From Synergistaceae bacterium (GTDB lineage Bacteria; Synergistota; Synergistia; Synergistales; Aminobacteriaceae), in NCBI GenBank assembly GCA_017443945.1, contig JAFSXS010000021.1:1-64000 (forward strand): a stretch of 64,000 nt of DNA. The letters are read 5' to 3'. Under the pieces are notes generated by a model that was not told where the DNA came from, ran no database searches, and was given only the letters and a program-made list of their open reading frames with translations. Shown here one piece after another: positions 1 to 64,000 of the stretch (position 1 is the stretch's first letter; each line of letters begins with the position of its first letter). A program made the position numbers and the translations under genes.

Positions 1-1
1 A

Positions 2-277
2 CATTTATTTGACGGAATAACGAGCATTAAATCATATTTGTATAATGGGATTCGGGACTTGAAATCTATACAAGGCGAGACAAAATTTGCGGCAATCTTC
101 ATTATTACATTAGCAGTCTGGGATTATATTTCGCTTGAGACCGACATAATTTCGTGGACATCAAAGCTCGGCACCTTCAAGAGATGGGCGTTATATGCCG
201 TTCTTACATTTCTTGCAATTATATCTATATTCAGCGGTGCAAGGAATCCGGCAGAATTTATTTACTTCCAGTTTTAA
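2..277 (+). CDS. MBOAT-family O-acyltransferase, C-terminal part (cut by window edge)
   Basis: The reading frame is open from the left edge of the window and ends at a TAA at 275-277. What is visible is about 91 residues with two or three hydrophobic segments, ending in FIYFQF, an ending typical of AlgI/DltB-type membrane-bound O-acyltransferases. Members move an acyl group across the membrane onto an exopolysaccharide or cell-wall polymer. The next gene, 17 bp downstream, encodes a membrane-anchored SGNH-like protein, the usual partner in such acetylation pairs. The N-terminus and the catalytic His lie outside the window, so the family call rests on the C-terminal signature and the neighbour. 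Confidence 0.72.
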   Translation, partial: HLFDGITSIKSYLYNGIRDLKSIQGETKFAAIFIITLAVWDYISLETDIISWTSKLGTFKRWALYAVLTFLAIISIFSGARNPAEFIYFQF

Positions 278-294
278 ATTACGGGGTGAACTCA

Positions 295-1263
295 ATGAAT
301 AATGACATGAAAAAATTTTTGCGTAAATTAATCTTGCTGCCATTTACAGTGATTCTAGTATTTGCATTATATTTCAGCTTCGGAGCTTTTGTCGTCGGTA
401 ATCAGCACATAGAATTATACGAAACCGGATTAGTCAAGAAAGTCGCTCGCCTTGAGTCAATAAATGAGCCTAAAATAATTCTTGCAGGGAGTTCGAGTGT
501 AGCATTTGGCACAAATTCCCCGATGATAGAAGCAGCTTTTAATATGCCGGTCGTAAATCTAGGCTTTCAAGCTGGAGCAGGTAATGCATTTAATGAGGAC
601 ATAGCGAAATTAAATATTAACAGCGGAGATATTATAATTCTCTCTCACCATGATTATGCGGACAATGACAGAATCGAAAGCACTTATATATTATGGGACG
701 CACTCGAATATAACTGGGAACTCTATAAAATTTTGCGCATAAAAGATTATTTCGATATGTTCAGAGGTTATCCGGCTTACTGGTGGAGGAGCTTTATTTT
801 CTGGATAACGGAAACAGGCAACAGAGTTCCTCCGAGCGTCTACACAAGCAGGGGATTTAATGAATTTGGCGACATGGCTATCAAGCCTGAAGAATATAGA
901 CTCACTGTTGAAAAAATGTTCAAGCCGGGAAATGTTAAATTTCCGCGAATAAATGATACTTGCATTAATAGAATAAATGAATACAACAAATATATAAAGA
1001 ATAAAGGCGCGACTCTTTTAATTGCAGGTTATCCGATTGCATACGGTGAATTTACTCAGCCCGCAGACGTGTACGACAAATTTCAACATGAGTTAGCTTC
1101 AAAACTTGACTGCGAAATAATTTCAGATTTCAGGGACTATTTTATACCGTATAAATATTTCTATAATGGAGACTTGCACCTTGATAACGAGGGCGCAAAG
1201 ATAAGAACCGCTCAATTAATCAAGGATCTACAACGCTGGCAAAATAAAACCGGGAATCGCTAA
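295..1263 (+). CDS. membrane-anchored SGNH/DltD-AlgX-like acyl esterase or transferase
   Basis: A 322-residue protein. The ATG at 295 follows a GGGGTGA stretch; the same frame is open upstream, but only over the coding end of the MBOAT gene, so the longer start is rejected. A single N-terminal membrane segment (about residues 11-34) anchors the protein. The block GSSSVAFG (65-72) fits the SGNH nucleophile block, and D-x-H in GDLHLDNEG near residue 293 fits the C-terminal Asp/His block. In known pairs the MBOAT protein exports the acyl group and the SGNH protein places it on the polymer. Here it probably acetylates a surface polysaccharide. The exact substrate cannot be read from sequence. Confidence 0.7.
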   Translation: MNNDMKKFLRKLILLPFTVILVFALYFSFGAFVVGNQHIELYETGLVKKVARLESINEPKIILAGSSSVAFGTNSPMIEAAFNMPVVNLGFQAGAGNAFNEDIAKLNINSGDIIILSHHDYADNDRIESTYILWDALEYNWELYKILRIKDYFDMFRGYPAYWWRSFIFWITETGNRVPPSVYTSRGFNEFGDMAIKPEEYRLTVEKMFKPGNVKFPRINDTCINRINEYNKYIKNKGATLLIAGYPIAYGEFTQPADVYDKFQHELASKLDCEIISDFRDYFIPYKYFYNGDLHLDNEGAKIRTAQLIKDLQRWQNKTGNR

Positions 1264-1272
1264 GACTCCCGG
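1240..1272 (-). terminator. rho-independent terminator of the yajC-secD-secF operon
   Basis: CCGGGA (1250-1255) and TCCCGG (1267-1272) form a 6-bp GC stem. On the minus strand it is followed by TTTTATTTTG. The hairpin overlaps the last codons of the convergent plus-strand gene, so the two genes share very little space. Confidence 0.65.
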
Positions 1273-1289
1273 CAAATTCTCATAAAAAT

Positions 1290-2150
1290 TTATTTCTTGT
1301 TCCACTCAACTAATAAGCCCGTAGCTACAAAAATTGAACTCCATGTGCCCGCGATAATGCCTATTAACATTGCATAACTGAACGCCATTAACACAGGCCC
1401 TCCCCATACACATAAAGCTATTACGGGAAATAAAGTCGTTAATGTCGTGTTAATTGTTCGCGATAAAGTTTGATTCAATGACTTATTCACGAGTCTTTCG
1501 ATTCCTTCGCGCGACAAACTGCCCCAGTTCTCGCGGACTCTGTCGAGAATAATAATTGTATTGTTCAACGAGTAGCCCACTATTGTTAAAATCGCCGCAA
1601 TAAATGACGAAGAAATTTCCATTTGCGTAATACTGAAGAATCCCAGCGCAACAATTACATCATGCACAAGAGGGACAACGCTCACGACTGCAAATCTAAA
1701 CTGGAATCTCAGAGTAATATAAATCAATATCGCAATTAACGCAATGGACACGCCGATAACAGCCTGCCGCCTTAATTCACCGCCGACAACAGGACCGACC
1801 TTCTCAAAACCTGTAATCTTGACATCTTTAAAATTTGTCTGCAATGCCTTGATGACTGCTTCACGACTCTGTTCGGTGTCTTCATTTGTGCGTATGATTA
1901 TGCCCTTCTCGCCGAAATGTTGAATCATTGCGCCTTTTGCTGCGACACTTGATATTACAGTTCTGACCTGTGCAATATCCGGAAGTGACTCAAATTCTGT
2001 CTGGATAACATTTCCGCCAGTAAAGTCTATACCCAAATTAAGGCCTCTCGTCAAAAGCAAAATTATACTGGCAAGGACTAATACAAGGCTGATGGTCAGA
2101 GCAAGTCTTCTGTGCTTCATGAAGTCAATATTTAGATTTAAGCTGCTCAT
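1290..2150 (-). CDS. secF: protein translocase subunit SecF
   Basis: A 286-residue inner-membrane protein of the RND-like SecDF complex, which uses the proton-motive force to pull proteins through SecYEG. Visible: first membrane helix about 15-34, the conserved GLNLGIDFTGG loop at 36-46, a short periplasmic region, then about five more helices from residue 128 onward containing the conserved DRVRENW motif. Length is normal for separate SecF. Its start overlaps the secD stop by 4 bp (ATGA), so the two are translationally coupled. A terminator follows the stop. Confidence 0.96.
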   Translation of the reverse strand: MSSLNLNIDFMKHRRLALTISLVLVLASIILLLTRGLNLGIDFTGGNVIQTEFESLPDIAQVRTVISSVAAKGAMIQHFGEKGIIIRTNEDTEQSREAVIKALQTNFKDVKITGFEKVGPVVGGELRRQAVIGVSIALIAILIYITLRFQFRFAVVSVVPLVHDVIVALGFFSITQMEISSSFIAAILTIVGYSLNNTIIILDRVRENWGSLSREGIERLVNKSLNQTLSRTINTTLTTLFPVIALCVWGGPVLMAFSYAMLIGIIAGTWSSIFVATGLLVEWNKK

Positions 2151-3535
2151 TTTCTCTTGATTATCTCCTTTCCGCTTTTAACGAATAATTGCAAAATTGC
2201 GCGTGTTACAACGATATTTGCGAAGACGCTTGCTACAAGTCCTACAGAGAGAGTTACGCCAAATCCCCGCACGGAACCTGACCCGAAATAAAATAATACA
2301 AGTGCTGCAATTAAAGTCGTGATATTCGAGTCTAAGATCGTAACAAGAGCTTTTCTGAATCCTGAGTCAAGTGCTGCTAAAGGAGTTTTGCCGGCGTTCT
2401 GTTCTTCTTTTATGCGCTCATAAATTAAAACGTTGCCGTCGACAGCCATTCCGAGCGTTAAAATAATTCCTGCGATACCCGGAAGAGTCAAGGTTGCATT
2501 AAACGCGATTAACCCCGCAAAAATAAGCAAAACAGTTACAGCAAGTGCCAAATCTGCCGCAAGTCCTCTGAATTGATAATAAAGCAGCATGAAAACGAGC
2601 ACCATTCCAGCACCGAATAAACCTGCTTCGAGTCCTTGTCTTACTGAGTCAGCACCTAAGCTCGGCCCGACAGATCTATTTTCTGCGATTTCGACTGCAA
2701 CAGGTAAAGCACCGGCCTTAAGCATGATTGCGAGTCTTCCGGCTTCCTCGTTTGTGAATCTGCCTGTAATTTGTGCGCGTCCTCCTGCGATTCTGTCCTG
2801 CACGACGGGAGCGGAAATTACTACATTGTCAAGAACTATAGCTAATTGTTTGCCGATTAATCTTGCTGTAGCCTGCTCGAATAAATTTGCGCCGTTAGAA
2901 TTAAATTCAAGCGATACACCCATGCGGCCTAAGCTGTCGGGATTCATTTCAGCGTTGATTAAGTCTTTGCCCGATAAAAGCACCGGCCCAAGCAAATAAA
3001 ATAATCCGGCTTCCTCACCTGGTGCGACGATAGATCCGGGAGTGTTGGCTGTCTTTGCCTGAAAATCTGCGCTTGCGTTTGCTAATTGATTTACTGCGTT
3101 CTGCCAGCGTTCTTGAGCGTCTGCAAATTGTACGTCGTTATCATAATTGCTGCGAATGGGTGCGGGAGGGGGAGTGCCGTTTGTCTCTAGGACCTCGCGA
3201 AAATCCATCTGCGCCGTACGTCCAATTAATTCAAGTGCTGCTGCAGGGTCTTGAATGCCGGGTAAATCTACAATGATTCTATCTGAACCGCTTTTCTGTA
3301 TAATGGGCTCTGCGACTCCGTACTGGTCGATTCTATTTCTGAGCACTGCTAAGAGTCTGTCAATGCTGTCATCTCTGACGGGATTCTCTGGTGTGTCCTT
3401 TGCCTGCAAAACGATATGAGCTCCGCCCTTGAGATCGAGTCCGAGATTGATATTATTTCTCTCGTACCACACGAACACAGAAGCAGCAGCGATTACAAGA
3501 ATTACGAGCCAAAGTCTAGTTCTATTAGAGAGCAT
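2147..3535 (-). CDS. secD: protein translocase subunit SecD
   Basis: A 462-residue partner of SecF. N-terminal helix about 9-24, then the D1 motif LGLDLKGG, a large periplasmic domain including the IIQKSGSDRIIVDLPG strand region, and a C-terminal block of five membrane helices beginning near GPSLGADSV. The FNATLTLPGIAGIILTLGMAVDGNV segment contains the conserved Asp region linked to proton coupling in the family. The stop of yajC lies directly before its start. Length is shorter than E. coli SecD but usual for anaerobes with separate SecD and SecF. Confidence 0.96.
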   Translation of the reverse strand: MLSNRTRLWLVILVIAAASVFVWYERNNINLGLDLKGGAHIVLQAKDTPENPVRDDSIDRLLAVLRNRIDQYGVAEPIIQKSGSDRIIVDLPGIQDPAAALELIGRTAQMDFREVLETNGTPPPAPIRSNYDNDVQFADAQERWQNAVNQLANASADFQAKTANTPGSIVAPGEEAGLFYLLGPVLLSGKDLINAEMNPDSLGRMGVSLEFNSNGANLFEQATARLIGKQLAIVLDNVVISAPVVQDRIAGGRAQITGRFTNEEAGRLAIMLKAGALPVAVEIAENRSVGPSLGADSVRQGLEAGLFGAGMVLVFMLLYYQFRGLAADLALAVTVLLIFAGLIAFNATLTLPGIAGIILTLGMAVDGNVLIYERIKEEQNAGKTPLAALDSGFRKALVTILDSNITTLIAALVLFYFGSGSVRGFGVTLSVGLVASVFANIVVTRAILQLFVKSGKEIIKRK

Positions 3536-3916
3536 TTACGCGCTTGCCTCCGTTTTGTTAGCTGTTGTTGAGGCTCGTTTTGTCTGCACCGCTGATTTAA
3601 GGATTCTGACTCTGACACCTTCTGCGATTTCGATTTGGAAAGAGTCTTCGCGTACTTCTCTGACTGTTCCCATGAAACCGCCGATTGTAATAATTTCATC
3701 GCCCCTGTTAATGCTTGCGATCATGTTATTATGCTGTTTATCGCGTTTTCTTTGCGGACGAATAATAAAGAAATAAAATATCAGTACAAATATTGCAAGA
3801 GGGAAAAGCATCCCCATCAAGCCGCCGCCCTGAGGAGCAGCCCCCGCATCACCGCCGCCCGGAGCACTTGCACCACTGCCGCCGCAAATGTTTACAGCTG
3901 TTGTTGATTCTGCCAT
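3536..3916 (-). CDS. yajC: preprotein translocase accessory subunit YajC
   Basis: A 126-residue single-pass membrane protein associated with SecDF. After a Gly/Ala/Pro-rich N-terminal stretch (about 10-33), a membrane helix spans roughly 35-52 and is followed by the diagnostic RPQRKR (53-58). The soluble part carries the usual GDEIITIGGFMGTVREV block. The start ATG lies behind a clear AGGAGG. The Gly-rich N-terminal extension before the helix is longer than in E. coli YajC. It lies between eno and secD in one apparent operon. Confidence 0.94.
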   Translation of the reverse strand: MAESTTAVNICGGSGASAPGGGDAGAAPQGGGLMGMLFPLAIFVLIFYFFIIRPQRKRDKQHNNMIASINRGDEIITIGGFMGTVREVREDSFQIEIAEGVRVRILKSAVQTKRASTTANKTEASA

Positions 3917-3946
3917 GTCTGAAAAAATTACCTCCTGAAAAATTTA

Positions 3947-5272
<1,326 letters not shown>

Positions 5273-5304
5273 TTACGAGCTATTATAAACGGGTAATGAA
5301 AATT

Positions 5305-5580
5305 TTAAAATGGTAATTCGTCGGGCTTTACTGTACGTTCTGCGATTTGTTCCCATGAAATTGTTTTAGGACGCTTTAAAATTGCCTCGTCTGCGCACAA
5401 AACTTTTACTTTCAAGACGCGGTTTATGTATGCGATTTCGATTATATTTCCCTCGTTGACCTCGCTTGAAGATTTGCACTCGCGCCCGTTGAGTCTGACT
5501 GCGCCTAACTCGATCATTTCTTGTGCTGCTGTACGGCGTTTGACGAGTCTTGCGAGCTTCAAGAATTTATCAAGCCTCAT
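5305..5580 (-). CDS. rqcP: S4-domain RNA-binding protein, RqcP-like
   Basis: A 91-residue basic protein consisting mostly of an S4 RNA-binding domain (about 1-60: MRLDKFLKLARLVKRRT, then VRLNGRECK). RqcP (YabO) works with RqcH in ribosome-associated quality control, holding tRNA on obstructed 50S subunits during alanine tailing. Size and the short acidic tail fit RqcP better than Hsp15 of Proteobacteria. AGGAGG precedes the ATG. No rqcH is in this window, so the assignment rests on domain size and family. Confidence 0.75.
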   Translation of the reverse strand: MRLDKFLKLARLVKRRTAAQEMIELGAVRLNGRECKSSSEVNEGNIIEIAYINRVLKVKVLCADEAILKRPKTISWEQIAERTVKPDELPF

Positions 5581-5598
5581 AAAATTTTTTGCCTCCTG

Positions 5599-6402
5599 TT
5601 ATATAATTTCGTTCATACTTCCGGTTCTATATCCCTGCAAATCAAGTGTAACATATGAGAATCCTAAATTTTTTAGCCCGCTATAAATTTTTGTCCTGAT
5701 TGAGTCTTCTATTATGCGTGAAAAATTTTCTGGTGTTATCTCGATTCTTGCGATATTGCCGTGAATCCTGACCCGCTCTTGACGAAATCCTAAATCCTGT
5801 AATAAATTTTCTGCGTTTGCGACCATTATTAATTTTTCCGGAGTAATAGTCTCACCATAAACGAATCTCGACGCAAGACAAGCGAATGAAGGTTTATCCC
5901 ACGTCGGCAAATTCAATGCGCGCGAAAGTTCCCGGACATCAGATTTTGTGAAAGCAGCTTCACGCAAAGGACTCTTTATTCCGAGTTCGTCTATTGCCTT
6001 GAGTCCCGGCCTGTAGTCGCCTAAGTCATCAAGATTCGAGCCTTCTATAACGTGCGATAAATTATTTTCGTGCGCAACAGTTTTTATTCGCGTAAATAAA
6101 TCTTTCTTGCATAAATAACACCTGTTCGGGGGATTCTGGCTGAAATTTTTTATAGCAAGCTCATCGACTGAAATAATTATTTGCTTGATATTATGAGACT
6201 CGCAGAAATTTTTTGATTCGTCAAGCTCACGGCCTGGAATTAAACGCGATTGAATCGTAACGGCAACGGCTTTATCGCGTAAGACTTCATGAGCAATGTA
6301 TAATAATAAAGTCGAGTCAACTCCGCCGGAAAATGCAACAGCTGCACTCTTGAGTGAGTCAATATAATTTTTTAGAGTCTGATATTTTGCTTGTATAGTC
6401 AT
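5599..6402 (-). CDS. larE: LarE-type ATP-dependent sulfur transferase
   Basis: A 267-residue PP-loop enzyme with SGGVDS at 25-30. LarE provides the two sulfurs of the nickel-pincer cofactor used by lactate racemase and related LarA enzymes. Cys175, in SFACLASRF, corresponds to the sacrificial cysteine of the Lactobacillus enzyme. The protein also has a CxxC pair (Cys95, Cys98) in NRCYLCKK. Three cysteines in this arrangement are known in LarE proteins that hold a [4Fe-4S] cluster and can act catalytically, so this copy probably belongs to that class. No larA, larB or larC is in the window. AAGGAG precedes the ATG. Confidence 0.88.
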   Translation of the reverse strand: MTIQAKYQTLKNYIDSLKSAAVAFSGGVDSTLLLYIAHEVLRDKAVAVTIQSRLIPGRELDESKNFCESHNIKQIIISVDELAIKNFSQNPPNRCYLCKKDLFTRIKTVAHENNLSHVIEGSNLDDLGDYRPGLKAIDELGIKSPLREAAFTKSDVRELSRALNLPTWDKPSFACLASRFVYGETITPEKLIMVANAENLLQDLGFRQERVRIHGNIARIEITPENFSRIIEDSIRTKIYSGLKNLGFSYVTLDLQGYRTGSMNEII

Positions 6403-6433
6403 GATAAATAAATTCTCCTTACACTTATAGCCG

Positions 6434-7210
6434 CTAAAAATCTTTATCGCTCTGCCAAAATTCGCCCGTCAAAATATTTACGCACGATGAATAACCTTTT
6501 TTGCGCTTGCAGTTAGTGTCGAGCATTAAAATATTCTTGCCGCTGACTTTAACGGGGACAGTAATTTTTTTGCCAAATTCTGACTGAGTCGGACGGTGGC
6601 CTATCACTACAAATTTATTGCCGTGATAATTTCTGCAAAATCTTTTGTTGAACATTAGAGAAAATTCGTCGTTGGGATTAATTGTGCCGTCGTCATTTAT
6701 TCCAGCATGAGCAAACACAAAATCCCGGCCATCAATCGTAAGTTCCTGATAAAATTTTAAGCCCGCAAAAAATTCATAAACTTTTTTCGTGAGTTCGGGA
6801 TCATTAACGCTATTTAATTCGCGCAATAGTGCCCAATTTTTATTATTATCGCGCAAAAATTCACGTTCTTTGTTGCCGCTCAAGAGTATAAAATTTTCTC
6901 TCCTGCTTTGTTCCATGAGCCATTGTATAGTCTTTAACTCTTCGCCGGTCTTCTTGCCCTGTATATAATCGCCTAGAAAAATTACTAGGTCTCTATCACT
7001 GACATTTAATTTTTTGTACATTGACATAAAGCGCGAAAATTGCCCGTGAATATCACCGACTGCTAAGACACGATTAAATTTTTGCCCGTTGAACTCTACA
7101 CAATCACAGGAAATATTAAGACTCTGCCAGCCTTCAACAAAATTGTTAGACTCTGCCGGACTGCAAAATAAAGCCGTAATTATCACTAAGCAGCATAAAA
7201 ATTTTTTCAT
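6434..7210 (-). CDS. exported calcineurin-like metallophosphoesterase with unusual motif residues
   Basis: A 258-residue protein with a signal peptide (about 1-20, hydrophobic core LCCLVIITALF). Metallophosphoesterase blocks are in order: GDIHG (52-56), GDYIQG (80-85), GNKE (112-115), HAG (168-170) and GH (204-205). The fold resembles bacterial PPP-type phosphatases (GDIHG, GDYVDRG, GNHE). Two signature residues differ: the DRG of block 2 is absent and the catalytic His of GNHE is Lys. Activity may be reduced or its substrate changed. It likely acts outside the cytoplasm. Start ATG with only a weak ribosome site. Confidence 0.7.
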   Translation of the reverse strand: MKKFLCCLVIITALFCSPAESNNFVEGWQSLNISCDCVEFNGQKFNRVLAVGDIHGQFSRFMSMYKKLNVSDRDLVIFLGDYIQGKKTGEELKTIQWLMEQSRRENFILLSGNKEREFLRDNNKNWALLRELNSVNDPELTKKVYEFFAGLKFYQELTIDGRDFVFAHAGINDDGTINPNDEFSLMFNKRFCRNYHGNKFVVIGHRPTQSEFGKKITVPVKVSGKNILMLDTNCKRKKGYSSCVNILTGEFWQSDKDF

Positions 7211-7223
7211 TCGTCAACACCCT

Positions 7224-7523
7224 TTATATATCAAAGCTGACTTGAAATGTCATAGAGCTTGCGTTTTCGTTGTCCCTGAGTACGAGATTATTATTATCGC
7301 GCGTGAATGTTATAGTGCGTCCCTCGATTGTTGTTAATGTGCCTGAAGTTTTGCGCTCGTTAAGCCATTTTTGAGCATTGAACACGAAAAAATCTCTGTC
7401 AATTAATCGCGCTATATTCTCCGTTTGATTGGCCATAAAAGTAAATATACTCGTCATTACAACGAGAAAAACTAACAATGCCGTCAAGAATTCTATTAGA
7501 GTCTCTGCACTTCTCCGACGCAA
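7224..7523 (-). CDS. small pilin-like membrane protein
   Basis: A 99-residue protein starting at TTG behind GGGGAG. After a short basic leader (MRRRSA), the sequence ETLIEFLTALLVFLVV resembles a type IV prepilin N-terminus: cleavage would fall after Ala6 and the glutamate at position 5 of the mature protein (Glu11) is kept. A single hydrophobic helix (about 12-30) is followed by a roughly 65-residue polar domain. No prepilin peptidase, ATPase or other pilin gene is nearby. It may be a minor pseudopilin or simply a single-pass membrane protein. It lies 13 bp upstream of the phosphatase gene on the same strand. Confidence 0.5.
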   Translation of the reverse strand: MRRRSAETLIEFLTALLVFLVVMTSIFTFMANQTENIARLIDRDFFVFNAQKWLNERKTSGTLTTIEGRTITFTRDNNNLVLRDNENASSMTFQVSFDI

Positions 7524-7574
7524 AATAAATCACTCCCCATTAAATAAAGCTCATAAAATTATATAGCAAATACA

Positions 7575-8372
7575 TTACTGACGCTGAAATAATAAAGCTC
7601 TCGGAAAATTCCCATAATCAAGAAATTCACGCATAAATTTATATTCATGAGTCAAATTTTTTAACGCGCTGACCTGTGCAATATTCCCAGACTCTAAAAT
7701 TATATAACGAGGCTTCAAATCACACGCAAAAATTTCACGGTAAAATTTCATTCCGTCCGGGCCTCCGTCTAAAGCGTTCAAAGGTTCATAATCTTTCACT
7801 GTTGAGTCAAGTCTTGCAATTTCCTGCGATTCTATATATGGCGGATTGCTGATTAATAAATCAATTTCGAGTCCGTCAAGAGTCTTGATAATTTTCGCAC
7901 GTTCGGCCAAGTCATAACGCAAAATATTTTCACGCGCATAAAATAAAGCCTCCTTGCTATTGTCGAGCATGTAAGCAAATGAATTAGGGAACTCAAGCAA
8001 AAGTGTTACAGCAATGCACCCGGAACCAGTGCCGAAATCAAGAAACGAAAATTTTTCATCGCGGGCAAAACAATATTTAGCAGCCTCAATTAATGACTCT
8101 GTGTCCTGACGCGGAATTAATACACCTTTACCGACTTTGAAATCACGCCCGTAAAAAGTTGACTCGCCGATTATATATTGCAATGGTTCACTAGACTCAC
8201 GGCGTGAAATAAATTCATCAATTTTTGCCAGCTCAGAATCAGAAAATTTTTGACGCGTAAGAATCTGCGAATGACTAATATTAAGAGCCGCCGACATCAG
8301 CCATATTGACTCTTGCTGAAAATTTTTTATGCCGGCAGACTCTAAACGTTTTGCGAAATTATTAACCTTCAA
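7575..8372 (-). CDS. prmC: peptide chain release factor N5-glutamine methyltransferase PrmC
   Basis: A 265-residue SAM-dependent enzyme that methylates the glutamine of the GGQ motif in release factors. Visible: helical N-terminal substrate-recognition domain (about 1-75), SAM-binding LDFGTGSGCIAV (111-122) and catalytic NPPY (176-179). It follows prfA, its substrate gene, with an 11-bp overlap. The start appears to be TTG at 8370-8372; no clear ribosome site is visible, so translation is probably coupled to prfA. Confidence 0.95.
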   Translation of the reverse strand: MKVNNFAKRLESAGIKNFQQESIWLMSAALNISHSQILTRQKFSDSELAKIDEFISRRESSEPLQYIIGESTFYGRDFKVGKGVLIPRQDTESLIEAAKYCFARDEKFSFLDFGTGSGCIAVTLLLEFPNSFAYMLDNSKEALFYARENILRYDLAERAKIIKTLDGLEIDLLISNPPYIESQEIARLDSTVKDYEPLNALDGGPDGMKFYREIFACDLKPRYIILESGNIAQVSALKNLTHEYKFMREFLDYGNFPRALLFQRQ

Positions 8373-9441
8373 GATCTTGCAGTTTCTGAGTCTGTTCTGC
8401 TAATAACATTGCGTCAATCATCTCGTATAAATCGCCGTCGAGATAAGCCTCAAGTTTGTAGAGAGTCAAATTTATTCTGTGATCTGTTATGCGGTTTTGA
8501 GGAAAATTGTAAGTTCTGACTCTTTCGCTTCTGTCGCCTGAACCTATCATGCCCCGGCGTTCTGATGCTAACTCTGAATTTTGCTTCTGCTGTTCGAGGT
8601 CATATAATTTCGTCTTCAAATATGACATTGCCCGCGCACGATTCTTAATTTGCGAGCGTTCGTCCTGACAAGTTACGACTATACCTGTAGGCAAATGCGT
8701 TATTCTCACGGCTGAGTCAGTCATATTAACGTGCTGGCCTCCTGCACCGCTAGATCTGTAAGTATCAATTTTCAAATCTTCCGGCCTAATATCGATTTCC
8801 ACATCATCAGCTTCCGGCATAACAGCAACAGTTGCAGCACTCGTGTGAATCCTTCCGCTTGCTTCAGTAACGGGGACTCGCTGGACTCTATGAACGCCGG
8901 ACTCATATTTCATTTTGCTGTAAGCGCCTTTACTGTCGATTCTGAATATAATTTCTTTGTAGCCGCCTATGCCAGCTGTATTTGTTGAACTCTCAATAAT
9001 TTCAATTTTCCAGTGTTGACGCTCACAAAATCTCACGTACATTCTAAATAAATCAGCAGCAAATAAAGTAGCTTCGTCGCCTCCTGTGCCTGCTCTGATT
9101 TCAACAACTACGCTTTTTTCGTCGTTAGGGTCTTGAGGCAGTAATAAAAGAGTTAAATCGCGCGTAAAATTTTCGATTTTAGGTTCAAGATTTGCGAGTT
9201 CTTCACGTGCTAGGGTCTCAAGCTCTGAGTCTCCTGATTTGATTAACTCTTTTGCTTCACTGATAGACTTTAAAGCGTCTTGATATTCACGATATTTAAT
9301 TACGACCGGTTCGAGCTGTGCGCGTTTTTTGCCGAGTATCTGCAATTCTTTCGGGTTAGCTGCTATTTCCGGATCTGATAATTTATTGCCGACTTCTATA
9401 TATTCCTGCTCGATAGCTTGTAATTTAGGCTCGATGTTCAT
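8362..9441 (-). CDS. prfA: peptide chain release factor 1
   Basis: A 359-residue class I release factor. The GGQ motif at 234-236 triggers peptide release; PVT at 190-192 matches the stop-codon recognition tripeptide of RF1 (UAA and UAG). An N-terminal helical domain covers about 1-110. Family length is normal. The start ATG follows GGAGG and overlaps the stop of the DUF1385 gene (ATGA). The downstream prmC modifies its glutamine. Confidence 0.98.
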   Translation of the reverse strand: MNIEPKLQAIEQEYIEVGNKLSDPEIAANPKELQILGKKRAQLEPVVIKYREYQDALKSISEAKELIKSGDSELETLAREELANLEPKIENFTRDLTLLLLPQDPNDEKSVVVEIRAGTGGDEATLFAADLFRMYVRFCERQHWKIEIIESSTNTAGIGGYKEIIFRIDSKGAYSKMKYESGVHRVQRVPVTEASGRIHTSAATVAVMPEADDVEIDIRPEDLKIDTYRSSGAGGQHVNMTDSAVRITHLPTGIVVTCQDERSQIKNRARAMSYLKTKLYDLEQQKQNSELASERRGMIGSGDRSERVRTYNFPQNRITDHRINLTLYKLEAYLDGDLYEMIDAMLLAEQTQKLQDLEG

Positions 9442-10373
9442 GATAATAAACCTCCGTTTAATGCTGTATCAAGTGAGATTAACGCGACTTCAGCCTGATT
9501 TATATTAGGCTCTCTCGTTGTTAAATATTGCAGAGTCAAAAACGGTGCTATTACGCAGAGTCCAAATTTCCCGGAACTTGATGCGAATCTTATAATCTCG
9601 TAAGAAATCCCAATTACGACGGGAATTAATATAATGCGCGCTAAAACCTGCAAAATAAAACTTTCTCCGGCAATAAGAGTCTTTACCGGCGAGAAAACTA
9701 TAATGCTTACTATAACGGCAATCAGCAAAAACGATGTCCCGCACCTCGGATGTATTCGCGAACATTTCATAATATTTTCGGGAGTCATTGCTTGGCCGCT
9801 CTCGAATGCGTTAATAGTCTTATGTTCTGCACCGTGATACTTGAAGACTTCTTTAATGTCAGACCAGAGTCCTATAATTGCAACGTAAGCAACAAATATT
9901 ACAGCACGCAAAACGCCTTCTATAATATTCACATAAAGGGGAGTGCTTGCCATATGACCAGCCAGCCACAACGGAAGCGCGATAAATAAACCTCCTACAG
10001 CAAAAATCGCAATCAGAATCGACAATAAAATATCTTTGAACGTCAATTTTTCCTGCGTTTCCTCAAGTGCGACCTCTGCCGAACGTGATAATGCTTTGAA
10101 TCCCGTAGCTAACATTTCACACATGGTAACGACTCCGCGAATCAACGGCAATTTATAAGGGTATCTCTGAGTCCGTGAACTATGCGGCCAATTTTCTTTG
10201 AATATTTCACCGGTTGGCCTTCTTACAGCGAGTCCCCATAAATTTTTGCCCTTCATCAGCACGCCTTCAATTACTGCCTGACCTCCGACGGGAATTTTCT
10301 TAATGTCTGACTCGGCTTGTGATATAAATAAATTTACTGCTAACATAAATAAATGATTCAATCTCTTAAACAA
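9438..10373 (-). CDS. DUF1385 (YqhQ-like) integral membrane protein
   Basis: About 311 residues. The conserved N-terminal signature GGQAVIEGVLMKG and later HGAEHKTINAFE and SRIHPRCGTSF identify DUF1385, a family of unknown function with several membrane helices (about six here). The frame is open upstream to 10490 inside thyX, but a GGAGG within the thyX end sits nine bases before TTG 10371-10373, giving an 8-bp overlap with the thyX stop. I prefer that start; ATG 10346 is the alternative. rpmE, DUF1385, prfA and prmC are often neighbours in Firmicutes-like genomes, which supports the call. Confidence 0.87.
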   Translation of the reverse strand: MFKRLNHLFMLAVNLFISQAESDIKKIPVGGQAVIEGVLMKGKNLWGLAVRRPTGEIFKENWPHSSRTQRYPYKLPLIRGVVTMCEMLATGFKALSRSAEVALEETQEKLTFKDILLSILIAIFAVGGLFIALPLWLAGHMASTPLYVNIIEGVLRAVIFVAYVAIIGLWSDIKEVFKYHGAEHKTINAFESGQAMTPENIMKCSRIHPRCGTSFLLIAVIVSIIVFSPVKTLIAGESFILQVLARIILIPVVIGISYEIIRFASSSGKFGLCVIAPFLTLQYLTTREPNINQAEVALISLDTALNGGLLS

Positions 10374-11055
10374 GTAATAAATCCTCCATATTTCTATAAG
10401 GCTTGTTGCATGAGCGGGACTCCTCACATTTTCCGAATATACATGATGGGCCGGCTTTCTCGAATAAAACCGGAGCTTTTTCCCGCACAAGAATTAACAT
10501 TTTACGCGCTAATTCGTGAATCTCCCATTGTGCACGGCGGCAAAGTCTGAGGCTGAAAAAATGATGAAGTTCACGGGCATTCATTGTCATAACGAGTCTA
10601 GTAGAATAACCGTGAGGGAGAATAAAACGCGCGTCTTCTTTCGTTATTCCCATTTCGAGCAAATTTTTATAAGTGTTATGAGCTGACTCGGCCTGTTCCT
10701 GAAAAATTTTTAATGCTTCCGGGTTATCTTGAATCGATGGGGGAATAATAATCGAATCGGGCGAAAAATTCATTTGCACATAGCGTTGACTCTGCTGGCT
10801 GAAACTTGCGACTCTGTGCCTGACTAACTGATGAGAGGCCACGCGGCTTAAACCGTCAATCCCGAAAGTAAAATTTACGTGCTCAAATGTTGAAAGATGA
10901 CCGCTTTTGAATAACTCTGCAATTAATTTGCGCGATAAATTCTGTTCTTGAGCCTGCAATAAATCACCGGCTGTTATGTCGCTATAACAAATTTTCGCGG
11001 CAGCTGCGACTATTTGATCAGGTTCGGGAGTGTGAGCTAATAAAGTTACATTCAT
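10366..11055 (-). CDS. thyX: flavin-dependent thymidylate synthase ThyX
   Basis: A 229-residue FAD-dependent enzyme making dTMP from dUMP with methylene-tetrahydrofolate and NADPH. The ThyX signature RHRxxSxxxxSxRY is at 79-92 (RHRVASFSQQSQRY). Length is typical. It lies between rpmE and the DUF1385 gene, a position not usual for the rpmE-prfA neighbourhood, and starts just below the rpmE terminator, so it needs its own promoter or read-through. No thyA is in the window. Confidence 0.95.
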   Translation of the reverse strand: MNVTLLAHTPEPDQIVAAAAKICYSDITAGDLLQAQEQNLSRKLIAELFKSGHLSTFEHVNFTFGIDGLSRVASHQLVRHRVASFSQQSQRYVQMNFSPDSIIIPPSIQDNPEALKIFQEQAESAHNTYKNLLEMGITKEDARFILPHGYSTRLVMTMNARELHHFFSLRLCRRAQWEIHELARKMLILVREKAPVLFEKAGPSCIFGKCEESRSCNKPYRNMEDLLLV

Positions 11056-11065
11056 AGCAATATAA

Positions 11066-11093
11066 TAAAAAAAGGGGCTTGCGATTTGCCCCC
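11066..11093 (-). terminator. terminator after rpmE
   Basis: On the minus strand GGGGC and GCCCC (11088-11092 and 11074-11078 in plus coordinates) pair around a 9-base loop and are followed by a run of T (11066-11073). It sits only 11 bp above the thyX start codon. Confidence 0.75.
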
Positions 11094-11108
11094 TTCCATG
11101 ACAAATTA

Positions 11109-11336
11109 TTATACGTCCGTTTTCTGTCCGTAGTTGATGCCCTGATATTTTTTCTGGAATTTCTCAAGGCGGCCTGCTTCAGTTAAGACTCTGCCCTTCT
11201 TGCCGGAATAAAACGGGTGGCACGCTGAACAGACTCCGACTCTGATTTCCTTCATTGTTGAACGTGTTGTAAAAGTATTTCCGCACGCACATGTAACTTT
11301 GCATTCCTGATAGTCAGGATGAATTTTTTCTTTCAT
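11109..11336 (-). CDS. rpmE: 50S ribosomal protein L31 (zinc-binding form)
   Basis: A 75-residue L31. Four cysteines (16, 18, 36 and 39) match the zinc-binding C+ form, and the motifs MKEKIHPDY and HPFYSGK are standard. It is a component of the 50S subunit bridging to the small-subunit head. AGGAGG-type site upstream. It is 18 bp downstream of rpsO and is followed by a strong terminator. Confidence 0.97.
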
Positions 11337-11354
11337 GATAATTGCCTCCTGTGA

Positions 11355-11621
11355 TTAGTGCCTGAGTCCGAGACGCTCAATTAATGAACGATATCTGTTA
11401 AAATCTTTGTTCATCAAGTAGCGTAATAATCTTCTTCTGCTTCCGACCATTTTTAAGAGTCCGCGTCTTGAGTGAAAATCTTTCTTATGAATCTTCAAAT
11501 GTTCCGTGAGTTCGCGGATTCTTTCGGTTAAGATTGCGACTTGGACTTCAGGTGAACCTGTGTCTTTCTCGTGAGTCTTGTACTCTGCAATTACTTCTTG
11601 TTTCTTGTCCTTCTGGATCAT
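11355..11621 (-). CDS. rpsO: 30S ribosomal protein S15
   Basis: An 88-residue S15 that binds 16S rRNA early in 30S assembly. The ATG at 11621 has AGGAGG nine bases upstream and gives the normal family length; a further 10 in-frame codons upstream to 11651 are not part of the protein. The core [15 protein letters not shown] and [20 protein letters not shown] are conserved. pnp does not follow, unlike in many bacteria; rpmE does. Confidence 0.97.
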
Positions 11622-11744
11622 AAAAAATTTACCTCCTGATAAAATCTTCAAAGCTGGGAATAAAGCGCAATCCAGAACGCAATATTCTAAGCAGCGAGTG
11701 TAAGCGCGAATATATTAACACCCAACGAAAAATTTTGCACCCGT

Positions 11745-12608
11745 TTATTTGCTAAAGTCAGATAAATTTGTAATGGCTGCAACTTTTTCCGGCGGCATTC
11801 CTTCTGCTAAAAGACGTTGTGCGATTTCTTTCAGGTTAGCGATTTCTTTTGCAAGTCCTTCTGCGAGTCCTTCTGCACGTCCTGCTTCCCTCTCAATTTC
11901 AAAAAAACTCTTTACGTACTTCATAGTATTTTCTCCTTCCGGTAATGTTTGACGAACTTTCTCAAATTTATGCTCTTTCGTCATGGCATAAAGCAGCTTG
12001 AGTAATTCATCAACGTGTTTAATTTCTGCTTCTTCCGGCACATCATAGTGCTTCTTTGTTCGGACTTGACGCAAATAATCTATTACTACATATGCATCAT
12101 TACCCAACATTTTAGCCTGCTCATCAGTCAGCCACGCAAGCTCAACGACATTAACTCGGCAATCATTCACGAACGGCCTAAACTCTTGCGGAACATTGAG
12201 TCTATCGAATAAATTTTTCGGTGCTGTCCAACGTCTTTCAGTCCCGTAATAAAGTACTATCGTTAACACAAAATACGGCGCATTTTCTTTGTCTGTGAGC
12301 TGCCCGCGATAATCTGCACCCTCATAACCAAATATTCTCAGCGGCATATCAGGATCAATATCTGTTTGATTCTCAAGCCCTATGAGACAAATTGCTATTC
12401 CTTCAGGCTTCCAAAGTTTTACAATGTCGCGCTCTTGTTCGTGCAGGTCATCACCAAATTTATAAATCGAACGCGAACGAATATTTTGCAGTTCTTCAGG
12501 TTTGACTCTGCGGTTTATTCCTGACAAAGCAAAATACAAATTTACAATATCCGCAAATACGTCGTTGTAATCAAATAAAGTTTTTTCGCTCATATCCTTA
12601 TCTGACAA
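11745..12608 (-). CDS. Rpn/YhgA-like PD-(D/E)XK nuclease family protein
   Basis: About 287 residues. The N-terminus (DYNDVFADIVNLYF) and the GLENQ block fit the Rpn family of recombination-promoting nucleases, often labelled putative transposases. The PD-(D/E)XK core appears as an Asp early, then ENQ. The C-terminal third (AEGLAEGLAKEIANLKEIAQRLLAEGMPPEKVAAIT) is the helical repeat tail common in the family. The start is taken as TTG 12606-12608, which has GGGAGG eight bases upstream; the frame extends to 12638. No inverted repeats or target duplication were seen, so it is not scored as an insertion sequence. It may act on DNA in stress or defence. Confidence 0.72.
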   Translation of the reverse strand: MSDKDMSEKTLFDYNDVFADIVNLYFALSGINRRVKPEELQNIRSRSIYKFGDDLHEQERDIVKLWKPEGIAICLIGLENQTDIDPDMPLRIFGYEGADYRGQLTDKENAPYFVLTIVLYYGTERRWTAPKNLFDRLNVPQEFRPFVNDCRVNVVELAWLTDEQAKMLGNDAYVVIDYLRQVRTKKHYDVPEEAEIKHVDELLKLLYAMTKEHKFEKVRQTLPEGENTMKYVKSFFEIEREAGRAEGLAEGLAKEIANLKEIAQRLLAEGMPPEKVAAITNLSDFSK

Positions 12609-12627
12609 ATTTTCGGCCTCCCTTCTT

Positions 12628-13150
12628 GTTATACTCAACGCACTTTATGCCAGTTCCATGCACTTGATTTATACTGCTAGCAAATTTCATTCTGACCTGC
12701 CCGCCACTCTGTTAATATGTTGTTCGCGGATATTCAGTCGTATTTGCTATATTATGTGCGATAAATATTTTATATTATAGTTAATGCTCTTGATTTATTA
12801 TATTAATGAGATATTTTGCAAGTACTCAAATGTAACTGTTATAATGTTAGCGAAAATTTTTCACTCAATGCTTTACGAAATACGAGAATTTTACAACTAC
12901 ATTTGCAACTACAAAAAAATTAATTTTTCACAGTTATATTAATTCTTCACACAAAAATTTTATTTCTTTACCTACGCTATTAATTCACGGAAAAAATTTT
13001 TGCAAGTATTCAAGTGTATTTGCAGTCAACGCACTTAACTTGCCAGCTACAATGTAAATATTTTATCGCGTTTATATAATTCGTTTGCCTGCCCGGATAT
13101 ATCTGACATGAAACAATTTTTATAGTTATTCAAGTGTATTTGCTATAAGT
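12628..13150. repeat. non-coding gap with degenerate iteron-like repeats
   Basis: The roughly 670 bp between the Rpn gene and the rpiB-upp start contain no supported gene. A motif close to TATTCAAGTGTATTTGC occurs at 12732, 12823 (weaker), 13007 and 13127, and a second phrase, CAACGCACTT followed by TGCCAG, occurs near 12633 and 13027. The spacing is irregular (91, 184 and 120 bp). These may be protein-binding iterons or the debris of a larger duplicated unit. A TATAAT-like -10 lies near 13235, before the rpiB-upp start. Confidence 0.5.
12893..12914 (+). repeat. dispersed CAACTAC direct-repeat element, copy 1
   Basis: Two CAACTAC half-sites separated by ATTTG (12-bp period). A near-identical double site occurs at 34415-34436 (minus) and 59970-59990 (plus). 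All three lie in intergenic DNA and are followed by an ACGGA/ACGGAGA plus A-tract/T-tract segment (here near 12987). Confidence 0.6.
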
Positions 13151-13276
13151 GCAAAAAAATTTTCAGACTCGCAAATTAACATCTAATAAAAACGTGTATA
13201 AACTTTTTCTGCGCACAAGCAATTAATCTGTTGCTATAATATAAAAAATTTCTCATATAAAGGAGTAATTTACGTC

Positions 13277-14371
13277 ATGAAAATTGCACTTGGCTGCGAC
13301 CACGCAGGTTATGTCTTGAAAGATGCAGTTGTGAATTTCTTGAACTCTCATGAAATCGAAATATTAGACATGGGAGCCTATGAATACAATAAAGACGACG
13401 ACTACAGCGACCCAGCTTTTAAAGTCGCCGGGACAATCTTAGACGAGGAAACCGACGCAGGTATTTTATTATGCGGTACAGGTTTCGGAATATCAATCGC
13501 CGCTAACAAAATTCCGGGAATCAGAGCCGTTGCATGTCATACCGTTCAAGACGCAAAAATGGCAAAAGCGCACAATAATATTAACGTCCTCGCTATGGGA
13601 GGCAATGTAACTAAGCCCGAAGACGTACCGGAAATTATAAAAACGTGGCTCGATACTCCTTTCGAGGGAGGCAGACACTTAAGACGCATAAATAAAATCG
13701 CTAAGGCCGAGAAAGCTACTTTAACAGTTATGCATCAGGGCGGAGGCAAGGTCGTTATATTCAATCATCCGTTAGTACAACACAAAGTCGGAATAATCAG
13801 AGACGTTAACACCAGCGTCAAACAATTTAGAGAACTCCTCAACGAGATTACAGGCTTGATGGTCTATGAAATCACGCGAAATCTTCCATTAACAGACAAA
13901 GAAGTAACTACACCCGTAGCAAAAACTACTGTTAAGACTCTCGAAGGCAAAAAATTAGCTATCGTTCCCGTTTTGAGAGCAGGACTCGGAATGGTCGACG
14001 GAGTTTTGCAGCTCGTACCAAATGCTAAAGTCGGCCACATAGGTTTATATAGGGATCCTGCAACACTTGAACCGGTCGAATATTATTGCAAGCTCCCATT
14101 TGATATTGAAGAACGCGAAATTTTTGTGTTAGATCCTATGCTTGCAACGGGCGGAAGTTCAAGCGCTGCTATCTCACTCATCAAGAAAAGGGGAGGCCGT
14201 AAAATTTCACTTGTCTGCTTAATCGGCGCACCTGAAGGAATCGAACGCATAAATAAAGATCATCCGGATGTCTCTATTTTTATTGCTGCGTTAGACTCGC
14301 ATTTGAACGATCACGGCTATATCGTACCCGGACTCGGTGATGCCGGCGACAGATTATTTGGGACTAAATAA
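13277..14371 (+). CDS. ribose-5-phosphate isomerase B / uracil phosphoribosyltransferase fusion
   Basis: A single 364-residue reading frame joins two enzymes. Residues 1-147 are RpiB-type: GCDHAG (6-11), catalytic Cys66 in CGTGFGIS, and His99. Residues from about 157 are uracil phosphoribosyltransferase: PVLRAGLGM near 231, the PRPP loop DPMLATGGS (286-294) and the uracil-binding end [17 protein letters not shown]. RpiB interconverts ribulose- and ribose-5-phosphate; Upp makes UMP from uracil and PRPP. PRPP derives from ribose-5-phosphate, so the fusion links adjacent steps of nucleotide salvage. AAAGGAG precedes the ATG. Confidence 0.93.
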
Positions 14372-14372
14372 A

Positions 14373-15269
14373 TTGCCTGATATTGACGTTGAAGCATTAA
14401 TTTTCCTGATAATCGGCTTTTTCTGGGGGGGCTTCACTGCTCCCGTTTCGATTAAGCTCGCAGGAATTTACGGAATTATTGACATTCCTGACGCTAGAAA
14501 GATTCACAAAGGTAAAATGCCTCGCGGTGCCGGTCTTGGCTTGTGGATGGGTTATTTGCTAATATCTGTGATAATGTCCGAGTCAATGCCTGAACTAAGA
14601 TTTATTGCAACAGGAGCGACAATTATATTTTTCTGCGGTTATCTTGATGACATGTGCTCGCTGAGTCCTTTTTTGCGGCTCGGTCTGCACTTTATCGCAG
14701 CTTCTATTGTTGTGCTGCCTTTGGGACTTCCTTTAACTATCACAATTATTTCTCTCGTGTGGCTTGCAGGAGTTACAAGCGCATATAACTTAATTGACGG
14801 AATGAACGGTTTATGTATCTCGATGTTTATTGCGTCGTCGGGAGCTTTGTACATTCTCGGAAAATCTTACGCGGGGATTTATATGGGAGCTATGGCACTT
14901 GGAGTCTTATGCTGGAATTTTCCGGCGGCACAAACTTTTTTAGGCGATGGAGGCAGCACGTTATTAGGTTATTTATTTGCGTCTCACTTCCTGAAAAACG
15001 CTATGCCGAATTTAATCAACGCAAAATTTACGGATATTTTGTTATTGCTGATTCTATTCGGAGGGATTCCCGTTATTGATACTACTATAGCATTCACTAG
15101 GCGCATACTTTCGGGAAAATCACCGTTTTATCCCGATAAAAAGCATATGCATCATATTTTAATTTCGCTGACAGGTTCAAATGTCATAACAGTGAGTATA
15201 TTGTTATTGCTGCAGGTTCTCACGTTGGCAGGAGGACTCAGCGTTTATTTCAGGCTGATAGGACAATGA
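14373..15269 (+). CDS. WecA/TagO-like undecaprenyl-phosphate GlcNAc-1-phosphate transferase
   Basis: A polytopic membrane enzyme of about 298 residues. Family motifs: DDMCSLSP (cytoplasmic Asp pair), NLIDGMNGL, NFPAAQTFLGDGGSTLLG, and the C-terminal KKHMHHILI histidine loop. It attaches a sugar-1-phosphate to undecaprenyl phosphate, starting a surface glycan. I place the start at TTG 14373, just after the upp stop and about nine bases after GGGA; the frame also permits ATG 14340 inside upp. Its stop overlaps wecB by 4 bp. With wecB and uppS nearby it fits a glycan-initiation module. Confidence 0.88.
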   Translation: MPDIDVEALIFLIIGFFWGGFTAPVSIKLAGIYGIIDIPDARKIHKGKMPRGAGLGLWMGYLLISVIMSESMPELRFIATGATIIFFCGYLDDMCSLSPFLRLGLHFIAASIVVLPLGLPLTITIISLVWLAGVTSAYNLIDGMNGLCISMFIASSGALYILGKSYAGIYMGAMALGVLCWNFPAAQTFLGDGGSTLLGYLFASHFLKNAMPNLINAKFTDILLLLILFGGIPVIDTTIAFTRRILSGKSPFYPDKKHMHHILISLTGSNVITVSILLLLQVLTLAGGLSVYFRLIGQ

Positions 15270-16393
15270 GAAAAATTATTTGCATAATCGGCACACGGCC
15301 AGAAGCTATAAAAATGGCTCCAGTGATTCAGGAGTTAAAGCAGGACGAAAATTTTTGCGTCAAGACACTTGCAACCGGACAGCATACGGACATGTTGAGA
15401 CAGGCTTTAGACGATTTCGGCATTAAATCAGATTATGACATGAACATAATGAGAGCACGTCAGACTCTTGATTATATTACTTCAAGCGTGTTAAACGGTG
15501 TCGGTGAAATTCTTGACTCTGATTCGCAAAATATGATACTTGTACACGGCGACACTTCGACAACTTTTGCGGCGGCATTGGCTGGCTTTTATCGTCATAT
15601 ACCGGTCGGACACGTCGAAGCAGGACTCAGAAGCCATAATTTGAGTCTCCCGTTCCCAGAAGAAGCAAATAGAGTCTTGACTGACAGAATCGCAAATTTA
15701 TTCTTTGCACCCACTAAGGGCGACGCGGATAATTTAATAAATGAAGGAGTCCCGCGCGAAAAAATTTTTATCACCGGAAATACTGTAATTGATGCACTCT
15801 ATAAAATTTTAGCTAAACAAGTGAGTCAGCCTTCCTACATGCAAAAAATTAATGACCGGCCTTTAATCTTGATGACAGCACACAGGCGCGAGTCATGGGG
15901 TGAGACTCTCAAGGGCATTTGCGCAGGAGTTATTGATATTATTCGTGCGAGACCTGATGTAATTTTCCTGATTCCATTGCATAAGAATCCAATAGTGCGC
16001 GAAGTTATTAGAGAGTGCTTAAAGGATTACGGCGAAAATGTAATTTTTACAGAACCGTTGAATTATCCCGAATTTGTTAATGCTATGAACAAGAGCAAAT
16101 TTATTTTGTCCGACAGCGGGGGAGTCCAAGAAGAAGCAAGCGCAATCAATAAACCGGTTTTAATCATGCGCACATTGTCAGAACGTCCCGAAGCAGTTAA
16201 TCACGGAACTTGTATATTAGTCGGCACAAAACGCGACTCAATCCGCGAAGAGTCATTAAAGCTGTTAAATGATTCTGATTATATGAGTCAGATTCTCGCA
16301 AAAAATATAATGCCGTTCGGAAATGGTACAGCTTCACAAAAGATTCATGAGGCAATAAATAATTTCTTCACAAAGGAGGCTGAACGAACATAG
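15266..16393 (+). CDS. wecB: UDP-N-acetylglucosamine 2-epimerase (non-hydrolysing)
   Basis: A 375-residue enzyme of the WecB/MnaA family that interconverts UDP-GlcNAc and UDP-ManNAc. Visible motifs: IGTRPEAIKMAPV (8-20), HGDTSTT, GHVEAGLRS, HRRESWG and SDSGGVQEEA. Length and order match the family. It overlaps the WecA/TagO-like gene by ATGA and is followed by murA, so UDP-GlcNAc-using steps are clustered. ManNAc-containing linkage units are known for teichoic and enterobacterial common antigens, but the product polymer here is unknown. Confidence 0.95.
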   Translation: MRKIICIIGTRPEAIKMAPVIQELKQDENFCVKTLATGQHTDMLRQALDDFGIKSDYDMNIMRARQTLDYITSSVLNGVGEILDSDSQNMILVHGDTSTTFAAALAGFYRHIPVGHVEAGLRSHNLSLPFPEEANRVLTDRIANLFFAPTKGDADNLINEGVPREKIFITGNTVIDALYKILAKQVSQPSYMQKINDRPLILMTAHRRESWGETLKGICAGVIDIIRARPDVIFLIPLHKNPIVREVIRECLKDYGENVIFTEPLNYPEFVNAMNKSKFILSDSGGVQEEASAINKPVLIMRTLSERPEAVNHGTCILVGTKRDSIREESLKLLNDSDYMSQILAKNIMPFGNGTASQKIHEAINNFFTKEAERT

Positions 16394-16407
16394 AAAATTT
16401 AAACGTT

Positions 16408-17664
16408 ATGAAAATTACCGGCGGAATCCCGTTAAACGGCACAATAAAGACTCAGGGTGCGAAAAATGCTGCTCTGCCGGTCATGGCTGTTGCTTTGCTG
16501 CTCAAGGGCGGGACTCTGACTCTTGATAATGTGCCTGATTTATATGATATTCATTCAATGATGGACATATTAAAGACTCTCGGCGTTGAAATTGAATATA
16601 CTCATGACGGCAAAAACTCGCAGGCAATTTTTAGAGTCCCCGACGAGCTTAAATGGGAAGTCCCCGAATCTCTTGCGCGAAAAATGCGGGCTTCTTCTCT
16701 CATGTTAGGGCCGTTACTTGCTAATTGCGGGAGAGTCTCTTTACCTTTGCCGGGCGGTTGTTCGATCGGAGCAAGACCCATTGATTTACACCTTAAGGGA
16801 CTCAAGCAAATGGGCGCAGAAATTGATATTAAAGACGGAGTCGTTCATGCACGAGTCAAAGGCAGATTGCGCGGACGAAGAATTTATTTAGATTTCCCCT
16901 CAGTAGGAGCAACTGAAAATTTAATGATGGCTGCGTCTCTTGCGTCGGGTGAAACTATAATTGAAAATATCGCGCGTGAACCCGAAATTGATAACTTGGC
17001 CGCGACTCTCAGGTGTGTAGGCGTTCCTGTCGATCTTGAAGGAGTCGGCACTGTCAGAATCAAGGGAATCGATAAAGCCCATTCAGGCCGCGAAAAAGTT
17101 ATACCCGACAGAATCGAGGCATGTACTTATATTCTTGCAGGAGTCATGACTAATGGACATATAAAAGTTGAAGATGTTGTCCCGTCGCATATTGATGCAA
17201 TTCTCGCAAAACTTGAGGAAGCGCGCGCAAAATTTGCAGTCAAGAAAAATGTTATAGAGATTTTTCCCGCTAAACGTCTTCACCCCGTAACGATTAAGAC
17301 ATTGCCTTATCCCGGATTCCCAACTGACTCGCAACCTCAAATGGCAGCAGCTTTATCACTCGCAGCAGGAGTCAGCACAATTGAAGAAAGCGTTTTTCAG
17401 GCGAGATTTCTATATGCTCAGGAATTGAATCGAATGGGCGCAAATATACAGATTTCGCGTGAGGTCGCAATAATAAGAGGGGTCGAAAATTTGCACGGTG
17501 CAGCAGTAAAAGCTACGGACTTAAGGGCAGGGGCTGCGCTGATAATTGCGGGACTGGCTGCTAAGGGTGAAACAAGAGTCGAAGATATGACTCACGTTTG
17601 GCGCGGTTATGAAGCTATTGACAAAAAATTAACTGATTTAGGAGCAAAAGTTGAACTCATGTGA
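16408..17664 (+). CDS. murA: UDP-N-acetylglucosamine 1-carboxyvinyltransferase MurA
   Basis: A 418-residue enzyme adding enolpyruvate from PEP to UDP-GlcNAc, the first committed step of peptidoglycan synthesis. Visible: GAKNAALP with Lys19-Asn20, and Cys118 in LPGGCSIGARPID, the residue alkylated by fosfomycin. The first ATG (16408) has no ribosome site close by. A strong AAAGGAGG lies about ten bases before ATA 16390-16392, in frame, and starting there would add six residues (IENLNV) that resemble the usual MurA N-terminus. I report the ATG start but regard the ATA as possible. Confidence 0.95.
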   Translation: MKITGGIPLNGTIKTQGAKNAALPVMAVALLLKGGTLTLDNVPDLYDIHSMMDILKTLGVEIEYTHDGKNSQAIFRVPDELKWEVPESLARKMRASSLMLGPLLANCGRVSLPLPGGCSIGARPIDLHLKGLKQMGAEIDIKDGVVHARVKGRLRGRRIYLDFPSVGATENLMMAASLASGETIIENIAREPEIDNLAATLRCVGVPVDLEGVGTVRIKGIDKAHSGREKVIPDRIEACTYILAGVMTNGHIKVEDVVPSHIDAILAKLEEARAKFAVKKNVIEIFPAKRLHPVTIKTLPYPGFPTDSQPQMAAALSLAAGVSTIEESVFQARFLYAQELNRMGANIQISREVAIIRGVENLHGAAVKATDLRAGAALIIAGLAAKGETRVEDMTHVWRGYEAIDKKLTDLGAKVELM

Positions 17665-18484
17665 AGCACTGCAAAAAATTGAAATTTTCGCGTTTGTCGG
17701 CCCGGCTGGTACAGGCAAGAGTCATCGTGCGACTCATGTTGCAAAACAAAACGGCATTGATAACATAATCGACGACGGATTATTAATTTCACGCGGGAGA
17801 ATCTTAGCAGGACGAAGCGCAAAATCTGAAATCAACAGGTTACGTGCAATCAGACGCGCAATTTTTGAATATCCCGAACACCGCGACGAGGTTGTGAAAT
17901 ATCTCACTAAGCACCCGCCCGAAAAATTAATGATTCTCGCTACTTCCGTTGACATGATAGAGAAAATTATTGCTAGACTCGGACTCAATCAGCCGTCAAA
18001 GATAATTAATATCTCGGACATCTCAACGCCTGAAGAAATAGAAGCAGCTTTATACGAACGGCGCGAGAAAAAACAGCATGTCGTCCCGGTAGCAAAGGCT
18101 CAAATACAGCAGAATTTTGCGGGAAAACTAGTAAGTCAGATTCGTGGATTCTTTCGCGGCAGAGACAAGGAAGAAAGCAGCAACACAATCGTAAAACCGT
18201 TATTCAGCTTTAACGGCCGAGTTACAATCGAGTCAAATGCTATTATTGAGATGTGCAGAAAACTTTTAGAGTTTCGCAATCACGTCAAGAGAGTCAGAGA
18301 TATTGATTTGGACATTTACGACGACAAAATCGAATTAAGCATAGAACTTGATTTAACACTCGCGAACATGAGCGCACTATCAATCGCAAAATATTTACAG
18401 CGCAGATTGAGATCAAGTTTAAGCTACTTCACCGGTATGGACGTTAAACGCGTAAATATCAGGGTCAACGAAATTTTTTTATGA
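17651..18484 (+). CDS. P-loop ATPase with C-terminal Asp23/Gls24-like domain
   Basis: A 277-residue protein of unknown role. A Walker A motif GPAGTGKS is at 17-24; ILATSVD near residue 96 could be the Walker B strand. Residues about 205-277 (VRDIDLDIYDDKIELSIELDL...LQRRLRSSLSYFTGMDVKRVNIRVNEI) follow the beta-alpha pattern of the Asp23/Gls24 envelope-stress family. A basic linker lies between. Start is TTG 17651 with AGGAG six bases upstream, overlapping murA by 14 bp. Translational coupling with murA and proximity to uppS and cdsA suggest an envelope role, but this is inference. Confidence 0.7.
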   Translation: MNSCEALQKIEIFAFVGPAGTGKSHRATHVAKQNGIDNIIDDGLLISRGRILAGRSAKSEINRLRAIRRAIFEYPEHRDEVVKYLTKHPPEKLMILATSVDMIEKIIARLGLNQPSKIINISDISTPEEIEAALYERREKKQHVVPVAKAQIQQNFAGKLVSQIRGFFRGRDKEESSNTIVKPLFSFNGRVTIESNAIIEMCRKLLEFRNHVKRVRDIDLDIYDDKIELSIELDLTLANMSALSIAKYLQRRLRSSLSYFTGMDVKRVNIRVNEIFL

Positions 18485-18494
18485 GCAAACTATC

Positions 18495-19082
18495 ATGAAT
18501 ACAGAATTTAATTCAGCGTGGGAATCATTATACGAACAAATTAGAGCCTGCACTAAATGCGATTTATGCAAGTCAAGGACTCAAACTGTCATAGGCTGCG
18601 GGCCGAGAGAAAATTTTAAGTTCGTCATAATCGGTGAAGCTCCCGGAGAAGACGAAGACAAACAGGGGATTCCATTTGTAGGGAAGTCCGGCCAATTGTT
18701 AAATAAAATTCTCGAACGCGCAAATATTGACAGAGATTCAATTTATATAATGAACGTCGTTAAGTGCAGACCCGAAGGCAACAGAACACCGAGCATTAAA
18801 GAAATTATTTCATGCAGCGATTTTCGGGAAGCTCAGTTATTATTATTGCAGCCTTCAATTATTGTAACGATGGGAAATCCCGCGACTCAATCAATTTTAG
18901 GCACAGCAAAAGGCATAACAGGACTTAGGGGCAATTGGGTAGAGTGGCGCGGAGTTCAAATCATGCCGACATTTCACCCAAGCTATTTATTACGGCAAAA
19001 TCCCGACGAATATCAAAGACTCGCAAATGTAGTCTACAGAGATTTTCTAGCAGTTAAAGCAAGACTCGAATCTACGAAATAA
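18495..19082 (+). CDS. udg: family 4 uracil-DNA glycosylase (Fe-S type)
   Basis: A 195-residue DNA repair enzyme that removes uracil from DNA. GEAPGEDED (47-55) is the family 4 active-site block and HPSYLL is the C-terminal motif. Cys19, Cys22, Cys91 and Cys107 have the spacing of the [4Fe-4S] ligands of the Thermus enzyme. It sits between envelope genes, 10 bp after the P-loop gene, with no obvious functional link. No strong ribosome site is visible before the ATG. Confidence 0.94.
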   Translation: MNTEFNSAWESLYEQIRACTKCDLCKSRTQTVIGCGPRENFKFVIIGEAPGEDEDKQGIPFVGKSGQLLNKILERANIDRDSIYIMNVVKCRPEGNRTPSIKEIISCSDFREAQLLLLQPSIIVTMGNPATQSILGTAKGITGLRGNWVEWRGVQIMPTFHPSYLLRQNPDEYQRLANVVYRDFLAVKARLESTK

Positions 19083-19110
19083 ATAATTTATTATTAGGAG
19101 CTGAAAAATT

Positions 19111-19815
19111 TTGACAGATACAACAGAACGAAAGCCTAAACACTTAGCAATTATACTTGACGGAAACGGACGCTGGGCAAAAAAAAGAAATCTACCGCGT
19201 TTAATGGGGCACCGTGCAGGACTGCGAAAACTTGAAGACATGGTCAGACTCGTAAAACGTGAAGGAATAAGATATTTTTCTGTTTACGCGTTCTCGACTG
19301 AAAATTGGAATCGGCCATTAATGGAAGTTACCGGCTTAATGAGTCTATTTCGTTATTACATACGCAGAAAAGTTGACGAGATAAAGTCAGAAGGCGCGAG
19401 AATAAGATTTTGCGGACGTAAAGACAGGCTCCCCGAAGATTTGTTAAAGCAAATGGCATGGGCGGAAGACTACACAGCAGATCAAAAAATTTTAGATTTC
19501 ATTATATGCATTAATTACGGCGGACGTGCTGAAATTCTTGATGCAATTAATTCACTTATCGAATCAGGACACACCGGCCAAGTAACAGAAGAAGATTTGC
19601 GCAGACATTTTTATTTGCCTGATGTCCCCGATCCTGATTTAATAGTCAGAACAAGCGGCGAATTAAGACTCAGCAATTTTTGGTTATGGGAGAGCGCATA
19701 CAGCGAATATTATTTTACTGACATACACTGGCCGGACTTTGACGAGGCGGAATTAAAGAAGGCTTTAAGCGATTACGCAGGGAGGGAGCGTCGTTATGGC
19801 GGGCTTAAGAGTTGA
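19111..19815 (+). CDS. uppS: undecaprenyl diphosphate synthase
   Basis: A 234-residue cis-prenyltransferase extending farnesyl diphosphate to the C55 lipid carrier. The catalytic block LDGNGRWAKKR holds Asp17; later NYGGRAEI and RTSGELRLSNFWLW are conserved. Start is TTG 19111 behind AGGAG. It overlaps cdsA by 20 bp and dxr follows, the usual uppS-cdsA-dxr order. Its product carries precursors for MurA-derived peptidoglycan and the WecA/TagO-like glycan. Confidence 0.97.
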   Translation: MTDTTERKPKHLAIILDGNGRWAKKRNLPRLMGHRAGLRKLEDMVRLVKREGIRYFSVYAFSTENWNRPLMEVTGLMSLFRYYIRRKVDEIKSEGARIRFCGRKDRLPEDLLKQMAWAEDYTADQKILDFIICINYGGRAEILDAINSLIESGHTGQVTEEDLRRHFYLPDVPDPDLIVRTSGELRLSNFWLWESAYSEYYFTDIHWPDFDEAELKKALSDYAGRERRYGGLKS

Positions 19816-20623
19816 TAAAGAATTGCGTTTGCGGACGTTCAGCAGCATTATAATAGCGGGACTCGTTATATTTGCGATTTATACGGGCGGAATGTTTTGG
19901 AAAATTTTAGCGTCGTTTATTGCTCTTGTCTCGCTTGCTGAATATTATAGACTGCTGGGAAGGCTTGAAGGCGTGCGACTCTCTCCGGGTGTGGGATATA
20001 TTTTTTCTTTGATATTCTTGATAGCTTCAATGAGAGAAAATCCGCAGCCGATTGTGTTAGCTATGATTCTTTCTTTGTGCGTGTGCGTTGTATTAATGCT
20101 TGAAATTTTTCGCCGTCAGTCAACTCGAACAAGTTACGCAATTTCTAATACGGGCGGGATAATTTCCGGAGTGCTTTATATTACAGTTCCATGGACGTGT
20201 ATGATTATGCTTCGTGATTATATCGTAGGGCGCGACATGCTGATGACACTTTTTATCTGCACATGGGGCTGTGATGTAGGAGCTTATATCGGCGGAAAAA
20301 CTTTCGGAACTGTCAAATTATGTCCTCATGTAAGCGAAGGGAAAACAGTTCAAGGCTTTGTCGCTGGTATAATCGGAAGTCTTATAGCAGACGCAGGAGC
20401 AATTTATTTTTTCGGGCTGCCGACTTATCCTACGATTTTAATAGGATTCATATGCGGTTTTGCAGGTCAGATCGGAGACTTGGCCGAGTCATTAATAAAG
20501 CGTGAAGCAGGACAGAAAGACTCAGGGCGATTAATTCCAGGTCATGGCGGAATGTTAGACCGTTTCGACAGTATTTTATTTAACGCGCTGTTGACTTATT
20601 TAACATTAAGGGTGATTCTATGA
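19796..20623 (+). CDS. cdsA: phosphatidate cytidylyltransferase
   Basis: A 275-residue membrane enzyme making CDP-diacylglycerol from phosphatidate and CTP. About seven or eight hydrophobic helices are visible. The C-terminal CDS signature DSGRLIPGHGGMLDRFDS is intact. GGGAGG precedes ATG 19796 inside uppS, so translation is coupled. The stop overlaps dxr by 4 bp. Confidence 0.96.
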   Translation: MAGLRVDKELRLRTFSSIIIAGLVIFAIYTGGMFWKILASFIALVSLAEYYRLLGRLEGVRLSPGVGYIFSLIFLIASMRENPQPIVLAMILSLCVCVVLMLEIFRRQSTRTSYAISNTGGIISGVLYITVPWTCMIMLRDYIVGRDMLMTLFICTWGCDVGAYIGGKTFGTVKLCPHVSEGKTVQGFVAGIIGSLIADAGAIYFFGLPTYPTILIGFICGFAGQIGDLAESLIKREAGQKDSGRLIPGHGGMLDRFDSILFNALLTYLTLRVIL

Positions 20624-21729
20624 TTAATTTAGCGATAATCGGAGCTACCGGCAGTGTAGGAAGTTCTGTAATGTCAGTGTGCGAGTCTTGGCCCGATAAA
20701 ATTTGCGTGAAAGCTATTGCAGCTAATTCGAGATCTGATAAATTATTGACTCTCGCGAAAAAATTTAACGTACCAAAAGTTTATGTCTATCAAGAGTCAG
20801 GACAGGCAGGACTTGAGGAAATTGCGAACGATCCCGAAATAAATCATATAGTTTTCTCATCGTCGGGAACTGACGCGATTAAAGCTCTTTGCAGTGCACT
20901 CAAGGCCGGGAAAAATGTATCTCTCGCAAACAAAGAAAGTATTGTAGTCGCGGGAAAATGGGTCATGCCGTTAATAAAGAATCCCGAACAATTACGCCCT
21001 GTCGATAGTGAACATAATGCAATCTGGCAATGTCTTCACGGAGAAAATAAAAAGTTTGTCAGAAAAATTTTTCTCACAGCGTCAGGAGGCCCCTTCAGAA
21101 ATTACACGAGCGAGCAATTAAAAAATGTTACACCCGAAATGGCGTTAAATCATCCTGTTTGGAATATGGGCGCAAAAATTACGATTGACAGTGCGACTCT
21201 CATGAATAAGGGCATAGAATTAATTGAAGCTATGTTCTTGTTCGGACTTGATTCTAATCAGGTTGACGCGTTTATATCGCCGGGGTCATTTGTGCATGGG
21301 TTAATAGAATTTGAAGACGGAAGCGTTAAATTATTGGCTGCTGAACCTGATATGAAGTTGCCTGCTGCGTCCGCTATTTTCTGGCCTGAAAGATTTTTCC
21401 CGTGTGAAAGTTTTAAGCGGCCTGACTTTGTTTCGCACGAGATAAAATTTTTTGAGATCGACGAGTCAAGATTCCCCGCAATGAGAATCGCAAAAGAAGT
21501 TATGCGCACGAAAAAAGCTGCTCCGGCTGTGCTTGTCGGTGCTGATGAAGTTGCAGTAAATTTATTTATGTCCGGGAAAATTAGATTTGTTGACATTCCT
21601 GCATTGGTTGAAGAGACGTTAAATAATTGCGACTTGAGCGAACCTGCGAGTCTTGATGATGCTATAGAAGTTCTTAATCTTGCGAGAATAAAGGCGCGCG
21701 AGATTGCCGGAAAATTTCCCCTCGTTTAA
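20620..21729 (+). CDS. dxr: 1-deoxy-D-xylulose 5-phosphate reductoisomerase
   Basis: A 369-residue NADPH enzyme producing MEP, the committed step of the non-mevalonate isoprenoid pathway that feeds UppS. The nucleotide-binding GATGSVGSS is at 8-16; NKESIV, PVDSEHNA and TASGGPF blocks follow. The chain is a little shorter than the roughly 390-400 residues often seen. ATGA overlap with cdsA. rseP, which commonly follows, is absent; the gene converges on thiN with only about 30 bp between them. Confidence 0.97.
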   Translation: MINLAIIGATGSVGSSVMSVCESWPDKICVKAIAANSRSDKLLTLAKKFNVPKVYVYQESGQAGLEEIANDPEINHIVFSSSGTDAIKALCSALKAGKNVSLANKESIVVAGKWVMPLIKNPEQLRPVDSEHNAIWQCLHGENKKFVRKIFLTASGGPFRNYTSEQLKNVTPEMALNHPVWNMGAKITIDSATLMNKGIELIEAMFLFGLDSNQVDAFISPGSFVHGLIEFEDGSVKLLAAEPDMKLPAASAIFWPERFFPCESFKRPDFVSHEIKFFEIDESRFPAMRIAKEVMRTKKAAPAVLVGADEVAVNLFMSGKIRFVDIPALVEETLNNCDLSEPASLDDAIEVLNLARIKAREIAGKFPLV

Positions 21730-21762
21730 TTCCGGGGGGATAAAAATTTTATTCATTTTCCG

Positions 21763-22392
21763 TTAATGACGAACACGAATCAACAATAAATTTCCTTCGC
21801 GTAAAAAAATTTCTGCGTCAGTGTCAGGGCTTAATACTTCGTTGCTTATTCCGTATTGATATTCAGGAAAAATTTCGGCGTTGTCGAGATTATATTTTGC
21901 GTTCTTGATGTCAATTCCCTTTGCTGTTCCTGAAATATTTATCAGCGAAAAAAATTTACAGCCATATTTGACTCTGACTCGTTCACCTGATGAAATTAAT
22001 TCGCTCTCTGAGTAATCGTCTATAATAATTGCGTGCCTGCCTGCGTTCTTTAACATCATGAGCGCGTAAATGTTCCCTAAAGTGTGATCGAGTCTTCCGC
22101 CTGTAACGCCGATTAATAAAAAATTTTCATAGCCCCGTTTAATTGCTTCTTTGACGGCAAAAATTGAGTCTGTGTCATCTTTTATTACGGGAAGGACTAT
22201 GACATTATTCAAATTTTCGGGCTTGGAGTGCGAGTCAAAATCACCGATAATTAAATCAGGTGCAAATCCCAGCGAGTCAACGTGCTTTAGTCCGCAGTCG
22301 CAATAAATAAAATAGTCGTCAGGAAGCAAATATTTACGAATCAGAGCATAATTTTTTATCTCTGCACCGCCTACTATTACGCAGCGACTCAT
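21763..22392 (-). CDS. thiN: thiamine pyrophosphokinase
   Basis: A 209-residue kinase converting thiamine directly to thiamine diphosphate. Motifs: IIGDFDS, KDDTDS and TGGRLDHTLGN. Because ThiN uses free thiamine rather than TMP, the operon needs a phosphatase for the TMP made by ThiE; the HAD gene upstream may supply it. ThiN overlaps the thiD-tenA gene by 4 bp and is last in the operon. Confidence 0.93.
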   Translation of the reverse strand: MSRCVIVGGAEIKNYALIRKYLLPDDYFIYCDCGLKHVDSLGFAPDLIIGDFDSHSKPENLNNVIVLPVIKDDTDSIFAVKEAIKRGYENFLLIGVTGGRLDHTLGNIYALMMLKNAGRHAIIIDDYSESELISSGERVRVKYGCKFFSLINISGTAKGIDIKNAKYNLDNAEIFPEYQYGISNEVLSPDTDAEIFLREGNLLLIRVRH

Positions 22393-23882
22393 TTATAAGC
22401 GTCTCCCATGTCCCAGAATCCCATTTCATAGAGCGAACAATTTCTAAAGATTTCGGCCAAGTGATTCAATTGCTGTTCGTTATAATCTTTGGCGGCCTTC
22501 TCGATTGCGTTGATTAAAATTTTATTAGTCGCGCAATATTCTTCACCTAAATAACATTTAATCCAGTTCCCATATAAAGCATGATTTACTGAGTCAGGGT
22601 TATTCTTCACGATAGTTTTTGCGATGTCCTCATAACTTAACGCACAGGAAAGAATCGCCGCTAAAATTTCCGGTTCGCCCTCTTCATAAGCGACTCGCAG
22701 CATATATGACGTATAAGAAAGATTCTCGATTGTTCGCGGAGTCGAGTCAATTTCTTCCTGAGTAACGCCTAATTTGCCCATGTAGCCTTTGTGAATATCG
22801 AGTTCTACATTTGCTATAGCCTGAATAACATTTGAGAATAACTGCATAGTCTCAAGTGATTTTGCCTTTGCGACACCGAGCGCGAAAACTTTTGAATACT
22901 CGTTCAAATACATATAGTCCTGAATGATATAGTGCTTGAATTTTTCGGGAGGTAAATTGCCGGTCTCAAGTCCCTTCACAAACGGATGATTATTATATTC
23001 AGGCCAGAAATCAGAGACTGAATCTCTTAAACGTTCGAGCAAATTTTTATAGTTATTCCTGACAGTAAAAGCAGTCCCGTACTTATGAGCAAACCTGTTA
23101 GAAATATTAAATGCGTGATTCATAGGCCCGCAGCCCTTACCGAGATTCAACATTGCCCCTAGTGCGCCGGAAATATAATTTTTCGCAAGCCTTACGGATT
23201 CATCGAGGGTGAAATTTTTTGCGAGGTTTGCTGCTATTGCGCTTGAAAGTGTGCAGCCCGTCCCGTGAGTGTTAGTCGTGTTGATTCTTTTGCCGTAATA
23301 CCATTTATATAAGCCTTTGCCGGTGCATAATAAGTCATTTGCGTCATTAATTGCGTGTCCGCCCTTGAGTAACACTGCACAACCGAATGAGTCATTAATT
23401 TTTTCAGCCGCTTGAATCATGTCAGACTCGTTATTAATCTTCATGCCCGACAAAATTTCAGCTTCCGGAATATTAGGCGTTATGATTGCTGCTAGTGGTA
23501 GTAATTCATCTGCGAGAGTCTTTATTGCATTGTCATTAATTAATTTTGCGCCGCTTGTTGCTACCATGACGGGATCTACGACGATATTGCGCGCTTGATA
23601 TTTCTTCAGAGACTCGGCGATAACGTGAATTAATTGCGAACTTGAGACCATGCCGATTTTCACTGCGTCCGGAAAAATGTCCGTAAAAATTGCGTCTAAC
23701 TGCTTATTCAAGAAATCCGGCGAAGATTCGAGAATCCCTGTAACGCCTAAAGTATTTTGCGCCGTTAATGCAGTAATTGCGCTCATTGCAAAAACGCCGT
23801 TCACTGTCATAGTTTTAATATCAGCTTGGATTCCTGCTCCTCCTGATGAGTCACTGCCTGCGATTGTTAAAGCTGTCTTCAT
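22389..23882 (-). CDS. ThiD-TenA fusion: HMP(-P) kinase plus aminopyrimidine aminohydrolase
   Basis: One 497-residue frame. Residues 1-265 are Thi[17 protein letters not shown] at the N-terminus and the anion-hole [11 protein letters not shown] near 205. Residues from about 280 to the end are TenA-like ([19 protein letters not shown], then [19 protein letters not shown] with the conserved Tyr region, and a late YEMGFWDMG). ThiD phosphorylates HMP twice; TenA hydrolyses salvaged aminopyrimidine to HMP. Together they turn degraded thiamine into HMP-PP. The gene is downstream of the HAD gene in the TPP-riboswitch operon, with a start overlap of about 32 bp. Confidence 0.93.
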
Positions 23883-24516
23883 GAAATATATAGCCCTCCT
23901 GAATATAATAATCTGAAATTTTCATTATTTCCATGCGCTTGTGTAAATTAGAATTGTCCTCTACTCCCGCAATAATAAAACCTGCTGACTTGGCCGTCTT
24001 GAGTGCAAATAAAGAATCCTCAAATACTGCGATTTTTGCCGGTTCGAGATTCAAAAATTTTGCACACTCCATAAAAATTTTAGGCTTGTGCTTGTCCGTG
24101 TTGAGCTCCGAGCAAGTAAAGATTTTCGCGAAAAAATTATTTATCTCGTTACGAACTAATGCAGCAGTTAATAAATTTCTGTCGCCCGATGTAGCTATAA
24201 CTTTCGGGATATTATGAGACTCAAGAAATTTTTTGACTCCCGGCTTGAGATTCACTTCATAACGATAAAAATTTTCTATTATCTGCAAGACACCTGATTT
24301 TATCTCACTGACTGTAAACGGCAAATTATATTTATCACGCAAATATAAGCTGCTTTGTTCGAGACTCATGGGATAAAGAATCTCAGCTAAATTTTTTTCC
24401 GGCTGAATGTCGAGCGACTCTAAATATCTTGCGCCTAACTCCTGCCAAATGTGCATAGAGTCTAATAATACCCCGTCAGCGTCAAAGATTATTGCTTTAA
24501 TGCGGGAATCAAGCAA
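23851..24516 (-). CDS. HAD-family phosphatase, candidate TMP phosphatase
   Basis: About 221 residues. The HAD motif [10 protein letters not shown] begins at residue 11, ATSGDR is motif II, and [16 protein letters not shown] is motif IV, a beta-phosphoglucomutase-like layout. The start is taken as TTG 24514-24516, with GGAG seven bases upstream inside thiE; the open frame runs further up to 24576. It is embedded between thiE and thiD-tenA in a riboswitch-controlled operon. Inference: it dephosphorylates thiamine monophosphate so that ThiN can act. In plants a TenA-HAD fusion (TH2) performs this step, which supports the idea. Confidence 0.82.
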
Positions 24517-25147
24517 AATATTTCTCCGATAATGAGCGTAAATTCTTGGCTGCATCTCTGATATTTTCCTGTGCAAAAATTGCGCTTATCACTGCAACAC
24601 CGGCGATTCCTGAGTCCTTAAGCTCGATTAAATTTTGTGCTGTTATGCCTCCGATAGCTACAACAGGAATTTTTACGGACGAACAAATTTGCGTCAATGC
24701 CTCGTGAGTGATGTCGACCGCGTCAGATTTTGACCCCGTGTGAAAAACTGCTCCTGCTCCGAGATAGTCAGCACCTTTTGACTCGGCGATAATTGCTTCT
24801 TCGGGTGTCCTGACAGAAACGCCCAAAATTTTGTCATGACCGATTAAAGCGCGTACGTTGCCGGCCTCCATATCGCTTTGTCCCACGTGAATCCCGTCTG
24901 CGTTGATTTCCTGCGCCAGCTCTACATCATCATTTATGATAAACGGTATATGAAAATCTTTGCAGAGTGCTTGAATCTCTATTGCTTCACGTTTAAATTC
25001 TTCATGAGATAAATTTTTTTCGCGCAGTTGAACCAGAGTCGCACCTCCCAAAATCGCTTCTTTCACGTCGTCATACAATTTACGGCCATTAAGCCAATAT
25101 CTATCTGTAACGGCATAAAGAACTAAATTTTTTCTATCTAACTTCAT
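24509..25147 (-). CDS. thiE: thiamine-phosphate synthase
   Basis: A 212-residue TIM-barrel enzyme that joins HMP-PP and thiazole phosphate to make TMP. Motifs: YAVTDRYW, VQLREKNL, NDDVELAQEINADGIHVGQSD and GADYLGAGAVFHTGSK. ATG 25147 has AGAGG eight bases upstream and overlaps the thiM end by 14 bp; an upstream in-frame start at 25174 lies deeper inside thiM and is less likely. It follows thiM and precedes the HAD gene. Confidence 0.95.
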   Translation of the reverse strand: MKLDRKNLVLYAVTDRYWLNGRKLYDDVKEAILGGATLVQLREKNLSHEEFKREAIEIQALCKDFHIPFIINDDVELAQEINADGIHVGQSDMEAGNVRALIGHDKILGVSVRTPEEAIIAESKGADYLGAGAVFHTGSKSDAVDITHEALTQICSSVKIPVVAIGGITAQNLIELKDSGIAGVAVISAIFAQENIRDAAKNLRSLSEKYFA

Positions 25148-25949
25148 ATTTTGCGCCTCTGTCAAGTTCTTCACCTGTCATGTTATAAATTGCGTCAATA
25201 ATATTATTGCGATATGTAGAATTTCCGACTCCCTGTTTAAATGCTAATTCACCTGCGAGTCCCATTGCAGAAACGGCGGCGGCTGAGGCTTCTAATTTGT
25301 TATCAGGATTTGCGGCGATAAAAGCTGTCATCATTCCCGATAATTGACACCCTGTGCCGGTGATTCGTCCCATTTCTGCGCGCCCGTTGCGGATGACATA
25401 ACATTTTGACGAATCAGCAACTAAATCAATAGCTCCTGTCAATGCGATAATAGATTTTGACGAGTCAGCAAAATTTTTCACGAAATTAATCATGAAATCA
25501 AGATTTGAATCACTAACAGAGTCGGCCTTGTCAGCGTCAACACCGTGAGTTGTGCCTGAACCTGAAGCGAGAGTCTTAATTTCTGACGCATTACCCCGAA
25601 TGACATCAAATTTTATTTCCTTCATGAGTCTTATAGCTGTATGAGTTCTCAAGCTGCTTGCACCTGCTCCGACGGGATCGAGTAATAAAACGTGTCCGAG
25701 CTCAAATGCTTTAATACCTGCTTTGAACATGCTCGTAATTGTGCGTGAATTAAGAGTCCCGATATTAATATTTAATCCGTTGCAAATGGCTGTAATTTCT
25801 ACTGCGTCATCGGGTTCATCGGCCATTATTGGACTGCCTCCGCAAGCAAGCAATACATTAGCTACATCGTTTACAGTAACATAATTCGTTATATTATGAA
25901 TAAGGGGTGATTTCTCACGCACATTATTTAAACAAGTTCCGAACGACAA
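25134..25949 (-). CDS. thiM: hydroxyethylthiazole kinase
   Basis: A 271-residue kinase that phosphorylates the thiazole moiety for ThiE. The N-terminal HNITNYVTVNDVAN, LLDPVGAGAS and the anion-hole GTGCQLSGM are family signatures. Start is TTG at 25947-25949 behind AAGGAGG. It is the first gene after the TPP riboswitch. The operon has salvage enzymes only (ThiM, ThiD, TenA) and no thiC or thiG in view, so it points to salvage rather than de novo synthesis. Confidence 0.95.
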   Translation of the reverse strand: MSFGTCLNNVREKSPLIHNITNYVTVNDVANVLLACGGSPIMADEPDDAVEITAICNGLNINIGTLNSRTITSMFKAGIKAFELGHVLLLDPVGAGASSLRTHTAIRLMKEIKFDVIRGNASEIKTLASGSGTTHGVDADKADSVSDSNLDFMINFVKNFADSSKSIIALTGAIDLVADSSKCYVIRNGRAEMGRITGTGCQLSGMMTAFIAANPDNKLEASAAAVSAMGLAGELAFKQGVGNSTYRNNIIDAIYNMTGEELDRGAKYEVR

Positions 25950-26000
25950 AATATTTTCCTCCTTAAAGATTTGGGGCTGGCATTTAGACTCTGACTCGTG

Positions 26001-26088
26001 AAGTTCCCTACGCCGGCATTATCCGGATCAGGTTATTATGGTCGGAATGAAAAATATTCCCTCTCAGCCTGTAATACAAGCTCCCATT
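26001..26088 (-). promoter_or_regulatory. TPP riboswitch (THI element)
   Basis: Read on the minus strand: a GGGAGC arm, then GCTGAGAGGG, a variable stem, ACC, CTGATCCGGATAATGCCGG and CGTAGGGAA. These are the conserved pyrimidine- and pyrophosphate-sensing cores of the TPP riboswitch. It lies about 50 bases upstream of the thiM start, in the leader of the thiamine operon. Binding of TPP should lower expression; whether through terminator formation or masking of AAGGAGG was not resolved. Confidence 0.95.
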
Positions 26089-26168
26089 AAAAATTGATTA
26101 TATGAGCAAATTATACGCCTGAAAATATTTTATATGCAAGAAAAAATTTTATCTGAATTATTTTGCGC

Positions 26169-26197
26169 TTGACAGAATACGATAAAAACTGTAAATT
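26169..26197 (+). promoter_or_regulatory. sigma-70-type promoter of cspA
   Basis: TTGACA (26169-26174), a 17-bp spacer and TAAATT (26192-26197). Transcription would start near 26203, leaving a leader of about 60 bases that contains a small GCCC-AAAC-GGGC hairpin before the AGGAGG. Confidence 0.7.
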
Positions 26198-26262
26198 AAC
26201 ACCATCACGCCCAAACGGGCAAGAAATACTTTTTTTATTATTTATCAGGAGGCTTTTTTTTC

Positions 26263-26466
26263 ATGGCACAGGGTACCGTAAAGTGGTTTAACGAGAGCAA
26301 AGGCTACGGCTTTATTACTGCTGACGAAGGCAAAGACGTATTTGTTCACTACAGCGCAATTCAGGGAGAGGGATTCAAGACTCTCAACGAGGGACAAAAA
26401 GTTTCATTCGACATCGTCAACGGAGAGAAAGGTCCTCAGGCTGCTAACGTTGTGAAGCTGTCTTAA
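26263..26466 (+). CDS. cspA: cold-shock protein
   Basis: A 67-residue single cold-shock domain. RNP1 (KGYGFIT) and RNP2 (VFVHYSAI) are both intact, as is the [16 protein letters not shown] start. These proteins bind single-stranded RNA and act as RNA chaperones. AGGAGG precedes the ATG. It is a one-gene unit with its own promoter and terminator; its codons (GAA/AAG/GTT mixes) look like those of a highly expressed gene. Confidence 0.97.
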
Positions 26467-26536
26467 AGTAGTCAGTCTCCTGCAATACCGCGAAACTTCG
26501 ATAAAGGCAGCAGATGAAATCACTTTGACACAATTT

Positions 26537-26577
26537 ATGAGGGATCCTGTGAATGCAAGACCCTCATTATTTTTTTG
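26537..26577 (+). terminator. terminator of cspA
   Basis: ATGAGGG (26537-26543) pairs with CCCTCAT (26561-26567), followed by TATTTTTTT. The 70 bases between the cspA stop and this stem hold nothing else recognisable. Confidence 0.85.
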
Positions 26578-26583
26578 CACTGT

Positions 26584-27318
26584 CTAATAATTAACTCTCC
26601 AGAACCATAAACCGCACGCAGGAACAGTCATTGATGAGTCGTTTCGTTCTCCTCCCTGCAATAAATCTTCAAGCCAAGTCAACGGCCTTTTTTGTAATGC
26701 GACTTCGTTAATATTGCCTACAATTATGCGCACCATGTTTGTTAAGAATGATTGAGCTTTAACGCTGATAATAGATAAATTTCCGCGCTGACGAAGCCTC
26801 AATTTGTCAATAGTCCTGTATGAGTCTTCGGGGCATTCACCTTTTCTGCAAAACGCTCTGAAATCGTGCCGGCCTTGAATTAATTCACATGCTTTGCGGG
26901 CTAAATCGAGATTCCATTTTTTTCCTTTGCGCCACCATGCGAAATTATTTAACACCGGCGGACAGACTTGGCCATGATAGATAAAATATTTATATTCTCG
27001 TGATGATGCACTTCTGCGGGCGTTGAAATCGTCAGGAACAGTGAAAATTTTCATGATTCTAATATCTTCAGGGAGATAGAAATTTATTGCGAGTCTCAAT
27101 TTATCGGGCAGAAAAATTTTATCGATATTAAACGATGCAATTTGTCCCCACGCGTTAACGCCTTTGTCTGTACGTCCTGCACCGGTTATTTTTACGTCAT
27201 GGCCTGCAATTTTTGTTAGAGCCTTCTCGATTATTTCCTGAATGCTTAAAGAATCCGGCTGAATTTGCCACCCTGAATAATTTTTCCCGATATAGCTTAC
27301 TTTTGCGGCGTATTTCAT
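26584..27318 (-). CDS. truA: tRNA pseudouridine(38-40) synthase TruA
   Basis: A 244-residue enzyme that makes pseudouridine at positions 38-40 of the tRNA anticodon arm. Catalytic Asp51 lies in GAGRTDKGVNAWGQ. The FNARRSASSREYKYFI and FLTNMVRIIVGN blocks are conserved. Length is normal. It is 6 bp downstream of the GT10 gene and converges on the cspA terminator. Confidence 0.96.
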   Translation of the reverse strand: MKYAAKVSYIGKNYSGWQIQPDSLSIQEIIEKALTKIAGHDVKITGAGRTDKGVNAWGQIASFNIDKIFLPDKLRLAINFYLPEDIRIMKIFTVPDDFNARRSASSREYKYFIYHGQVCPPVLNNFAWWRKGKKWNLDLARKACELIQGRHDFRAFCRKGECPEDSYRTIDKLRLRQRGNLSIISVKAQSFLTNMVRIIVGNINEVALQKRPLTWLEDLLQGGERNDSSMTVPACGLWFWRVNY

Positions 27319-27324
27319 GATTTA

Positions 27325-28305
27325 TTAATTTACATAGAAATTTTTTAGATACTTCGCGAACATATAATCATTCATGTTACGAAATTCTTTAACGCGCTCG
27401 AAATTATCAAGTACGGCCGGGAGTCTGCGTTCATATTCAGCTGGTGTGCATTGCTGTAAAACTTTTTCGATATTTTCTGCGTCCTTGACTGAAATATTTA
27501 TTATTCCGTCGGGATTGAAGAATTTATGAATCTCTGTCGCACCCAAATAAACGGGTATAGTCTCGGCAGCAAAACAATTTGTAATTTTTTCCGTGAAGAA
27601 ATAAGGCGTTATGTCATTCTCGATTATGATTGAATATCTATATTTCTGTAAAGTTATTTCAGGCGGAACTAATGCCCCCCCGTCAAATGTCCCGTAAGCG
27701 TCTGCAAGCCCTTCATCCCTGCATTTGAACGCTAAAGCCTTCCGCAGTAAATGTAGTTCACATGATTTCTTGTAAGACGAGAGAATCGAAATATTTTTAT
27801 CCTTGTGCAAATAATTATCCCGTGAAAGTTTAACGCTCTTGTCAACTTCCCCGTACCAGTAATTAGCACCGAACGGCACAAGACGGGCATTATTTATCTT
27901 CTCAAGTATTTCACTGTCAAATGTGAAGATTAAATCAAATTCGTTCTCAAAATATTTTTTCTCGCGCAAATATTTCTTGTAAAATTCGGGCTTAATTGCA
28001 CGTGACTCTATTAACATCGCGAATCTTTTATCAGGACTGCCGACGAGATTAAATGCTTCATCATGGCTGTAAAAATGAGTCTTCAGCGCAAAATTATATC
28101 TGTCCCAGTAAATATATTGCGGCTCTCGTCCTGAATATGGGTCATGCGCCGACGAATCGTCAGACAGAAAAAATACATGCAATTTTTCACCGTGAGAGTT
28201 ATAAATTTCCGGCGGTTCGGAGCTCATCGGGTCTTTGCGGTTGTAATAAGGCGTGAAATATAAATATTTTCTCGTGAACTTCTCAATCTCTGACAATAAC
28301 GACAA
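27325..28305 (-). CDS. GT10-family (alpha-1,3-fucosyltransferase-like) glycosyltransferase, copy A
   Basis: A 326-residue cytoplasmic transferase. The GT10 signature is clear near residue 230: RYSIIIENDITPYFFTEKITN, then AETIPVYLGATEIHKFF. Such enzymes transfer fucose from GDP-fucose to a surface glycan; the true acceptor is unknown and other deoxysugars are possible. It is a close tandem paralogue of the next gene (long identical stretches such as the HKDKNISILSS and CTPAEYERRLPAVLDNFERVK regions). Start TTG behind GGAGG at the end of copy B. At the place where copy B has twelve G it carries only seven, so it is less prone to slip. Confidence 0.88.
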   Translation of the reverse strand: MSLLSEIEKFTRKYLYFTPYYNRKDPMSSEPPEIYNSHGEKLHVFFLSDDSSAHDPYSGREPQYIYWDRYNFALKTHFYSHDEAFNLVGSPDKRFAMLIESRAIKPEFYKKYLREKKYFENEFDLIFTFDSEILEKINNARLVPFGANYWYGEVDKSVKLSRDNYLHKDKNISILSSYKKSCELHLLRKALAFKCRDEGLADAYGTFDGGALVPPEITLQKYRYSIIIENDITPYFFTEKITNCFAAETIPVYLGATEIHKFFNPDGIINISVKDAENIEKVLQQCTPAEYERRLPAVLDNFERVKEFRNMNDYMFAKYLKNFYVN

Positions 28306-28311
28306 ATTAAT

Positions 28312-29352
28312 TTATTCCTCCTCAGCAAAATATTCTTTCAGACAGTTTATATATACCCAGTCCCATATTTGAGAATATTGCTTTACACGCTCGAAATTGT
28401 CAAGTACGGCCGGGAGTCTGCGTTCATATTCAGCTGGTGTGCATTGCTGTAAAACTTTTTCCAGATTGTCGAGATCGTTTATTGAAATAGTTATTATTCC
28501 GTCGGGATTGAAAAATTTATGAATTTCCGTCGCGCCCAAATAAATTGGTATAGTCTCGGCAGCAAAACAATTTGTAATTTTTTCCGTGAAGAAATACGGC
28601 GTTATATCGTTTTCGATTATGATCGAATATCTATATTTTTCCAGAGTTCGTTCCGGCTGAACGTATCCCCCCCCCCCCTCCGTAGAATCTGCAAATGTCC
28701 CGTAAGCATCCGCAAGTTTTTCATTTCTGCACTTGAACGCTAAAACCTTTCGCAGTCTATGCAGCTCGCAAAATTCTTTATCAGACGAGAGAATCGAAAT
28801 ATTTTTATCCTTGTGCAAATAATTATCCCGTAAAAGTTTAACGCTTTTATCAATCTTCCCATACCAGAAACAGGCGCAAAACGGTGCAAATTTTGCATTA
28901 TTTATACTGCTGAGGATGTCATAATCATAAGTAAATACAGCGTCAAAATTGTTCTCGAAATAACTTTTTTCGCGCAAGTATTCAGCGTAAATTTTCGGTG
29001 CTATAGCTTTTGACTCGATTAAGACTGCAAATTTTTTATCAGGACTGCCTACAGGTTTAAATGCAAGCTCCCTGCTATAAAAATGCGTCTTGAGGCCGTA
29101 ATTATATCTGTCCCATATAAAATAATGCGGGGACCTAGACCAAGATATATGATAAGGATCGTGCGCAAAATCACTGTCAGATATAAAGAAAACTTTCATT
29201 TTTTCTCCGCATGAATTATATATTTCCGGATAATTTGAATTTATGTCATGATACCTGTTATAAAACGGTGTGAACCCGATATATTTATAATGAGCTTCGT
29301 CGAGTATATGCAATAATTTTGCCTTAATTCTTGATTTGATTGACCTAAACAA
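28312..29352 (-). CDS. GT10-family glycosyltransferase, copy B, with poly-G tract (probably phase-variable)
   Basis: A 346-residue paralogue of copy A. It carries the same IENDITPYFFTEKI and IPIYLGATEI motifs. Its frame runs through a homopolymer of twelve G (28667-28678 on the plus strand as C), encoding four glycines around residues 225-228, just before the donor-binding signature. The present length keeps the gene in frame (ON); loss or gain of one G would remove the catalytic end. G-tract control of fucosyltransferases is established in Helicobacter pylori. Start TTG 29352 behind AAGGAGG. The two genes are 6 bp apart and probably cotranscribed. Confidence 0.88.
   Translation of the reverse strand: MFRSIKSRIKAKLLHILDEAHYKYIGFTPFYNRYHDINSNYPEIYNSCGEKMKVFFISDSDFAHDPYHISWSRSPHYFIWDRYNYGLKTHFYSRELAFKPVGSPDKKFAVLIESKAIAPKIYAEYLREKSYFENNFDAVFTYDYDILSSINNAKFAPFCACFWYGKIDKSVKLLRDNYLHKDKNISILSSDKEFCELHRLRKVLAFKCRNEKLADAYGTFADSTEGGGGYVQPERTLEKYRYSIIIENDITPYFFTEKITNCFAAETIPIYLGATEIHKFFNPDGIITISINDLDNLEKVLQQCTPAEYERRLPAVLDNFERVKQYSQIWDWVYINCLKEYFAEEE
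28667..28678. repeat. homopolymer of 12 C/G inside a glycosyltransferase gene
   Basis: The plus strand reads TAT, twelve C, then TCC. It is the longest G/C homopolymer in the window and lies in the coding sequence of GT10 copy B. The matching site in copy A (27675-27681) has seven C. Long G/C homopolymers mutate by slipped-strand mispairing. Confidence 0.9.
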
Positions 29353-29369
29353 ATTTTTACCTCCTTACA

Positions 29370-29414
29370 AATAAATAAAGCACCCTCGGAAAAAATTTTT
29401 TCTCCCGAAGATGC
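29370..29414 (-). terminator. terminator downstream of glgC
   Basis: On the minus strand GCATCTTCGG (29405-29414) pairs with CCGAGGGTGC (29380-29389), two G-U pairs included; an A6/T6 tract lies between them and can extend the stem. TTTATTTATTTG follows. It separates the glycogen operon from the GT10 pair. Confidence 0.8.
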
Positions 29415-29438
29415 CCGCGAATCTCATAAAATTTTTTG

Positions 29439-30767
29439 TTAGCCCATTGTGTCCCAGCTCTGAGCCTCTTCAAGTGAGTCAGCGCCGGTTAAATATAATT
29501 CTTTGGGCACGCCTGCGACGACAATTCCGGATTTCGGGTCGACGTAATAATTTTTCGCGTCAAGTTCCGGATCCTCGCCTATTACAGTGCCGTCCGGGAT
29601 AATATTATGACCGTCAATTATTGCGCGTTTGATTCTGCAATTTTTGCCGATTACAACATCATGGCCGATGATACTTTGTTCGACGACGCTTCCAGCCTGA
29701 ACGAGACAATTTCTCGCGAGAACTGAATTAGACACATCTGCGCCGAAAATCCTGCTGCCTTCTGATAACATGACTCGATTAATATTACAAGGGTGGCCGC
29801 TGTCAGGATAACAATATGAAGGCGGATCACCATAAGACACAGTGCGAATCGGCCACATTGGATTATAAAGCGTCATTTCTGACTCGTGTCCGATTAATTC
29901 CATATGAGCCTGCCAATAAGCATAAAGAGTCCCTACGTCGCGCCAATAGGGTTTATCAGTTCTCCACTGATGTATTAATTCTGTCTCTGCGCTTGGGTGC
30001 GGCAAAACGTTCGTCGAGAAGTCATAAGCACATACTTTCATGCCGTGTGCTACAAGATCGGGGATAATGTCTTTTCCGAAATCGTGGCTAGTTTCTTCCT
30101 TCATTGCGTCCTGAGTGAGTGAGTCTTCAAGTACTTTGCGCTCAAAAACGTAATTGCCCATTGATACATAACTATAGCCGGGCTTGTCGGGAATTTCGGG
30201 CGGATTCTTTGGCTTCTCCATGAACTCAAGTATGCGGCCTTTGCTGTCTGTCTTGATACAGCCGAATTGATTCGCTTCTTCGACCGGTACGACATTAGCT
30301 GCGATTGTTACATCTGCGTGCTGCGCCATGTGCCACGCGATCATTTGATCAACGTCCATTTTGTAAATATGATCTGCGGCAAAGATACAGACTCTATCAG
30401 CCCTGTAACGCGTAATCATGTGCAAAGCCTGATAAACTGCGTCTGCTGTGCCTTGGAACCAGTGTTCACCGCTCCACATCTGCGCCGGTATCGTCGTAAC
30501 GAAGAAATCACGACCCCTCATTGCTCCGCCGAACTGCCAGCCGCGTTCGATATGCTCGCTCAAAGACTGACTCTTGAACTGGGTTAAGACGTAAACGGAA
30601 TAAATCCCGCTGTTAATTAAATTGGAGAGTGCAAAATCAATGATACGATACTTTGCGGCGAAGTAAACTGCAGGCTTTGCGCGATAACGTGTAAGCGGCA
30701 TTAATCGCTCGCCCTTGCCTCCTGCGAGAACGATGCCTAACACTCTTCCGTGTTTGCCTGTGTACAT
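29439..30767 (-). CDS. glgC: glucose-1-phosphate adenylyltransferase
   Basis: A 442-residue enzyme that makes ADP-glucose from glucose-1-phosphate and ATP, the regulated step of glycogen synthesis. N-terminal VLAGGKGERLMPLT binds nucleotide; KPAVYFAAKYRIIDF is the allosteric/activator region; the C-terminal part has the left-handed beta-helix pattern (SRIFGADVSNSVL, GHDVVIGKNCRIKRAII). It follows glgA in the operon, with an AGGAGG before the ATG. Length is slightly above the usual roughly 400-430. Confidence 0.95.
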   Translation of the reverse strand: MYTGKHGRVLGIVLAGGKGERLMPLTRYRAKPAVYFAAKYRIIDFALSNLINSGIYSVYVLTQFKSQSLSEHIERGWQFGGAMRGRDFFVTTIPAQMWSGEHWFQGTADAVYQALHMITRYRADRVCIFAADHIYKMDVDQMIAWHMAQHADVTIAANVVPVEEANQFGCIKTDSKGRILEFMEKPKNPPEIPDKPGYSYVSMGNYVFERKVLEDSLTQDAMKEETSHDFGKDIIPDLVAHGMKVCAYDFSTNVLPHPSAETELIHQWRTDKPYWRDVGTLYAYWQAHMELIGHESEMTLYNPMWPIRTVSYGDPPSYCYPDSGHPCNINRVMLSEGSRIFGADVSNSVLARNCLVQAGSVVEQSIIGHDVVIGKNCRIKRAIIDGHNIIPDGTVIGEDPELDAKNYYVDPKSGIVVAGVPKELYLTGADSLEEAQSWDTMG

Positions 30768-30799
30768 GAAATTAAACCTCCTTCATAATTTATAGCAAC

Positions 30800-30830
30800 G
30801 CCCCCTGTAAAAAATTTCTTCACAAGAGGC
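30800..30830 (-). other. possible intercistronic hairpin between glgA and glgC
   Basis: On the minus strand GCCTCTTGT and ACAGGGGGC can form nine pairs with three G-U pairs. No T-run follows, so it is not a standard terminator. It could stabilise or attenuate the mRNA. The evidence is weak. Confidence 0.3.
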
Positions 30831-30849
30831 ATTTTTTCACATAATTTAT

Positions 30850-32310
30850 TTACTGCATTAAATCCTCGTACATTGCTCTATATAAACCGGCTGATTTGTT
30901 CCATGTGAAATCTTCGCTCATTCCTTCGAGCATTATTTTCTGCCATGCGTCTTTGTTGTAATAACGTTCGATAGCGCGCCTCAATGCCCACATCATTCCG
31001 TCAACATCGCAGGTTAAGAAAGTAAAGCCGTTCCCGCCTTCGGGTCTGTCAACGTCAAAAACTGTATCACGAAGACCGCCAACCTCACGCACAACAGGTA
31101 CAGTACCATAACGCATTGAAATCATCTGCGACAATCCGCAAGGTTCAAATACTGACGGCATCAAGAAAATATCTCCGCCCGCGTACATTAAGTGCGATAA
31201 AGGCTCGTCATAACCTTTGAATAATTTAATGCTGCCGGGGTTAGCTTCTGCTGCCTGCATAATTCCGTTTTCGATCCAGTCCTGGCCGGAACCAAGAATC
31301 AATAATTTTGCGCCGGTCTCTGCGATCTGATGTGCTGCATTAAATACCATGTCAAAGCCTTTTTGCTCAACGAGTCTACTCACGCACACAATAACAGGAG
31401 CGTCTGTGTTCTCGTCAAATCCTGCACGCTTCAATAATTCCCTCTTGCAGGCTGCTTTACCCTTGAGATCCTTTACTGAAAATTTTGCGGGGATTGCTTT
31501 ATCGCCGTTAGGATCCCAGAATTTAGTATCAAGTCCGTTAATTATGCCTCGTAATTTGCTGCGCTGCTGATAGAGAATCCCGGATAATTCACGCGTTGAC
31601 TCATAAGTCTGAATCTCATTCGCATAAGTCGGTGATACTGTGCTTACTGCTGTTGCTGCCACGATTCCGCCTTTGAGCAAATTAATTTGTCCGTAAAATT
31701 CCATCGTTGACGAACTAAAGCTCCAAGGTTCGAGTCCGGACGCTTCCAAGAATGGCGAGGGTTCAAATATTCCCTGATAGGCGACATTGTGAAGAGTCAT
31801 GATGCTTTTCTCGCCGGTCTGCCGGTAGTGTCTATGCCAAGCTAAAGCACACGGAAGAAAAGCGCTCGTCCAGTCGTGGCAGTGATAAATATCGGGCACC
31901 CAGTCAATAACGTCCTTCAGCTCTAATGCCTGCATACAAAAAACAGCAAACGGTGAAGCAGTCCAGAAATTTAATTGCGACGGGTACATATCGCCCGAAT
32001 AATCCTCAGCTTTGAGAAAATATGTAGTTACGCCGTTGACATCAGCTTTGATTATTTCTGCTGAATGAATGCGCCAATCGTAAGCCGCGTAAACTTTTTT
32101 TCTCATTGTTGTTGTCTTAACGCCTGAAGCCGCGACTCTTTCAAGAACTCCGGGCCATGCAGGAGTAACAACTCTTACATCAACGCCCGCCTGACATAAT
32201 GCTTTAGGCAGAGAACCCGCCACATCGCCAAGCCCGCCGACCTTCGAGAAGGGTGCAAGCTCTGTCGATACAAATAAAACTTTTATTCCACTACCGTTTT
32301 TAACAGCCAT
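30850..32310 (-). CDS. glgA: glycogen synthase (ADP-glucose)
   Basis: A 486-residue GT5 enzyme that extends alpha-1,4-glucan from ADP-glucose. The N-terminal KVGGLGDVAGSLPKAL is the ADP-glucose-binding KxGGL motif; VSRLVEQKGFDMV and EPCGLSQMISMRYGTVPVVREVGGLRDTV are the C-terminal GT-B blocks. Length is standard. It lies between glgP and glgC, in one operon order glgP-glgA-glgC. Confidence 0.97.
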   Translation of the reverse strand: MAVKNGSGIKVLFVSTELAPFSKVGGLGDVAGSLPKALCQAGVDVRVVTPAWPGVLERVAASGVKTTTMRKKVYAAYDWRIHSAEIIKADVNGVTTYFLKAEDYSGDMYPSQLNFWTASPFAVFCMQALELKDVIDWVPDIYHCHDWTSAFLPCALAWHRHYRQTGEKSIMTLHNVAYQGIFEPSPFLEASGLEPWSFSSSTMEFYGQINLLKGGIVAATAVSTVSPTYANEIQTYESTRELSGILYQQRSKLRGIINGLDTKFWDPNGDKAIPAKFSVKDLKGKAACKRELLKRAGFDENTDAPVIVCVSRLVEQKGFDMVFNAAHQIAETGAKLLILGSGQDWIENGIMQAAEANPGSIKLFKGYDEPLSHLMYAGGDIFLMPSVFEPCGLSQMISMRYGTVPVVREVGGLRDTVFDVDRPEGGNGFTFLTCDVDGMMWALRRAIERYYNKDAWQKIMLEGMSEDFTWNKSAGLYRAMYEDLMQ

Positions 32311-32342
32311 TTACTACTATTACATTCCTTTCACTGCAAAAA

Positions 32343-34085
32343 TTACATGCCCCTGAAGTCGATAGAATACGCTTTTGCTGCATACTCTCTGACGACTCTG
32401 TGTGTGTTGAAGAAACTTGCGTCAAGGGCGATAGTATGCCTCATCATATCAACCCACTTGTCATGATTATTGTAGTACGTGGGGATAACTTTTTTCTCTA
32501 ATTTTTCGTAGAGATCTATTGCGTCAAGATTTTCATCATAATGCGCGTCTGCCTGAGTCTCCGTAGGTTCCGGGCCGATTGACCAGCCTGTAACGTCTTC
32601 GATCCAACCTTCAATCCACCAACCGTCAAGCACTGAGAAATTCATAATGCCGTTCATTGCGCATTTCATTCCGCTTGTGCCGCTTGCTTCTCTGGGTCTC
32701 ATGGGAGTATTGAGCCAAACGTCAACGCCTTGAGTCAAAAGCGACGCAATTTCCATATTGTAATTATCAATAAATATAATTGGAATATCTTCGCCGAATT
32801 CACGTCCGGCCTTGCGAATTTTCTGCAATAATTTTTTGCCGCCGTCATCGTGGGGGTGAGATTTGCCCGCGAAAATAAATTGTACTTTACCGCCTGCAAT
32901 TTTCTTGAGTCTCGCTACATCAGTTAATAATAAATCAGCGCGCTTGTATGTTGCTGCACGTCTTGCAAAGCCCAGAGTCAATTTATTCGGGTCTAACTGT
33001 ACGCCGTTTGTCTCTAAGACTCTTGCAAATAATCTCATCTTTGAAGCCTGATGTGCTGCCCATAATTCTTCTTTTGGAATCGTCAGAGCCTGAACGAGTC
33101 TGCCCGGATCTAATTCCCAACCGGGTATGTGCTTATTATAAAGTTTGCGGACTCCTGAACTTATCCATGTTGTAGGGTGAATGCCGTTAGTTATCCAGTC
33201 TACAGTTTCCATATTGAACATTGCATTACTTACTTCTGCGTGCTTCTTCGCGACTCCGTTTACGTAACGGCTGTAACGCAAGCCCAATTCAGTCATTGAT
33301 ACACCGGGCATATTCGGCATCATGCGTCTAATAGTTGCGAGTGCGTCATCGGGGAAGACCTGATCAATTAATCCAAACTCGAAATAATCATGTCCTGCAG
33401 GTACGGGAGTATGAGTCGTAAATACAACCTGTTCGCGAATTCTGTCGGGATCATAATAACCAAGTTCGCGCATTAATTCGAGAGTTAAGAATCCTGCGTG
33501 GCCTTCATTAAGGTGGAACGTGTCAATATTCATATAGCCAAGTGCACGGAGCATTCTCAAGCCTCCGACACCTAAAATAAATTCTTGGCAGAGTCTATAA
33601 CGATTGTCGCCGCCGTAGAGATACCAGCAAAGTTTTCTGTCATCCGGGTGGTTAGGCTCGAAATCTGTATCAAGGAAATAAATCGGTAACGGATAACCAG
33701 TCGCGCCGATGCACTCATAGACCCAGACACCAACTTGAATTTCACGACCTTGAATCGTTATAGATATTCTGTTAGGTAATAGAGTCAATTCTTTCGATGG
33801 ATCCCAGACAACGGGCTTTTCTTTCTGCCAATCGTCCTGATTAAATTCTTGAACAAAATAACCTTTGCGATATAAGAGCGTTACTCCGGCCATAGGGACT
33901 CCGAGATCAGCGGCACTCTTGAGAATATCGCCCGCTAAGACGCCAAGTCCTCCGGAATAAGTAGGAATCGACTCTTTTAGTCCGACTTCCATTGAGAAGT
34001 AGGCTACAGGTCGGAAGGCGGGATCATTTTCCATCAGCGTGCGGAGAGAATTTCCGAGATCGCTTCTGTGTAGTCTTTGTATCAT
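32343..34085 (-). CDS. glgP: alpha-glucan (glycogen/maltodextrin) phosphorylase, short form
   Basis: A 580-residue GT35-family enzyme releasing glucose-1-phosphate from alpha-glucan. Conserved parts: AYFSMEVGLKESIPTYSGGLGVLAGD, FHLNEGHAGF, TNGIHPTTW, GFARRAATYKRADLL and the PLP-lysine region EASGTSGMKCAMNG. It is much shorter than E. coli GlgP (about 800 residues) and belongs to the compact group found in many anaerobes and archaea. It is first in the operon, with AAAGGAGC before the ATG. No branching enzyme (glgB) or debranching enzyme is in view. Confidence 0.94.
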   Translation of the reverse strand: MIQRLHRSDLGNSLRTLMENDPAFRPVAYFSMEVGLKESIPTYSGGLGVLAGDILKSAADLGVPMAGVTLLYRKGYFVQEFNQDDWQKEKPVVWDPSKELTLLPNRISITIQGREIQVGVWVYECIGATGYPLPIYFLDTDFEPNHPDDRKLCWYLYGGDNRYRLCQEFILGVGGLRMLRALGYMNIDTFHLNEGHAGFLTLELMRELGYYDPDRIREQVVFTTHTPVPAGHDYFEFGLIDQVFPDDALATIRRMMPNMPGVSMTELGLRYSRYVNGVAKKHAEVSNAMFNMETVDWITNGIHPTTWISSGVRKLYNKHIPGWELDPGRLVQALTIPKEELWAAHQASKMRLFARVLETNGVQLDPNKLTLGFARRAATYKRADLLLTDVARLKKIAGGKVQFIFAGKSHPHDDGGKKLLQKIRKAGREFGEDIPIIFIDNYNMEIASLLTQGVDVWLNTPMRPREASGTSGMKCAMNGIMNFSVLDGWWIEGWIEDVTGWSIGPEPTETQADAHYDENLDAIDLYEKLEKKVIPTYYNNHDKWVDMMRHTIALDASFFNTHRVVREYAAKAYSIDFRGM

Positions 34086-34414
34086 GTAAATTAATTAGCT
34101 CCTTTCCGGTTTGTTAAAAGCAGACGGGCGAAATGATGTAGATTTTTACTCCCGGCTACAATTATCACGCAAAAAATTTCGTCTTTGTCAATCATATTAT
34201 TGATAGTTTCGTCTGGTCATTATCTCATAAAACAAAGATTTTTGCGATAAAATGAATGCGTGAATAAATTTTTATTTGTCCGCGCGAGTCAGCCTCTCGA
34301 ACACGTTAAATTATACAAAATTTTTTTGTGAATGAGTGTATGATAAATTTTTGTTGCGATAAAAAAATTTTTTTCTCCGTGAATATTTATGAATGCACAA
34401 ATGAGTTAACGTTT

Positions 34415-34436
34415 TTGTAGTTGTAAATGTAGTTGT
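34415..34436 (-). repeat. dispersed CAACTAC direct-repeat element, copy 2 (in 34086-34544 gap)
   Basis: On the minus strand two CAACTAC half-sites separated by ATTTA, matching copies at 12893 and 59970. About 35 bases further along, an ACGGAGA plus A7/T7 tract is shared with copy 3. It lies about 330 bases upstream of the glgP start. The rest of this gap is A+T rich with no gene seen. Confidence 0.6.
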
Positions 34437-34544
34437 AAAAAATTTCTCTCTGACATGAAATTATTGCGTGAAAAGTTTATTGGAAAAATTATATCATGAT
34501 TCATCAGAGTCTGCGAAAAAGTGCGGATAATTCAGTTACAAGCA

Positions 34545-34583
34545 ATAAAACGAGAGAGCCTGCAAATCACTTAACAGACTCCA
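34545..34583 (-). terminator. terminator repeat, copy 1
   Basis: On the minus strand GGAGTCTG and CAGGCTCTC form a stem (34555-34583) followed by TCGTTTTATT. The stem and its loop match copies at 37595-37624 and 38336-38367 almost base for base. It marks the 3' end of the decayed operon. Confidence 0.7.
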
Positions 34584-34649
34584 ACGCGCAAAAATAAATA
34601 ATTCACTCCCAATGTGCGTGAATACCTTGACTCGGCCGCCAAGCTGCAA

Positions 34650-35701
34650 ATAGTGCGTATACTAACATTTTTGATTCTATCGTCTTCCTGATGAATCTTC
34701 AGCCATTCCATTTTATGAATATATCAATGCTATGTTTTCGGCCGTCTAAATTATATTTTTTCCCATTTCCTCAATTAAGAGTGCTACAAAGATAGACTCT
34801 CGTACAGCAAAAATAATCGTGCAGACTCCGACAAATTAATGACCTCATTTATATTACTCGCCGAACCTGTAAATATTTTTCCCCGCCGAAAATCTGCCAT
34901 AAAATCGTCTATCGTTCTGGGCATAGCTTTTTTTTTCGCAGAGCAATAATTATTACAAAACTAGCGATTGTTAATATTTCTGACAAAACAAAGGCTGTCC
35001 ATACTTCTATATCACCGTAGACCATGCCGAAAATTAATCCAAGCAGACAGACAAATAATAAATTTTCCAAGAATGATGACATATAAGTCATTTTCAGGAC
35101 ATTGACTCGCAAATAATATTTCTGAAATAGCGTATAAGGGCAAGTACCAAATATAAATTCTAAGTGCTGTAACCGCTGCTGTAAAAACTTTTACGTCTTC
35201 AACGATAAATAGACTCACAAAAAAGGGGGCTGCCCAGCAAGTTATAACAGCTGTTAATAAAGTTATAAGCAGACTTTCAATGAGTGAAATTTTTAATAGA
35301 CTTTGCAGAGAATCTTTATCGCGCTCTCCGGAAAAAACGCCGGACATCGTGAGTGCAAAAATATTGTTCAACGAGTTAAGGACAGCAAATGACGCTATAG
35401 CCGTTAAATGTGTTGTCATAAGCAAAATATGATTGAGGAAAAAATTTGTATCGCCTTGAACAAACGATCCGCCGCCAATGCCAGCCATGAAACATAAAAC
35501 GGACACAATTGCAGCCTGCATAGGAAGAAATAACAAAAGCGGAAGTCCCGGAGAAATTCCCCGCAGATAATCAGCAGACAAAGCGACAATTTCACCACTG
35601 CCGCCCAGTCAAACAGCAATATTTTCAGAGTAACAAAACAAGCCCGCTACTATGAATGATAACGGATGATTACAACACCATTCACTGTAGGCCGTGAGCA
35701 T
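34650..35701 (-). pseudogene. decayed MATE-family transporter with HATPase-like remnant
   Basis: Broken fragments on the minus strand. The central frame (35581 down to about 35100) reads SADYLRGISPGLPLLLFLPMQA and further membrane segments like the C-terminal half of a MATE exporter; upstream it is cut by an in-frame TGA at 35609-35611. Near 35100 the reading shifts frame and continues (MTYMSSFLENLLFVCLLG...ASFVIIIALRKKK) to 34909. Below that, out-of-frame stretches (INEVINLSESARLFLLYES; FVALLIEEMGKNII) resemble the start of a HATPase/anti-sigma-type domain. The N-terminal half of the transporter is missing. No complete product is possible. Confidence 0.65.
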
Positions 35702-35711
35702 ATCTTCTCAT

Positions 35712-37240
35712 TCTGTAAAATTAATGCTGTCTTGAAATAATTGCGCCGGAAAACTTCCCGGAGCTGGCATAAGACGGTGAATATTTCGCGCTAAATCTGC
35801 ACACTGGGGTATAAGTTCTTCAAGGCGTGAAGACAATTTCACGGACACTTCTTTCACGATTAGTAATTTGTCAAAGCCGGTCATACGCAAAATTTCATCT
35901 ATGTCACGTGAGTCATTGAGGCCATTATTTTATTTTGTATTTCCGGCGTATTCAAAAAGTGTGCAGGCTTTATTTGATACGGTGCGGTTTGTTCACGATA
36001 ACGGCGTAAATCACGATACAACAAATGCGTTTGCTGCATATTCCATAAAATTTTACAGTGGGAATCGTAATTGTTATTCTCCTGCTGCAAAAATGTGTCA
36101 AGTGAATCGGCTATAATTTCAGCTGATGTGTTGTGCAATTCCGTTAGCTCAATAGGTTCCAAAAGAATCGTTCATCTGCATAGAAGGCAAAATCTGCAAC
36201 ATTAAGCCCGTATTTGTCAGCTGTCTTGATTATGGCTTGATAAATGTCTCCTACATTAACTGACTGACCGACAAGAGCCGCTGATGTCATGAATTTAATG
36301 TAATGCCGCCGGTATATTTCCGCAATAGTCCGTATAAACACAGAATGAGTCATCACCGAAAGCTATTATTCTCTTCAGACTCGGCCAAACTCTTGACAAA
36401 ACTTTTGAATCGAATCCCGCACTAAATGCACGCATTAATTTGTCGGCTCTTTCTTTATCGCCGATTAAATGTCCTCTCATGCGCCAACGTCCAATGCAAA
36501 TGTAATTTCTCCACGTTCTATATCGTTACAGATGATTTCAAAATTTTTTTCCATGAAGGCCAGTGCTTCAACGATTCCCCATGTTAGACGGTGATATTAT
36601 GCTCAACTTCACGCTCTCTCAGCGCAAAAAGTACACGCAGATATAAAGTGTCTAATGCCTCAGAGGGAAATAACAGCTCTTCAGGTGTAGTAAATTTAGC
36701 GTGACTCCCATGCAAAGTGTTGCGCTCCTGCCAGAAAAATTCAGAGAGAATCACACCAGACAAAGAATTTAGTACCCCGCGATCCTTATAAGCACGAGGC
36801 TTAGGCAAACTTTCAAACAGGGTAAATCGCGTACAATATCGGTAAATGCTCTTACATACGGCTCTAAATGCTTTTGTGTAGTCTGTAATTGTATTAATGG
36901 AGCATAAGTGCTGTAAGATGATAACGGGACTCTGATTTGATAGCCTTCTGCTGACTGCAAGTCCGCAAAAAAGTAACGCTGCCCATAGTCAGTATTATTG
37001 TTATGCCTCAAAATTTCAAGAAGAGTCCCTTCACCGTTCCACATTGATTGTGTATGATGGCCTTTATCGAAATTTTCAGGGTGCAGAATGACTTCACACG
37101 AGATTTCGTAAAAAAGTTTTGCTTCTTGTTCCGTACATAATTTTATTGACTGGGAGCATGGGAATTTTGTGAATATACGGCTATAAATATTCCTTGTTTG
37201 CTTGACGGTCGACCAGTGTTAAATTTTTCGCGTTTATCAT
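35712..37240 (-). pseudogene. decayed GH3-like acyl-adenylating enzyme
   Basis: At least five fragments in shifting frames can be lined up in order: NNNTDYGQRYFF...VPLSSYSTYAPLI (about 37040-36880), EELLFPSEALDTLYLRVLFALREREVEHN (about 36700-36590), VWPSLKRIIAFGDDSFCVYT (about 36400-36330), a C-terminal LNVADFAFYADERFFW (about 36200) and tail fragments to 35712. The pattern fits bacterial GH3 proteins, relatives of plant auxin-amido synthetases (about 550 residues). A possible start is ATG 37240, directly after the GT2 remnant. Multiple frameshifts mean it is not functional. The family call is from pattern only. Confidence 0.6.
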
Positions 37241-37243
37241 GTT

Positions 37244-37484
37244 CTAGGCAAACATAGTGAGAAGAGAAGCAAGCACATATTCACGGCGAAATACTACCAT
37301 TTGGGCGGAGTGCTGCTTCATTTTTTCTGCGGTCGTCTGCAAACAGCTGGGTGTAAAACTGTCGTCTCCGTCAAGAAATCCTAAATTGCGCGGGCTTGAA
37401 GGAGTGTCTATCGTATCAAGTATATCAATGATGACGTTGTAATTTTTCTACTTCTGTTATTATGGACACTTGATATTTCGGGAT
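37244..37484 (-). pseudogene. remnant of a family 2 glycosyltransferase
   Basis: A short minus-strand frame with AAGGAG still in place (37491-37496) but ATC where the start codon should be. It reads PKYQVSIIT, then SSPRNLGFLDGDDSFTPSCL, that is, the first strand and the RNxG...DxDD part of a GT2 domain with the region between deleted. It ends at TAG 37244-37246. The next decayed gene begins four bases later, so the three remnants once formed an operon. Confidence 0.55.
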
Positions 37485-37594
37485 AATTTGCTCCTTATAC
37501 TTTATAATTATGTTAGCATTATACAATTTTGCTGTTAAGGACGGACAGGCAATTAAATTAGTGAATTAAAGTGTTTTATGGCGGAAGATTACAA

Positions 37595-37624
37595 GAGAGC
37601 CTGCGAATCACTTCACAGACTCCC
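37595..37624 (-). terminator. terminator repeat, copy 2
   Basis: On the minus strand GGGAGTCTG pairs with CAGGCTCTC across a 12-base loop. Only a weak T-rich stretch follows. It lies immediately after the secreted-protein gene at 37635 and just upstream of the decayed operon. Its sequence matches copies 1 and 3. Confidence 0.65.
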
Positions 37625-37634
37625 GCGCGAAAAA

Positions 37635-38141
37635 TTAATTTATGGCCGCAATTATGTTATCAAGCTTTAATGTTGGGATTAAAAGTTTTCTCTCGCTGCC
37701 GTCAATGAACGCGAAAGACTCTAAAATTTTCGTGATTGCTTCTCTGCCGTTCTCGTAGCCGACAGTTAATATAATGCCGTCTTTACCGTTTTGTACGGCA
37801 AAAAATGCTTTGGACGCTAAATCATGGGGATTCTTCATCGTGATTGAATAATTACCGTTTTCGTCTTTGACAGGTGTAGAAATATCCTTGTAGCCCTGCT
37901 TCTTGTAGACTTCAGAAAGAGCATTAGCCATTTGCTGTGCCGTTGCTCCCGTTGCGTTGTCGGCAGTGATTGAGATCATCGACATTTTGTCATTCTTCAT
38001 AAATATCATGGTAGAAAGACTCTGAATTGAATCTACTGTCCATCCGTCAGGAACATCAACAGAATATTTCTCGAAATCCTGAGCCCCCGCTGAGATAGCC
38101 ATTACAAGAACTAACGCGCATACTACTGCAAAACGCTTCAT
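37635..38141 (-). CDS. small secreted protein, paralogue A (unknown function)
   Basis: A 168-residue protein. ATG 38141 has GGAGG upstream; an upstream in-frame extension to 38234 is not supported. A signal peptide (MKRFAVVCALVLVMAISAGA) is followed by DFEKYSVDVPDGW, a motif seen in PsbP/DUF1795-like small periplasmic proteins, and MKNPHDLASKAFFAVQNGKDG. It is about one third identical by eye to the protein at 38396-38827, including the leader and the VPxGWT and KNP segments, plus an extra C-terminal tail. Function unknown. Confidence 0.72.
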   Translation of the reverse strand: MKRFAVVCALVLVMAISAGAQDFEKYSVDVPDGWTVDSIQSLSTMIFMKNDKMSMISITADNATGATAQQMANALSEVYKKQGYKDISTPVKDENGNYSITMKNPHDLASKAFFAVQNGKDGIILTVGYENGREAITKILESFAFIDGSERKLLIPTLKLDNIIAAIN

Positions 38142-38216
38142 GATAATTAACACCTCCGAGAAAATTTTTGTAATTATACAATAAAATAAATAAATCTGCG
38201 AAAATGGCGGAATTTC

Positions 38217-38283
38217 CGGGTGGGAGGGGGGCAAGGGGGAGGGGCTTTAGGGGCTCCCCCACGTAGAGCAATAAAATTTTTTA
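38217..38283 (+). repeat. G-rich hairpin repeat, copy A
   Basis: GGGTGGG plus further G-runs, then GGGGGAG (38235-38241) pairing with CTCCCCC (38254-38260), then AAAATTTTTT. The same layout is found at 41141-41208 (minus), 53497-53570 (plus) and, diverged, 53629-53706. It lies upstream of paralogue A. The G-runs could form a quadruplex. Confidence 0.65.
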
Positions 38284-38325
38284 GCAGTTTATTGGCGCAA
38301 AACAGTTTTATTTTATGCATTTACA

Positions 38326-38367
38326 CAACAAAAACGAGAGAGCCCGCGAATCACTTCACAGACTCCC
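38326..38367 (-). terminator. terminator repeat, copy 3
   Basis: On the minus strand GGGAGTCTG pairs with CGGGCTCTC, followed by TCGTTTTTGTTG. It ends the transcript of the two-component/secreted-protein operon. Stem and loop match copies 1 and 2. Confidence 0.8.
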
Positions 38368-38395
38368 CCGCGAAAAAAAATTATGCGTGATGATT

Positions 38396-38827
38396 TTATT
38401 TCATTGCAAGTGTACTGAGAATACTTACTAAATCGTCTTCGAGTCCTTCACCGGTCGCCGTTACAAGCATATATCTATTTTCATGAACGGAAATTAACGC
38501 ATGACTCTCTACGCCGTTGGGATTCTTCATGTCAAACGAGTAATCGCCCTCGTTATCTTGTGTCGGTGTCGTAATGTCAGTGAATCCACTTTTAGCAAAT
38601 TCTGCCGCGAATGCCTCTGCAAGCTGCTGGATTGTAGCTCCGCCGGTCTCGTCAACTGTAATTGTTATATTACCTGCGCCGTCATCTTTCGTAAAAATTG
38701 CTGTAGAGCCGTTCTGTTGTGCTGTCCAACCTGCCGGAACATCTGCCGTAAATGCTCCGAAATCCGCCGCAAATGCCGAAATCGCAAATGCAAACACTAA
38801 CGCTAATACTACTGCAAAACGCTTCAT
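38396..38827 (-). CDS. small secreted protein, paralogue B (unknown function)
   Basis: A 143-residue protein with a clear signal peptide (MKRFAVVLALVFAFAISAFAA). The start ATG 38827 has GGGAGG nine bases before it. The mature part begins DFGAFTADVPAGWTAQQ and has the same VPxGWT, AQQLA-like and MKNPNG blocks as paralogue A. It follows the histidine kinase stop by 16 bp on the same strand and is closed by a terminator, so it is probably part of the regulatory operon. It may be a sensed or controlled envelope protein. Function unknown. Confidence 0.75.
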   Translation of the reverse strand: MKRFAVVLALVFAFAISAFAADFGAFTADVPAGWTAQQNGSTAIFTKDDGAGNITITVDETGGATIQQLAEAFAAEFAKSGFTDITTPTQDNEGDYSFDMKNPNGVESHALISVHENRYMLVTATGEGLEDDLVSILSTLAMK

Positions 38828-38843
38828 AATATAATACCTCCCA

Positions 38844-40136
38844 TTATAAATAAAATATTGCACCAGCCGAAAAAATTTCATTCTCCGTGCTGATATTTAA
38901 CGAACCTCTGTAACGCTCAACAATATTTGACACGGAGGCAAGACCGATACCATGACTCTCGCTTGATGACGAGGGCAGGCCGTTCTTCCCGAATTTAATT
39001 GCGCCTTCAAATGGATTCTCGATTGACAGTGCAAGCATTGAGTCAGACAACATTGACGAATTTATATTTATTCGCCGTCTGGTTGTGTCGAGAGTCTTTA
39101 CTGCTTTGAGGGCGTTTTCTGTGAGATTGCCTAATACCGCGCAAAAATCTGACTCTCTTATGGGCAGGACTGAAGGAAGCTCTAACCGCCAGAAAATTTT
39201 TGTGTCCTGACTTCCTGCAATAGAGTCATAATGTGAAGCAACTGCATCAACTGCGCTGTTAAGACAAAAAGTTTTATATTTTGCTCCTGATGAGTCATTT
39301 AATTGCGACAAATATTCTAATAAGTTGCTGATTTTCCCGGATTTAGCAAGCTCATTTATTACGAGTAAATGCTGTCTGAAATCGTGCCGCAAAATTTTTG
39401 AGTGATTCATATAGCTTTTAAGTTCGTTATAGCGTTTGTTCTCTAGCTGCAATAAAATATTTTCCTGCTGGAGTCTTGCGCTCTCCGTTAGTCTTAAAGT
39501 CGTCCACCAGAAAATATAATAGAACGCAAATATCATAGATGTAATTAATGCTACCAATGCCAGAGAAATTTGACGAACCCGGCCGGTCATTACAACGCGA
39601 GGGCTTATAGGTGTTACCCAGTAATTAAATATCGTCATGAATAACGGAAGCATAAATAAATATTTCCACGCTGTATTGATTCTTTCTTCGTTGATTAAAA
39701 CCGGGAATCTTTGAGTCATAGTCCCGAAAAAAATAGCTCCCATTATGAAAGCTATAACAAGATTTATTATTCCCGACGAAATCATGAATACGCCGGACTC
39801 GTTCGCAAGCTCGATAGGCCCAGCTAAAAGCATTGTATAACACGGACAAGCCGCACACAACATCGCAGCATTGAAGAAGCAGAATAATTTTTTGTGCAGG
39901 CTCATATCAACGCAGAAATAATAAATTATGAAGAGTCCAAGCTGGCCCGGAATATGCAAAAGTTTAGATTTTATGACAGCTCCTGACGTAATAAAGCACG
40001 CAATAAATAACGCCGTAAGCCCGTAAACTTTGAGAGAGTCAAATTTTATACGGTCAAGAACGGGCAGAAACGCAAATATCGCAGCAGGAATTATTATCGC
40101 GAACTCAAGAGCATAACGGAGAGTCAAATTATTCAT
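38844..40136 (-). CDS. GHKL-type sensor histidine kinase
   Basis: A 430-residue sensor. About six N-terminal membrane helices (1-215) are followed by a coiled linker, the phospho-acceptor region ILRHDFRQHL (His251) and a GHKL ATPase domain with LGNLTENALKAV and SHGIGLASV. The layout resembles AgrC/LytS-like kinases with few extracellular loops. It overlaps the response-regulator gene by 8 bp. The signal is unknown; the secreted protein just downstream is a candidate partner. Confidence 0.85.
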   Translation of the reverse strand: MNNLTLRYALEFAIIIPAAIFAFLPVLDRIKFDSLKVYGLTALFIACFITSGAVIKSKLLHIPGQLGLFIIYYFCVDMSLHKKLFCFFNAAMLCAACPCYTMLLAGPIELANESGVFMISSGIINLVIAFIMGAIFFGTMTQRFPVLINEERINTAWKYLFMLPLFMTIFNYWVTPISPRVVMTGRVRQISLALVALITSMIFAFYYIFWWTTLRLTESARLQQENILLQLENKRYNELKSYMNHSKILRHDFRQHLLVINELAKSGKISNLLEYLSQLNDSSGAKYKTFCLNSAVDAVASHYDSIAGSQDTKIFWRLELPSVLPIRESDFCAVLGNLTENALKAVKTLDTTRRRININSSMLSDSMLALSIENPFEGAIKFGKNGLPSSSSESHGIGLASVSNIVERYRGSLNISTENEIFSAGAIFYL

Positions 40137-40893
40137 AATGCACGCCGCCTCGAAGTCTTGAAATCTGGTATTGCGTGAAATCTTCTATAACTTTTGCGCG
40201 GCCTCTGACTCTCAATGGGTAACGGTCGCCGGTCTTCATGATAAATACTTCTTTGTCCTTGCTGAGTGAACGAACAGAGTCCATGTTTATAATTAATCCC
40301 CGATTGCACAGCAAAAATCTTTTGTCGGCCAATAAAATATTTTCGATCTCGTTAAATGTCATTGTCGCTATTAAGCAGTTATTATCGGTCATGACGATTT
40401 CTATAACGTGATTGCTTGATAGAACCGCCGAAATTTTACGGAATGGAATATTATAAGTGCTTCGGGAGACTCGGACACTAAGCGCGGGATCAGGGGACTC
40501 TAAAATTTTTACTGCTTCAGTGAGAGTCCTGCAAAGCCGCTCGGAGTCATAAGGTTTCAATATATAATCAAATGGTCTGACAGGCACGGAGGCAGAGAAG
40601 AACGACTCAAGCGCAAATTCTCTTGATGATGTCGTGAAAATTATCAAGACTTTAGAGTCATTGAGTCTCACTTGGCCTGCTGTTTGTATGCCGTTAATGT
40701 CGTTCATTAGTATGTCCATGAATATAATATGAAATTTTTCGGGCTCAAAGGCGCGCAGAAATTCGCCCCCGTCGTTATAAAGGGTTATAGAGCGTTCTAA
40801 TTCGGGCTGTGCGAGAAAAAATTTATGAATCACAGAGCTTAATTTGTCTGCGTCCCTTTTTGAGTCTTCTACAAGAGCTATATTTAGATTCAT
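40129..40893 (-). CDS. LytTR-family response regulator
   Basis: A 254-residue regulator. The receiver domain has Glu9-Asp10, the phospho-acceptor Asp60 (FMDILM) and Lys113 (YILKPY). A LytTR DNA-binding domain covers about 145-250 (IPFRKISAVLSSNHVIEIV...LLCNRGLIINMDSVRSL). LytTR regulators bind direct repeats near promoters. The gene is divergent from the acid-sugar cluster, whose 428-bp upstream gap contains direct repeats, so it may control that cluster as well as its own operon. That link is inference. Confidence 0.88.
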   Translation of the reverse strand: MNLNIALVEDSKRDADKLSSVIHKFFLAQPELERSITLYNDGGEFLRAFEPEKFHIIFMDILMNDINGIQTAGQVRLNDSKVLIIFTTSSREFALESFFSASVPVRPFDYILKPYDSERLCRTLTEAVKILESPDPALSVRVSRSTYNIPFRKISAVLSSNHVIEIVMTDNNCLIATMTFNEIENILLADKRFLLCNRGLIINMDSVRSLSKDKEVFIMKTGDRYPLRVRGRAKVIEDFTQYQISRLRGGVHYE

Positions 40894-40984
40894 GTTCGAG
40901 TCTGCCTCCCTTCGAGCTAAAATTATTTCATTCGCGCGAGTAAATTACAATTAGGCTTGATTGACTTTTACGCAGGATAAAAGA

Positions 40985-41080
40985 TTTTTGCGCGTCATAC
41001 CCCCTTTCACGTGCGTGGTATAAACTTTAAACGGGTGGGCGGGTGGGAACTACTAATTATTCGCGTGGAATACCCCCTAG
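40985..41080 (+). promoter_or_regulatory. candidate control region of the acid-sugar cluster with G-quadruplex motif
   Basis: The 428-bp gap between the divergent regulator and the DUF1537 kinase has no gene. A CGCG...TACCCCCT phrase appears twice, near 40990 and 41062. Between them GGGTGGGCGGGTGGG (41033-41047) is a perfect four-tract G-quadruplex motif with one-base loops. A second G-rich element is at 41141-41208. No clear -35/-10 pair was assigned. Confidence 0.45.
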
Positions 41081-41140
41081 CACAAACGAAGAATAAATTT
41101 TGTGAGTCTCAGGAACAGCTGACTTTGCTTTTACCTCATT

Positions 41141-41208
41141 TGCAGCGATAAAAAATTTTTTGTGATTCATGATGCGGGGCCCCAGAGCCCCCCCGCACCC
41201 CCCACCCA
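41141..41208 (-). repeat. G-rich hairpin repeat, copy B
   Basis: On the minus strand GGGTGGGGGG, then a GC hairpin (TGCGGGG...CCCCGCA), then AAAAAATTTTTTATCG and AATGAGG. The tail matches copy C beyond the hairpin. A short open frame crossing this element on the minus strand is not considered a gene. Confidence 0.6.
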
Positions 41209-41321
41209 GTAACACGCCATTTGCAGCGGTAAATATATGATAAATGACTGATTTAATCTTGCAAGTTTTCTGATAAATTATGCACATCCTATAAAAATTT
41301 TAAGGCAGGCGAGAGTCAAAC

Positions 41322-42491
41322 GTGCTGAAATTATTAATCATAGCGGACGATTTCACAGGCTCATTAGACTCTGGAGTCCAGTTCGCAGCAAGAGGCGCAA
41401 ATGTAAAAGTTGTTACCGATCCGCGCTGTAATTTTGCGGATTCAGATAATGTTGACGTTCTTATATTTGACGCAGAGACACGCCACTTATCACCCGATAA
41501 AGCATATAAAATCGTGTATGAATTTCTAAAGCGCGTTAATGCCCCCTACATATATAAGAAGACTGACTCAGGCTTACGAGGCAATATCGGCGCAGAGTTA
41601 TCGGCCTGCATGGACGCACTAAATTATGACTCGCTCGTGTTTGTGCCTGCATTCCCTGCAATGAATCGCGTAACAAAAAACGGCGTTCACTACATCGACG
41701 GAGTCCCTGTCGCAAAAAGTATGTTCGGTTCAGATCCATTCGAGCCGGTGAAATTCTCAAGTGTTCAGGAAATTATTTCATCGCAGACAGACAAGACCGG
41801 AATAAAAATTTTTGACGCAGAGTCAGACTCAGACATGAAATTAATCGCGAAAAATAATAATTTGAGACTCTCTGCTGGGTGTGCAGGTTTTGCGGGGGTT
41901 CTTGCTGATGTTCTCGGCTTTAATGGTCGGGGCGCAAAGGTTCCGGAAATGCCCGAAAAATTTTTTATGGTCTGCGGCTCTGTCAATCCTGTAACGCGCG
42001 AACAAGTAAAATTTGCGGTCAAAAACGGTTTCAAGCACATAGCTTTATCAGTCAGGGAAAAATTGAATCCTTCTTGGCCTGATAGTGAAGAGTGCAGAGA
42101 GTCAGCTAAAAAATGGTATGACGAGATAAAAAATTTTAATGCCATTCTTGACGCAAATAACGATAACGATTCAGATTTAGCAAACGAATATATAAACGCT
42201 CATAAATTAAGCATTGACGACGTAAGAGTAAATATTTCCCACGCAGTTACGATCGCAGCAAAAAATTTGTTGGACTTGGGACTTGAAGCGCGTTTAATGT
42301 GTGTCGGCGGAGATACTTTATTAGCTCTCATGAACGCGGTAAACGTGAAAGAATTAATCCCTGTCTGCGAGCTTGCAAGAGGTGTCGTGCTGACAAGTTT
42401 TATTTACGGCGGAAAAATTTATTACATCATGACCAAATCCGGCGGGTTCGGCGAGGCTGATTTACTCGTGAAGCTGGCCGGAAAATTATAA
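41322..42491 (+). CDS. four-carbon acid sugar kinase family protein (DUF1537)
   Basis: A 389-residue kinase. The N-terminal IIADDFTGSLDSGVQFA is the acid-sugar-binding motif of DUF1537; KKTDSGLRGNIG and the C-terminal GGDTLLAL and SGGFGEADLL nucleotide-binding segments complete the family pattern. Characterised members phosphorylate D-threonate, D-erythronate or 3-oxo-tetronates at C4. It begins with GTG. Three genes later lies a PdxA-type gene; the DtnK/PdxA2 pair converts D-threonate to dihydroxyacetone phosphate and CO2. The substrate here is inferred only. Confidence 0.88.
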   Translation: MLKLLIIADDFTGSLDSGVQFAARGANVKVVTDPRCNFADSDNVDVLIFDAETRHLSPDKAYKIVYEFLKRVNAPYIYKKTDSGLRGNIGAELSACMDALNYDSLVFVPAFPAMNRVTKNGVHYIDGVPVAKSMFGSDPFEPVKFSSVQEIISSQTDKTGIKIFDAESDSDMKLIAKNNNLRLSAGCAGFAGVLADVLGFNGRGAKVPEMPEKFFMVCGSVNPVTREQVKFAVKNGFKHIALSVREKLNPSWPDSEECRESAKKWYDEIKNFNAILDANNDNDSDLANEYINAHKLSIDDVRVNISHAVTIAAKNLLDLGLEARLMCVGGDTLLALMNAVNVKELIPVCELARGVVLTSFIYGGKIYYIMTKSGGFGEADLLVKLAGKL

Positions 42492-42505
42492 AGGGGGTAT
42501 CATAA

Positions 42506-43654
42506 TTGAAATATACTTTAGGAATGCCAAAACAAGTTTTCAGCGGTGAGGACTCATTAAGCAACATCGGCGCAATTCTCAAGGCTGAAGACGTGAAGAA
42601 ACTAGCAATTTTCACTGATAAGGGCATACAAAACGCGGGACTTCTTGATTTTCCGTTGAACGAGGTCAAGAAAACGGGAGTAGCTTACGAAATATTAAAT
42701 GATTTACCGCCCGAACCGAGTTATATGCAGGCTCAAAAACTTGTAGACCAGTGCAGGGAGTACGGCGCAGATTTTATTCTTGCAGTCGGCGGAGGCTCTG
42801 TAATGGACACTGCAAAACTTTCAAGCGTTTTAATGACGGAAGATTACACGATAAAAGATTTGCTTGATGATCCGACACGAGCGCGAAAATATATCAAGAC
42901 TCTTGTTATCCCTACAACGGCAGGCACAGGCAGCGAGGCGACTCCTAATGCTATAGTTGCAGTACCTGAGAAAGAGTTAAAAGTCGGGATCGTCAATAAT
43001 GCGATGATTTCTGATTATGTAATTCTCGACGCAGTAATGATTAAGAATTTGCCGCGAAAAATTGCAGCTGCTACAGGAATTGACGCACTTGCACACTGTA
43101 TCGAATGTTTCACGAGCAACAAAGCAAACCCCTTCAGTGATACATTTGCGCTTGAAGGACTTGACTTGATTCTAAACAGCATTATCCCAGCTTGTGATGA
43201 TCCTGACGCAATGCAGGCGAAATTAAATATGCAGATCGGCAGCTTTTACGGCGGAGTAGCAATTACAGCATCAGGAACAACGGCCGTACACGCGTTAAGC
43301 TATCCATTAGGCGGCAAATATCACATTGCACACGGAGTCTCGAACGCGATTTTGTTAGTTCCCGTCATGAAATTTAACGAGTCAGATTGCAGGAGTTTAT
43401 TTGCAAAAGTTTATGACAGGTGCATGAAGGGTAATGCGTCGACGGAAGAAGCAAAGAGTCAGGCAGTAATCACGAGGCTTGACGAAATTGTTAAACATTT
43501 GGACATACCCAAGAGCTTAAAAGATTTCGGAGTCCCTGAGAGTGATTTAGATTGGCTTGTTGATGCTGGAATGCAAGTAACGCGTTTATTAGTTAATAAT
43601 CGCAAGAAAGTTACGCCCGATGACGCGAGAAAAATTTATCTCGAAATTATGTAA
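42506..43654 (+). CDS. iron-containing alcohol dehydrogenase
   Basis: A 382-residue group III dehydrogenase. NAD-binding GGGSVMDTAK; iron-binding His residues in GIDALAHCIECF and GGKYHIAHGVSNAI. Related enzymes reduce small aldehydes or oxidise diols and hydroxy acids such as 4-hydroxybutyrate. Start TTG 42506 behind GGGGG, 14 bp after the kinase gene. In this cluster it may reduce the aldehyde released by the DapA-family lyase or oxidise an acid-sugar intermediate. Confidence 0.9.
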   Translation: MKYTLGMPKQVFSGEDSLSNIGAILKAEDVKKLAIFTDKGIQNAGLLDFPLNEVKKTGVAYEILNDLPPEPSYMQAQKLVDQCREYGADFILAVGGGSVMDTAKLSSVLMTEDYTIKDLLDDPTRARKYIKTLVIPTTAGTGSEATPNAIVAVPEKELKVGIVNNAMISDYVILDAVMIKNLPRKIAAATGIDALAHCIECFTSNKANPFSDTFALEGLDLILNSIIPACDDPDAMQAKLNMQIGSFYGGVAITASGTTAVHALSYPLGGKYHIAHGVSNAILLVPVMKFNESDCRSLFAKVYDRCMKGNASTEEAKSQAVITRLDEIVKHLDIPKSLKDFGVPESDLDWLVDAGMQVTRLLVNNRKKVTPDDARKIYLEIM

Positions 43655-43679
43655 TTATTATTAGGAGGAAAAATTTATT

Positions 43680-44582
43680 ATGACGCTCATTAAAGGAATT
43701 ATCCCGCCCATTTTAACGCCCATGAACGACGACGAGAGCATTAATTATTCTGAACTTCGCAATCAAGTTAACCGCATGATAGACGCGAAAGTAAGCGGAG
43801 TTTTTGCACTCGGTACTAATGGAGAAGCCTACGCACTGAGTCACAAAGAAAAAGTCGAGATTCTCAAAAATGTAGTTGACGAGGCCAAGAAACGAGTCCC
43901 CGTTTATGCCGGTACAGGCTGCCCTACAACTAGAGAGACAATCACGTTAAGCAAGGAAGCAGAAGAAATCGGAGCAGACGTTTTGTCAGTAATAGTGCCT
44001 TATTTTGCAGCAGCCTCGCAGGACGAGCTTTACGACCATTTTAGAGCAGTCGCCGAGTCCGTGAAAATTCCTGTAGTTCTCTATAATATTCCTGCAAGAA
44101 CCGGAAACGCTTTAGCACCCGCAACAGTTGCAAGACTCGCAAAAGATGTACCCAACATTTTGGGCGCAAAAGATTCAAGCGGAAATTTCGACAACATGAA
44201 ACAATATATCGAGCTTACAAGCAATATCGGCAAAGATTTTAGCGTTTTGTCAGGAAATGACTCGCTGATTCTTCCTGCGCTTGTATTCGGCGGTAAAGGC
44301 GGTATTGCAGGCTGTGCAAATGTTTTCCCGCGCACAATGGTAGAAATTTATGAGGCTTTCGAGGCCGGAGACATGGAACGCGCGAAAAAAGTTCAGGACA
44401 GTATTAGAATCTTCCGCAACTGTTTCAAATACGGCAACCCCAATACGCTTGTAAAACTTGCTGCCGGTTTATTAGGGAATCCCGTAGGACCTTGCAGACG
44501 GCCATTCAGCAAAATTACTCCTGAGGGCATGGAAGCATTAAAGAAAACTCTTGAGACATGCAAAGCTAACGGACTGCATTAA
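43680..44582 (+). CDS. DapA-family class I aldolase/lyase
   Basis: A 300-residue Schiff-base lyase. GTNGEA (45-50) binds the 2-oxo acid; Tyr135 and Lys164 (GAKDSSGN) are catalytic. The set includes dihydrodipicolinate synthase, N-acetylneuraminate lyase and 2-keto-3-deoxy acid aldolases. No other lysine-pathway gene is near, and the catabolic neighbours argue for cleavage of a 2-oxo acid to pyruvate plus an aldehyde. AGGAGG precedes the ATG. Confidence 0.88.
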   Translation: MTLIKGIIPPILTPMNDDESINYSELRNQVNRMIDAKVSGVFALGTNGEAYALSHKEKVEILKNVVDEAKKRVPVYAGTGCPTTRETITLSKEAEEIGADVLSVIVPYFAAASQDELYDHFRAVAESVKIPVVLYNIPARTGNALAPATVARLAKDVPNILGAKDSSGNFDNMKQYIELTSNIGKDFSVLSGNDSLILPALVFGGKGGIAGCANVFPRTMVEIYEAFEAGDMERAKKVQDSIRIFRNCFKYGNPNTLVKLAAGLLGNPVGPCRRPFSKITPEGMEALKKTLETCKANGLH

Positions 44583-44610
44583 TTTTTTGTGAGGAGGAGA
44601 AATTTTTATC

Positions 44611-45684
44611 ATGACACGGCCAATTTTAGGAATCAGCATGGGCGACCCATTCGGCAACGGCCCGGAAATTACTGTTAAAGCACTCGCAGACAAAACAGTT
44701 TATGACCGCTGCAAGCCTCTTGTTGTCGGTGATTTATCAAGCATGGAATACGCCGCAAAAGTCGCAAAGAAAGTTTCAGGAATCGACGTAAAAATTAACC
44801 CCGTCAAAGATGTCAAGGACGCAAAATTTGAGTACGGAACTATTGACGTTTACGACATGGGATTAATCAAGCCTTCAGATATTCCCGGAGATTGCAATAA
44901 CCCCAAACCTTTTGGACTCGGTGCTACAAAATTAGGCGGTGAAGCTGCATATCAATATGTCGTGAAAGTTATTCACATGGCGTTAAATAAAGAAGTCGAC
45001 GCAACAATCACTAACGCACTCAGCAAAGAAGCTATCAACATGGCCGGGCATCATTATTCAGGTCATACAGAAATTTACGCCGACGAGACCAAGACGAAAA
45101 AATATGCGATGATGTTAGCTCACGAGGATTTAAGAGTCATTCATGTATCAACGCACGTTTCATTAAGAGAGGCCTGCGACAGAGTCAAGAAAGAAAGAGT
45201 CTTAGACTGCATACGACTCGCAAATAACGCGATGAAAGCAATTGGAATCGAGAATCCTAAAATCGGAGTCGCCGGGCTTAATCCTCATTGCGGTGAAGAC
45301 GGCATGTTTGGACGTGAAGAAATTGACGAGATTCAACCCGCAATCGATCAAGCAATGTCAGAAGGCGTGAACATTCCCGAAAAGAAGCCTACTCCCCCTG
45401 ATACAGTTTTCAGCAAGGCTCTTGGCGGTTGGTATGATATAGTTGTCGTAATGTATCACGATCAAGGCCATATCCCGTTGAAAGTCAAAGGCTTTGTTTA
45501 CAATAAAGAAGCTCATCACTGGGAAGCGGTCGCGGGAATAAATGTAACGCTGGGACTTCCGATTATTCGTGCAAGCGTCGATCACGGGACAGGTTTCGGC
45601 CATGCAGGGGACGGCGGAGCAAATGCACTGAGTCTCGTTAATGCTATGGATTACGGAATCAGACTCGCAGGAGGCAGCAAATAA
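44611..45684 (+). CDS. PdxA-family dehydrogenase, probable PdxA2-type acid-sugar phosphate dehydrogenase
   Basis: A 357-residue NAD-dependent, metal-binding enzyme. MGDPFGNGPEI at the N-terminus, AGHHYSGHTE, LNPHCGEDG and YHDQGHIPLK carry the expected metal-binding His and Asp residues. True PdxA makes vitamin B6; PdxA2 paralogues oxidatively decarboxylate D-threonate or D-erythronate 4-phosphate to dihydroxyacetone phosphate. The DUF1537 kinase in the same operon makes the second role more likely. AGGAGG precedes the ATG. Confidence 0.87.
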   Translation: MTRPILGISMGDPFGNGPEITVKALADKTVYDRCKPLVVGDLSSMEYAAKVAKKVSGIDVKINPVKDVKDAKFEYGTIDVYDMGLIKPSDIPGDCNNPKPFGLGATKLGGEAAYQYVVKVIHMALNKEVDATITNALSKEAINMAGHHYSGHTEIYADETKTKKYAMMLAHEDLRVIHVSTHVSLREACDRVKKERVLDCIRLANNAMKAIGIENPKIGVAGLNPHCGEDGMFGREEIDEIQPAIDQAMSEGVNIPEKKPTPPDTVFSKALGGWYDIVVVMYHDQGHIPLKVKGFVYNKEAHHWEAVAGINVTLGLPIIRASVDHGTGFGHAGDGGANALSLVNAMDYGIRLAGGSK

Positions 45685-45685
45685 A

Positions 45686-46684
45686 ATGAAAATAGTGATG
45701 ACTCAATCAGTCTGCCCTGAAGGAGTTAAAGCACTTGAGGACTCCGGACTCTTCACAGAAATTTACGCTGCCGATAATCCGGATCCAAATAATTATCTCG
45801 ACAAAATGGCGGACGCTGATGCATTAATCGTCAGAATAGCAAAGTGCGACGCAAACGCAATCGAGAACAGCCCGAATCTTAAAGTTATCGGCAAAACTGG
45901 AGTCGGCTATGACGCAATTGACGTTAAGAAAGCTGCGGAAAAAGGAATCCCCGTCGTTATTACACCAGGCGCAAATAATCGCAGTGTAGCAGAACACGCA
46001 GTAGCAATGATGTTCGCCCTTGCAAAAAATATCGTTGAGGCCGACTCAGAGACCCGCAAAGGAAATTGGGAGATTCGAGGCGCAAAGAAAACTTTTGAGC
46101 TTGAGGGCAAGACAGCAGGTGTTATCGGACTCGGTGCAATAGGCCGCGAGACAGCAAAAATTTGTCAGGCCTGCGGAATGAAAATCGCCGGTTATGATCC
46201 GTTTTTGAGTCAGGAAAAAATTGAGTCTCTCGGAGCAAAATATTACGCCGATTATGAAGAATTATTACGCGACTCAGATATTGTTACGATTCACGTGCCT
46301 TTAACTGATGAGACTCGAAATATGATTAACGCAAAAAATTTCGCCGAAATGAAGAATACAGCAATAATCATAAATTGCAGCAGGGGAGGAATCATAAACG
46401 AGTCAGATTTAATCAACGCGCTTAATAATGGCGATATTGCAGGAGCAGCTACAGACGTTTTTTGCGCAGAACCTTTGAAGACTGATGATCCCTTATTGAC
46501 CTGCAAAAATTTAATTGTGAGTCCTCATTCAGCAGCCCAGACAAGAGAAGCAGTCATAAAAATGGCGTTAATGTGTGTTAGAGGCTGTGTAGAGATTCTC
46601 AAGGGTAATAAATGGCCGTTTGTTGCTGATAAAAGCGTCTACAATCACGAAAAATGGCAGGGAAGACCGGAGGCGCAGTTATGA
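45686..46684 (+). CDS. D-isomer-specific 2-hydroxyacid dehydrogenase (phosphoglycerate dehydrogenase-like)
   Basis: A 332-residue NAD-dependent enzyme. The Rossmann motif GLGAIGRETA, the catalytic Arg in NCSRGGIINE and His in SPHSAAQ are present. ATG 45686 is one base after the PdxA stop, with GGAGG 11 bases before; the frame extends upstream but only within pdxA. The protein lacks the C-terminal ACT domain of biosynthetic SerA forms. Context suggests oxidation or reduction of a 2-hydroxy acid of the pathway rather than serine synthesis. Confidence 0.86.
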   Translation: MKIVMTQSVCPEGVKALEDSGLFTEIYAADNPDPNNYLDKMADADALIVRIAKCDANAIENSPNLKVIGKTGVGYDAIDVKKAAEKGIPVVITPGANNRSVAEHAVAMMFALAKNIVEADSETRKGNWEIRGAKKTFELEGKTAGVIGLGAIGRETAKICQACGMKIAGYDPFLSQEKIESLGAKYYADYEELLRDSDIVTIHVPLTDETRNMINAKNFAEMKNTAIIINCSRGGIINESDLINALNNGDIAGAATDVFCAEPLKTDDPLLTCKNLIVSPHSAAQTREAVIKMALMCVRGCVEILKGNKWPFVADKSVYNHEKWQGRPEAQL

Positions 46685-47205
46685 AGAGGGACAAGCAATA
46701 TAAATTAGATATTATTCCGGGAATAGTGCTAGCTGTATTTGCAGTTTTCTACATGTCAAAAATTTCCGGGATTCGAGTCTTCAAGAGTTTAGGCGCGACT
46801 CCATTAACGAATCATTTTATCCCGTGGCTTTGGGGAGGTTCAATGCTTGCGTTGAGTCTCTGGCTGATTATTCGCGGGATAATGAAATATAGAAGACTCA
46901 AAATTTCCGGTGCACTTCCTGAAAGCGAGTCATTATTTGCATCCTTATGGGAAAAACGAGAAGTAATCTTCAGCTTCATTGCTCTAGCTTTGTATGTCGG
47001 CTTTATGGAGTCAATCGGATTTGTTATAACGACATGTATATATACTTTCGTGCAGATTTTGATATTGACTCCTGTTGAGAAATGGGCGAAAAATTTTATT
47101 CCTGCGCTAATCACGGCAGTAATAACGGGATTCTTGCTGTTCTACGTGTTTAGAGTCATGCTGAATGTATTATTACCCGTCGGCATGTTCGGTTTTGGTC
47201 TATAG
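46681..47205 (+). CDS. tripartite tricarboxylate transporter small membrane subunit TctB
   Basis: A 174-residue protein with four hydrophobic segments, as expected for TctB (small subunit of the TTT family). ATG 46681 has GGAGG upstream and overlaps the dehydrogenase stop by four bases. TctA and TctC genes follow in the normal order. TTT systems import carboxylates with a periplasmic binding protein and an ion gradient. Confidence 0.88.
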   Translation: MKRDKQYKLDIIPGIVLAVFAVFYMSKISGIRVFKSLGATPLTNHFIPWLWGGSMLALSLWLIIRGIMKYRRLKISGALPESESLFASLWEKREVIFSFIALALYVGFMESIGFVITTCIYTFVQILILTPVEKWAKNFIPALITAVITGFLLFYVFRVMLNVLLPVGMFGFGL

Positions 47206-47217
47206 GAGGCGGAAATT

Positions 47218-48717
47218 ATGATTCTTGAAGGAATATTAGCGGTCTGTCAGCCTCTTACAATTTTATGGATAGCAATCGGAGTAGCAGTCGGAATAATTTT
47301 CGGAGCGATTCCCGGACTTACAGCAACAATGGCAATAGTAATGTTTTTGCCTGTAACTTATTCGATGTCGGCCTCGCAGGGGATTGCAATGTTAATGGCG
47401 TTGTATATCGGCGGAATTTCGGGCGGTCTGATTTCTGCGATATTGTTAAATATTCCTGGTACTCCTTCATCTGTTGCAACATGTTTTGACGGGAAACCAA
47501 TGGCGAATAAGGGTCAAGCGGGGAAAGCTCTAGGAACTGGAGTCGTTTTCTCGTTTGTCGGGACTCTAATAGGAATTGCAATATTAATTGTTCTTGCGCC
47601 TATTTTGTGTGAATTTGCGTTAAAGTTTCAGGCTTATGAATATTGCGCGCTTGCTTTGTTCTCGTTAAGTATGGTCGTAGCATTAACGGGTACTGACATG
47701 CCAAAGGGTTTAATCAGTGCTGTATTAGGTGCATTGCTTGCGACTGTAGGACTTGCCCCGATTGACTCTCGTCCTAGATTCACATTTGATTTATACCAGC
47801 TGAATTACGGTTTTGCGCTCGTTGTGCTGTTAATAGGCTTATTTGCGATTTCTGAAGTAATGTCATTCGCTGAGTCAGTCAGAAAGAAGCAGGATTTCAC
47901 GATCGAGCAAAATGTAAAGATGAAGGGAGCCGGTTTTACATTTGCTGAATTTATCGCGCAGATTCCAAATGCAATAGTGTCGGCTTTAATCGGTGTAGGA
48001 ATCGGAATTTTACCCGGTATCGGCGGCGGAGTCTCCTGCATGATTTCTTACACTGTCTCAAAGAATACATCAAAGCATAGAGAGCTTTACGGCACAGGAA
48101 TAATGGACGGGGTTGTAGCGTCAGAGACTGCAAATAATGCGACAATCGGCGGAGCAGTTATCCCGTTATTATCGCTTGGAATCCCTGGCGACCCTGCAAC
48201 AGCAATGTTACTCGGCGGATTAATGATTCACAATGTTGCGCCCGGCCCGTTGATTTATGAGAAAAACGGAGCAGTCGTTTACGCAATTTTTACGGCAATG
48301 TTAGTTGCAGCTGTCTTCATGCTGTTATTCATGTTATGGGGAATGAGATTCTTTGTGTCAGTTCTCAAGATTCCAAAAAATTATTTGCTTCCCATTGTAA
48401 TGGTCTTATGCGGGATCGGTGCAATCGGGAACGCGAATCAATTATTTGATACATATGTAATGGTCGGCTTTGGGTTAATGGCTTACTTGATGATAAAAGC
48501 TAAGATTCCTACAGTACCTATGATATTAGGCTTTATTCTCGGCCCGACGTTTGAGCAGAATTTGCGCAGGGTCTCGCAGTTAGCTTCAAGTGATCCATTT
48601 TATAATCATCCGATTTTCTGTGTATTAATTGTCGCAACGGTTTTAGTAGTAATTTTCTCTGTCAGGGCAAATTTGAAGGATGCAGCCCGCGAACGTGCAG
48701 AGGAATTAAATAATTAA
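47218..48717 (+). CDS. tripartite tricarboxylate transporter large membrane subunit TctA
   Basis: A 499-residue membrane protein with about 11-12 helices. The two signature blocks are present: GAIPGLTATMAIV near residue 23 and a second GILPGIGGGVSCMISY near 265, with ETANNATIGGAVIPLLSLGIPGDPATA after it. It forms the channel of the Tct system with TctB and the binding protein that follows. AGGAGG precedes the ATG. Confidence 0.95.
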   Translation: MILEGILAVCQPLTILWIAIGVAVGIIFGAIPGLTATMAIVMFLPVTYSMSASQGIAMLMALYIGGISGGLISAILLNIPGTPSSVATCFDGKPMANKGQAGKALGTGVVFSFVGTLIGIAILIVLAPILCEFALKFQAYEYCALALFSLSMVVALTGTDMPKGLISAVLGALLATVGLAPIDSRPRFTFDLYQLNYGFALVVLLIGLFAISEVMSFAESVRKKQDFTIEQNVKMKGAGFTFAEFIAQIPNAIVSALIGVGIGILPGIGGGVSCMISYTVSKNTSKHRELYGTGIMDGVVASETANNATIGGAVIPLLSLGIPGDPATAMLLGGLMIHNVAPGPLIYEKNGAVVYAIFTAMLVAAVFMLLFMLWGMRFFVSVLKIPKNYLLPIVMVLCGIGAIGNANQLFDTYVMVGFGLMAYLMIKAKIPTVPMILGFILGPTFEQNLRRVSQLASSDPFYNHPIFCVLIVATVLVVIFSVRANLKDAARERAEELNN

Positions 48718-48741
48718 ATTTTTATGAAAGAAGGCTTTATT

Positions 48742-49695
48742 ATGGCAAAAAAATTTTTCTGTGCATTAGCTTTATTGTTAGTTCTTGTATCGAGTGCATT
48801 TGCAGCGGACTGGCCGACGAAGACAATCAATATTTACGTAACCCACGCGGCCGGCGGAGATACTGATTATATGGCTCGTCAATTAGGTGCGCAGCTTGAG
48901 AAAATTCTCGGTGTTTCCGTTGTATTAAGCAATGTAACAGGCTCTAACGGTGCAACTTGTATGCAGCAGTACAGAAACGGAGCTACAGACGGTTACACTT
49001 TCATAGCGACAAATACGGCAGCTCTTAACGGCAACGAGGCCACCGGAATGGTAGATTTTGGTTATAACGCGTTTGAACCGGTTGCTGTTTATGGGATTCA
49101 GTCAGGCGAAAATATCGTAGTCAAAGCATCATCACCGTATAAGACTCTTCAGGATTTAATTGACGCTTCCAAAGCCAAGCCCGGCACAATTAGACTAGGA
49201 ATCTCAATGGGCGGAGGAGTTTACATAATGGCCTGCGTACTAATGAACATCGGCAAAGCACAATTTAATATTATTGAGGCAGGAGACGCGGCAAACAGAC
49301 TCACAGCTTTATTAGGCGACGCAATTGACGCAACATCGATCCCCTATTCGAGCGCAGCAGATTACATCGAGAAGGGCGAATTAAGGAGCCTTTGCACAGT
49401 TTTATCGAAATCGCCTACACTTTTACCCGGGCAGCCGGCAGCTTCTGACGTTATCCCGCAATTAAAGCTCGATACAGAATACGCCTTATTAGCACCTAAG
49501 GGAACGCCCGCAGAAATCGTAAAAGCTATGAACGCCGCTGTAATGAAGGCATGTGCGACTCCTGAATGGAAGAAAATAGTTAATGACTTCTCGTGGCAAG
49601 ATCCATTTTATTTTGACGTTGAAGGAAGTATAGCGAATCTCAAAGCTCAGAGAGATTTATTTATGAGCCTTGTTCCTATTCTTGAAATCGAGTAG
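48742..49695 (+). CDS. TctC/Bug-type substrate-binding protein
   Basis: A 317-residue periplasmic protein. The start is taken as ATG 48742 (AAGAAGG seven bases upstream); ATG 48724 has no ribosome site. Signal peptide MAKKFFCALALLLVLVSSAFA, then WPTKTINIYVTHAAGGDTDYMAR, the usual carboxylate-binding start of Bug proteins. Its ligand is likely a small carboxylate, possibly the cluster's acid sugar. Confidence 0.9.
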   Translation: MAKKFFCALALLLVLVSSAFAADWPTKTINIYVTHAAGGDTDYMARQLGAQLEKILGVSVVLSNVTGSNGATCMQQYRNGATDGYTFIATNTAALNGNEATGMVDFGYNAFEPVAVYGIQSGENIVVKASSPYKTLQDLIDASKAKPGTIRLGISMGGGVYIMACVLMNIGKAQFNIIEAGDAANRLTALLGDAIDATSIPYSSAADYIEKGELRSLCTVLSKSPTLLPGQPAASDVIPQLKLDTEYALLAPKGTPAEIVKAMNAAVMKACATPEWKKIVNDFSWQDPFYFDVEGSIANLKAQRDLFMSLVPILEIE

Positions 49696-49752
49696 TAATG
49701 CTTGTAAATCTTTGCAGGCATAAATATAAAATTTTATGGAGGTAAATTTTTC

Positions 49753-50766
49753 ATGAAGAAAGTAGCATTAGCAGCAGTATTAGTTCTTTGTCTCGCGTTC
49801 GCAGCATTTGCGGCACTTGATGCACCCGTGAAATTAATTTTTGCGGCTCAGGAAGTCGGCACAGGCGCATATTCAGTCAGTGCAGCTATTCAGGGCGCAA
49901 TGTTGAAGGGTCTTCCGGAAGGTTCTACTATCGATTTGACAACTAACTCACCCGGCGGAGTCGGCGCACCCGTTTTGATTCAGAGAGGCAGAGCAGATTT
50001 AATCGTCGGTAATGCAGGGCCTTCACTCTGGAGTTATCAGCGTTCAAAAAGTGATTATCAGTTCGGAGACTGCCCTAACGTCAGAAGTATTGCAGGAGGT
50101 CTCGGCCACGCATTTGCAAATATAATGTTCACGAAAAAATTTGTTGACAGAACCGGCTGCACTACTATGGAAGACGTAATCGCTAAGAAAGTACCCATCA
50201 AATTAATCACTAAGAAAAACGGTACTCTCGGCGAACTTACAGCAGAACGCGTAATCGAGGCTTGCGGGATCAGTGTTGCAGATTTCTTAAAGTTTGCTAC
50301 ATGGGAGAAAACCGGCACTGACGCAATTAAATCCGGCATTCAGGACGATTTATATGACGCAACTATTGACCACGTCGACGCAGGACAGGCAACAACAACA
50401 GAAATTTGCTTAACTCATGAAATGCATTTTGTACAGTTAAAGCCTGAGACTCTCGCAAATCTCAACACAATGGGCTATGCTCCTATCACGATTACTGCAG
50501 GAACTTGGAACGGTTTAGATCATGACATTCAGTCAATGGGATCACAGCAGAATGTTATCGTACCCGCTTCAATGCCCGACGATGTAGCATATGCGCTCGT
50601 AAAAGGTATCTGCGAGAACAAAGACGATATCGCAGCAGCAGTCGCTTCATTAAAATGGTTTGATCCTAAGACAGCCGGCAAACATGAATTAAACGGTGCT
50701 CCCCTTCACCCTGGCGCAATGAAGTATTACAAAGAAATAGGCTATGAGTTCGACGAGTTCAAATAA
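49753..50766 (+). CDS. TAXI-family TRAP transporter substrate-binding protein
   Basis: A 337-residue exported protein: signal peptide up to about residue 20 (ALAAVLVLCLAFAAFA), then GTGAYSVSAAIQGAML and SPGGVGAPVLIQRGRADLIVGNAG, typical of TAXI binding proteins. It pairs with the fused TRAP permease at 51504. A second, unrelated carboxylate importer directly after TctABC is unusual. GGAGG precedes the ATG. The stop region overlaps the SDR gene by 23 bp. Confidence 0.88.
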   Translation: MKKVALAAVLVLCLAFAAFAALDAPVKLIFAAQEVGTGAYSVSAAIQGAMLKGLPEGSTIDLTTNSPGGVGAPVLIQRGRADLIVGNAGPSLWSYQRSKSDYQFGDCPNVRSIAGGLGHAFANIMFTKKFVDRTGCTTMEDVIAKKVPIKLITKKNGTLGELTAERVIEACGISVADFLKFATWEKTGTDAIKSGIQDDLYDATIDHVDAGQATTTEICLTHEMHFVQLKPETLANLNTMGYAPITITAGTWNGLDHDIQSMGSQQNVIVPASMPDDVAYALVKGICENKDDIAAAVASLKWFDPKTAGKHELNGAPLHPGAMKYYKEIGYEFDEFK

Positions 50767-51484
50767 GTTACTCGAAGGAAAATCAGCAATTATTACAGGC
50801 TCGACTCGCGGTATCGGCAGGGCTATAGCTAAGGCCTTTGCTGACAACGGGGCGAGCCTCGTTCTTAATGGCAGTAAATTAACAAGTAAACCCGATATTG
50901 AATGCGTTTATGTTGCCGGAGATATTAGCGAGCTTGAGACTTCTATAAAACTTGCGGACGAGTGCATGAAGAATTTCGGCAAAATTGATATTCTCGTCAA
51001 CAATGCAGGCATTAACACACGAACGAAATTTTTAGAGCTTGACCCTTCAGAATGGCAGAAAGTTTTACAAGTTAATTTAACAGGGACATTTTACGCGTGC
51101 AAAAGTGTTATTCCTCATATGTTAGAGCAAAAATTTGGCAGCATTATAAATCTTTCATCAACCGCAGGAAAAACAGCACACCCGAACGCGTCATTATGTT
51201 ACGGGGTCTCTAAGGCAGGAATTGACTCACTCACTAGAAAACTTGCTTACGATTTTGCGCCTTCAGGGATTCGTGTAAATTCAATTTGTCCCGGCCCTGT
51301 AGAAACTGATATGTCTCTGCAATGGACTCAAGACTACAGAGAGAAAATAATTTCTGATATTCCCTTAAGACGCTTGGGAACGCCTGAAGATATTGCAAAT
51401 TTAGCAGTTTTTCTCGCGTCAGATCTGTCAAGTTTTATTACAGGTGAGAGCATAAATATTAACGGCGGTAAGTACATGAATTAA
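50744..51484 (+). CDS. short-chain dehydrogenase/reductase
   Basis: A 246-residue SDR. Cofactor motif GSTRGIGRAIA, NNAGINTRT, and the catalytic Ser...Tyr-xxx-Lys (SSTAGKTAHPNASLCYGVSKAG) are complete; the C-terminal ITGESININGGKYMN is of the FabG/sugar-alcohol type. It is inserted between the TRAP binding protein and the permease. A role in oxidising the imported hydroxy acid or polyol is likely, but the substrate is unknown. Only one start fits the frame, with weak ribosome signal. Confidence 0.9.
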   Translation: MSSTSSNKLLEGKSAIITGSTRGIGRAIAKAFADNGASLVLNGSKLTSKPDIECVYVAGDISELETSIKLADECMKNFGKIDILVNNAGINTRTKFLELDPSEWQKVLQVNLTGTFYACKSVIPHMLEQKFGSIINLSSTAGKTAHPNASLCYGVSKAGIDSLTRKLAYDFAPSGIRVNSICPGPVETDMSLQWTQDYREKIISDIPLRRLGTPEDIANLAVFLASDLSSFITGESININGGKYMN

Positions 51485-51503
51485 ATAAGGAGCTGAAAAT
51501 TTT

Positions 51504-53465
51504 ATGAGTTTGCGTTCAATCGCAGCAATTATTGTAACAGTAGCGTTTTTTGCATTCCAGATGTATATCGCGCTTATTAAGCAATTTGCACCTATGTTAC
51601 AAAGTCCGGTACACTTAATTTTTGCGCTGACTCTGGTATTTATTTATTTTCCGGCTGACAATTATTATCGCAAGAAAGTCAAGAAAGCAGCTGAAGACAT
51701 CGGAGAGCTTCCAGACCCCGTTATATTAAATAAATATTCTTGGGTCAACTGGATAGACATTTTTGCATTTGCCGGAATAGCTTATTTAGTGTGGTACATT
51801 TTGACTCAATTTACGCGCTTAAATGAATTTGTTATCGGCGTTGAAGAAGTCCTCCCGATGGATCACGCAGCTATGATAATCACGATTTTATTATTGCTCG
51901 TTGCTGTATATAGAACTCTCGGCGGGATTCTTGCGGGATTTATTACAGTTTTCATAATTTACGCGTGGACATCGCCCTATATGCCCGGAATCTTGCACAC
52001 AAATTTAAAGCCTTTCGATCAATTTATAGAAGAGTTCACGTCAGGAATGACAATGACAGAGAGCGGCGTTTTCGGTACTCCATTATTGACGAGCGCAAAT
52101 ACTTTATTTTATTTTATCGTGTTCGGCGCGTTTTTCTCGACAATCGGAGGCGGACAACTTTTAATCGATATGGGCATGAAATTATCAAATAAATCATCAG
52201 GAGGCCCGGCAAAAGCTGCTGTATTATCTTCCGGATTGATGGGCATGATTTCAGGCTCGGCAGTCGCAAATGTCGCTACTACAGGCGTTATGACAATTCC
52301 AATGATGAAGAAAATAGGTTATGAACCTGAAGAGGCCGGAGCAGTCGAGGCAGTAGCTTCAACAGGCGGACAAATTATGCCCCCTATTATGGGAGTCGGA
52401 GCTTTCATAATGGCTGAAATGTTAGGCGTAAATTATATGTCGATTGCGGCGAGTGCGATAATTCCTGCGGTTGCGTATTATTTTGCTGTATTTGTTCTCG
52501 TTGACAAGTTAGCGGCCAAGAGAGCAGCAAATCTTGATACGACTGCAGACGCTTCAATCAGAGTAGACAGACCGATTTTGACGAGATTATATTTATTGAT
52601 TCCTGCGATATTATTAGTTGTCTGGATTATTCGAGGTTATTCACTTATGCGGGCCGGTATGGTCGGAATTTTCTCGTGTCTTGCGTGCGACGTGATTAAT
52701 TATTTCGTGAACAAACCTGATTTCTTAGATCTCAAAAAATTATGGGGATGCTGCGTTGATGGAGCTAAACAGGCCGCGGCGATTGCGATTCCTACAGCAG
52801 CGTGCGGAATTATTATAAATGTCGTTACTCAGCAGACTTCATTAGCTACAAATTTATCGACTTTGATTCGTTCGCTTGGGACTAGTTATTTATTCTTGGC
52901 TCTTGTTATTGCGATGATTGGCTGCATGATTTTAGGAATGGCGTTACCGACTGTTGCGGCGTATTTGGTCGGAGTAATTTTATTTGTGCCGTGTATTCAG
53001 CCGATTTTGTTGCAGACAGGGCTTCCGCGTGCGACTGCTGATTTATGCGCGAATATGTTTGTGTTCTATTATGGGATAATGGCGCAGATAACTCCGCCGG
53101 TTTGTGTGGCCTCGTACACTGCCGCAGGTATTGCCGGAGCTGATGCAATGAAAACAGGCTTGAAGGGCTTTACGTTCGCTATGGTCGGATTCTTAGTCCC
53201 GTTTGTGTTCGTGTATAATCCTCCGTTATTGCTTAAAGGTGAGTGGAGCGAAATAATTATTGCAGTGATTCAGCTTGCGTTAGGAACATATTTCTTGGCC
53301 GTAATGGTCGCGGGATATTTCAAGACTCATTTAAACACGATTGAGAGAATTTTATTATTTGCTGCTGCTTTGAGCTTGATTGCTCCTGAAATTATAAGCT
53401 CTATAGTCGGTGCAGTGTTGGGAATTGCGATTTTATTCATCAATGCACGTAATGCGAAGAAATAA
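51504..53465 (+). CDS. TRAP transporter fused permease (DctQM, TAXI type)
   Basis: A 653-residue permease with 16 or more helices. The N-terminal part corresponds to the small DctQ-like subunit; the rest is the DctM-like large subunit with GLMGMISGSAVANVATTGVMTIPMM, STGGQIMPPIMGVGAFIMAE and GMALPTVAAY. TAXI-type systems typically use such fused permeases. AGGAGC precedes the ATG. It is the last gene of the main run; a G-rich repeat pair follows. Confidence 0.93.
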   Translation: MSLRSIAAIIVTVAFFAFQMYIALIKQFAPMLQSPVHLIFALTLVFIYFPADNYYRKKVKKAAEDIGELPDPVILNKYSWVNWIDIFAFAGIAYLVWYILTQFTRLNEFVIGVEEVLPMDHAAMIITILLLLVAVYRTLGGILAGFITVFIIYAWTSPYMPGILHTNLKPFDQFIEEFTSGMTMTESGVFGTPLLTSANTLFYFIVFGAFFSTIGGGQLLIDMGMKLSNKSSGGPAKAAVLSSGLMGMISGSAVANVATTGVMTIPMMKKIGYEPEEAGAVEAVASTGGQIMPPIMGVGAFIMAEMLGVNYMSIAASAIIPAVAYYFAVFVLVDKLAAKRAANLDTTADASIRVDRPILTRLYLLIPAILLVVWIIRGYSLMRAGMVGIFSCLACDVINYFVNKPDFLDLKKLWGCCVDGAKQAAAIAIPTAACGIIINVVTQQTSLATNLSTLIRSLGTSYLFLALVIAMIGCMILGMALPTVAAYLVGVILFVPCIQPILLQTGLPRATADLCANMFVFYYGIMAQITPPVCVASYTAAGIAGADAMKTGLKGFTFAMVGFLVPFVFVYNPPLLLKGEWSEIIIAVIQLALGTYFLAVMVAGYFKTHLNTIERILLFAAALSLIAPEIISSIVGAVLGIAILFINARNAKK

Positions 53466-53496
53466 CGTCCGATAAACTCTTTCCCGGCAGTCTTTA

Positions 53497-53570
53497 CGGG
53501 TGGGGAGGGGGTACGGGGGAACGGGTTTTTAGGGGTTCCCCCGCATACAGGAAAAAATTTTTTATCGACA
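53497..53570 (+). repeat. G-rich hairpin repeat, copy C
   Basis: GGGTGGGGAGGGGG, then GGGGGAAC (53515-53522) pairing with GTTCCCCC (53535-53542), then AAAAAATTTTTTATCG and AATGAGG. It lies 30 bases after the TRAP permease stop in a 405-bp gap without genes. It could end the upstream transcript as well as form a quadruplex. Confidence 0.65.
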
Positions 53571-53628
53571 ATGAGGCGACACAGCAAGATAATTTAATTT
53601 CTCGGACTCTTAACAGCGTAAAAATAAG

Positions 53629-53706
53629 GACGGGGAAAGGCTCGGCAAAAACGCGAGAAAACGGGTTTGGGGTTGTCTCGCATATAGAACAAAATTTTTT
53701 ATTTAT
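53629..53706 (+). repeat. G-rich hairpin repeat, copy D (diverged)
   Basis: A worn copy directly after copy C: GCGAGA (53653-53658) pairs with TCTCGC (53676-53681) around a G-rich loop, followed by AAAATTTTTTATTTAT. The order of blocks is the same as in copies A to C, with more substitutions. Confidence 0.5.
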
Positions 53707-53814
53707 ACAATTAATGACGCGCAATCTGCCCCGGTTGCAAAAAAGGTTTTAGCTTTTGACTTTATCTAGCATTCAATAGCAAGAAAATTTATCGTGCAAA
53801 TATCGTTCGTTCTG

Positions 53815-53829
53815 CCCACCCACCCACCC
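53815..53829 (-). other. perfect G-quadruplex motif upstream of the flavoprotein gene
   Basis: The minus strand reads GGGTGGGTGGGTGGG, four G3 tracts with one-base loops. It is about 50 bp upstream of the flavoprotein start, on the template strand for that gene. A matching motif with one different loop base is at 41033-41047 upstream of the kinase gene. Short-loop motifs of this kind form very stable quadruplexes in vitro. Confidence 0.6.
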
Positions 53830-53879
53830 GAATTGAAGGGGTAGCGCGAATAGGCAAAAATTTTTAGGAGGTGCACAAT

Positions 53880-55406
53880 TTGAATCAACATCACAAAGTA
53901 ATAATCGCCGGGAGTGGTCTGGCGGCACTCGCAACAGCTGCTAGACTTCATGAACTCGGAGTCAATGACATCGCAATTTACGCAAACGGACTCGGCGGTA
54001 CTCCATACATTGCAGCAATAAATTTCGTCCTGCCCGGTAATCCATACGGCGACACTCCGGAACTTTACGCGCAGGACATGTTAAAGGCCGGTTACAACAT
54101 CGGCAACAAACAATTAGTCAACGAAATGGCCGCAAATACTTTCAAGGGCTATGAGCTTTTATGCAGATGGGGCGTAACATTTGCTCACAATGAAGACGGC
54201 TCTATAAAATTGCGTCATGTGTCGGGACATACTTATCCGCGTTCACTTTGTCAGACTACAAATTTAATCGGCGTTGAGATCGAAAAAATTATGCTCCCCA
54301 AATTAGCAGAGGCCGGAATCGAATTTCATAATCATTCACAAGTCGTTAATCTGCTGACAAATAAAATTTCCGGAAAAATCGAGGGCTTCACAGTAATTGA
54401 GAACAACGGAGAGCCTTATAACGTTTATGCGCCTGTAGTCGTAGCATCATGGGGCGGAGTCGGGAATCTTTTAGGCACGTCAACATATCCCGATGATGTC
54501 AAGGGTAATACTTTAGGAATGGCAAAACAGGCCGGAGCAAAACTCGTTGACATTGAATTTATCGAATTTGAGCCAATGGTCATGATGTCTCCTCCCGGTG
54601 CTGTAGGTGAACCATGTCCGACTGCAATGTTAGGTGAAGGCGGTTATTTGCTTAACTCTGACGGAGAAAGATTTTTACTTGAGGTACGTCCTCAGGGTGA
54701 AGCAGGCGCGCCGAAATCTTTAATCAATCACGAAATTTGGAAGCAGGTCGCAAAAGGCAAAGGCAACCCTCACGGCGGAATCTGGGTAGACTTGCGCCAT
54801 ATCGATATAAACATTTTGAAGGCTTATCCGTGGTTCTATAATAGGTTGATTCAAAGCGGGTGCGATCCAAAGAATGAATTATTAGAAGTCGGGCCCATGC
54901 CGCACAGTTTTTCAGGAGGAATCAGAATCGACAGCAATTACGAGTCAGACGTTAAAGGACTCTATGCTATCGGCGAGGCTTGCGGAGGGATTCACGGCGC
55001 TTGCAGGTGTGCGGGCAATGCAGCGAGTCAGGCGACACTATCCGGACTCTTATGCGCTGAAGGTATCATGAAAACCGGCGAATTTGATAGAGAGATTCAA
55101 GACTCACCCGTCATATATAACCGCGATGACTCAGTGCGTGAAAAATATCTTGCTGAATTGCAGAAAATTGCGGGTCATTCTTTGGGCGTTTACAGGAACG
55201 GAGCAGACCTCGAAAAAACTTTATCCGCTACAAATGATATAATGAACTCACCCGAAGCAAAACGCGATGATTTAACAATGCAGACAGCCCTAGCAATTAA
55301 TTTAATCGCAGCAGCAGCATTGAACCGCAAAGAAAGCCGCGGGACTCATAACAGGACAGATTACCCGGATTCAAGCCCTGATTACGAGAAAGAATTTATA
55401 TTTTAG
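53880..55406 (+). CDS. FAD-dependent oxidoreductase, fumarate-reductase/aspartate-oxidase-like
   Basis: About 508 residues. N-terminal FAD motif IIAGSGLAALATAARLHE; C-terminal GLYAIGEACGGIHGACRCAGNAASQATLSG matches the FrdA/NadB fold. The start is TTG 53880, with AGGAGG eight bases upstream; GTG 53871 would sit against the ribosome site. Not membrane-bound and no heme domain is visible. It may reduce an unsaturated acid, as related soluble reductases do, or oxidise an amino or hydroxy acid. It has its own upstream region, so its link to the acid-sugar cluster is by position only. Confidence 0.8.
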   Translation: MNQHHKVIIAGSGLAALATAARLHELGVNDIAIYANGLGGTPYIAAINFVLPGNPYGDTPELYAQDMLKAGYNIGNKQLVNEMAANTFKGYELLCRWGVTFAHNEDGSIKLRHVSGHTYPRSLCQTTNLIGVEIEKIMLPKLAEAGIEFHNHSQVVNLLTNKISGKIEGFTVIENNGEPYNVYAPVVVASWGGVGNLLGTSTYPDDVKGNTLGMAKQAGAKLVDIEFIEFEPMVMMSPPGAVGEPCPTAMLGEGGYLLNSDGERFLLEVRPQGEAGAPKSLINHEIWKQVAKGKGNPHGGIWVDLRHIDINILKAYPWFYNRLIQSGCDPKNELLEVGPMPHSFSGGIRIDSNYESDVKGLYAIGEACGGIHGACRCAGNAASQATLSGLLCAEGIMKTGEFDREIQDSPVIYNRDDSVREKYLAELQKIAGHSLGVYRNGADLEKTLSATNDIMNSPEAKRDDLTMQTALAINLIAAAALNRKESRGTHNRTDYPDSSPDYEKEFIF

Positions 55407-55418
55407 GAGTGTGAAATA

Positions 55419-55760
55419 ATGAGCAGGAAATTTTTTGCAGCAATTATTTTCGCGCTAGTGTTAGGAATTTTCGCGGGGGCAGCATTTGCCGATGACAGTT
55501 ATTTTGTCCGCGAGGAAGCAGCTCGCAGAAACATGCATTTAATCAGCGTCGAACAGGCTAAATCAATTGCAGAAGGCAGATTAAATTCACGCAATGTAAT
55601 CTTCAAAGATGTAGATCTCGACAATGAAGCCGACGATTACCCCAACGGAACAAATTTCAGGCCGGTTTATCAGATTGAGTGCTTGTCTGGCGGTCAAGAA
55701 TATGATATTGACATTGACGCGGTAACAGGTCAGGTGCTTAAATTCAAGCTCGACGATTAA
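55419..55760 (+). CDS. small exported PepSY-domain protein
   Basis: A 113-residue protein with a signal peptide (MSRKFFAAIIFALVLGIFAGAAFA). ISVEQAKSIAEGRLN and the C-terminal YDIDIDAVTGQVLKFK fit a single PepSY domain, often found in periplasmic regulators of peptidases. It is 12 bp after the flavoprotein gene and is closed by a strong terminator, so the two are cotranscribed. GGAG precedes the ATG. Confidence 0.8.
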   Translation: MSRKFFAAIIFALVLGIFAGAAFADDSYFVREEAARRNMHLISVEQAKSIAEGRLNSRNVIFKDVDLDNEADDYPNGTNFRPVYQIECLSGGQEYDIDIDAVTGQVLKFKLDD

Positions 55761-55779
55761 TAATTTATGAAAAATTTTG

Positions 55780-55811
55780 CCCTCTCTGAGTCATTCAGGG
55801 AGGGTTTATTT
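55780..55811. terminator. bidirectional terminator
   Basis: CCCTCTCTGA (55780-55789) and TCAGGGAGGG (55795-55804) form a ten-pair stem. TTTATTTATG follows on the plus strand; on the minus strand CAAAATTTTTC follows. It can serve both the PepSY gene and the convergent ABC operon. Confidence 0.88.
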
Positions 55812-55820
55812 ATGTGCAGA

Positions 55821-56924
55821 TTAAAATCTTTGTCTTCTTGCGCGTTCGGCCTCTGCTGCTTTGTCCTCTGGAAGATACCAGCCCGGTGAAGTTATTTCTA
55901 TTCCGCACGATTCACCCGGAGCAAATACTACTCTATGAGGAGTCTGAATCTTCACTAATTGTTCACCTACTGAGACTAAATACTCTGTCTTATCAGTGAG
56001 AAATATTCTTTTCTCGATTCGAGTCATGAAGCCTGAATCTTTGCTTAATTTTATAGCGTTCGGCCTCGTTGCTATGACCATTTCACTATTTGCACTGTTG
56101 GGAATCGCAATATTAATCGCCTGCGAATAATCATTTTTCGGGAAGACTCGACCGTCTTTGATCTCGACATTTATAAACGTTGACTCACCTAAAAAATTAT
56201 GCACAAATCTCGAATTAGGCTGCTTATATAAATTTTCGGGCGTATCTATCTGCATGATTTTCCCCATATCGCACACCATCATTCTGTCAGAAATTGCCAT
56301 TGCTTCGGACTGGTCATGAGTTACGAATATAATCGTGAATCCAAATTGGCGCTGTAACTCTTTTATCTCAAATCTCATTGTCTCGCGTAATTTCGGGTCG
56401 AGATTCGATAAAGGCTCGTCAAGCAACATTACTTTTGGATTCGTAACTATTGCGCGTGCTAGAGCAATTCTCTGCTGCTGGCCTCCGGATAATTCTGACG
56501 GATATAATTTTTCGAGTCCGTCAAGTGAACAATGCTTTAACGCCTCTTTGACTCTTGCTGCAATCTCCTTTTTTGCGACCTTGCGAATCTTTAACGGGAA
56601 CGCAACATTATCAAATATGTTCATGTGAGGCCATACCGCAAACGCCTGAAATACCATTCCTAAATCGCGCTCTTCAGGAGGAATATATAAATTTTTCGCC
56701 TTACTCGACACTAAACGCCCGCATAATTCAATTTCGCCCTCTGATAAATCTTCAAAGCCTGCAATCATTCGCAAAGTCGTAGTCTTCCCGCACCCTGAAG
56801 GCCCTAAAAATGAGAAGCACTCGCCTTCTTTTATTTCGAGGTTGAAATCATCAACAGCCGTAACAGTTCCCATTGTGCGTGTAGTAAATTTTTTCGTTAC
56901 ATGCCGTAAAACTACTTGATTCAT
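55821..56924 (-). CDS. ABC transporter ATP-binding protein (FbpC/PotA-like), copy 1
   Basis: A 367-residue ATPase. Walker A GPSGCGKTT (41-49), signature LSGGQQQR (145-152), LDEPLSNLD Walker B region and a C-terminal regulatory (TOBE-like) domain from about residue 240. The type energises import of ferric iron, polyamine, phosphonate or similar ligands. It follows the permease gene, separated by the small ORF at 56928-57041. AGGAAGGGAG precedes the ATG. Confidence 0.92.
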   Translation of the reverse strand: MNQVVLRHVTKKFTTRTMGTVTAVDDFNLEIKEGECFSFLGPSGCGKTTTLRMIAGFEDLSEGEIELCGRLVSSKAKNLYIPPEERDLGMVFQAFAVWPHMNIFDNVAFPLKIRKVAKKEIAARVKEALKHCSLDGLEKLYPSELSGGQQQRIALARAIVTNPKVMLLDEPLSNLDPKLRETMRFEIKELQRQFGFTIIFVTHDQSEAMAISDRMMVCDMGKIMQIDTPENLYKQPNSRFVHNFLGESTFINVEIKDGRVFPKNDYSQAINIAIPNSANSEMVIATRPNAIKLSKDSGFMTRIEKRIFLTDKTEYLVSVGEQLVKIQTPHRVVFAPGESCGIEITSPGWYLPEDKAAEAERARRQRF

Positions 56925-56927
56925 TAT

Positions 56928-57041
56928 TTACGCTCCCTTCCTGATAAAGTGCTTCATGTTTTTATTGCAGCAAGAACAACAGCGGACAAGAGAATCACAC
57001 ATAAAAATATTTATATGCCGTGAAATAATTTGCTCACTCAT
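56928..57041 (-). CDS. candidate 37-residue Cys-rich small ORF
   Basis: Not supported by homology. An ATG at 57039-57041 lies seven bases after GGAAGGGAG and the frame ends at TAA 56928-56930, three bases before the next start codon. The peptide has five cysteines (VRCCSCCN plus one earlier) and ends in IRKGA, like the end of the permease before it. The ribosome-site/stop segment (CAGGAAGGGAGCRTAAAYAATGA) occurs twice, at both ends, so the ORF may have arisen by a local duplication. It could be a small translated protein or only a spacer. Confidence 0.35.
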   Translation of the reverse strand: MSEQIISRHINIFMCDSLVRCCSCCNKNMKHFIRKGA

Positions 57042-57044
57042 TGT

Positions 57045-58757
57045 TTATGCTCCCTTCCTGTCCTTAGTTATCCATGTTACTATCGCATTGCAGATAATTA
57101 TTATCACGATTGCAACAGAAGCTAACGCAGCAGCCTGAGGAATCATCCCTGCATCACGTAACGCGAAAATTTGCACTCCTAATGTGCGGCTATAAGGTCC
57201 GTAAAGCAAAATCGAAGTCGTAAGCTCTCTCATCGCAGGCAAAAATATCAGGAAAAATCCCGACACCATAGCAGGCTTTATTAATGGAAGAGTTATATCA
57301 CGCAATGACTCAGTGTGTGTCGCACCGCAAGCCCTCGAAGCCTCCTCAAGTGATGAATTAACTTGCAATAATGACGCACTCGCACTCTTCATCGAGAATG
57401 ATAAATATCTCGCCATATAAGCAACTAAAATTATCCAAATCGTATTATATAGCGTTATGTTCATGATTGAGCCTGACCACGATAAAATTACTCCGATTGC
57501 TAAAACTGTGCCGGGAATCGAATAAGGCAGAATCGAGAGAATCTCTAATATACTTTTTCCGCGCGGTTTTATGCGGTTTATTACATATGCAATCATTACG
57601 CCCAAGAACATACACACTAAACCAGCTGTTACTGACAGGAAAAGCGAATTTTTTATCGAGTCAAGGGTCGCGGGAGATGCAAAAACTTTCTCGTAATTGC
57701 TGAATGAAAAATTTTTCCACGTCAACGGCAGCCCGTAAGCCTTCACAAGCGCTACTAAGAAAATCATCACAAGCGGCACTACAACAATTATTAATAGAGT
57801 CAAGCACGCAAGAAATAACAACGGATATTTTGCACCGCGCAATTTTATTAGAGTCGGCCTCATTGATTTACCCTTTATGATGTCATAGCTTCCGGAGCTC
57901 AAAACTTTTTTCTGAATCACTAACGCAATAGCAACAACTGCAACAAGCAATATCGATAACGCCGTACCCTGTCTGATTCCTTCAAAGCTGCCCCCTGACC
58001 TGTTAATTAATGCGTAAATCATTGTAGGTAACGTAAAAATATTTTTCGAGAATCCTAATATTGACGGGACTCCAAAATGTGCGAGCGACGAAATTAGAAT
58101 CAACAAAGCTCCCGCCGATATTGCAGGTTTCACAAGAGGAAGTGTAATTTTCCAAATGACTTGTGATTGACGAGCACCGGCGATTCTTGCTGACTCTTCT
58201 AATGTCGGATCCATTCTTTCGAGCGCGCTTACTACCTGCATGAACACAAACGGGAAATAATACGAGCATTCTACAAAAATTATCCCGCCCAAACTATTTA
58301 TATTCACGGGAGCAGTACGCAAATGAAAAGTTGACATCAGCCAGCGATTTATATAACCTGCACGCCCCGAAAAAAGCAAGTCCCACGCCATTGCACCGAA
58401 AAAAGGCGGAAACATATACGGAATCGTAAATAATGCGCGCATAAAACCTTTTGCGGGAATATCACTCCGGCCAAGCAGCCAAGCATAAAATAATCCCATA
58501 ATCGTCCCGAAAATCGTAACTGCTACAGCAATTATTATCGTGTTGCCCATAGCTTTCAAATTTTCACGGTCAAATATTACGCTCGTAAAAAGAGTCAAAT
58601 CAAATTTTCCCTCATAGAAGAACGCATTATATATAATCATGAAAATCGGAATCACAACTATAACGAACAACAGCGCAAAACTTAAAGCCGTCATAATGCC
58701 GTCAAGTCCGAGTCTCTTGCCTTCCATTGCTGCAAGATCATTTTTTTGCTTGAACAT
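57045..58757 (-). CDS. ABC transporter permease, two-domain FbpB-like
   Basis: A 570-residue permease built of two homologous halves of about six helices each. Both halves contain an EAA-like loop (EESARIAGARQSQVIWKITLPLVKPAI and EEASRACGATHTESLRDITLPLIKPAM). FbpB-type permeases work with one binding protein and an ATPase. Here an ATPase gene lies on each side. Start ATG 58757, with AGGAGGC before it; the gene begins 3 bp after the second ATPase. Confidence 0.92.
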   Translation of the reverse strand: MFKQKNDLAAMEGKRLGLDGIMTALSFALLFVIVVIPIFMIIYNAFFYEGKFDLTLFTSVIFDRENLKAMGNTIIIAVAVTIFGTIMGLFYAWLLGRSDIPAKGFMRALFTIPYMFPPFFGAMAWDLLFSGRAGYINRWLMSTFHLRTAPVNINSLGGIIFVECSYYFPFVFMQVVSALERMDPTLEESARIAGARQSQVIWKITLPLVKPAISAGALLILISSLAHFGVPSILGFSKNIFTLPTMIYALINRSGGSFEGIRQGTALSILLVAVVAIALVIQKKVLSSGSYDIIKGKSMRPTLIKLRGAKYPLLFLACLTLLIIVVVPLVMIFLVALVKAYGLPLTWKNFSFSNYEKVFASPATLDSIKNSLFLSVTAGLVCMFLGVMIAYVINRIKPRGKSILEILSILPYSIPGTVLAIGVILSWSGSIMNITLYNTIWIILVAYMARYLSFSMKSASASLLQVNSSLEEASRACGATHTESLRDITLPLIKPAMVSGFFLIFLPAMRELTTSILLYGPYSRTLGVQIFALRDAGMIPQAAALASVAIVIIIICNAIVTWITKDRKGA

Positions 58758-58760
58758 TTT

Positions 58761-59828
58761 TTATGCCTCCTTTGCCGGATAGAAAACGGGATTCAAAAAT
58801 TTTAGTCCAACGTCTGAACCTTCTGCGATTAGTCCTGCTCCATCATCAAATGTGCTGCGGCGGACTCTTACTTCTTGGCCGTCAAAGTCAATGAACATAT
58901 TATATTCACTGCCGAGAAATACAGAACGTTTGACTCTGCCTCTTATAGTTGAGCTGTCATCAAATATAATGTCATTAGGTCTGACTCCCATATCAACGAA
59001 TGAATCAAAATTTTGCGGGATTGACTCATCAAATTTTAAAGCCTCATTATCATGGAAGCACCACGAATTATTTTTTTTCGCGAGCCTGAAGAAATTTGAC
59101 ACGCCGATAAACTCAAACACGAATCTATTTGCAGGACGTAATATAATATCTTCGTCAGTGCCTATTTGCGATAATGACCCGTCAGCGTTCATGATTGCCA
59201 TTTTGTCGCATAATTGCAGTGAAGCCTCTTGATCGTGAGTGATATATAAAATTGTTGTGCCGATATTTTTCTGAATCTGGCGAATCTCAATTAACATTTC
59301 TTCACGTAATTTAGCGTCAAGATTTGTTATAGGCTCGTCCATTACAATAACTTCATCGGAGCTGACTAATGCTCTTGCGATTGCGACTCTTTGCTGCTGT
59401 CCTCCTGATAATTGACTCGGCAAATAAGGCGCATAATCACTCATTCTTACTTGTTCGAGGGCGTAACGTGCTTTGCGTTCAATTTCTGAGCGTTCGAGTC
59501 TCTGTTTCTTGAGCGGGTAAGCTACATTTTCTAAAACTGTCATGTGAGGCCACACGGCGTAATCTTGAAAGACGACTCCGACTCCCCGGCGTTCAGGGGG
59601 AATATTGATTCTTTTTTCGCGCGAAAAAACACATCTGTCGCCGATATAAATTTCTCCTGTTGAGGGCTTATTGAGTCCCAGCAGGCACCGCATTAAAGTT
59701 GTCTTCCCGCACCCTGAGGGCCCTAGCAGACACATTATTTGCGAGTCTTCTACGTCGAGTGAAAAATTTTCGAGAATTGTTTTATCGCCGTAAGCAAATG
59801 AAATATTGATAAATTTTATTCCTGCCAT
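58761..59828 (-). CDS. ABC transporter ATP-binding protein (FbpC/PotA-like), copy 2
   Basis: A 355-residue ATPase similar in layout to copy 1: Walker A GPSGCGKTT starting at 36, LSGGQQQR, MDEPITNLD and a C-terminal regulatory domain (VRPNDIIFDDSSTIRGRV). It differs enough from copy 1 to be an old paralogue rather than a recent duplicate. It is first in the operon, with AGGAGG before the ATG. Two ATPases for one fused permease would make a heterodimeric importer. Confidence 0.92.
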   Translation of the reverse strand: MAGIKFINISFAYGDKTILENFSLDVEDSQIMCLLGPSGCGKTTLMRCLLGLNKPSTGEIYIGDRCVFSREKRINIPPERRGVGVVFQDYAVWPHMTVLENVAYPLKKQRLERSEIERKARYALEQVRMSDYAPYLPSQLSGGQQQRVAIARALVSSDEVIVMDEPITNLDAKLREEMLIEIRQIQKNIGTTILYITHDQEASLQLCDKMAIMNADGSLSQIGTDEDIILRPANRFVFEFIGVSNFFRLAKKNNSWCFHDNEALKFDESIPQNFDSFVDMGVRPNDIIFDDSSTIRGRVKRSVFLGSEYNMFIDFDGQEVRVRRSTFDDGAGLIAEGSDVGLKFLNPVFYPAKEA

Positions 59829-59969
59829 TATAAATTTCTGCCTCCTTATAGTGTGATTTAGTCATGAAAAGATTATAGCGTAATAAATTTTTTGTGCGTG
59901 TGATATAATTTTTTCTGCAAGAATCCCCAAATTTTTTATTCACACCATCACGCGAAAGAAAAATATTTT

Positions 59970-59990
59970 ACAACTACATTTGCAACTACA
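59970..59990 (+). repeat. dispersed CAACTAC direct-repeat element, copy 3
   Basis: CAACTAC-ATTTG-CAACTAC as in copy 1, in the 294-bp gap between the ATPase operon and the binding-protein gene. ACGGAGA with an A6/T6 tract follows 36 bases later (60026 on), as in copy 2. The rest of the gap holds only A+T-rich DNA and the terminator at 60077. Confidence 0.6.
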
Positions 59991-60076
59991 AGAATCATAA
60001 TTCACGAAAGATTTTGCAAGGCTTTACGGAGAAAAAATTTTTTGTATGCGATTAAAACACGTTTAAATATTTGCGC

Positions 60077-60107
60077 AAAAAAAAACAGGGGCACGACTTC
60101 ACCCCTG
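60077..60107 (-). terminator. terminator of the ABC substrate-binding protein gene
   Basis: On the minus strand CAGGGG and CCCCTG (60102-60107 and 60086-60091 in plus coordinates) pair around a ten-base loop and are followed by nine T. It separates the binding-protein gene from the ATPase/permease operon. Confidence 0.9.
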
Positions 60108-60122
60108 CGATTATGAAAATTT

Positions 60123-61109
60123 TTATTTCTTGAAGATATTGTCAAACGTTGCGAGAATCTTATTAGAATTTGCCGCTAATGCTTCTAAATCTACGGCCAT
60201 TGCAGATTTTGCGATCGCTTCAACGTCCACACCCTTTTGATCAACGTCATTACGCACCGACAATAAATTATTTGCTACAAGAATTTCTTGGCCTTCTTTG
60301 GACAGAATGAAATCATATAATAATTTTCCGTTCTCATTGTTGGGGCTGCCCTTAACGAGTCCGATCGGTGAGAAAATCGAAATTAAATCCTTCTTCAAAT
60401 ATGTAAATCCAATCGGTGAACCCTGAGCCATTAAATTATGTGATACGTAATCGAGCATAATTCCGACCTGATATGCACTTGCTGCGACTTGATTATGAGT
60501 TGCTGTTGTGCCTGACTCGAGTTCGCAACCGTTAGCGCGTAATTTTTTGAAATATTCTTCGCCGTAAGCAGGATTTGCGAGCAATGCAGCTACAAAATAT
60601 TTTGTTGTTCCTGCGCTTGAAGGATCTGTCATGACGATTTGTCCTGCCCATTTGGAATCTAATAAATCATTCCATGACTGCGGAGCGTCTTCCGGCTGAA
60701 CGAGTGCAGAGTTATAACCGATTCCCATATTCATCATTCTTGCGCCTGTGTAATAGCCGTCTGGGTCGATAAATTTTGCGTCGATTGCTGCTGCTTCGGG
60801 AGAAGAATATTTTTGCAGGATTCCTTCTTTCTTGAACGAGAGATAGTCTGCGGGATCTCCTACCCAAATAACGTCAGCTGCGACTTGGCCGGCCTGATGT
60901 TCGGTAGCAATTTTTGTGATGACTCGTCCTGTGCCTGCAAAATAATAATCCATGACGATTCCGGGATATTTTGCCTCAAAACCTTTTTTGATCGCGACAA
61001 GTTGATCTTCCTGCATTGATGAATAGAGCATGACTTTTCCGGATGGGGCAGAAAATGCAGCACTCACCGCGAAGAGAACGAGCAATAACGATAAAATAAT
61101 GCGTTTCAT
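60123..61109 (-). CDS. ABC transporter substrate-binding protein (FbpA/AfuA-like)
   Basis: A 328-residue exported protein: signal peptide MKRIILSLLLVLFAVSAAFSA, then VMLYSSMQEDQLVAIKKGFEAKYPGI and the VIWVGDPADYLSFKKEGILQKY hinge region typical of family 1/FbpA-type binding proteins. It lies just upstream of the ATPase/permease operon but behind its own terminator, which would allow more binding protein than transporter. Ferric iron, phosphonate or a similar small anion complex is possible; the ligand is not fixed by sequence alone. Confidence 0.88.
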   Translation of the reverse strand: MKRIILSLLLVLFAVSAAFSAPSGKVMLYSSMQEDQLVAIKKGFEAKYPGIVMDYYFAGTGRVITKIATEHQAGQVAADVIWVGDPADYLSFKKEGILQKYSSPEAAAIDAKFIDPDGYYTGARMMNMGIGYNSALVQPEDAPQSWNDLLDSKWAGQIVMTDPSSAGTTKYFVAALLANPAYGEEYFKKLRANGCELESGTTATHNQVAASAYQVGIMLDYVSHNLMAQGSPIGFTYLKKDLISIFSPIGLVKGSPNNENGKLLYDFILSKEGQEILVANNLLSVRNDVDQKGVDVEAIAKSAMAVDLEALAANSNKILATFDNIFKK

Positions 61110-61206
61110 GAAAAATTACCTGCCTTTACAAATTAGAATTATTGATGTTAATTTTACAATAAGTATGCTAAATTATAATAAATTCTTATATTCAGGAGGT
61201 TGTAAA

Positions 61207-62691
61207 ATGTCAAATCGGTCTGACAGTAAAGCAGCTATTTATTTGCTGTTGTTCACTTTTCTTGCATCGTTCGTAATGGTAAGTTCTTCACCGTTGATAA
61301 ATTTGGCGGGTATTGACAGCGGAGTATTTGTTACAGCTGGCCGGGGAGTCGCTAGCGGCAAAATCATGTACAAGGAACTCTTTGATCATAAAGCCTTATA
61401 TTTATATTTCATTAACGCTCTGGGTGCATTAATCAGCATGAAATCTCTAATAGGTATCTGGTTACTTGAAGTGTTATTCATGTTCGTAAATGCTATTATT
61501 GCGCGAAAAATTTATCAGCAATTCTACCCTGATGGAAAAGGGGACTTACTCGCGGCGGAGCTTGTAGTCTTGCTAGCTCTGAATCCTGAGACATTGCAAG
61601 GCGGTAATCTCACGGAAAATTATACTCTCCCATTTCAATTTTTATCGATTTATTTGCTCGTAAAATATCTCAAGTCCGGAGAAGTCAAGCACAGTCCGTT
61701 AATAATGTTTGTACACGGCTTAAATGTAGCTTGTTCTATGAATATGCGTCCGAATCACGTTTTAATGTGGGGTCCGATTGCGTTATTAATACTTGCAAGA
61801 CTCATTTATCACAAGGAATACAAGAATATCCTGCAAAATTTATTATCAGGACTCGCGGGAGTTTTTGTCGGGTGTCTGCCTGCGATATATTATGCTGTTG
61901 CTAATGACGCTGTATATGATGTCTTATTCGGAACGTTCTTATATAATTTTCTCTATATCGGAGTCAACCCGCACGGATTTGTATATAACTTTTTCTTGTC
62001 GATATTTGTATGTCCGCATGTATTATTAGTTATGATTCCCCTGTTAATTTCGTGCTTTATAGTTTACTTCAGGAAAAATATTTATAACAGGCTGTATTAC
62101 TTCTTTATATTATTCGGTGCGTGCTGTATGGTTAGTGTTTCAGGCTACAGAATGGGACATTATTATGAATATCTAGTCCCGTTTGCGCTCCCGATAGTAT
62201 TCGAGATTGCTAATTTTATTACAGCAAAAAATTTCACGGGAAAATTTCAGACAGCTATGATAGCATTAATAATAATTTATACCGGATTGACGTACATGAC
62301 CCTTCATGACATGTTCCCCGGACATAAATCAAACAGGGTCAAGACAAGAGAAAGCCACGCAGCAATCTTCGCGGCAAACAGAAAATATTACGGCGATGAT
62401 GTGTCAAATGAAAAAGTTATTAGTATTAGCGGCGGCAGTTATATTGCTATAGGTGTTATCCCTCACCAAAAATATTATTATACCCCGGCAAATCCGTATG
62501 AAGCTTTCCCAGATGCAGTAGACGCGCAGGCAAAATCAATTTTAAGCGGCGAAAATGATGTAATATTCTGGGGAAAATATACAGAGAGTATCTTTGCTCC
62601 AACCGGAAAATTAGACGAAATTAAAAATGTTTTAGCGACTTCATATGATATTATTCTAGAAGGATCACAAATTTACGGAAAGAAGAAATAA
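61207..62691 (+). CDS. polytopic GT-C-type membrane glycosyltransferase (GT39-like)
   Basis: About 494 residues with 10-12 hydrophobic segments. ATG 61207 has AGGAGG eight bases before it; the frame is open farther up into the divergent gene, which is rejected. The motif GIDSGVFVTAGRGVASGKIMYKELFDHK fits the first extracytoplasmic Asp loop and the G-x-xY-x-D-x-FDHK pattern of polyprenol-phosphate-sugar transferases. It probably adds a sugar to a surface glycan from the periplasmic side. It precedes glf by 4 bp, so the two are likely coupled. Confidence 0.75.
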   Translation: MSNRSDSKAAIYLLLFTFLASFVMVSSSPLINLAGIDSGVFVTAGRGVASGKIMYKELFDHKALYLYFINALGALISMKSLIGIWLLEVLFMFVNAIIARKIYQQFYPDGKGDLLAAELVVLLALNPETLQGGNLTENYTLPFQFLSIYLLVKYLKSGEVKHSPLIMFVHGLNVACSMNMRPNHVLMWGPIALLILARLIYHKEYKNILQNLLSGLAGVFVGCLPAIYYAVANDAVYDVLFGTFLYNFLYIGVNPHGFVYNFFLSIFVCPHVLLVMIPLLISCFIVYFRKNIYNRLYYFFILFGACCMVSVSGYRMGHYYEYLVPFALPIVFEIANFITAKNFTGKFQTAMIALIIIYTGLTYMTLHDMFPGHKSNRVKTRESHAAIFAANRKYYGDDVSNEKVISISGGSYIAIGVIPHQKYYYTPANPYEAFPDAVDAQAKSILSGENDVIFWGKYTESIFAPTGKLDEIKNVLATSYDIILEGSQIYGKKK

Positions 62692-62695
62692 AAAC

Positions 62696-63793
62696 TTGTA
62701 TAATTACTTGATTGTCGGTTCTGGTCTGTTTGGCTCTGTGTTCGCTCATGAGGCGTTAAAGCATTCTAAATCGGTGCTTGTCGTCGAAAAACGTCCTCAC
62801 GCGGGCGGCAATGTCTATACAGAAAATATTGACGGGATTCACGTGCATTCATACGGTGCGCACATCTTTCACACGAACAATAAACGGGTCTGGGACTATG
62901 TGAATAATTTTGCAGCTTTCAATAGATACACTCATTCAGTACTCGCAAATTACAACGGTGAAATTTATTCTTTGCCGTTCAACATGTACACGTTTAATAA
63001 AATCTGGGGAGTCAACACACCCGATCAGGCTAGAGCCAAAATCGAGTCCCAGCGTACAAATATAACTAATCCGCAAAATCTCGAAGAACAAGCAATAAAC
63101 CTCGTCGGCCCTGACATTTACGAAAAATTAATCAAAGGCTACACACAAAAGCAATGGGGACGGCCTTGTAACGAACTCCCGGCATTTATAATTAAGCGTC
63201 TTCCGGTGAGATTCATTTACGACAACAATTATTTTAACGCGCTCTATCAGGGAATCCCCATAAACGGCTACACGGAAATAATTAATAATTTGCTAGAAGG
63301 CTGCGAAATAATATTAAATTGCGATTACTGCCAACACAAAGCAAGATTTAATTCACTCGCAGAAAAAATTATTTTCACCGGCCCGATAGACTCATATTTT
63401 GATTATAAACTCGGTGCGCTAGAGTACAGGACTTCAAGATTTGAGCAGGAAATATTAACGCATACAAATAATTTTCAGGGGCATAGCGTCATAAATTACA
63501 CTGACAGCAACACCCCTTACACGCGCATAATCGAACACAAACATTTTTATCCGGGCTTAGAGACAAACTCAACAGTCATAACCCGCGAATTTAGCACAGA
63601 ATGGAAGCCCGGCGACGAACCTTATTATCCCGTTAATGACGAGAAAAATAACGCGCTCTACAAATCATATTGCGGACTTGCACGCGAACAAGCAAATAAT
63701 ATTATATTCGGAGGCAGACTAGGCGAATACAAATATTATGACATGGATCAAATAGTGTTAAAGGCTCTCGAACTCGCTGACAAAGAACTATAA
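62696..63793 (+). CDS. glf: UDP-galactopyranose mutase
   Basis: A 365-residue flavoenzyme that converts UDP-galactopyranose to UDP-galactofuranose. N-terminal YLIVGSGLFGSVFAHEA binds FAD; GGNVYTENIDGIHVHSYGAHIFHTNN, the KLIKGYTQKQWGR block, and REFSTEWKPGDEPYYPV are family signatures. Start TTG 62696. It implies a galactofuranose-containing surface polymer. The stop overlaps the convergent gene at 63788 by a few bases. Confidence 0.95.
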   Translation: MYNYLIVGSGLFGSVFAHEALKHSKSVLVVEKRPHAGGNVYTENIDGIHVHSYGAHIFHTNNKRVWDYVNNFAAFNRYTHSVLANYNGEIYSLPFNMYTFNKIWGVNTPDQARAKIESQRTNITNPQNLEEQAINLVGPDIYEKLIKGYTQKQWGRPCNELPAFIIKRLPVRFIYDNNYFNALYQGIPINGYTEIINNLLEGCEIILNCDYCQHKARFNSLAEKIIFTGPIDSYFDYKLGALEYRTSRFEQEILTHTNNFQGHSVINYTDSNTPYTRIIEHKHFYPGLETNSTVITREFSTEWKPGDEPYYPVNDEKNNALYKSYCGLAREQANNIIFGGRLGEYKYYDMDQIVLKALELADKEL

Positions 63794-64000
63794 AAATTTA
63801 TCAGCAAGTTTTATTGCAAGCTCGACAACCAAATCAGAGTTATAATGCTGATGTTCACCCCAGCGGCCAAGACCGTAAAAATTTTTTCTCCTGCACCAGC
63901 TTAATAACTCGCTCATTATTTCGGGCTTGCGCAAGGTGTTGAGGGGATAAGCATATTTATTTACGTATAAAACTTTTTCGCCGGGCGTTAATCTTGCTGC
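63788..64000 (-). CDS. FAD-dependent amine-oxidase/UGM-like protein, C-terminal end (cut by window edge)
   Basis: The last 70 residues of a minus-strand gene; the frame is open to the right edge. The end KVLYVNKYAYPLNTLRKPEIM and YGLGRWGEHQHYNSDLVVELAI matches the C-terminal FAD-contact region of protoporphyrinogen-oxidase/UDP-galactopyranose-mutase-like proteins. Its stop codon TAG (63788-63790) falls inside the end of glf, on the opposite strand. The function cannot be narrowed from this part. Confidence 0.65.
   Translation of the reverse strand, partial: AARLTPGEKVLYVNKYAYPLNTLRKPEIMSELLSWCRRKNFYGLGRWGEHQHYNSDLVVELAIKLADKFL

Follow-up and report, generated by a model that had tools for sequence, protein, structure and literature searches.

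Copy B, one of two adjacent GT10-like glycosyltransferase genes in the 64-kb window (the whole stretch of DNA analysed here), is very probably translationally phase-variable through a tract of twelve G located within its reading frame. The first-pass annotation had read this gene as phase-variable; our analysis supports this reading and shows that it was too modest, given the genome-wide and cross-species evidence (about 40 tracts, random frames and purifying selection). Slipped-strand mispairing at replication would add or remove single Gs in the tract. The full enzyme would be made with 12 (or 9 or 15) Gs, while 10, 11, 13 or 14 Gs would lead to a stop about 10-20 codons past the tract, so that translation would end short of the donor-binding motif. 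Loss of the enzyme would then change the surface glycan, and the switch of copy B would be one of about 40 in the genome and part of a genus-wide 'phasome' rich in surface-polysaccharide genes.

The G12 tract and the GT10-like gene pair

The C12 run of the plus strand, which is G12 on the coding strand of copy B, occupies exactly the positions given in Table 1 and is the sole run of such length in the window, where the longest of the other G/C runs is 7. No run like it was obtained in 100 dinucleotide shuffles of the window. The tract is in frame within the open reading frame of copy B and encodes GlyGlyGlyGly, in the protein context ADSTE-GGGG-YVQPE, with YVQPERTLEKYRYSIIIENDITPYFFTEK as the continuation after GGGG. 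A twelve-G run inside an open gene and before the donor-binding motif, as well as seven G at the corresponding place of the neighbouring paralogue, had been described from the first reading of this DNA, and both were confirmed. Computation of the products at other tract lengths showed that the frame of copy B is kept at 9, 12 and 15 Gs and that the products are 239-245 aa at 10, 11, 13 and 14 Gs; the claim that slippage by one base would switch copy B off is borne out, a change of one G in either direction truncating the protein to this size. The focal G12 is a slippable homopolymer whose frame is broken by a one-base change, and its length is above chance, as are those of the tracts found genome-wide.

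Table 1. Positions in the window of the G12 tract, of the GT10-like gene pair and of associated features.
Feature	Positions	Strand	Evidence or remark
G12 tract (C12 on + strand), proposed slipped-strand switch	28667..28678	-	in frame at n=12
GT10-like glycosyltransferase copy B, 346 aa, ON in assembly	28312..29352	-	PF00852 27.2 bits; 2nzw E=1.2e-5; dN/dS behind tract 0.10-0.25
AGGAGG ribosome-binding site of copy B (TTG start)	29360..29365	-	sequence
GT10-like paralogue copy A, 326 aa	27325..28305	-	start 6 nt past copy B end
G7 run of copy A, site corresponding to G12 (C7 on + strand)	27675..27681	-	sequence
5' part of lineage-specific 15-nt insertion in copy B (codons A-D-S-T-E)	28679..28692	-	alignment; exact gap placement ambiguous

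Copies A and B both matched GT10 (PF00852) in Pfam, weakly but above the curated cut-off, which is 23.9 bits for this family and was exceeded by copy B with 27.2 bits. The best PDB match of copy B was the alpha-1,3-fucosyltransferase of H. pylori (2nzw, E=1.2e-5, 68 residues). Residues 234-301 of copy B align with solved fucosyltransferases, so the match covers the C-terminal region only, and the tract directly precedes the aligned stretch. The profile match includes the EN...TEK donor region, in which ENDITPYFFTEK of copy B aligns to ENTQGYGYVTEK of 2nzw. The label 'fucosyltransferase-like' given by the first-pass annotation can be kept for this weak match. Copy B is a putative fucosyltransferase, and its product is presumably a surface glycan.

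The dN/dS of copy B was 0.10-0.25 both before and behind the tract, which points to purifying selection on the two parts. Upstream of the tract, copy B is as distant in dS from copy A (1.45) as from the gene of genome G062 (1.48); it is therefore no fresh duplicate. Copies A and B have exact blocks of 49, 50 and 62 nt in common for an overall identity of about 70% (positions 27325-29352), which suggests patches of gene conversion between them. The tract was considered as a recombination boundary and rejected, since these exchange patches are found on both of its sides; some orthologue matches do start at the tract or at the upstream motif described below.

Comparison with copy A and with the orthologues showed that the tract was gained in copy B. 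The site reads F-D-G-G-x in copy A and in most orthologues and F-A-D-S-T-E-G-G-G-G in copy B, which has five additional codons, the last one abutting the tract. This 15-nt insertion is missing from copy A and from seven of the eight aligned orthologues, and the remaining one (G016, L032) carries a shorter insertion of another kind. In the nearest genes by sequence (G016 and G062), the site holds another short insertion (DTGEKGS) and no tract, and no G/C tract was found at the focal site in the gene copies from twelve sister species.

Poly-G tracts across the genome and the genus

The 2.4-Mb genome containing the window has 37 to 40 G/C runs of at least 9 nt, depending on the inclusion of runs at contig ends, when about one is expected from the first-order composition model of the window scaled to 2.4 Mb. 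Across the genus, with one genome compared per species, the number of such runs varied from 2 to 56 per genome; several genera elsewhere in the order had no such run. The tract lengths of the own genome peak at 12, and the coding strand carries the G in 27 of its 30 coding tracts. Over four species, 28 coding tracts were in frame (ON) and 52 were out of frame (OFF). The fraction in frame (35%) is about one third, as expected if the tract length drifts freely.

The genes carrying these tracts are mostly of the surface-glycan type, namely GT2, GT4, GT10, GT87, GT92, LicD, FkbM methyltransferase, CDP-alcohol transferase, CDP-glycerol glycerophosphotransferase, Caps_synth, pyruvyl transferase (PS_pyruv_trans), sugar-associated ATP-grasp (ATPgrasp_ST), ThDP enzymes, SDRs and AlgX/DHHW. 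A few are of other kinds, among them genes for a papain-lectin protein and for a hybrid histidine kinase. In two other species, a tract was also found in a GT10 gene encoding a FucT_N domain, ON with G11 in G032 (L162) and OFF with G14 in G031 (L101).

Genes with frame-breaking tracts had dN/dS values of 0.10-0.36 in both halves for the pairs with measurable dS; downstream of the tract, the values were 0.17 for L067/L247, 0.13 for L064/L227 and 0.10 for L092/L312. Since these genes are constrained behind the tract, in a part that cannot be translated from the assembled sequence, they must be translated at other times. Comparison of orthologous tracts showed that their position in the gene is kept across species while their length differs (G11 and G13 for L072 and L262, G11 and G12 for L068 and L143, G14 and G11 for L080 and L191). 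The excess of tracts, their random frame state, the purifying selection and the length differences between orthologues form the signature of reversible slipped-strand switching. This evidence of reversibility comes from the other tract genes and is only indirect for copy B, as the latter is ON; we infer that the length of its tract varies within the population.

The G12 could also be stable, or mis-sized in the assembly, and do no more than encode four glycines in a loop of copy B that tolerates them. The tract is indeed located in a loop of variable length (DGG in most orthologues) and is represented by a single consensus sequence, and in the assembly of a metagenome-assembled genome (MAG) the length of a 12-base homopolymer can be off by one. 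We nevertheless find this unlikely, because 12 consecutive G/C greatly exceed what chance would give, because twelve identical bases are needless for a glycine loop and because there are about 40 other tracts, two thirds of the coding ones being out of frame genus-wide and followed by sequence under purifying selection. Slippage of the transcription or translation machinery on the G run, by which expression would be set and OFF genes partly rescued with tract length being neutral, also predicts an in-frame fraction near one third and selection on out-of-frame genes. However, the documented cases of RNA polymerase slippage are mainly on A/T runs. Poly-G runs of the focal length are classic DNA contingency tracts (PMC6321876) and the orthologous tracts differ in length, so the DNA does change; slippage of this kind is quite improbable as the main explanation. 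That the out-of-frame genes are decaying pseudogenes and the tracts mutational debris would agree with the many genes split at the tract, but it is barely credible in view of the dN/dS of both halves where measurable, of the remaining frames being open over long stretches and of the tracts being kept at the same gene position in several species.

The tracts are not due to a loss of mismatch repair, since the own genome has a full-length MutS1 and nearly all members of the genus have a match above cut-off, including G026 with its 56 tracts. One run of the own genome (L082 1502, contig C52) is of a different type, being a run of 18 C inside a long, apparently non-coding palindrome of G and C runs. 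Three others (L075, L091 and L092, on contigs C32, C18 and C102), with lengths of G21, C15 and G15, are at or near contig ends, which suggests that the assembly breaks at these tracts, possibly because of mixed lengths.

A DNA motif upstream of the tracts

The sequences 5' of most poly-G tracts of the own genome (L061-L097) and of G026, G032, G031 and G062 have the DNA motif TaCGTAAaTTtac in common. An expectation-maximisation fit on 106 upstream sequences gave a log-likelihood of 278, and random sets drawn from these loci gave 70-91. With a model whose training set was G026, G032 and G031 alone, and at the 1% background threshold, a CTACGTAAATTtac-like motif was detected just upstream of 21 of the 36 own tracts, when 0.4 were expected, and it started 16-20 nt before the tract in all 21. 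The same model detected it at none of the 34 tracts of G025 and at none of 23 G9 runs present by chance in a GC-rich genus. It was not seen by eye at the short G6-7 runs of the tract loci. In coding tracts, the motif was found 13, 3 and 15 times in the three codon phases, the rare one being that which puts TAA in frame; the about equal use of the two TAA-avoiding frames makes the motif a DNA-level feature, and a protein-level constraint was rejected on these counts. The idea of an uptake sequence or a similar signal spread over the genome was also rejected, as the window held no excess of the motif relative to the reversed sequence.

The spacing of the motif is species-specific, and its exact form also varies with the species. 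The G of CGTAA is located at -12 to -14 in most own tracts, at -11 to -15 in G026 and at -16 to -19 in G032. Genome G004 has a variant motif, often GCAGAATTACTCTTGC-G12. Leave-one-out typing of the species by the flanks of the tracts was correct in 62% of cases, compared to a mean of 19% (maximum 28%) with shuffled labels and to 30% with more distant flanks. The tracts of G025 have no 5' motif and 33 of 34 are followed by TA. Several of them (e.g. L280, L289, L292, L293 and L296) lie between ttgaca and taaaat boxes, in apparent promoter spacers, which suggests that phase variation at such tracts may be transcriptional.

A search for the exact motif-plus-tract pattern in a collection of 84,980 genomes gave 52 matches, of which about 20 are in Synergistaceae/Synergistales, nearly all in MAGs from ruminants, and the others are scattered across unrelated taxa, as by chance. 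A phage origin was rejected, the two viral matches to motif and tract being in unrelated sequence and looking like chance. A reverse transcriptase is unlikely to act as tract writer, as no RVT_1 match was obtained in the own genome, G061 or G062, all of them rich in motif-tract pairs.

At the focal tract, the search for a CGTAAWTT-like motif 12-19 nt upstream gave a best score of only 0.6, which is reached by 42% of random 30-mers. The sequence GCAGATTCTACGGA at this site is only loosely like the motif and resembles degenerate members such as that of L092. The focal tract is a poly-G switch set apart from the motif-associated class, most but not all own switches carrying the motif. The lack of the motif found at most own tracts counts against the switching of copy B, as does the weakness of its GT10 match.

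Comparison of three orthologous pairs (L064/L227, L139/L152 and L092/L312) showed the same motif with a tract shifted toward the usual spacing of each species. A strict ruler between motif and tract was rejected, as L076/L297 shifts in the direction opposite to that of these three pairs. The own L064 1497 and the G032 L227 4344 are the same Fe-ADH gene with the same motif, both apparently out of frame, with G13 in one and, starting about 6 nt further downstream, G7 in the other. Their alignment is gapless, and the run therefore replaces other bases there. Cassette insertion at every site was rejected, as no single rule fits both this gapless pair and copy B, which shows an insertion. In G026, L103 1502 and L203 2046 are identical over about 42 bp except for G12 in one and G13 in the other, the similarity starting at the motif and the loci being otherwise diverged, as if motif and tract had been copied together between loci as a cassette.

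Rather than such copying, our preferred guess for the role of the motif, offered with some reserve, is a putative protein-binding site promoting the birth or the instability of tracts. It is conceivable, and we propose it tentatively, that a sequence-specific factor creates tracts or makes them hypermutable at a fixed distance from the motif, with the motif and the reach differing by species and the focal tract being an exception, either by loss of the motif or because it was never there. The literature searched by titles and abstracts, with most subscription journals outside, held no relevant description of a motif beside homopolymeric or poly-G tracts.

Comparison with known phase-variable systems

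The first-pass annotation had drawn a parallel with the G/C-tract control of Helicobacter fucosyltransferases in a distant gut anaerobe. Both terms of this parallel hold, as FucT switching by poly-C is known in H. pylori (PMC2583950) and the DNA studied here comes from a Synergistaceae genus of the ruminant gut. In H. pylori, the alpha-1,3-fucosyltransferase genes futA and futB exchange sequence between copies and have tracts of 12-14 C (PMC2583950). The present pair resembles them in being paired paralogues of the GT10 superfamily with signs of exchange between copies and in having a frame-setting homopolymer of about 12-14 bases. It differs from them by having G and not C on the coding strand, by the location of the tract in mid-gene, just before the donor motif, whereas theirs are near the 5' end, by its remote FucT homology and by its phylum (Synergistota instead of Campylobacterota).

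The set of tracts is like the poly-G phasome of Campylobacter, with tens of tracts per genome, mostly in open reading frames and with G on the coding strand (PMC6321876). Two other reports give 29 poly-G loci for strain NCTC11168 (PMC4965091) and place many loci of this phasome in surface-structure genes (PMC8437040). The tract lengths peak at 12 here and at 9-10 in Campylobacter (PMC6321876). Further differences are the presence of MutS1 here and the conserved 5' motif at fixed spacing by most tracts, the word 'motif' being absent from the PhasomeIt paper (PMC6321876). The simple sequence repeats of Helicobacter canadensis belong to a different phylum, and the abstract of their description reports no flanking motif. 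Within the literature searched, most subscription journals lying outside it, no report of phase variation was found for Synergistaceae and the rumen together, and the papers retrieved for Synergistetes and homopolymeric tracts were, by title and abstract, on other matters only.

Large-scale phase variation is best known from Campylobacter, Helicobacter and Neisseria. Our findings extend it to uncultured Synergistaceae of the rumen and provide dozens of natural loci at which switching could be read from metagenomes. The motif, with its fixed, species-specific spacing, makes it testable how contingency tracts arise at given sites and whether a dedicated protein sets their placement or their rate of change. 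If the putative motif-directed factor is real, the bacterium would in effect place its contingency tracts, most of which would then be more than accidents of slippage kept by selection.
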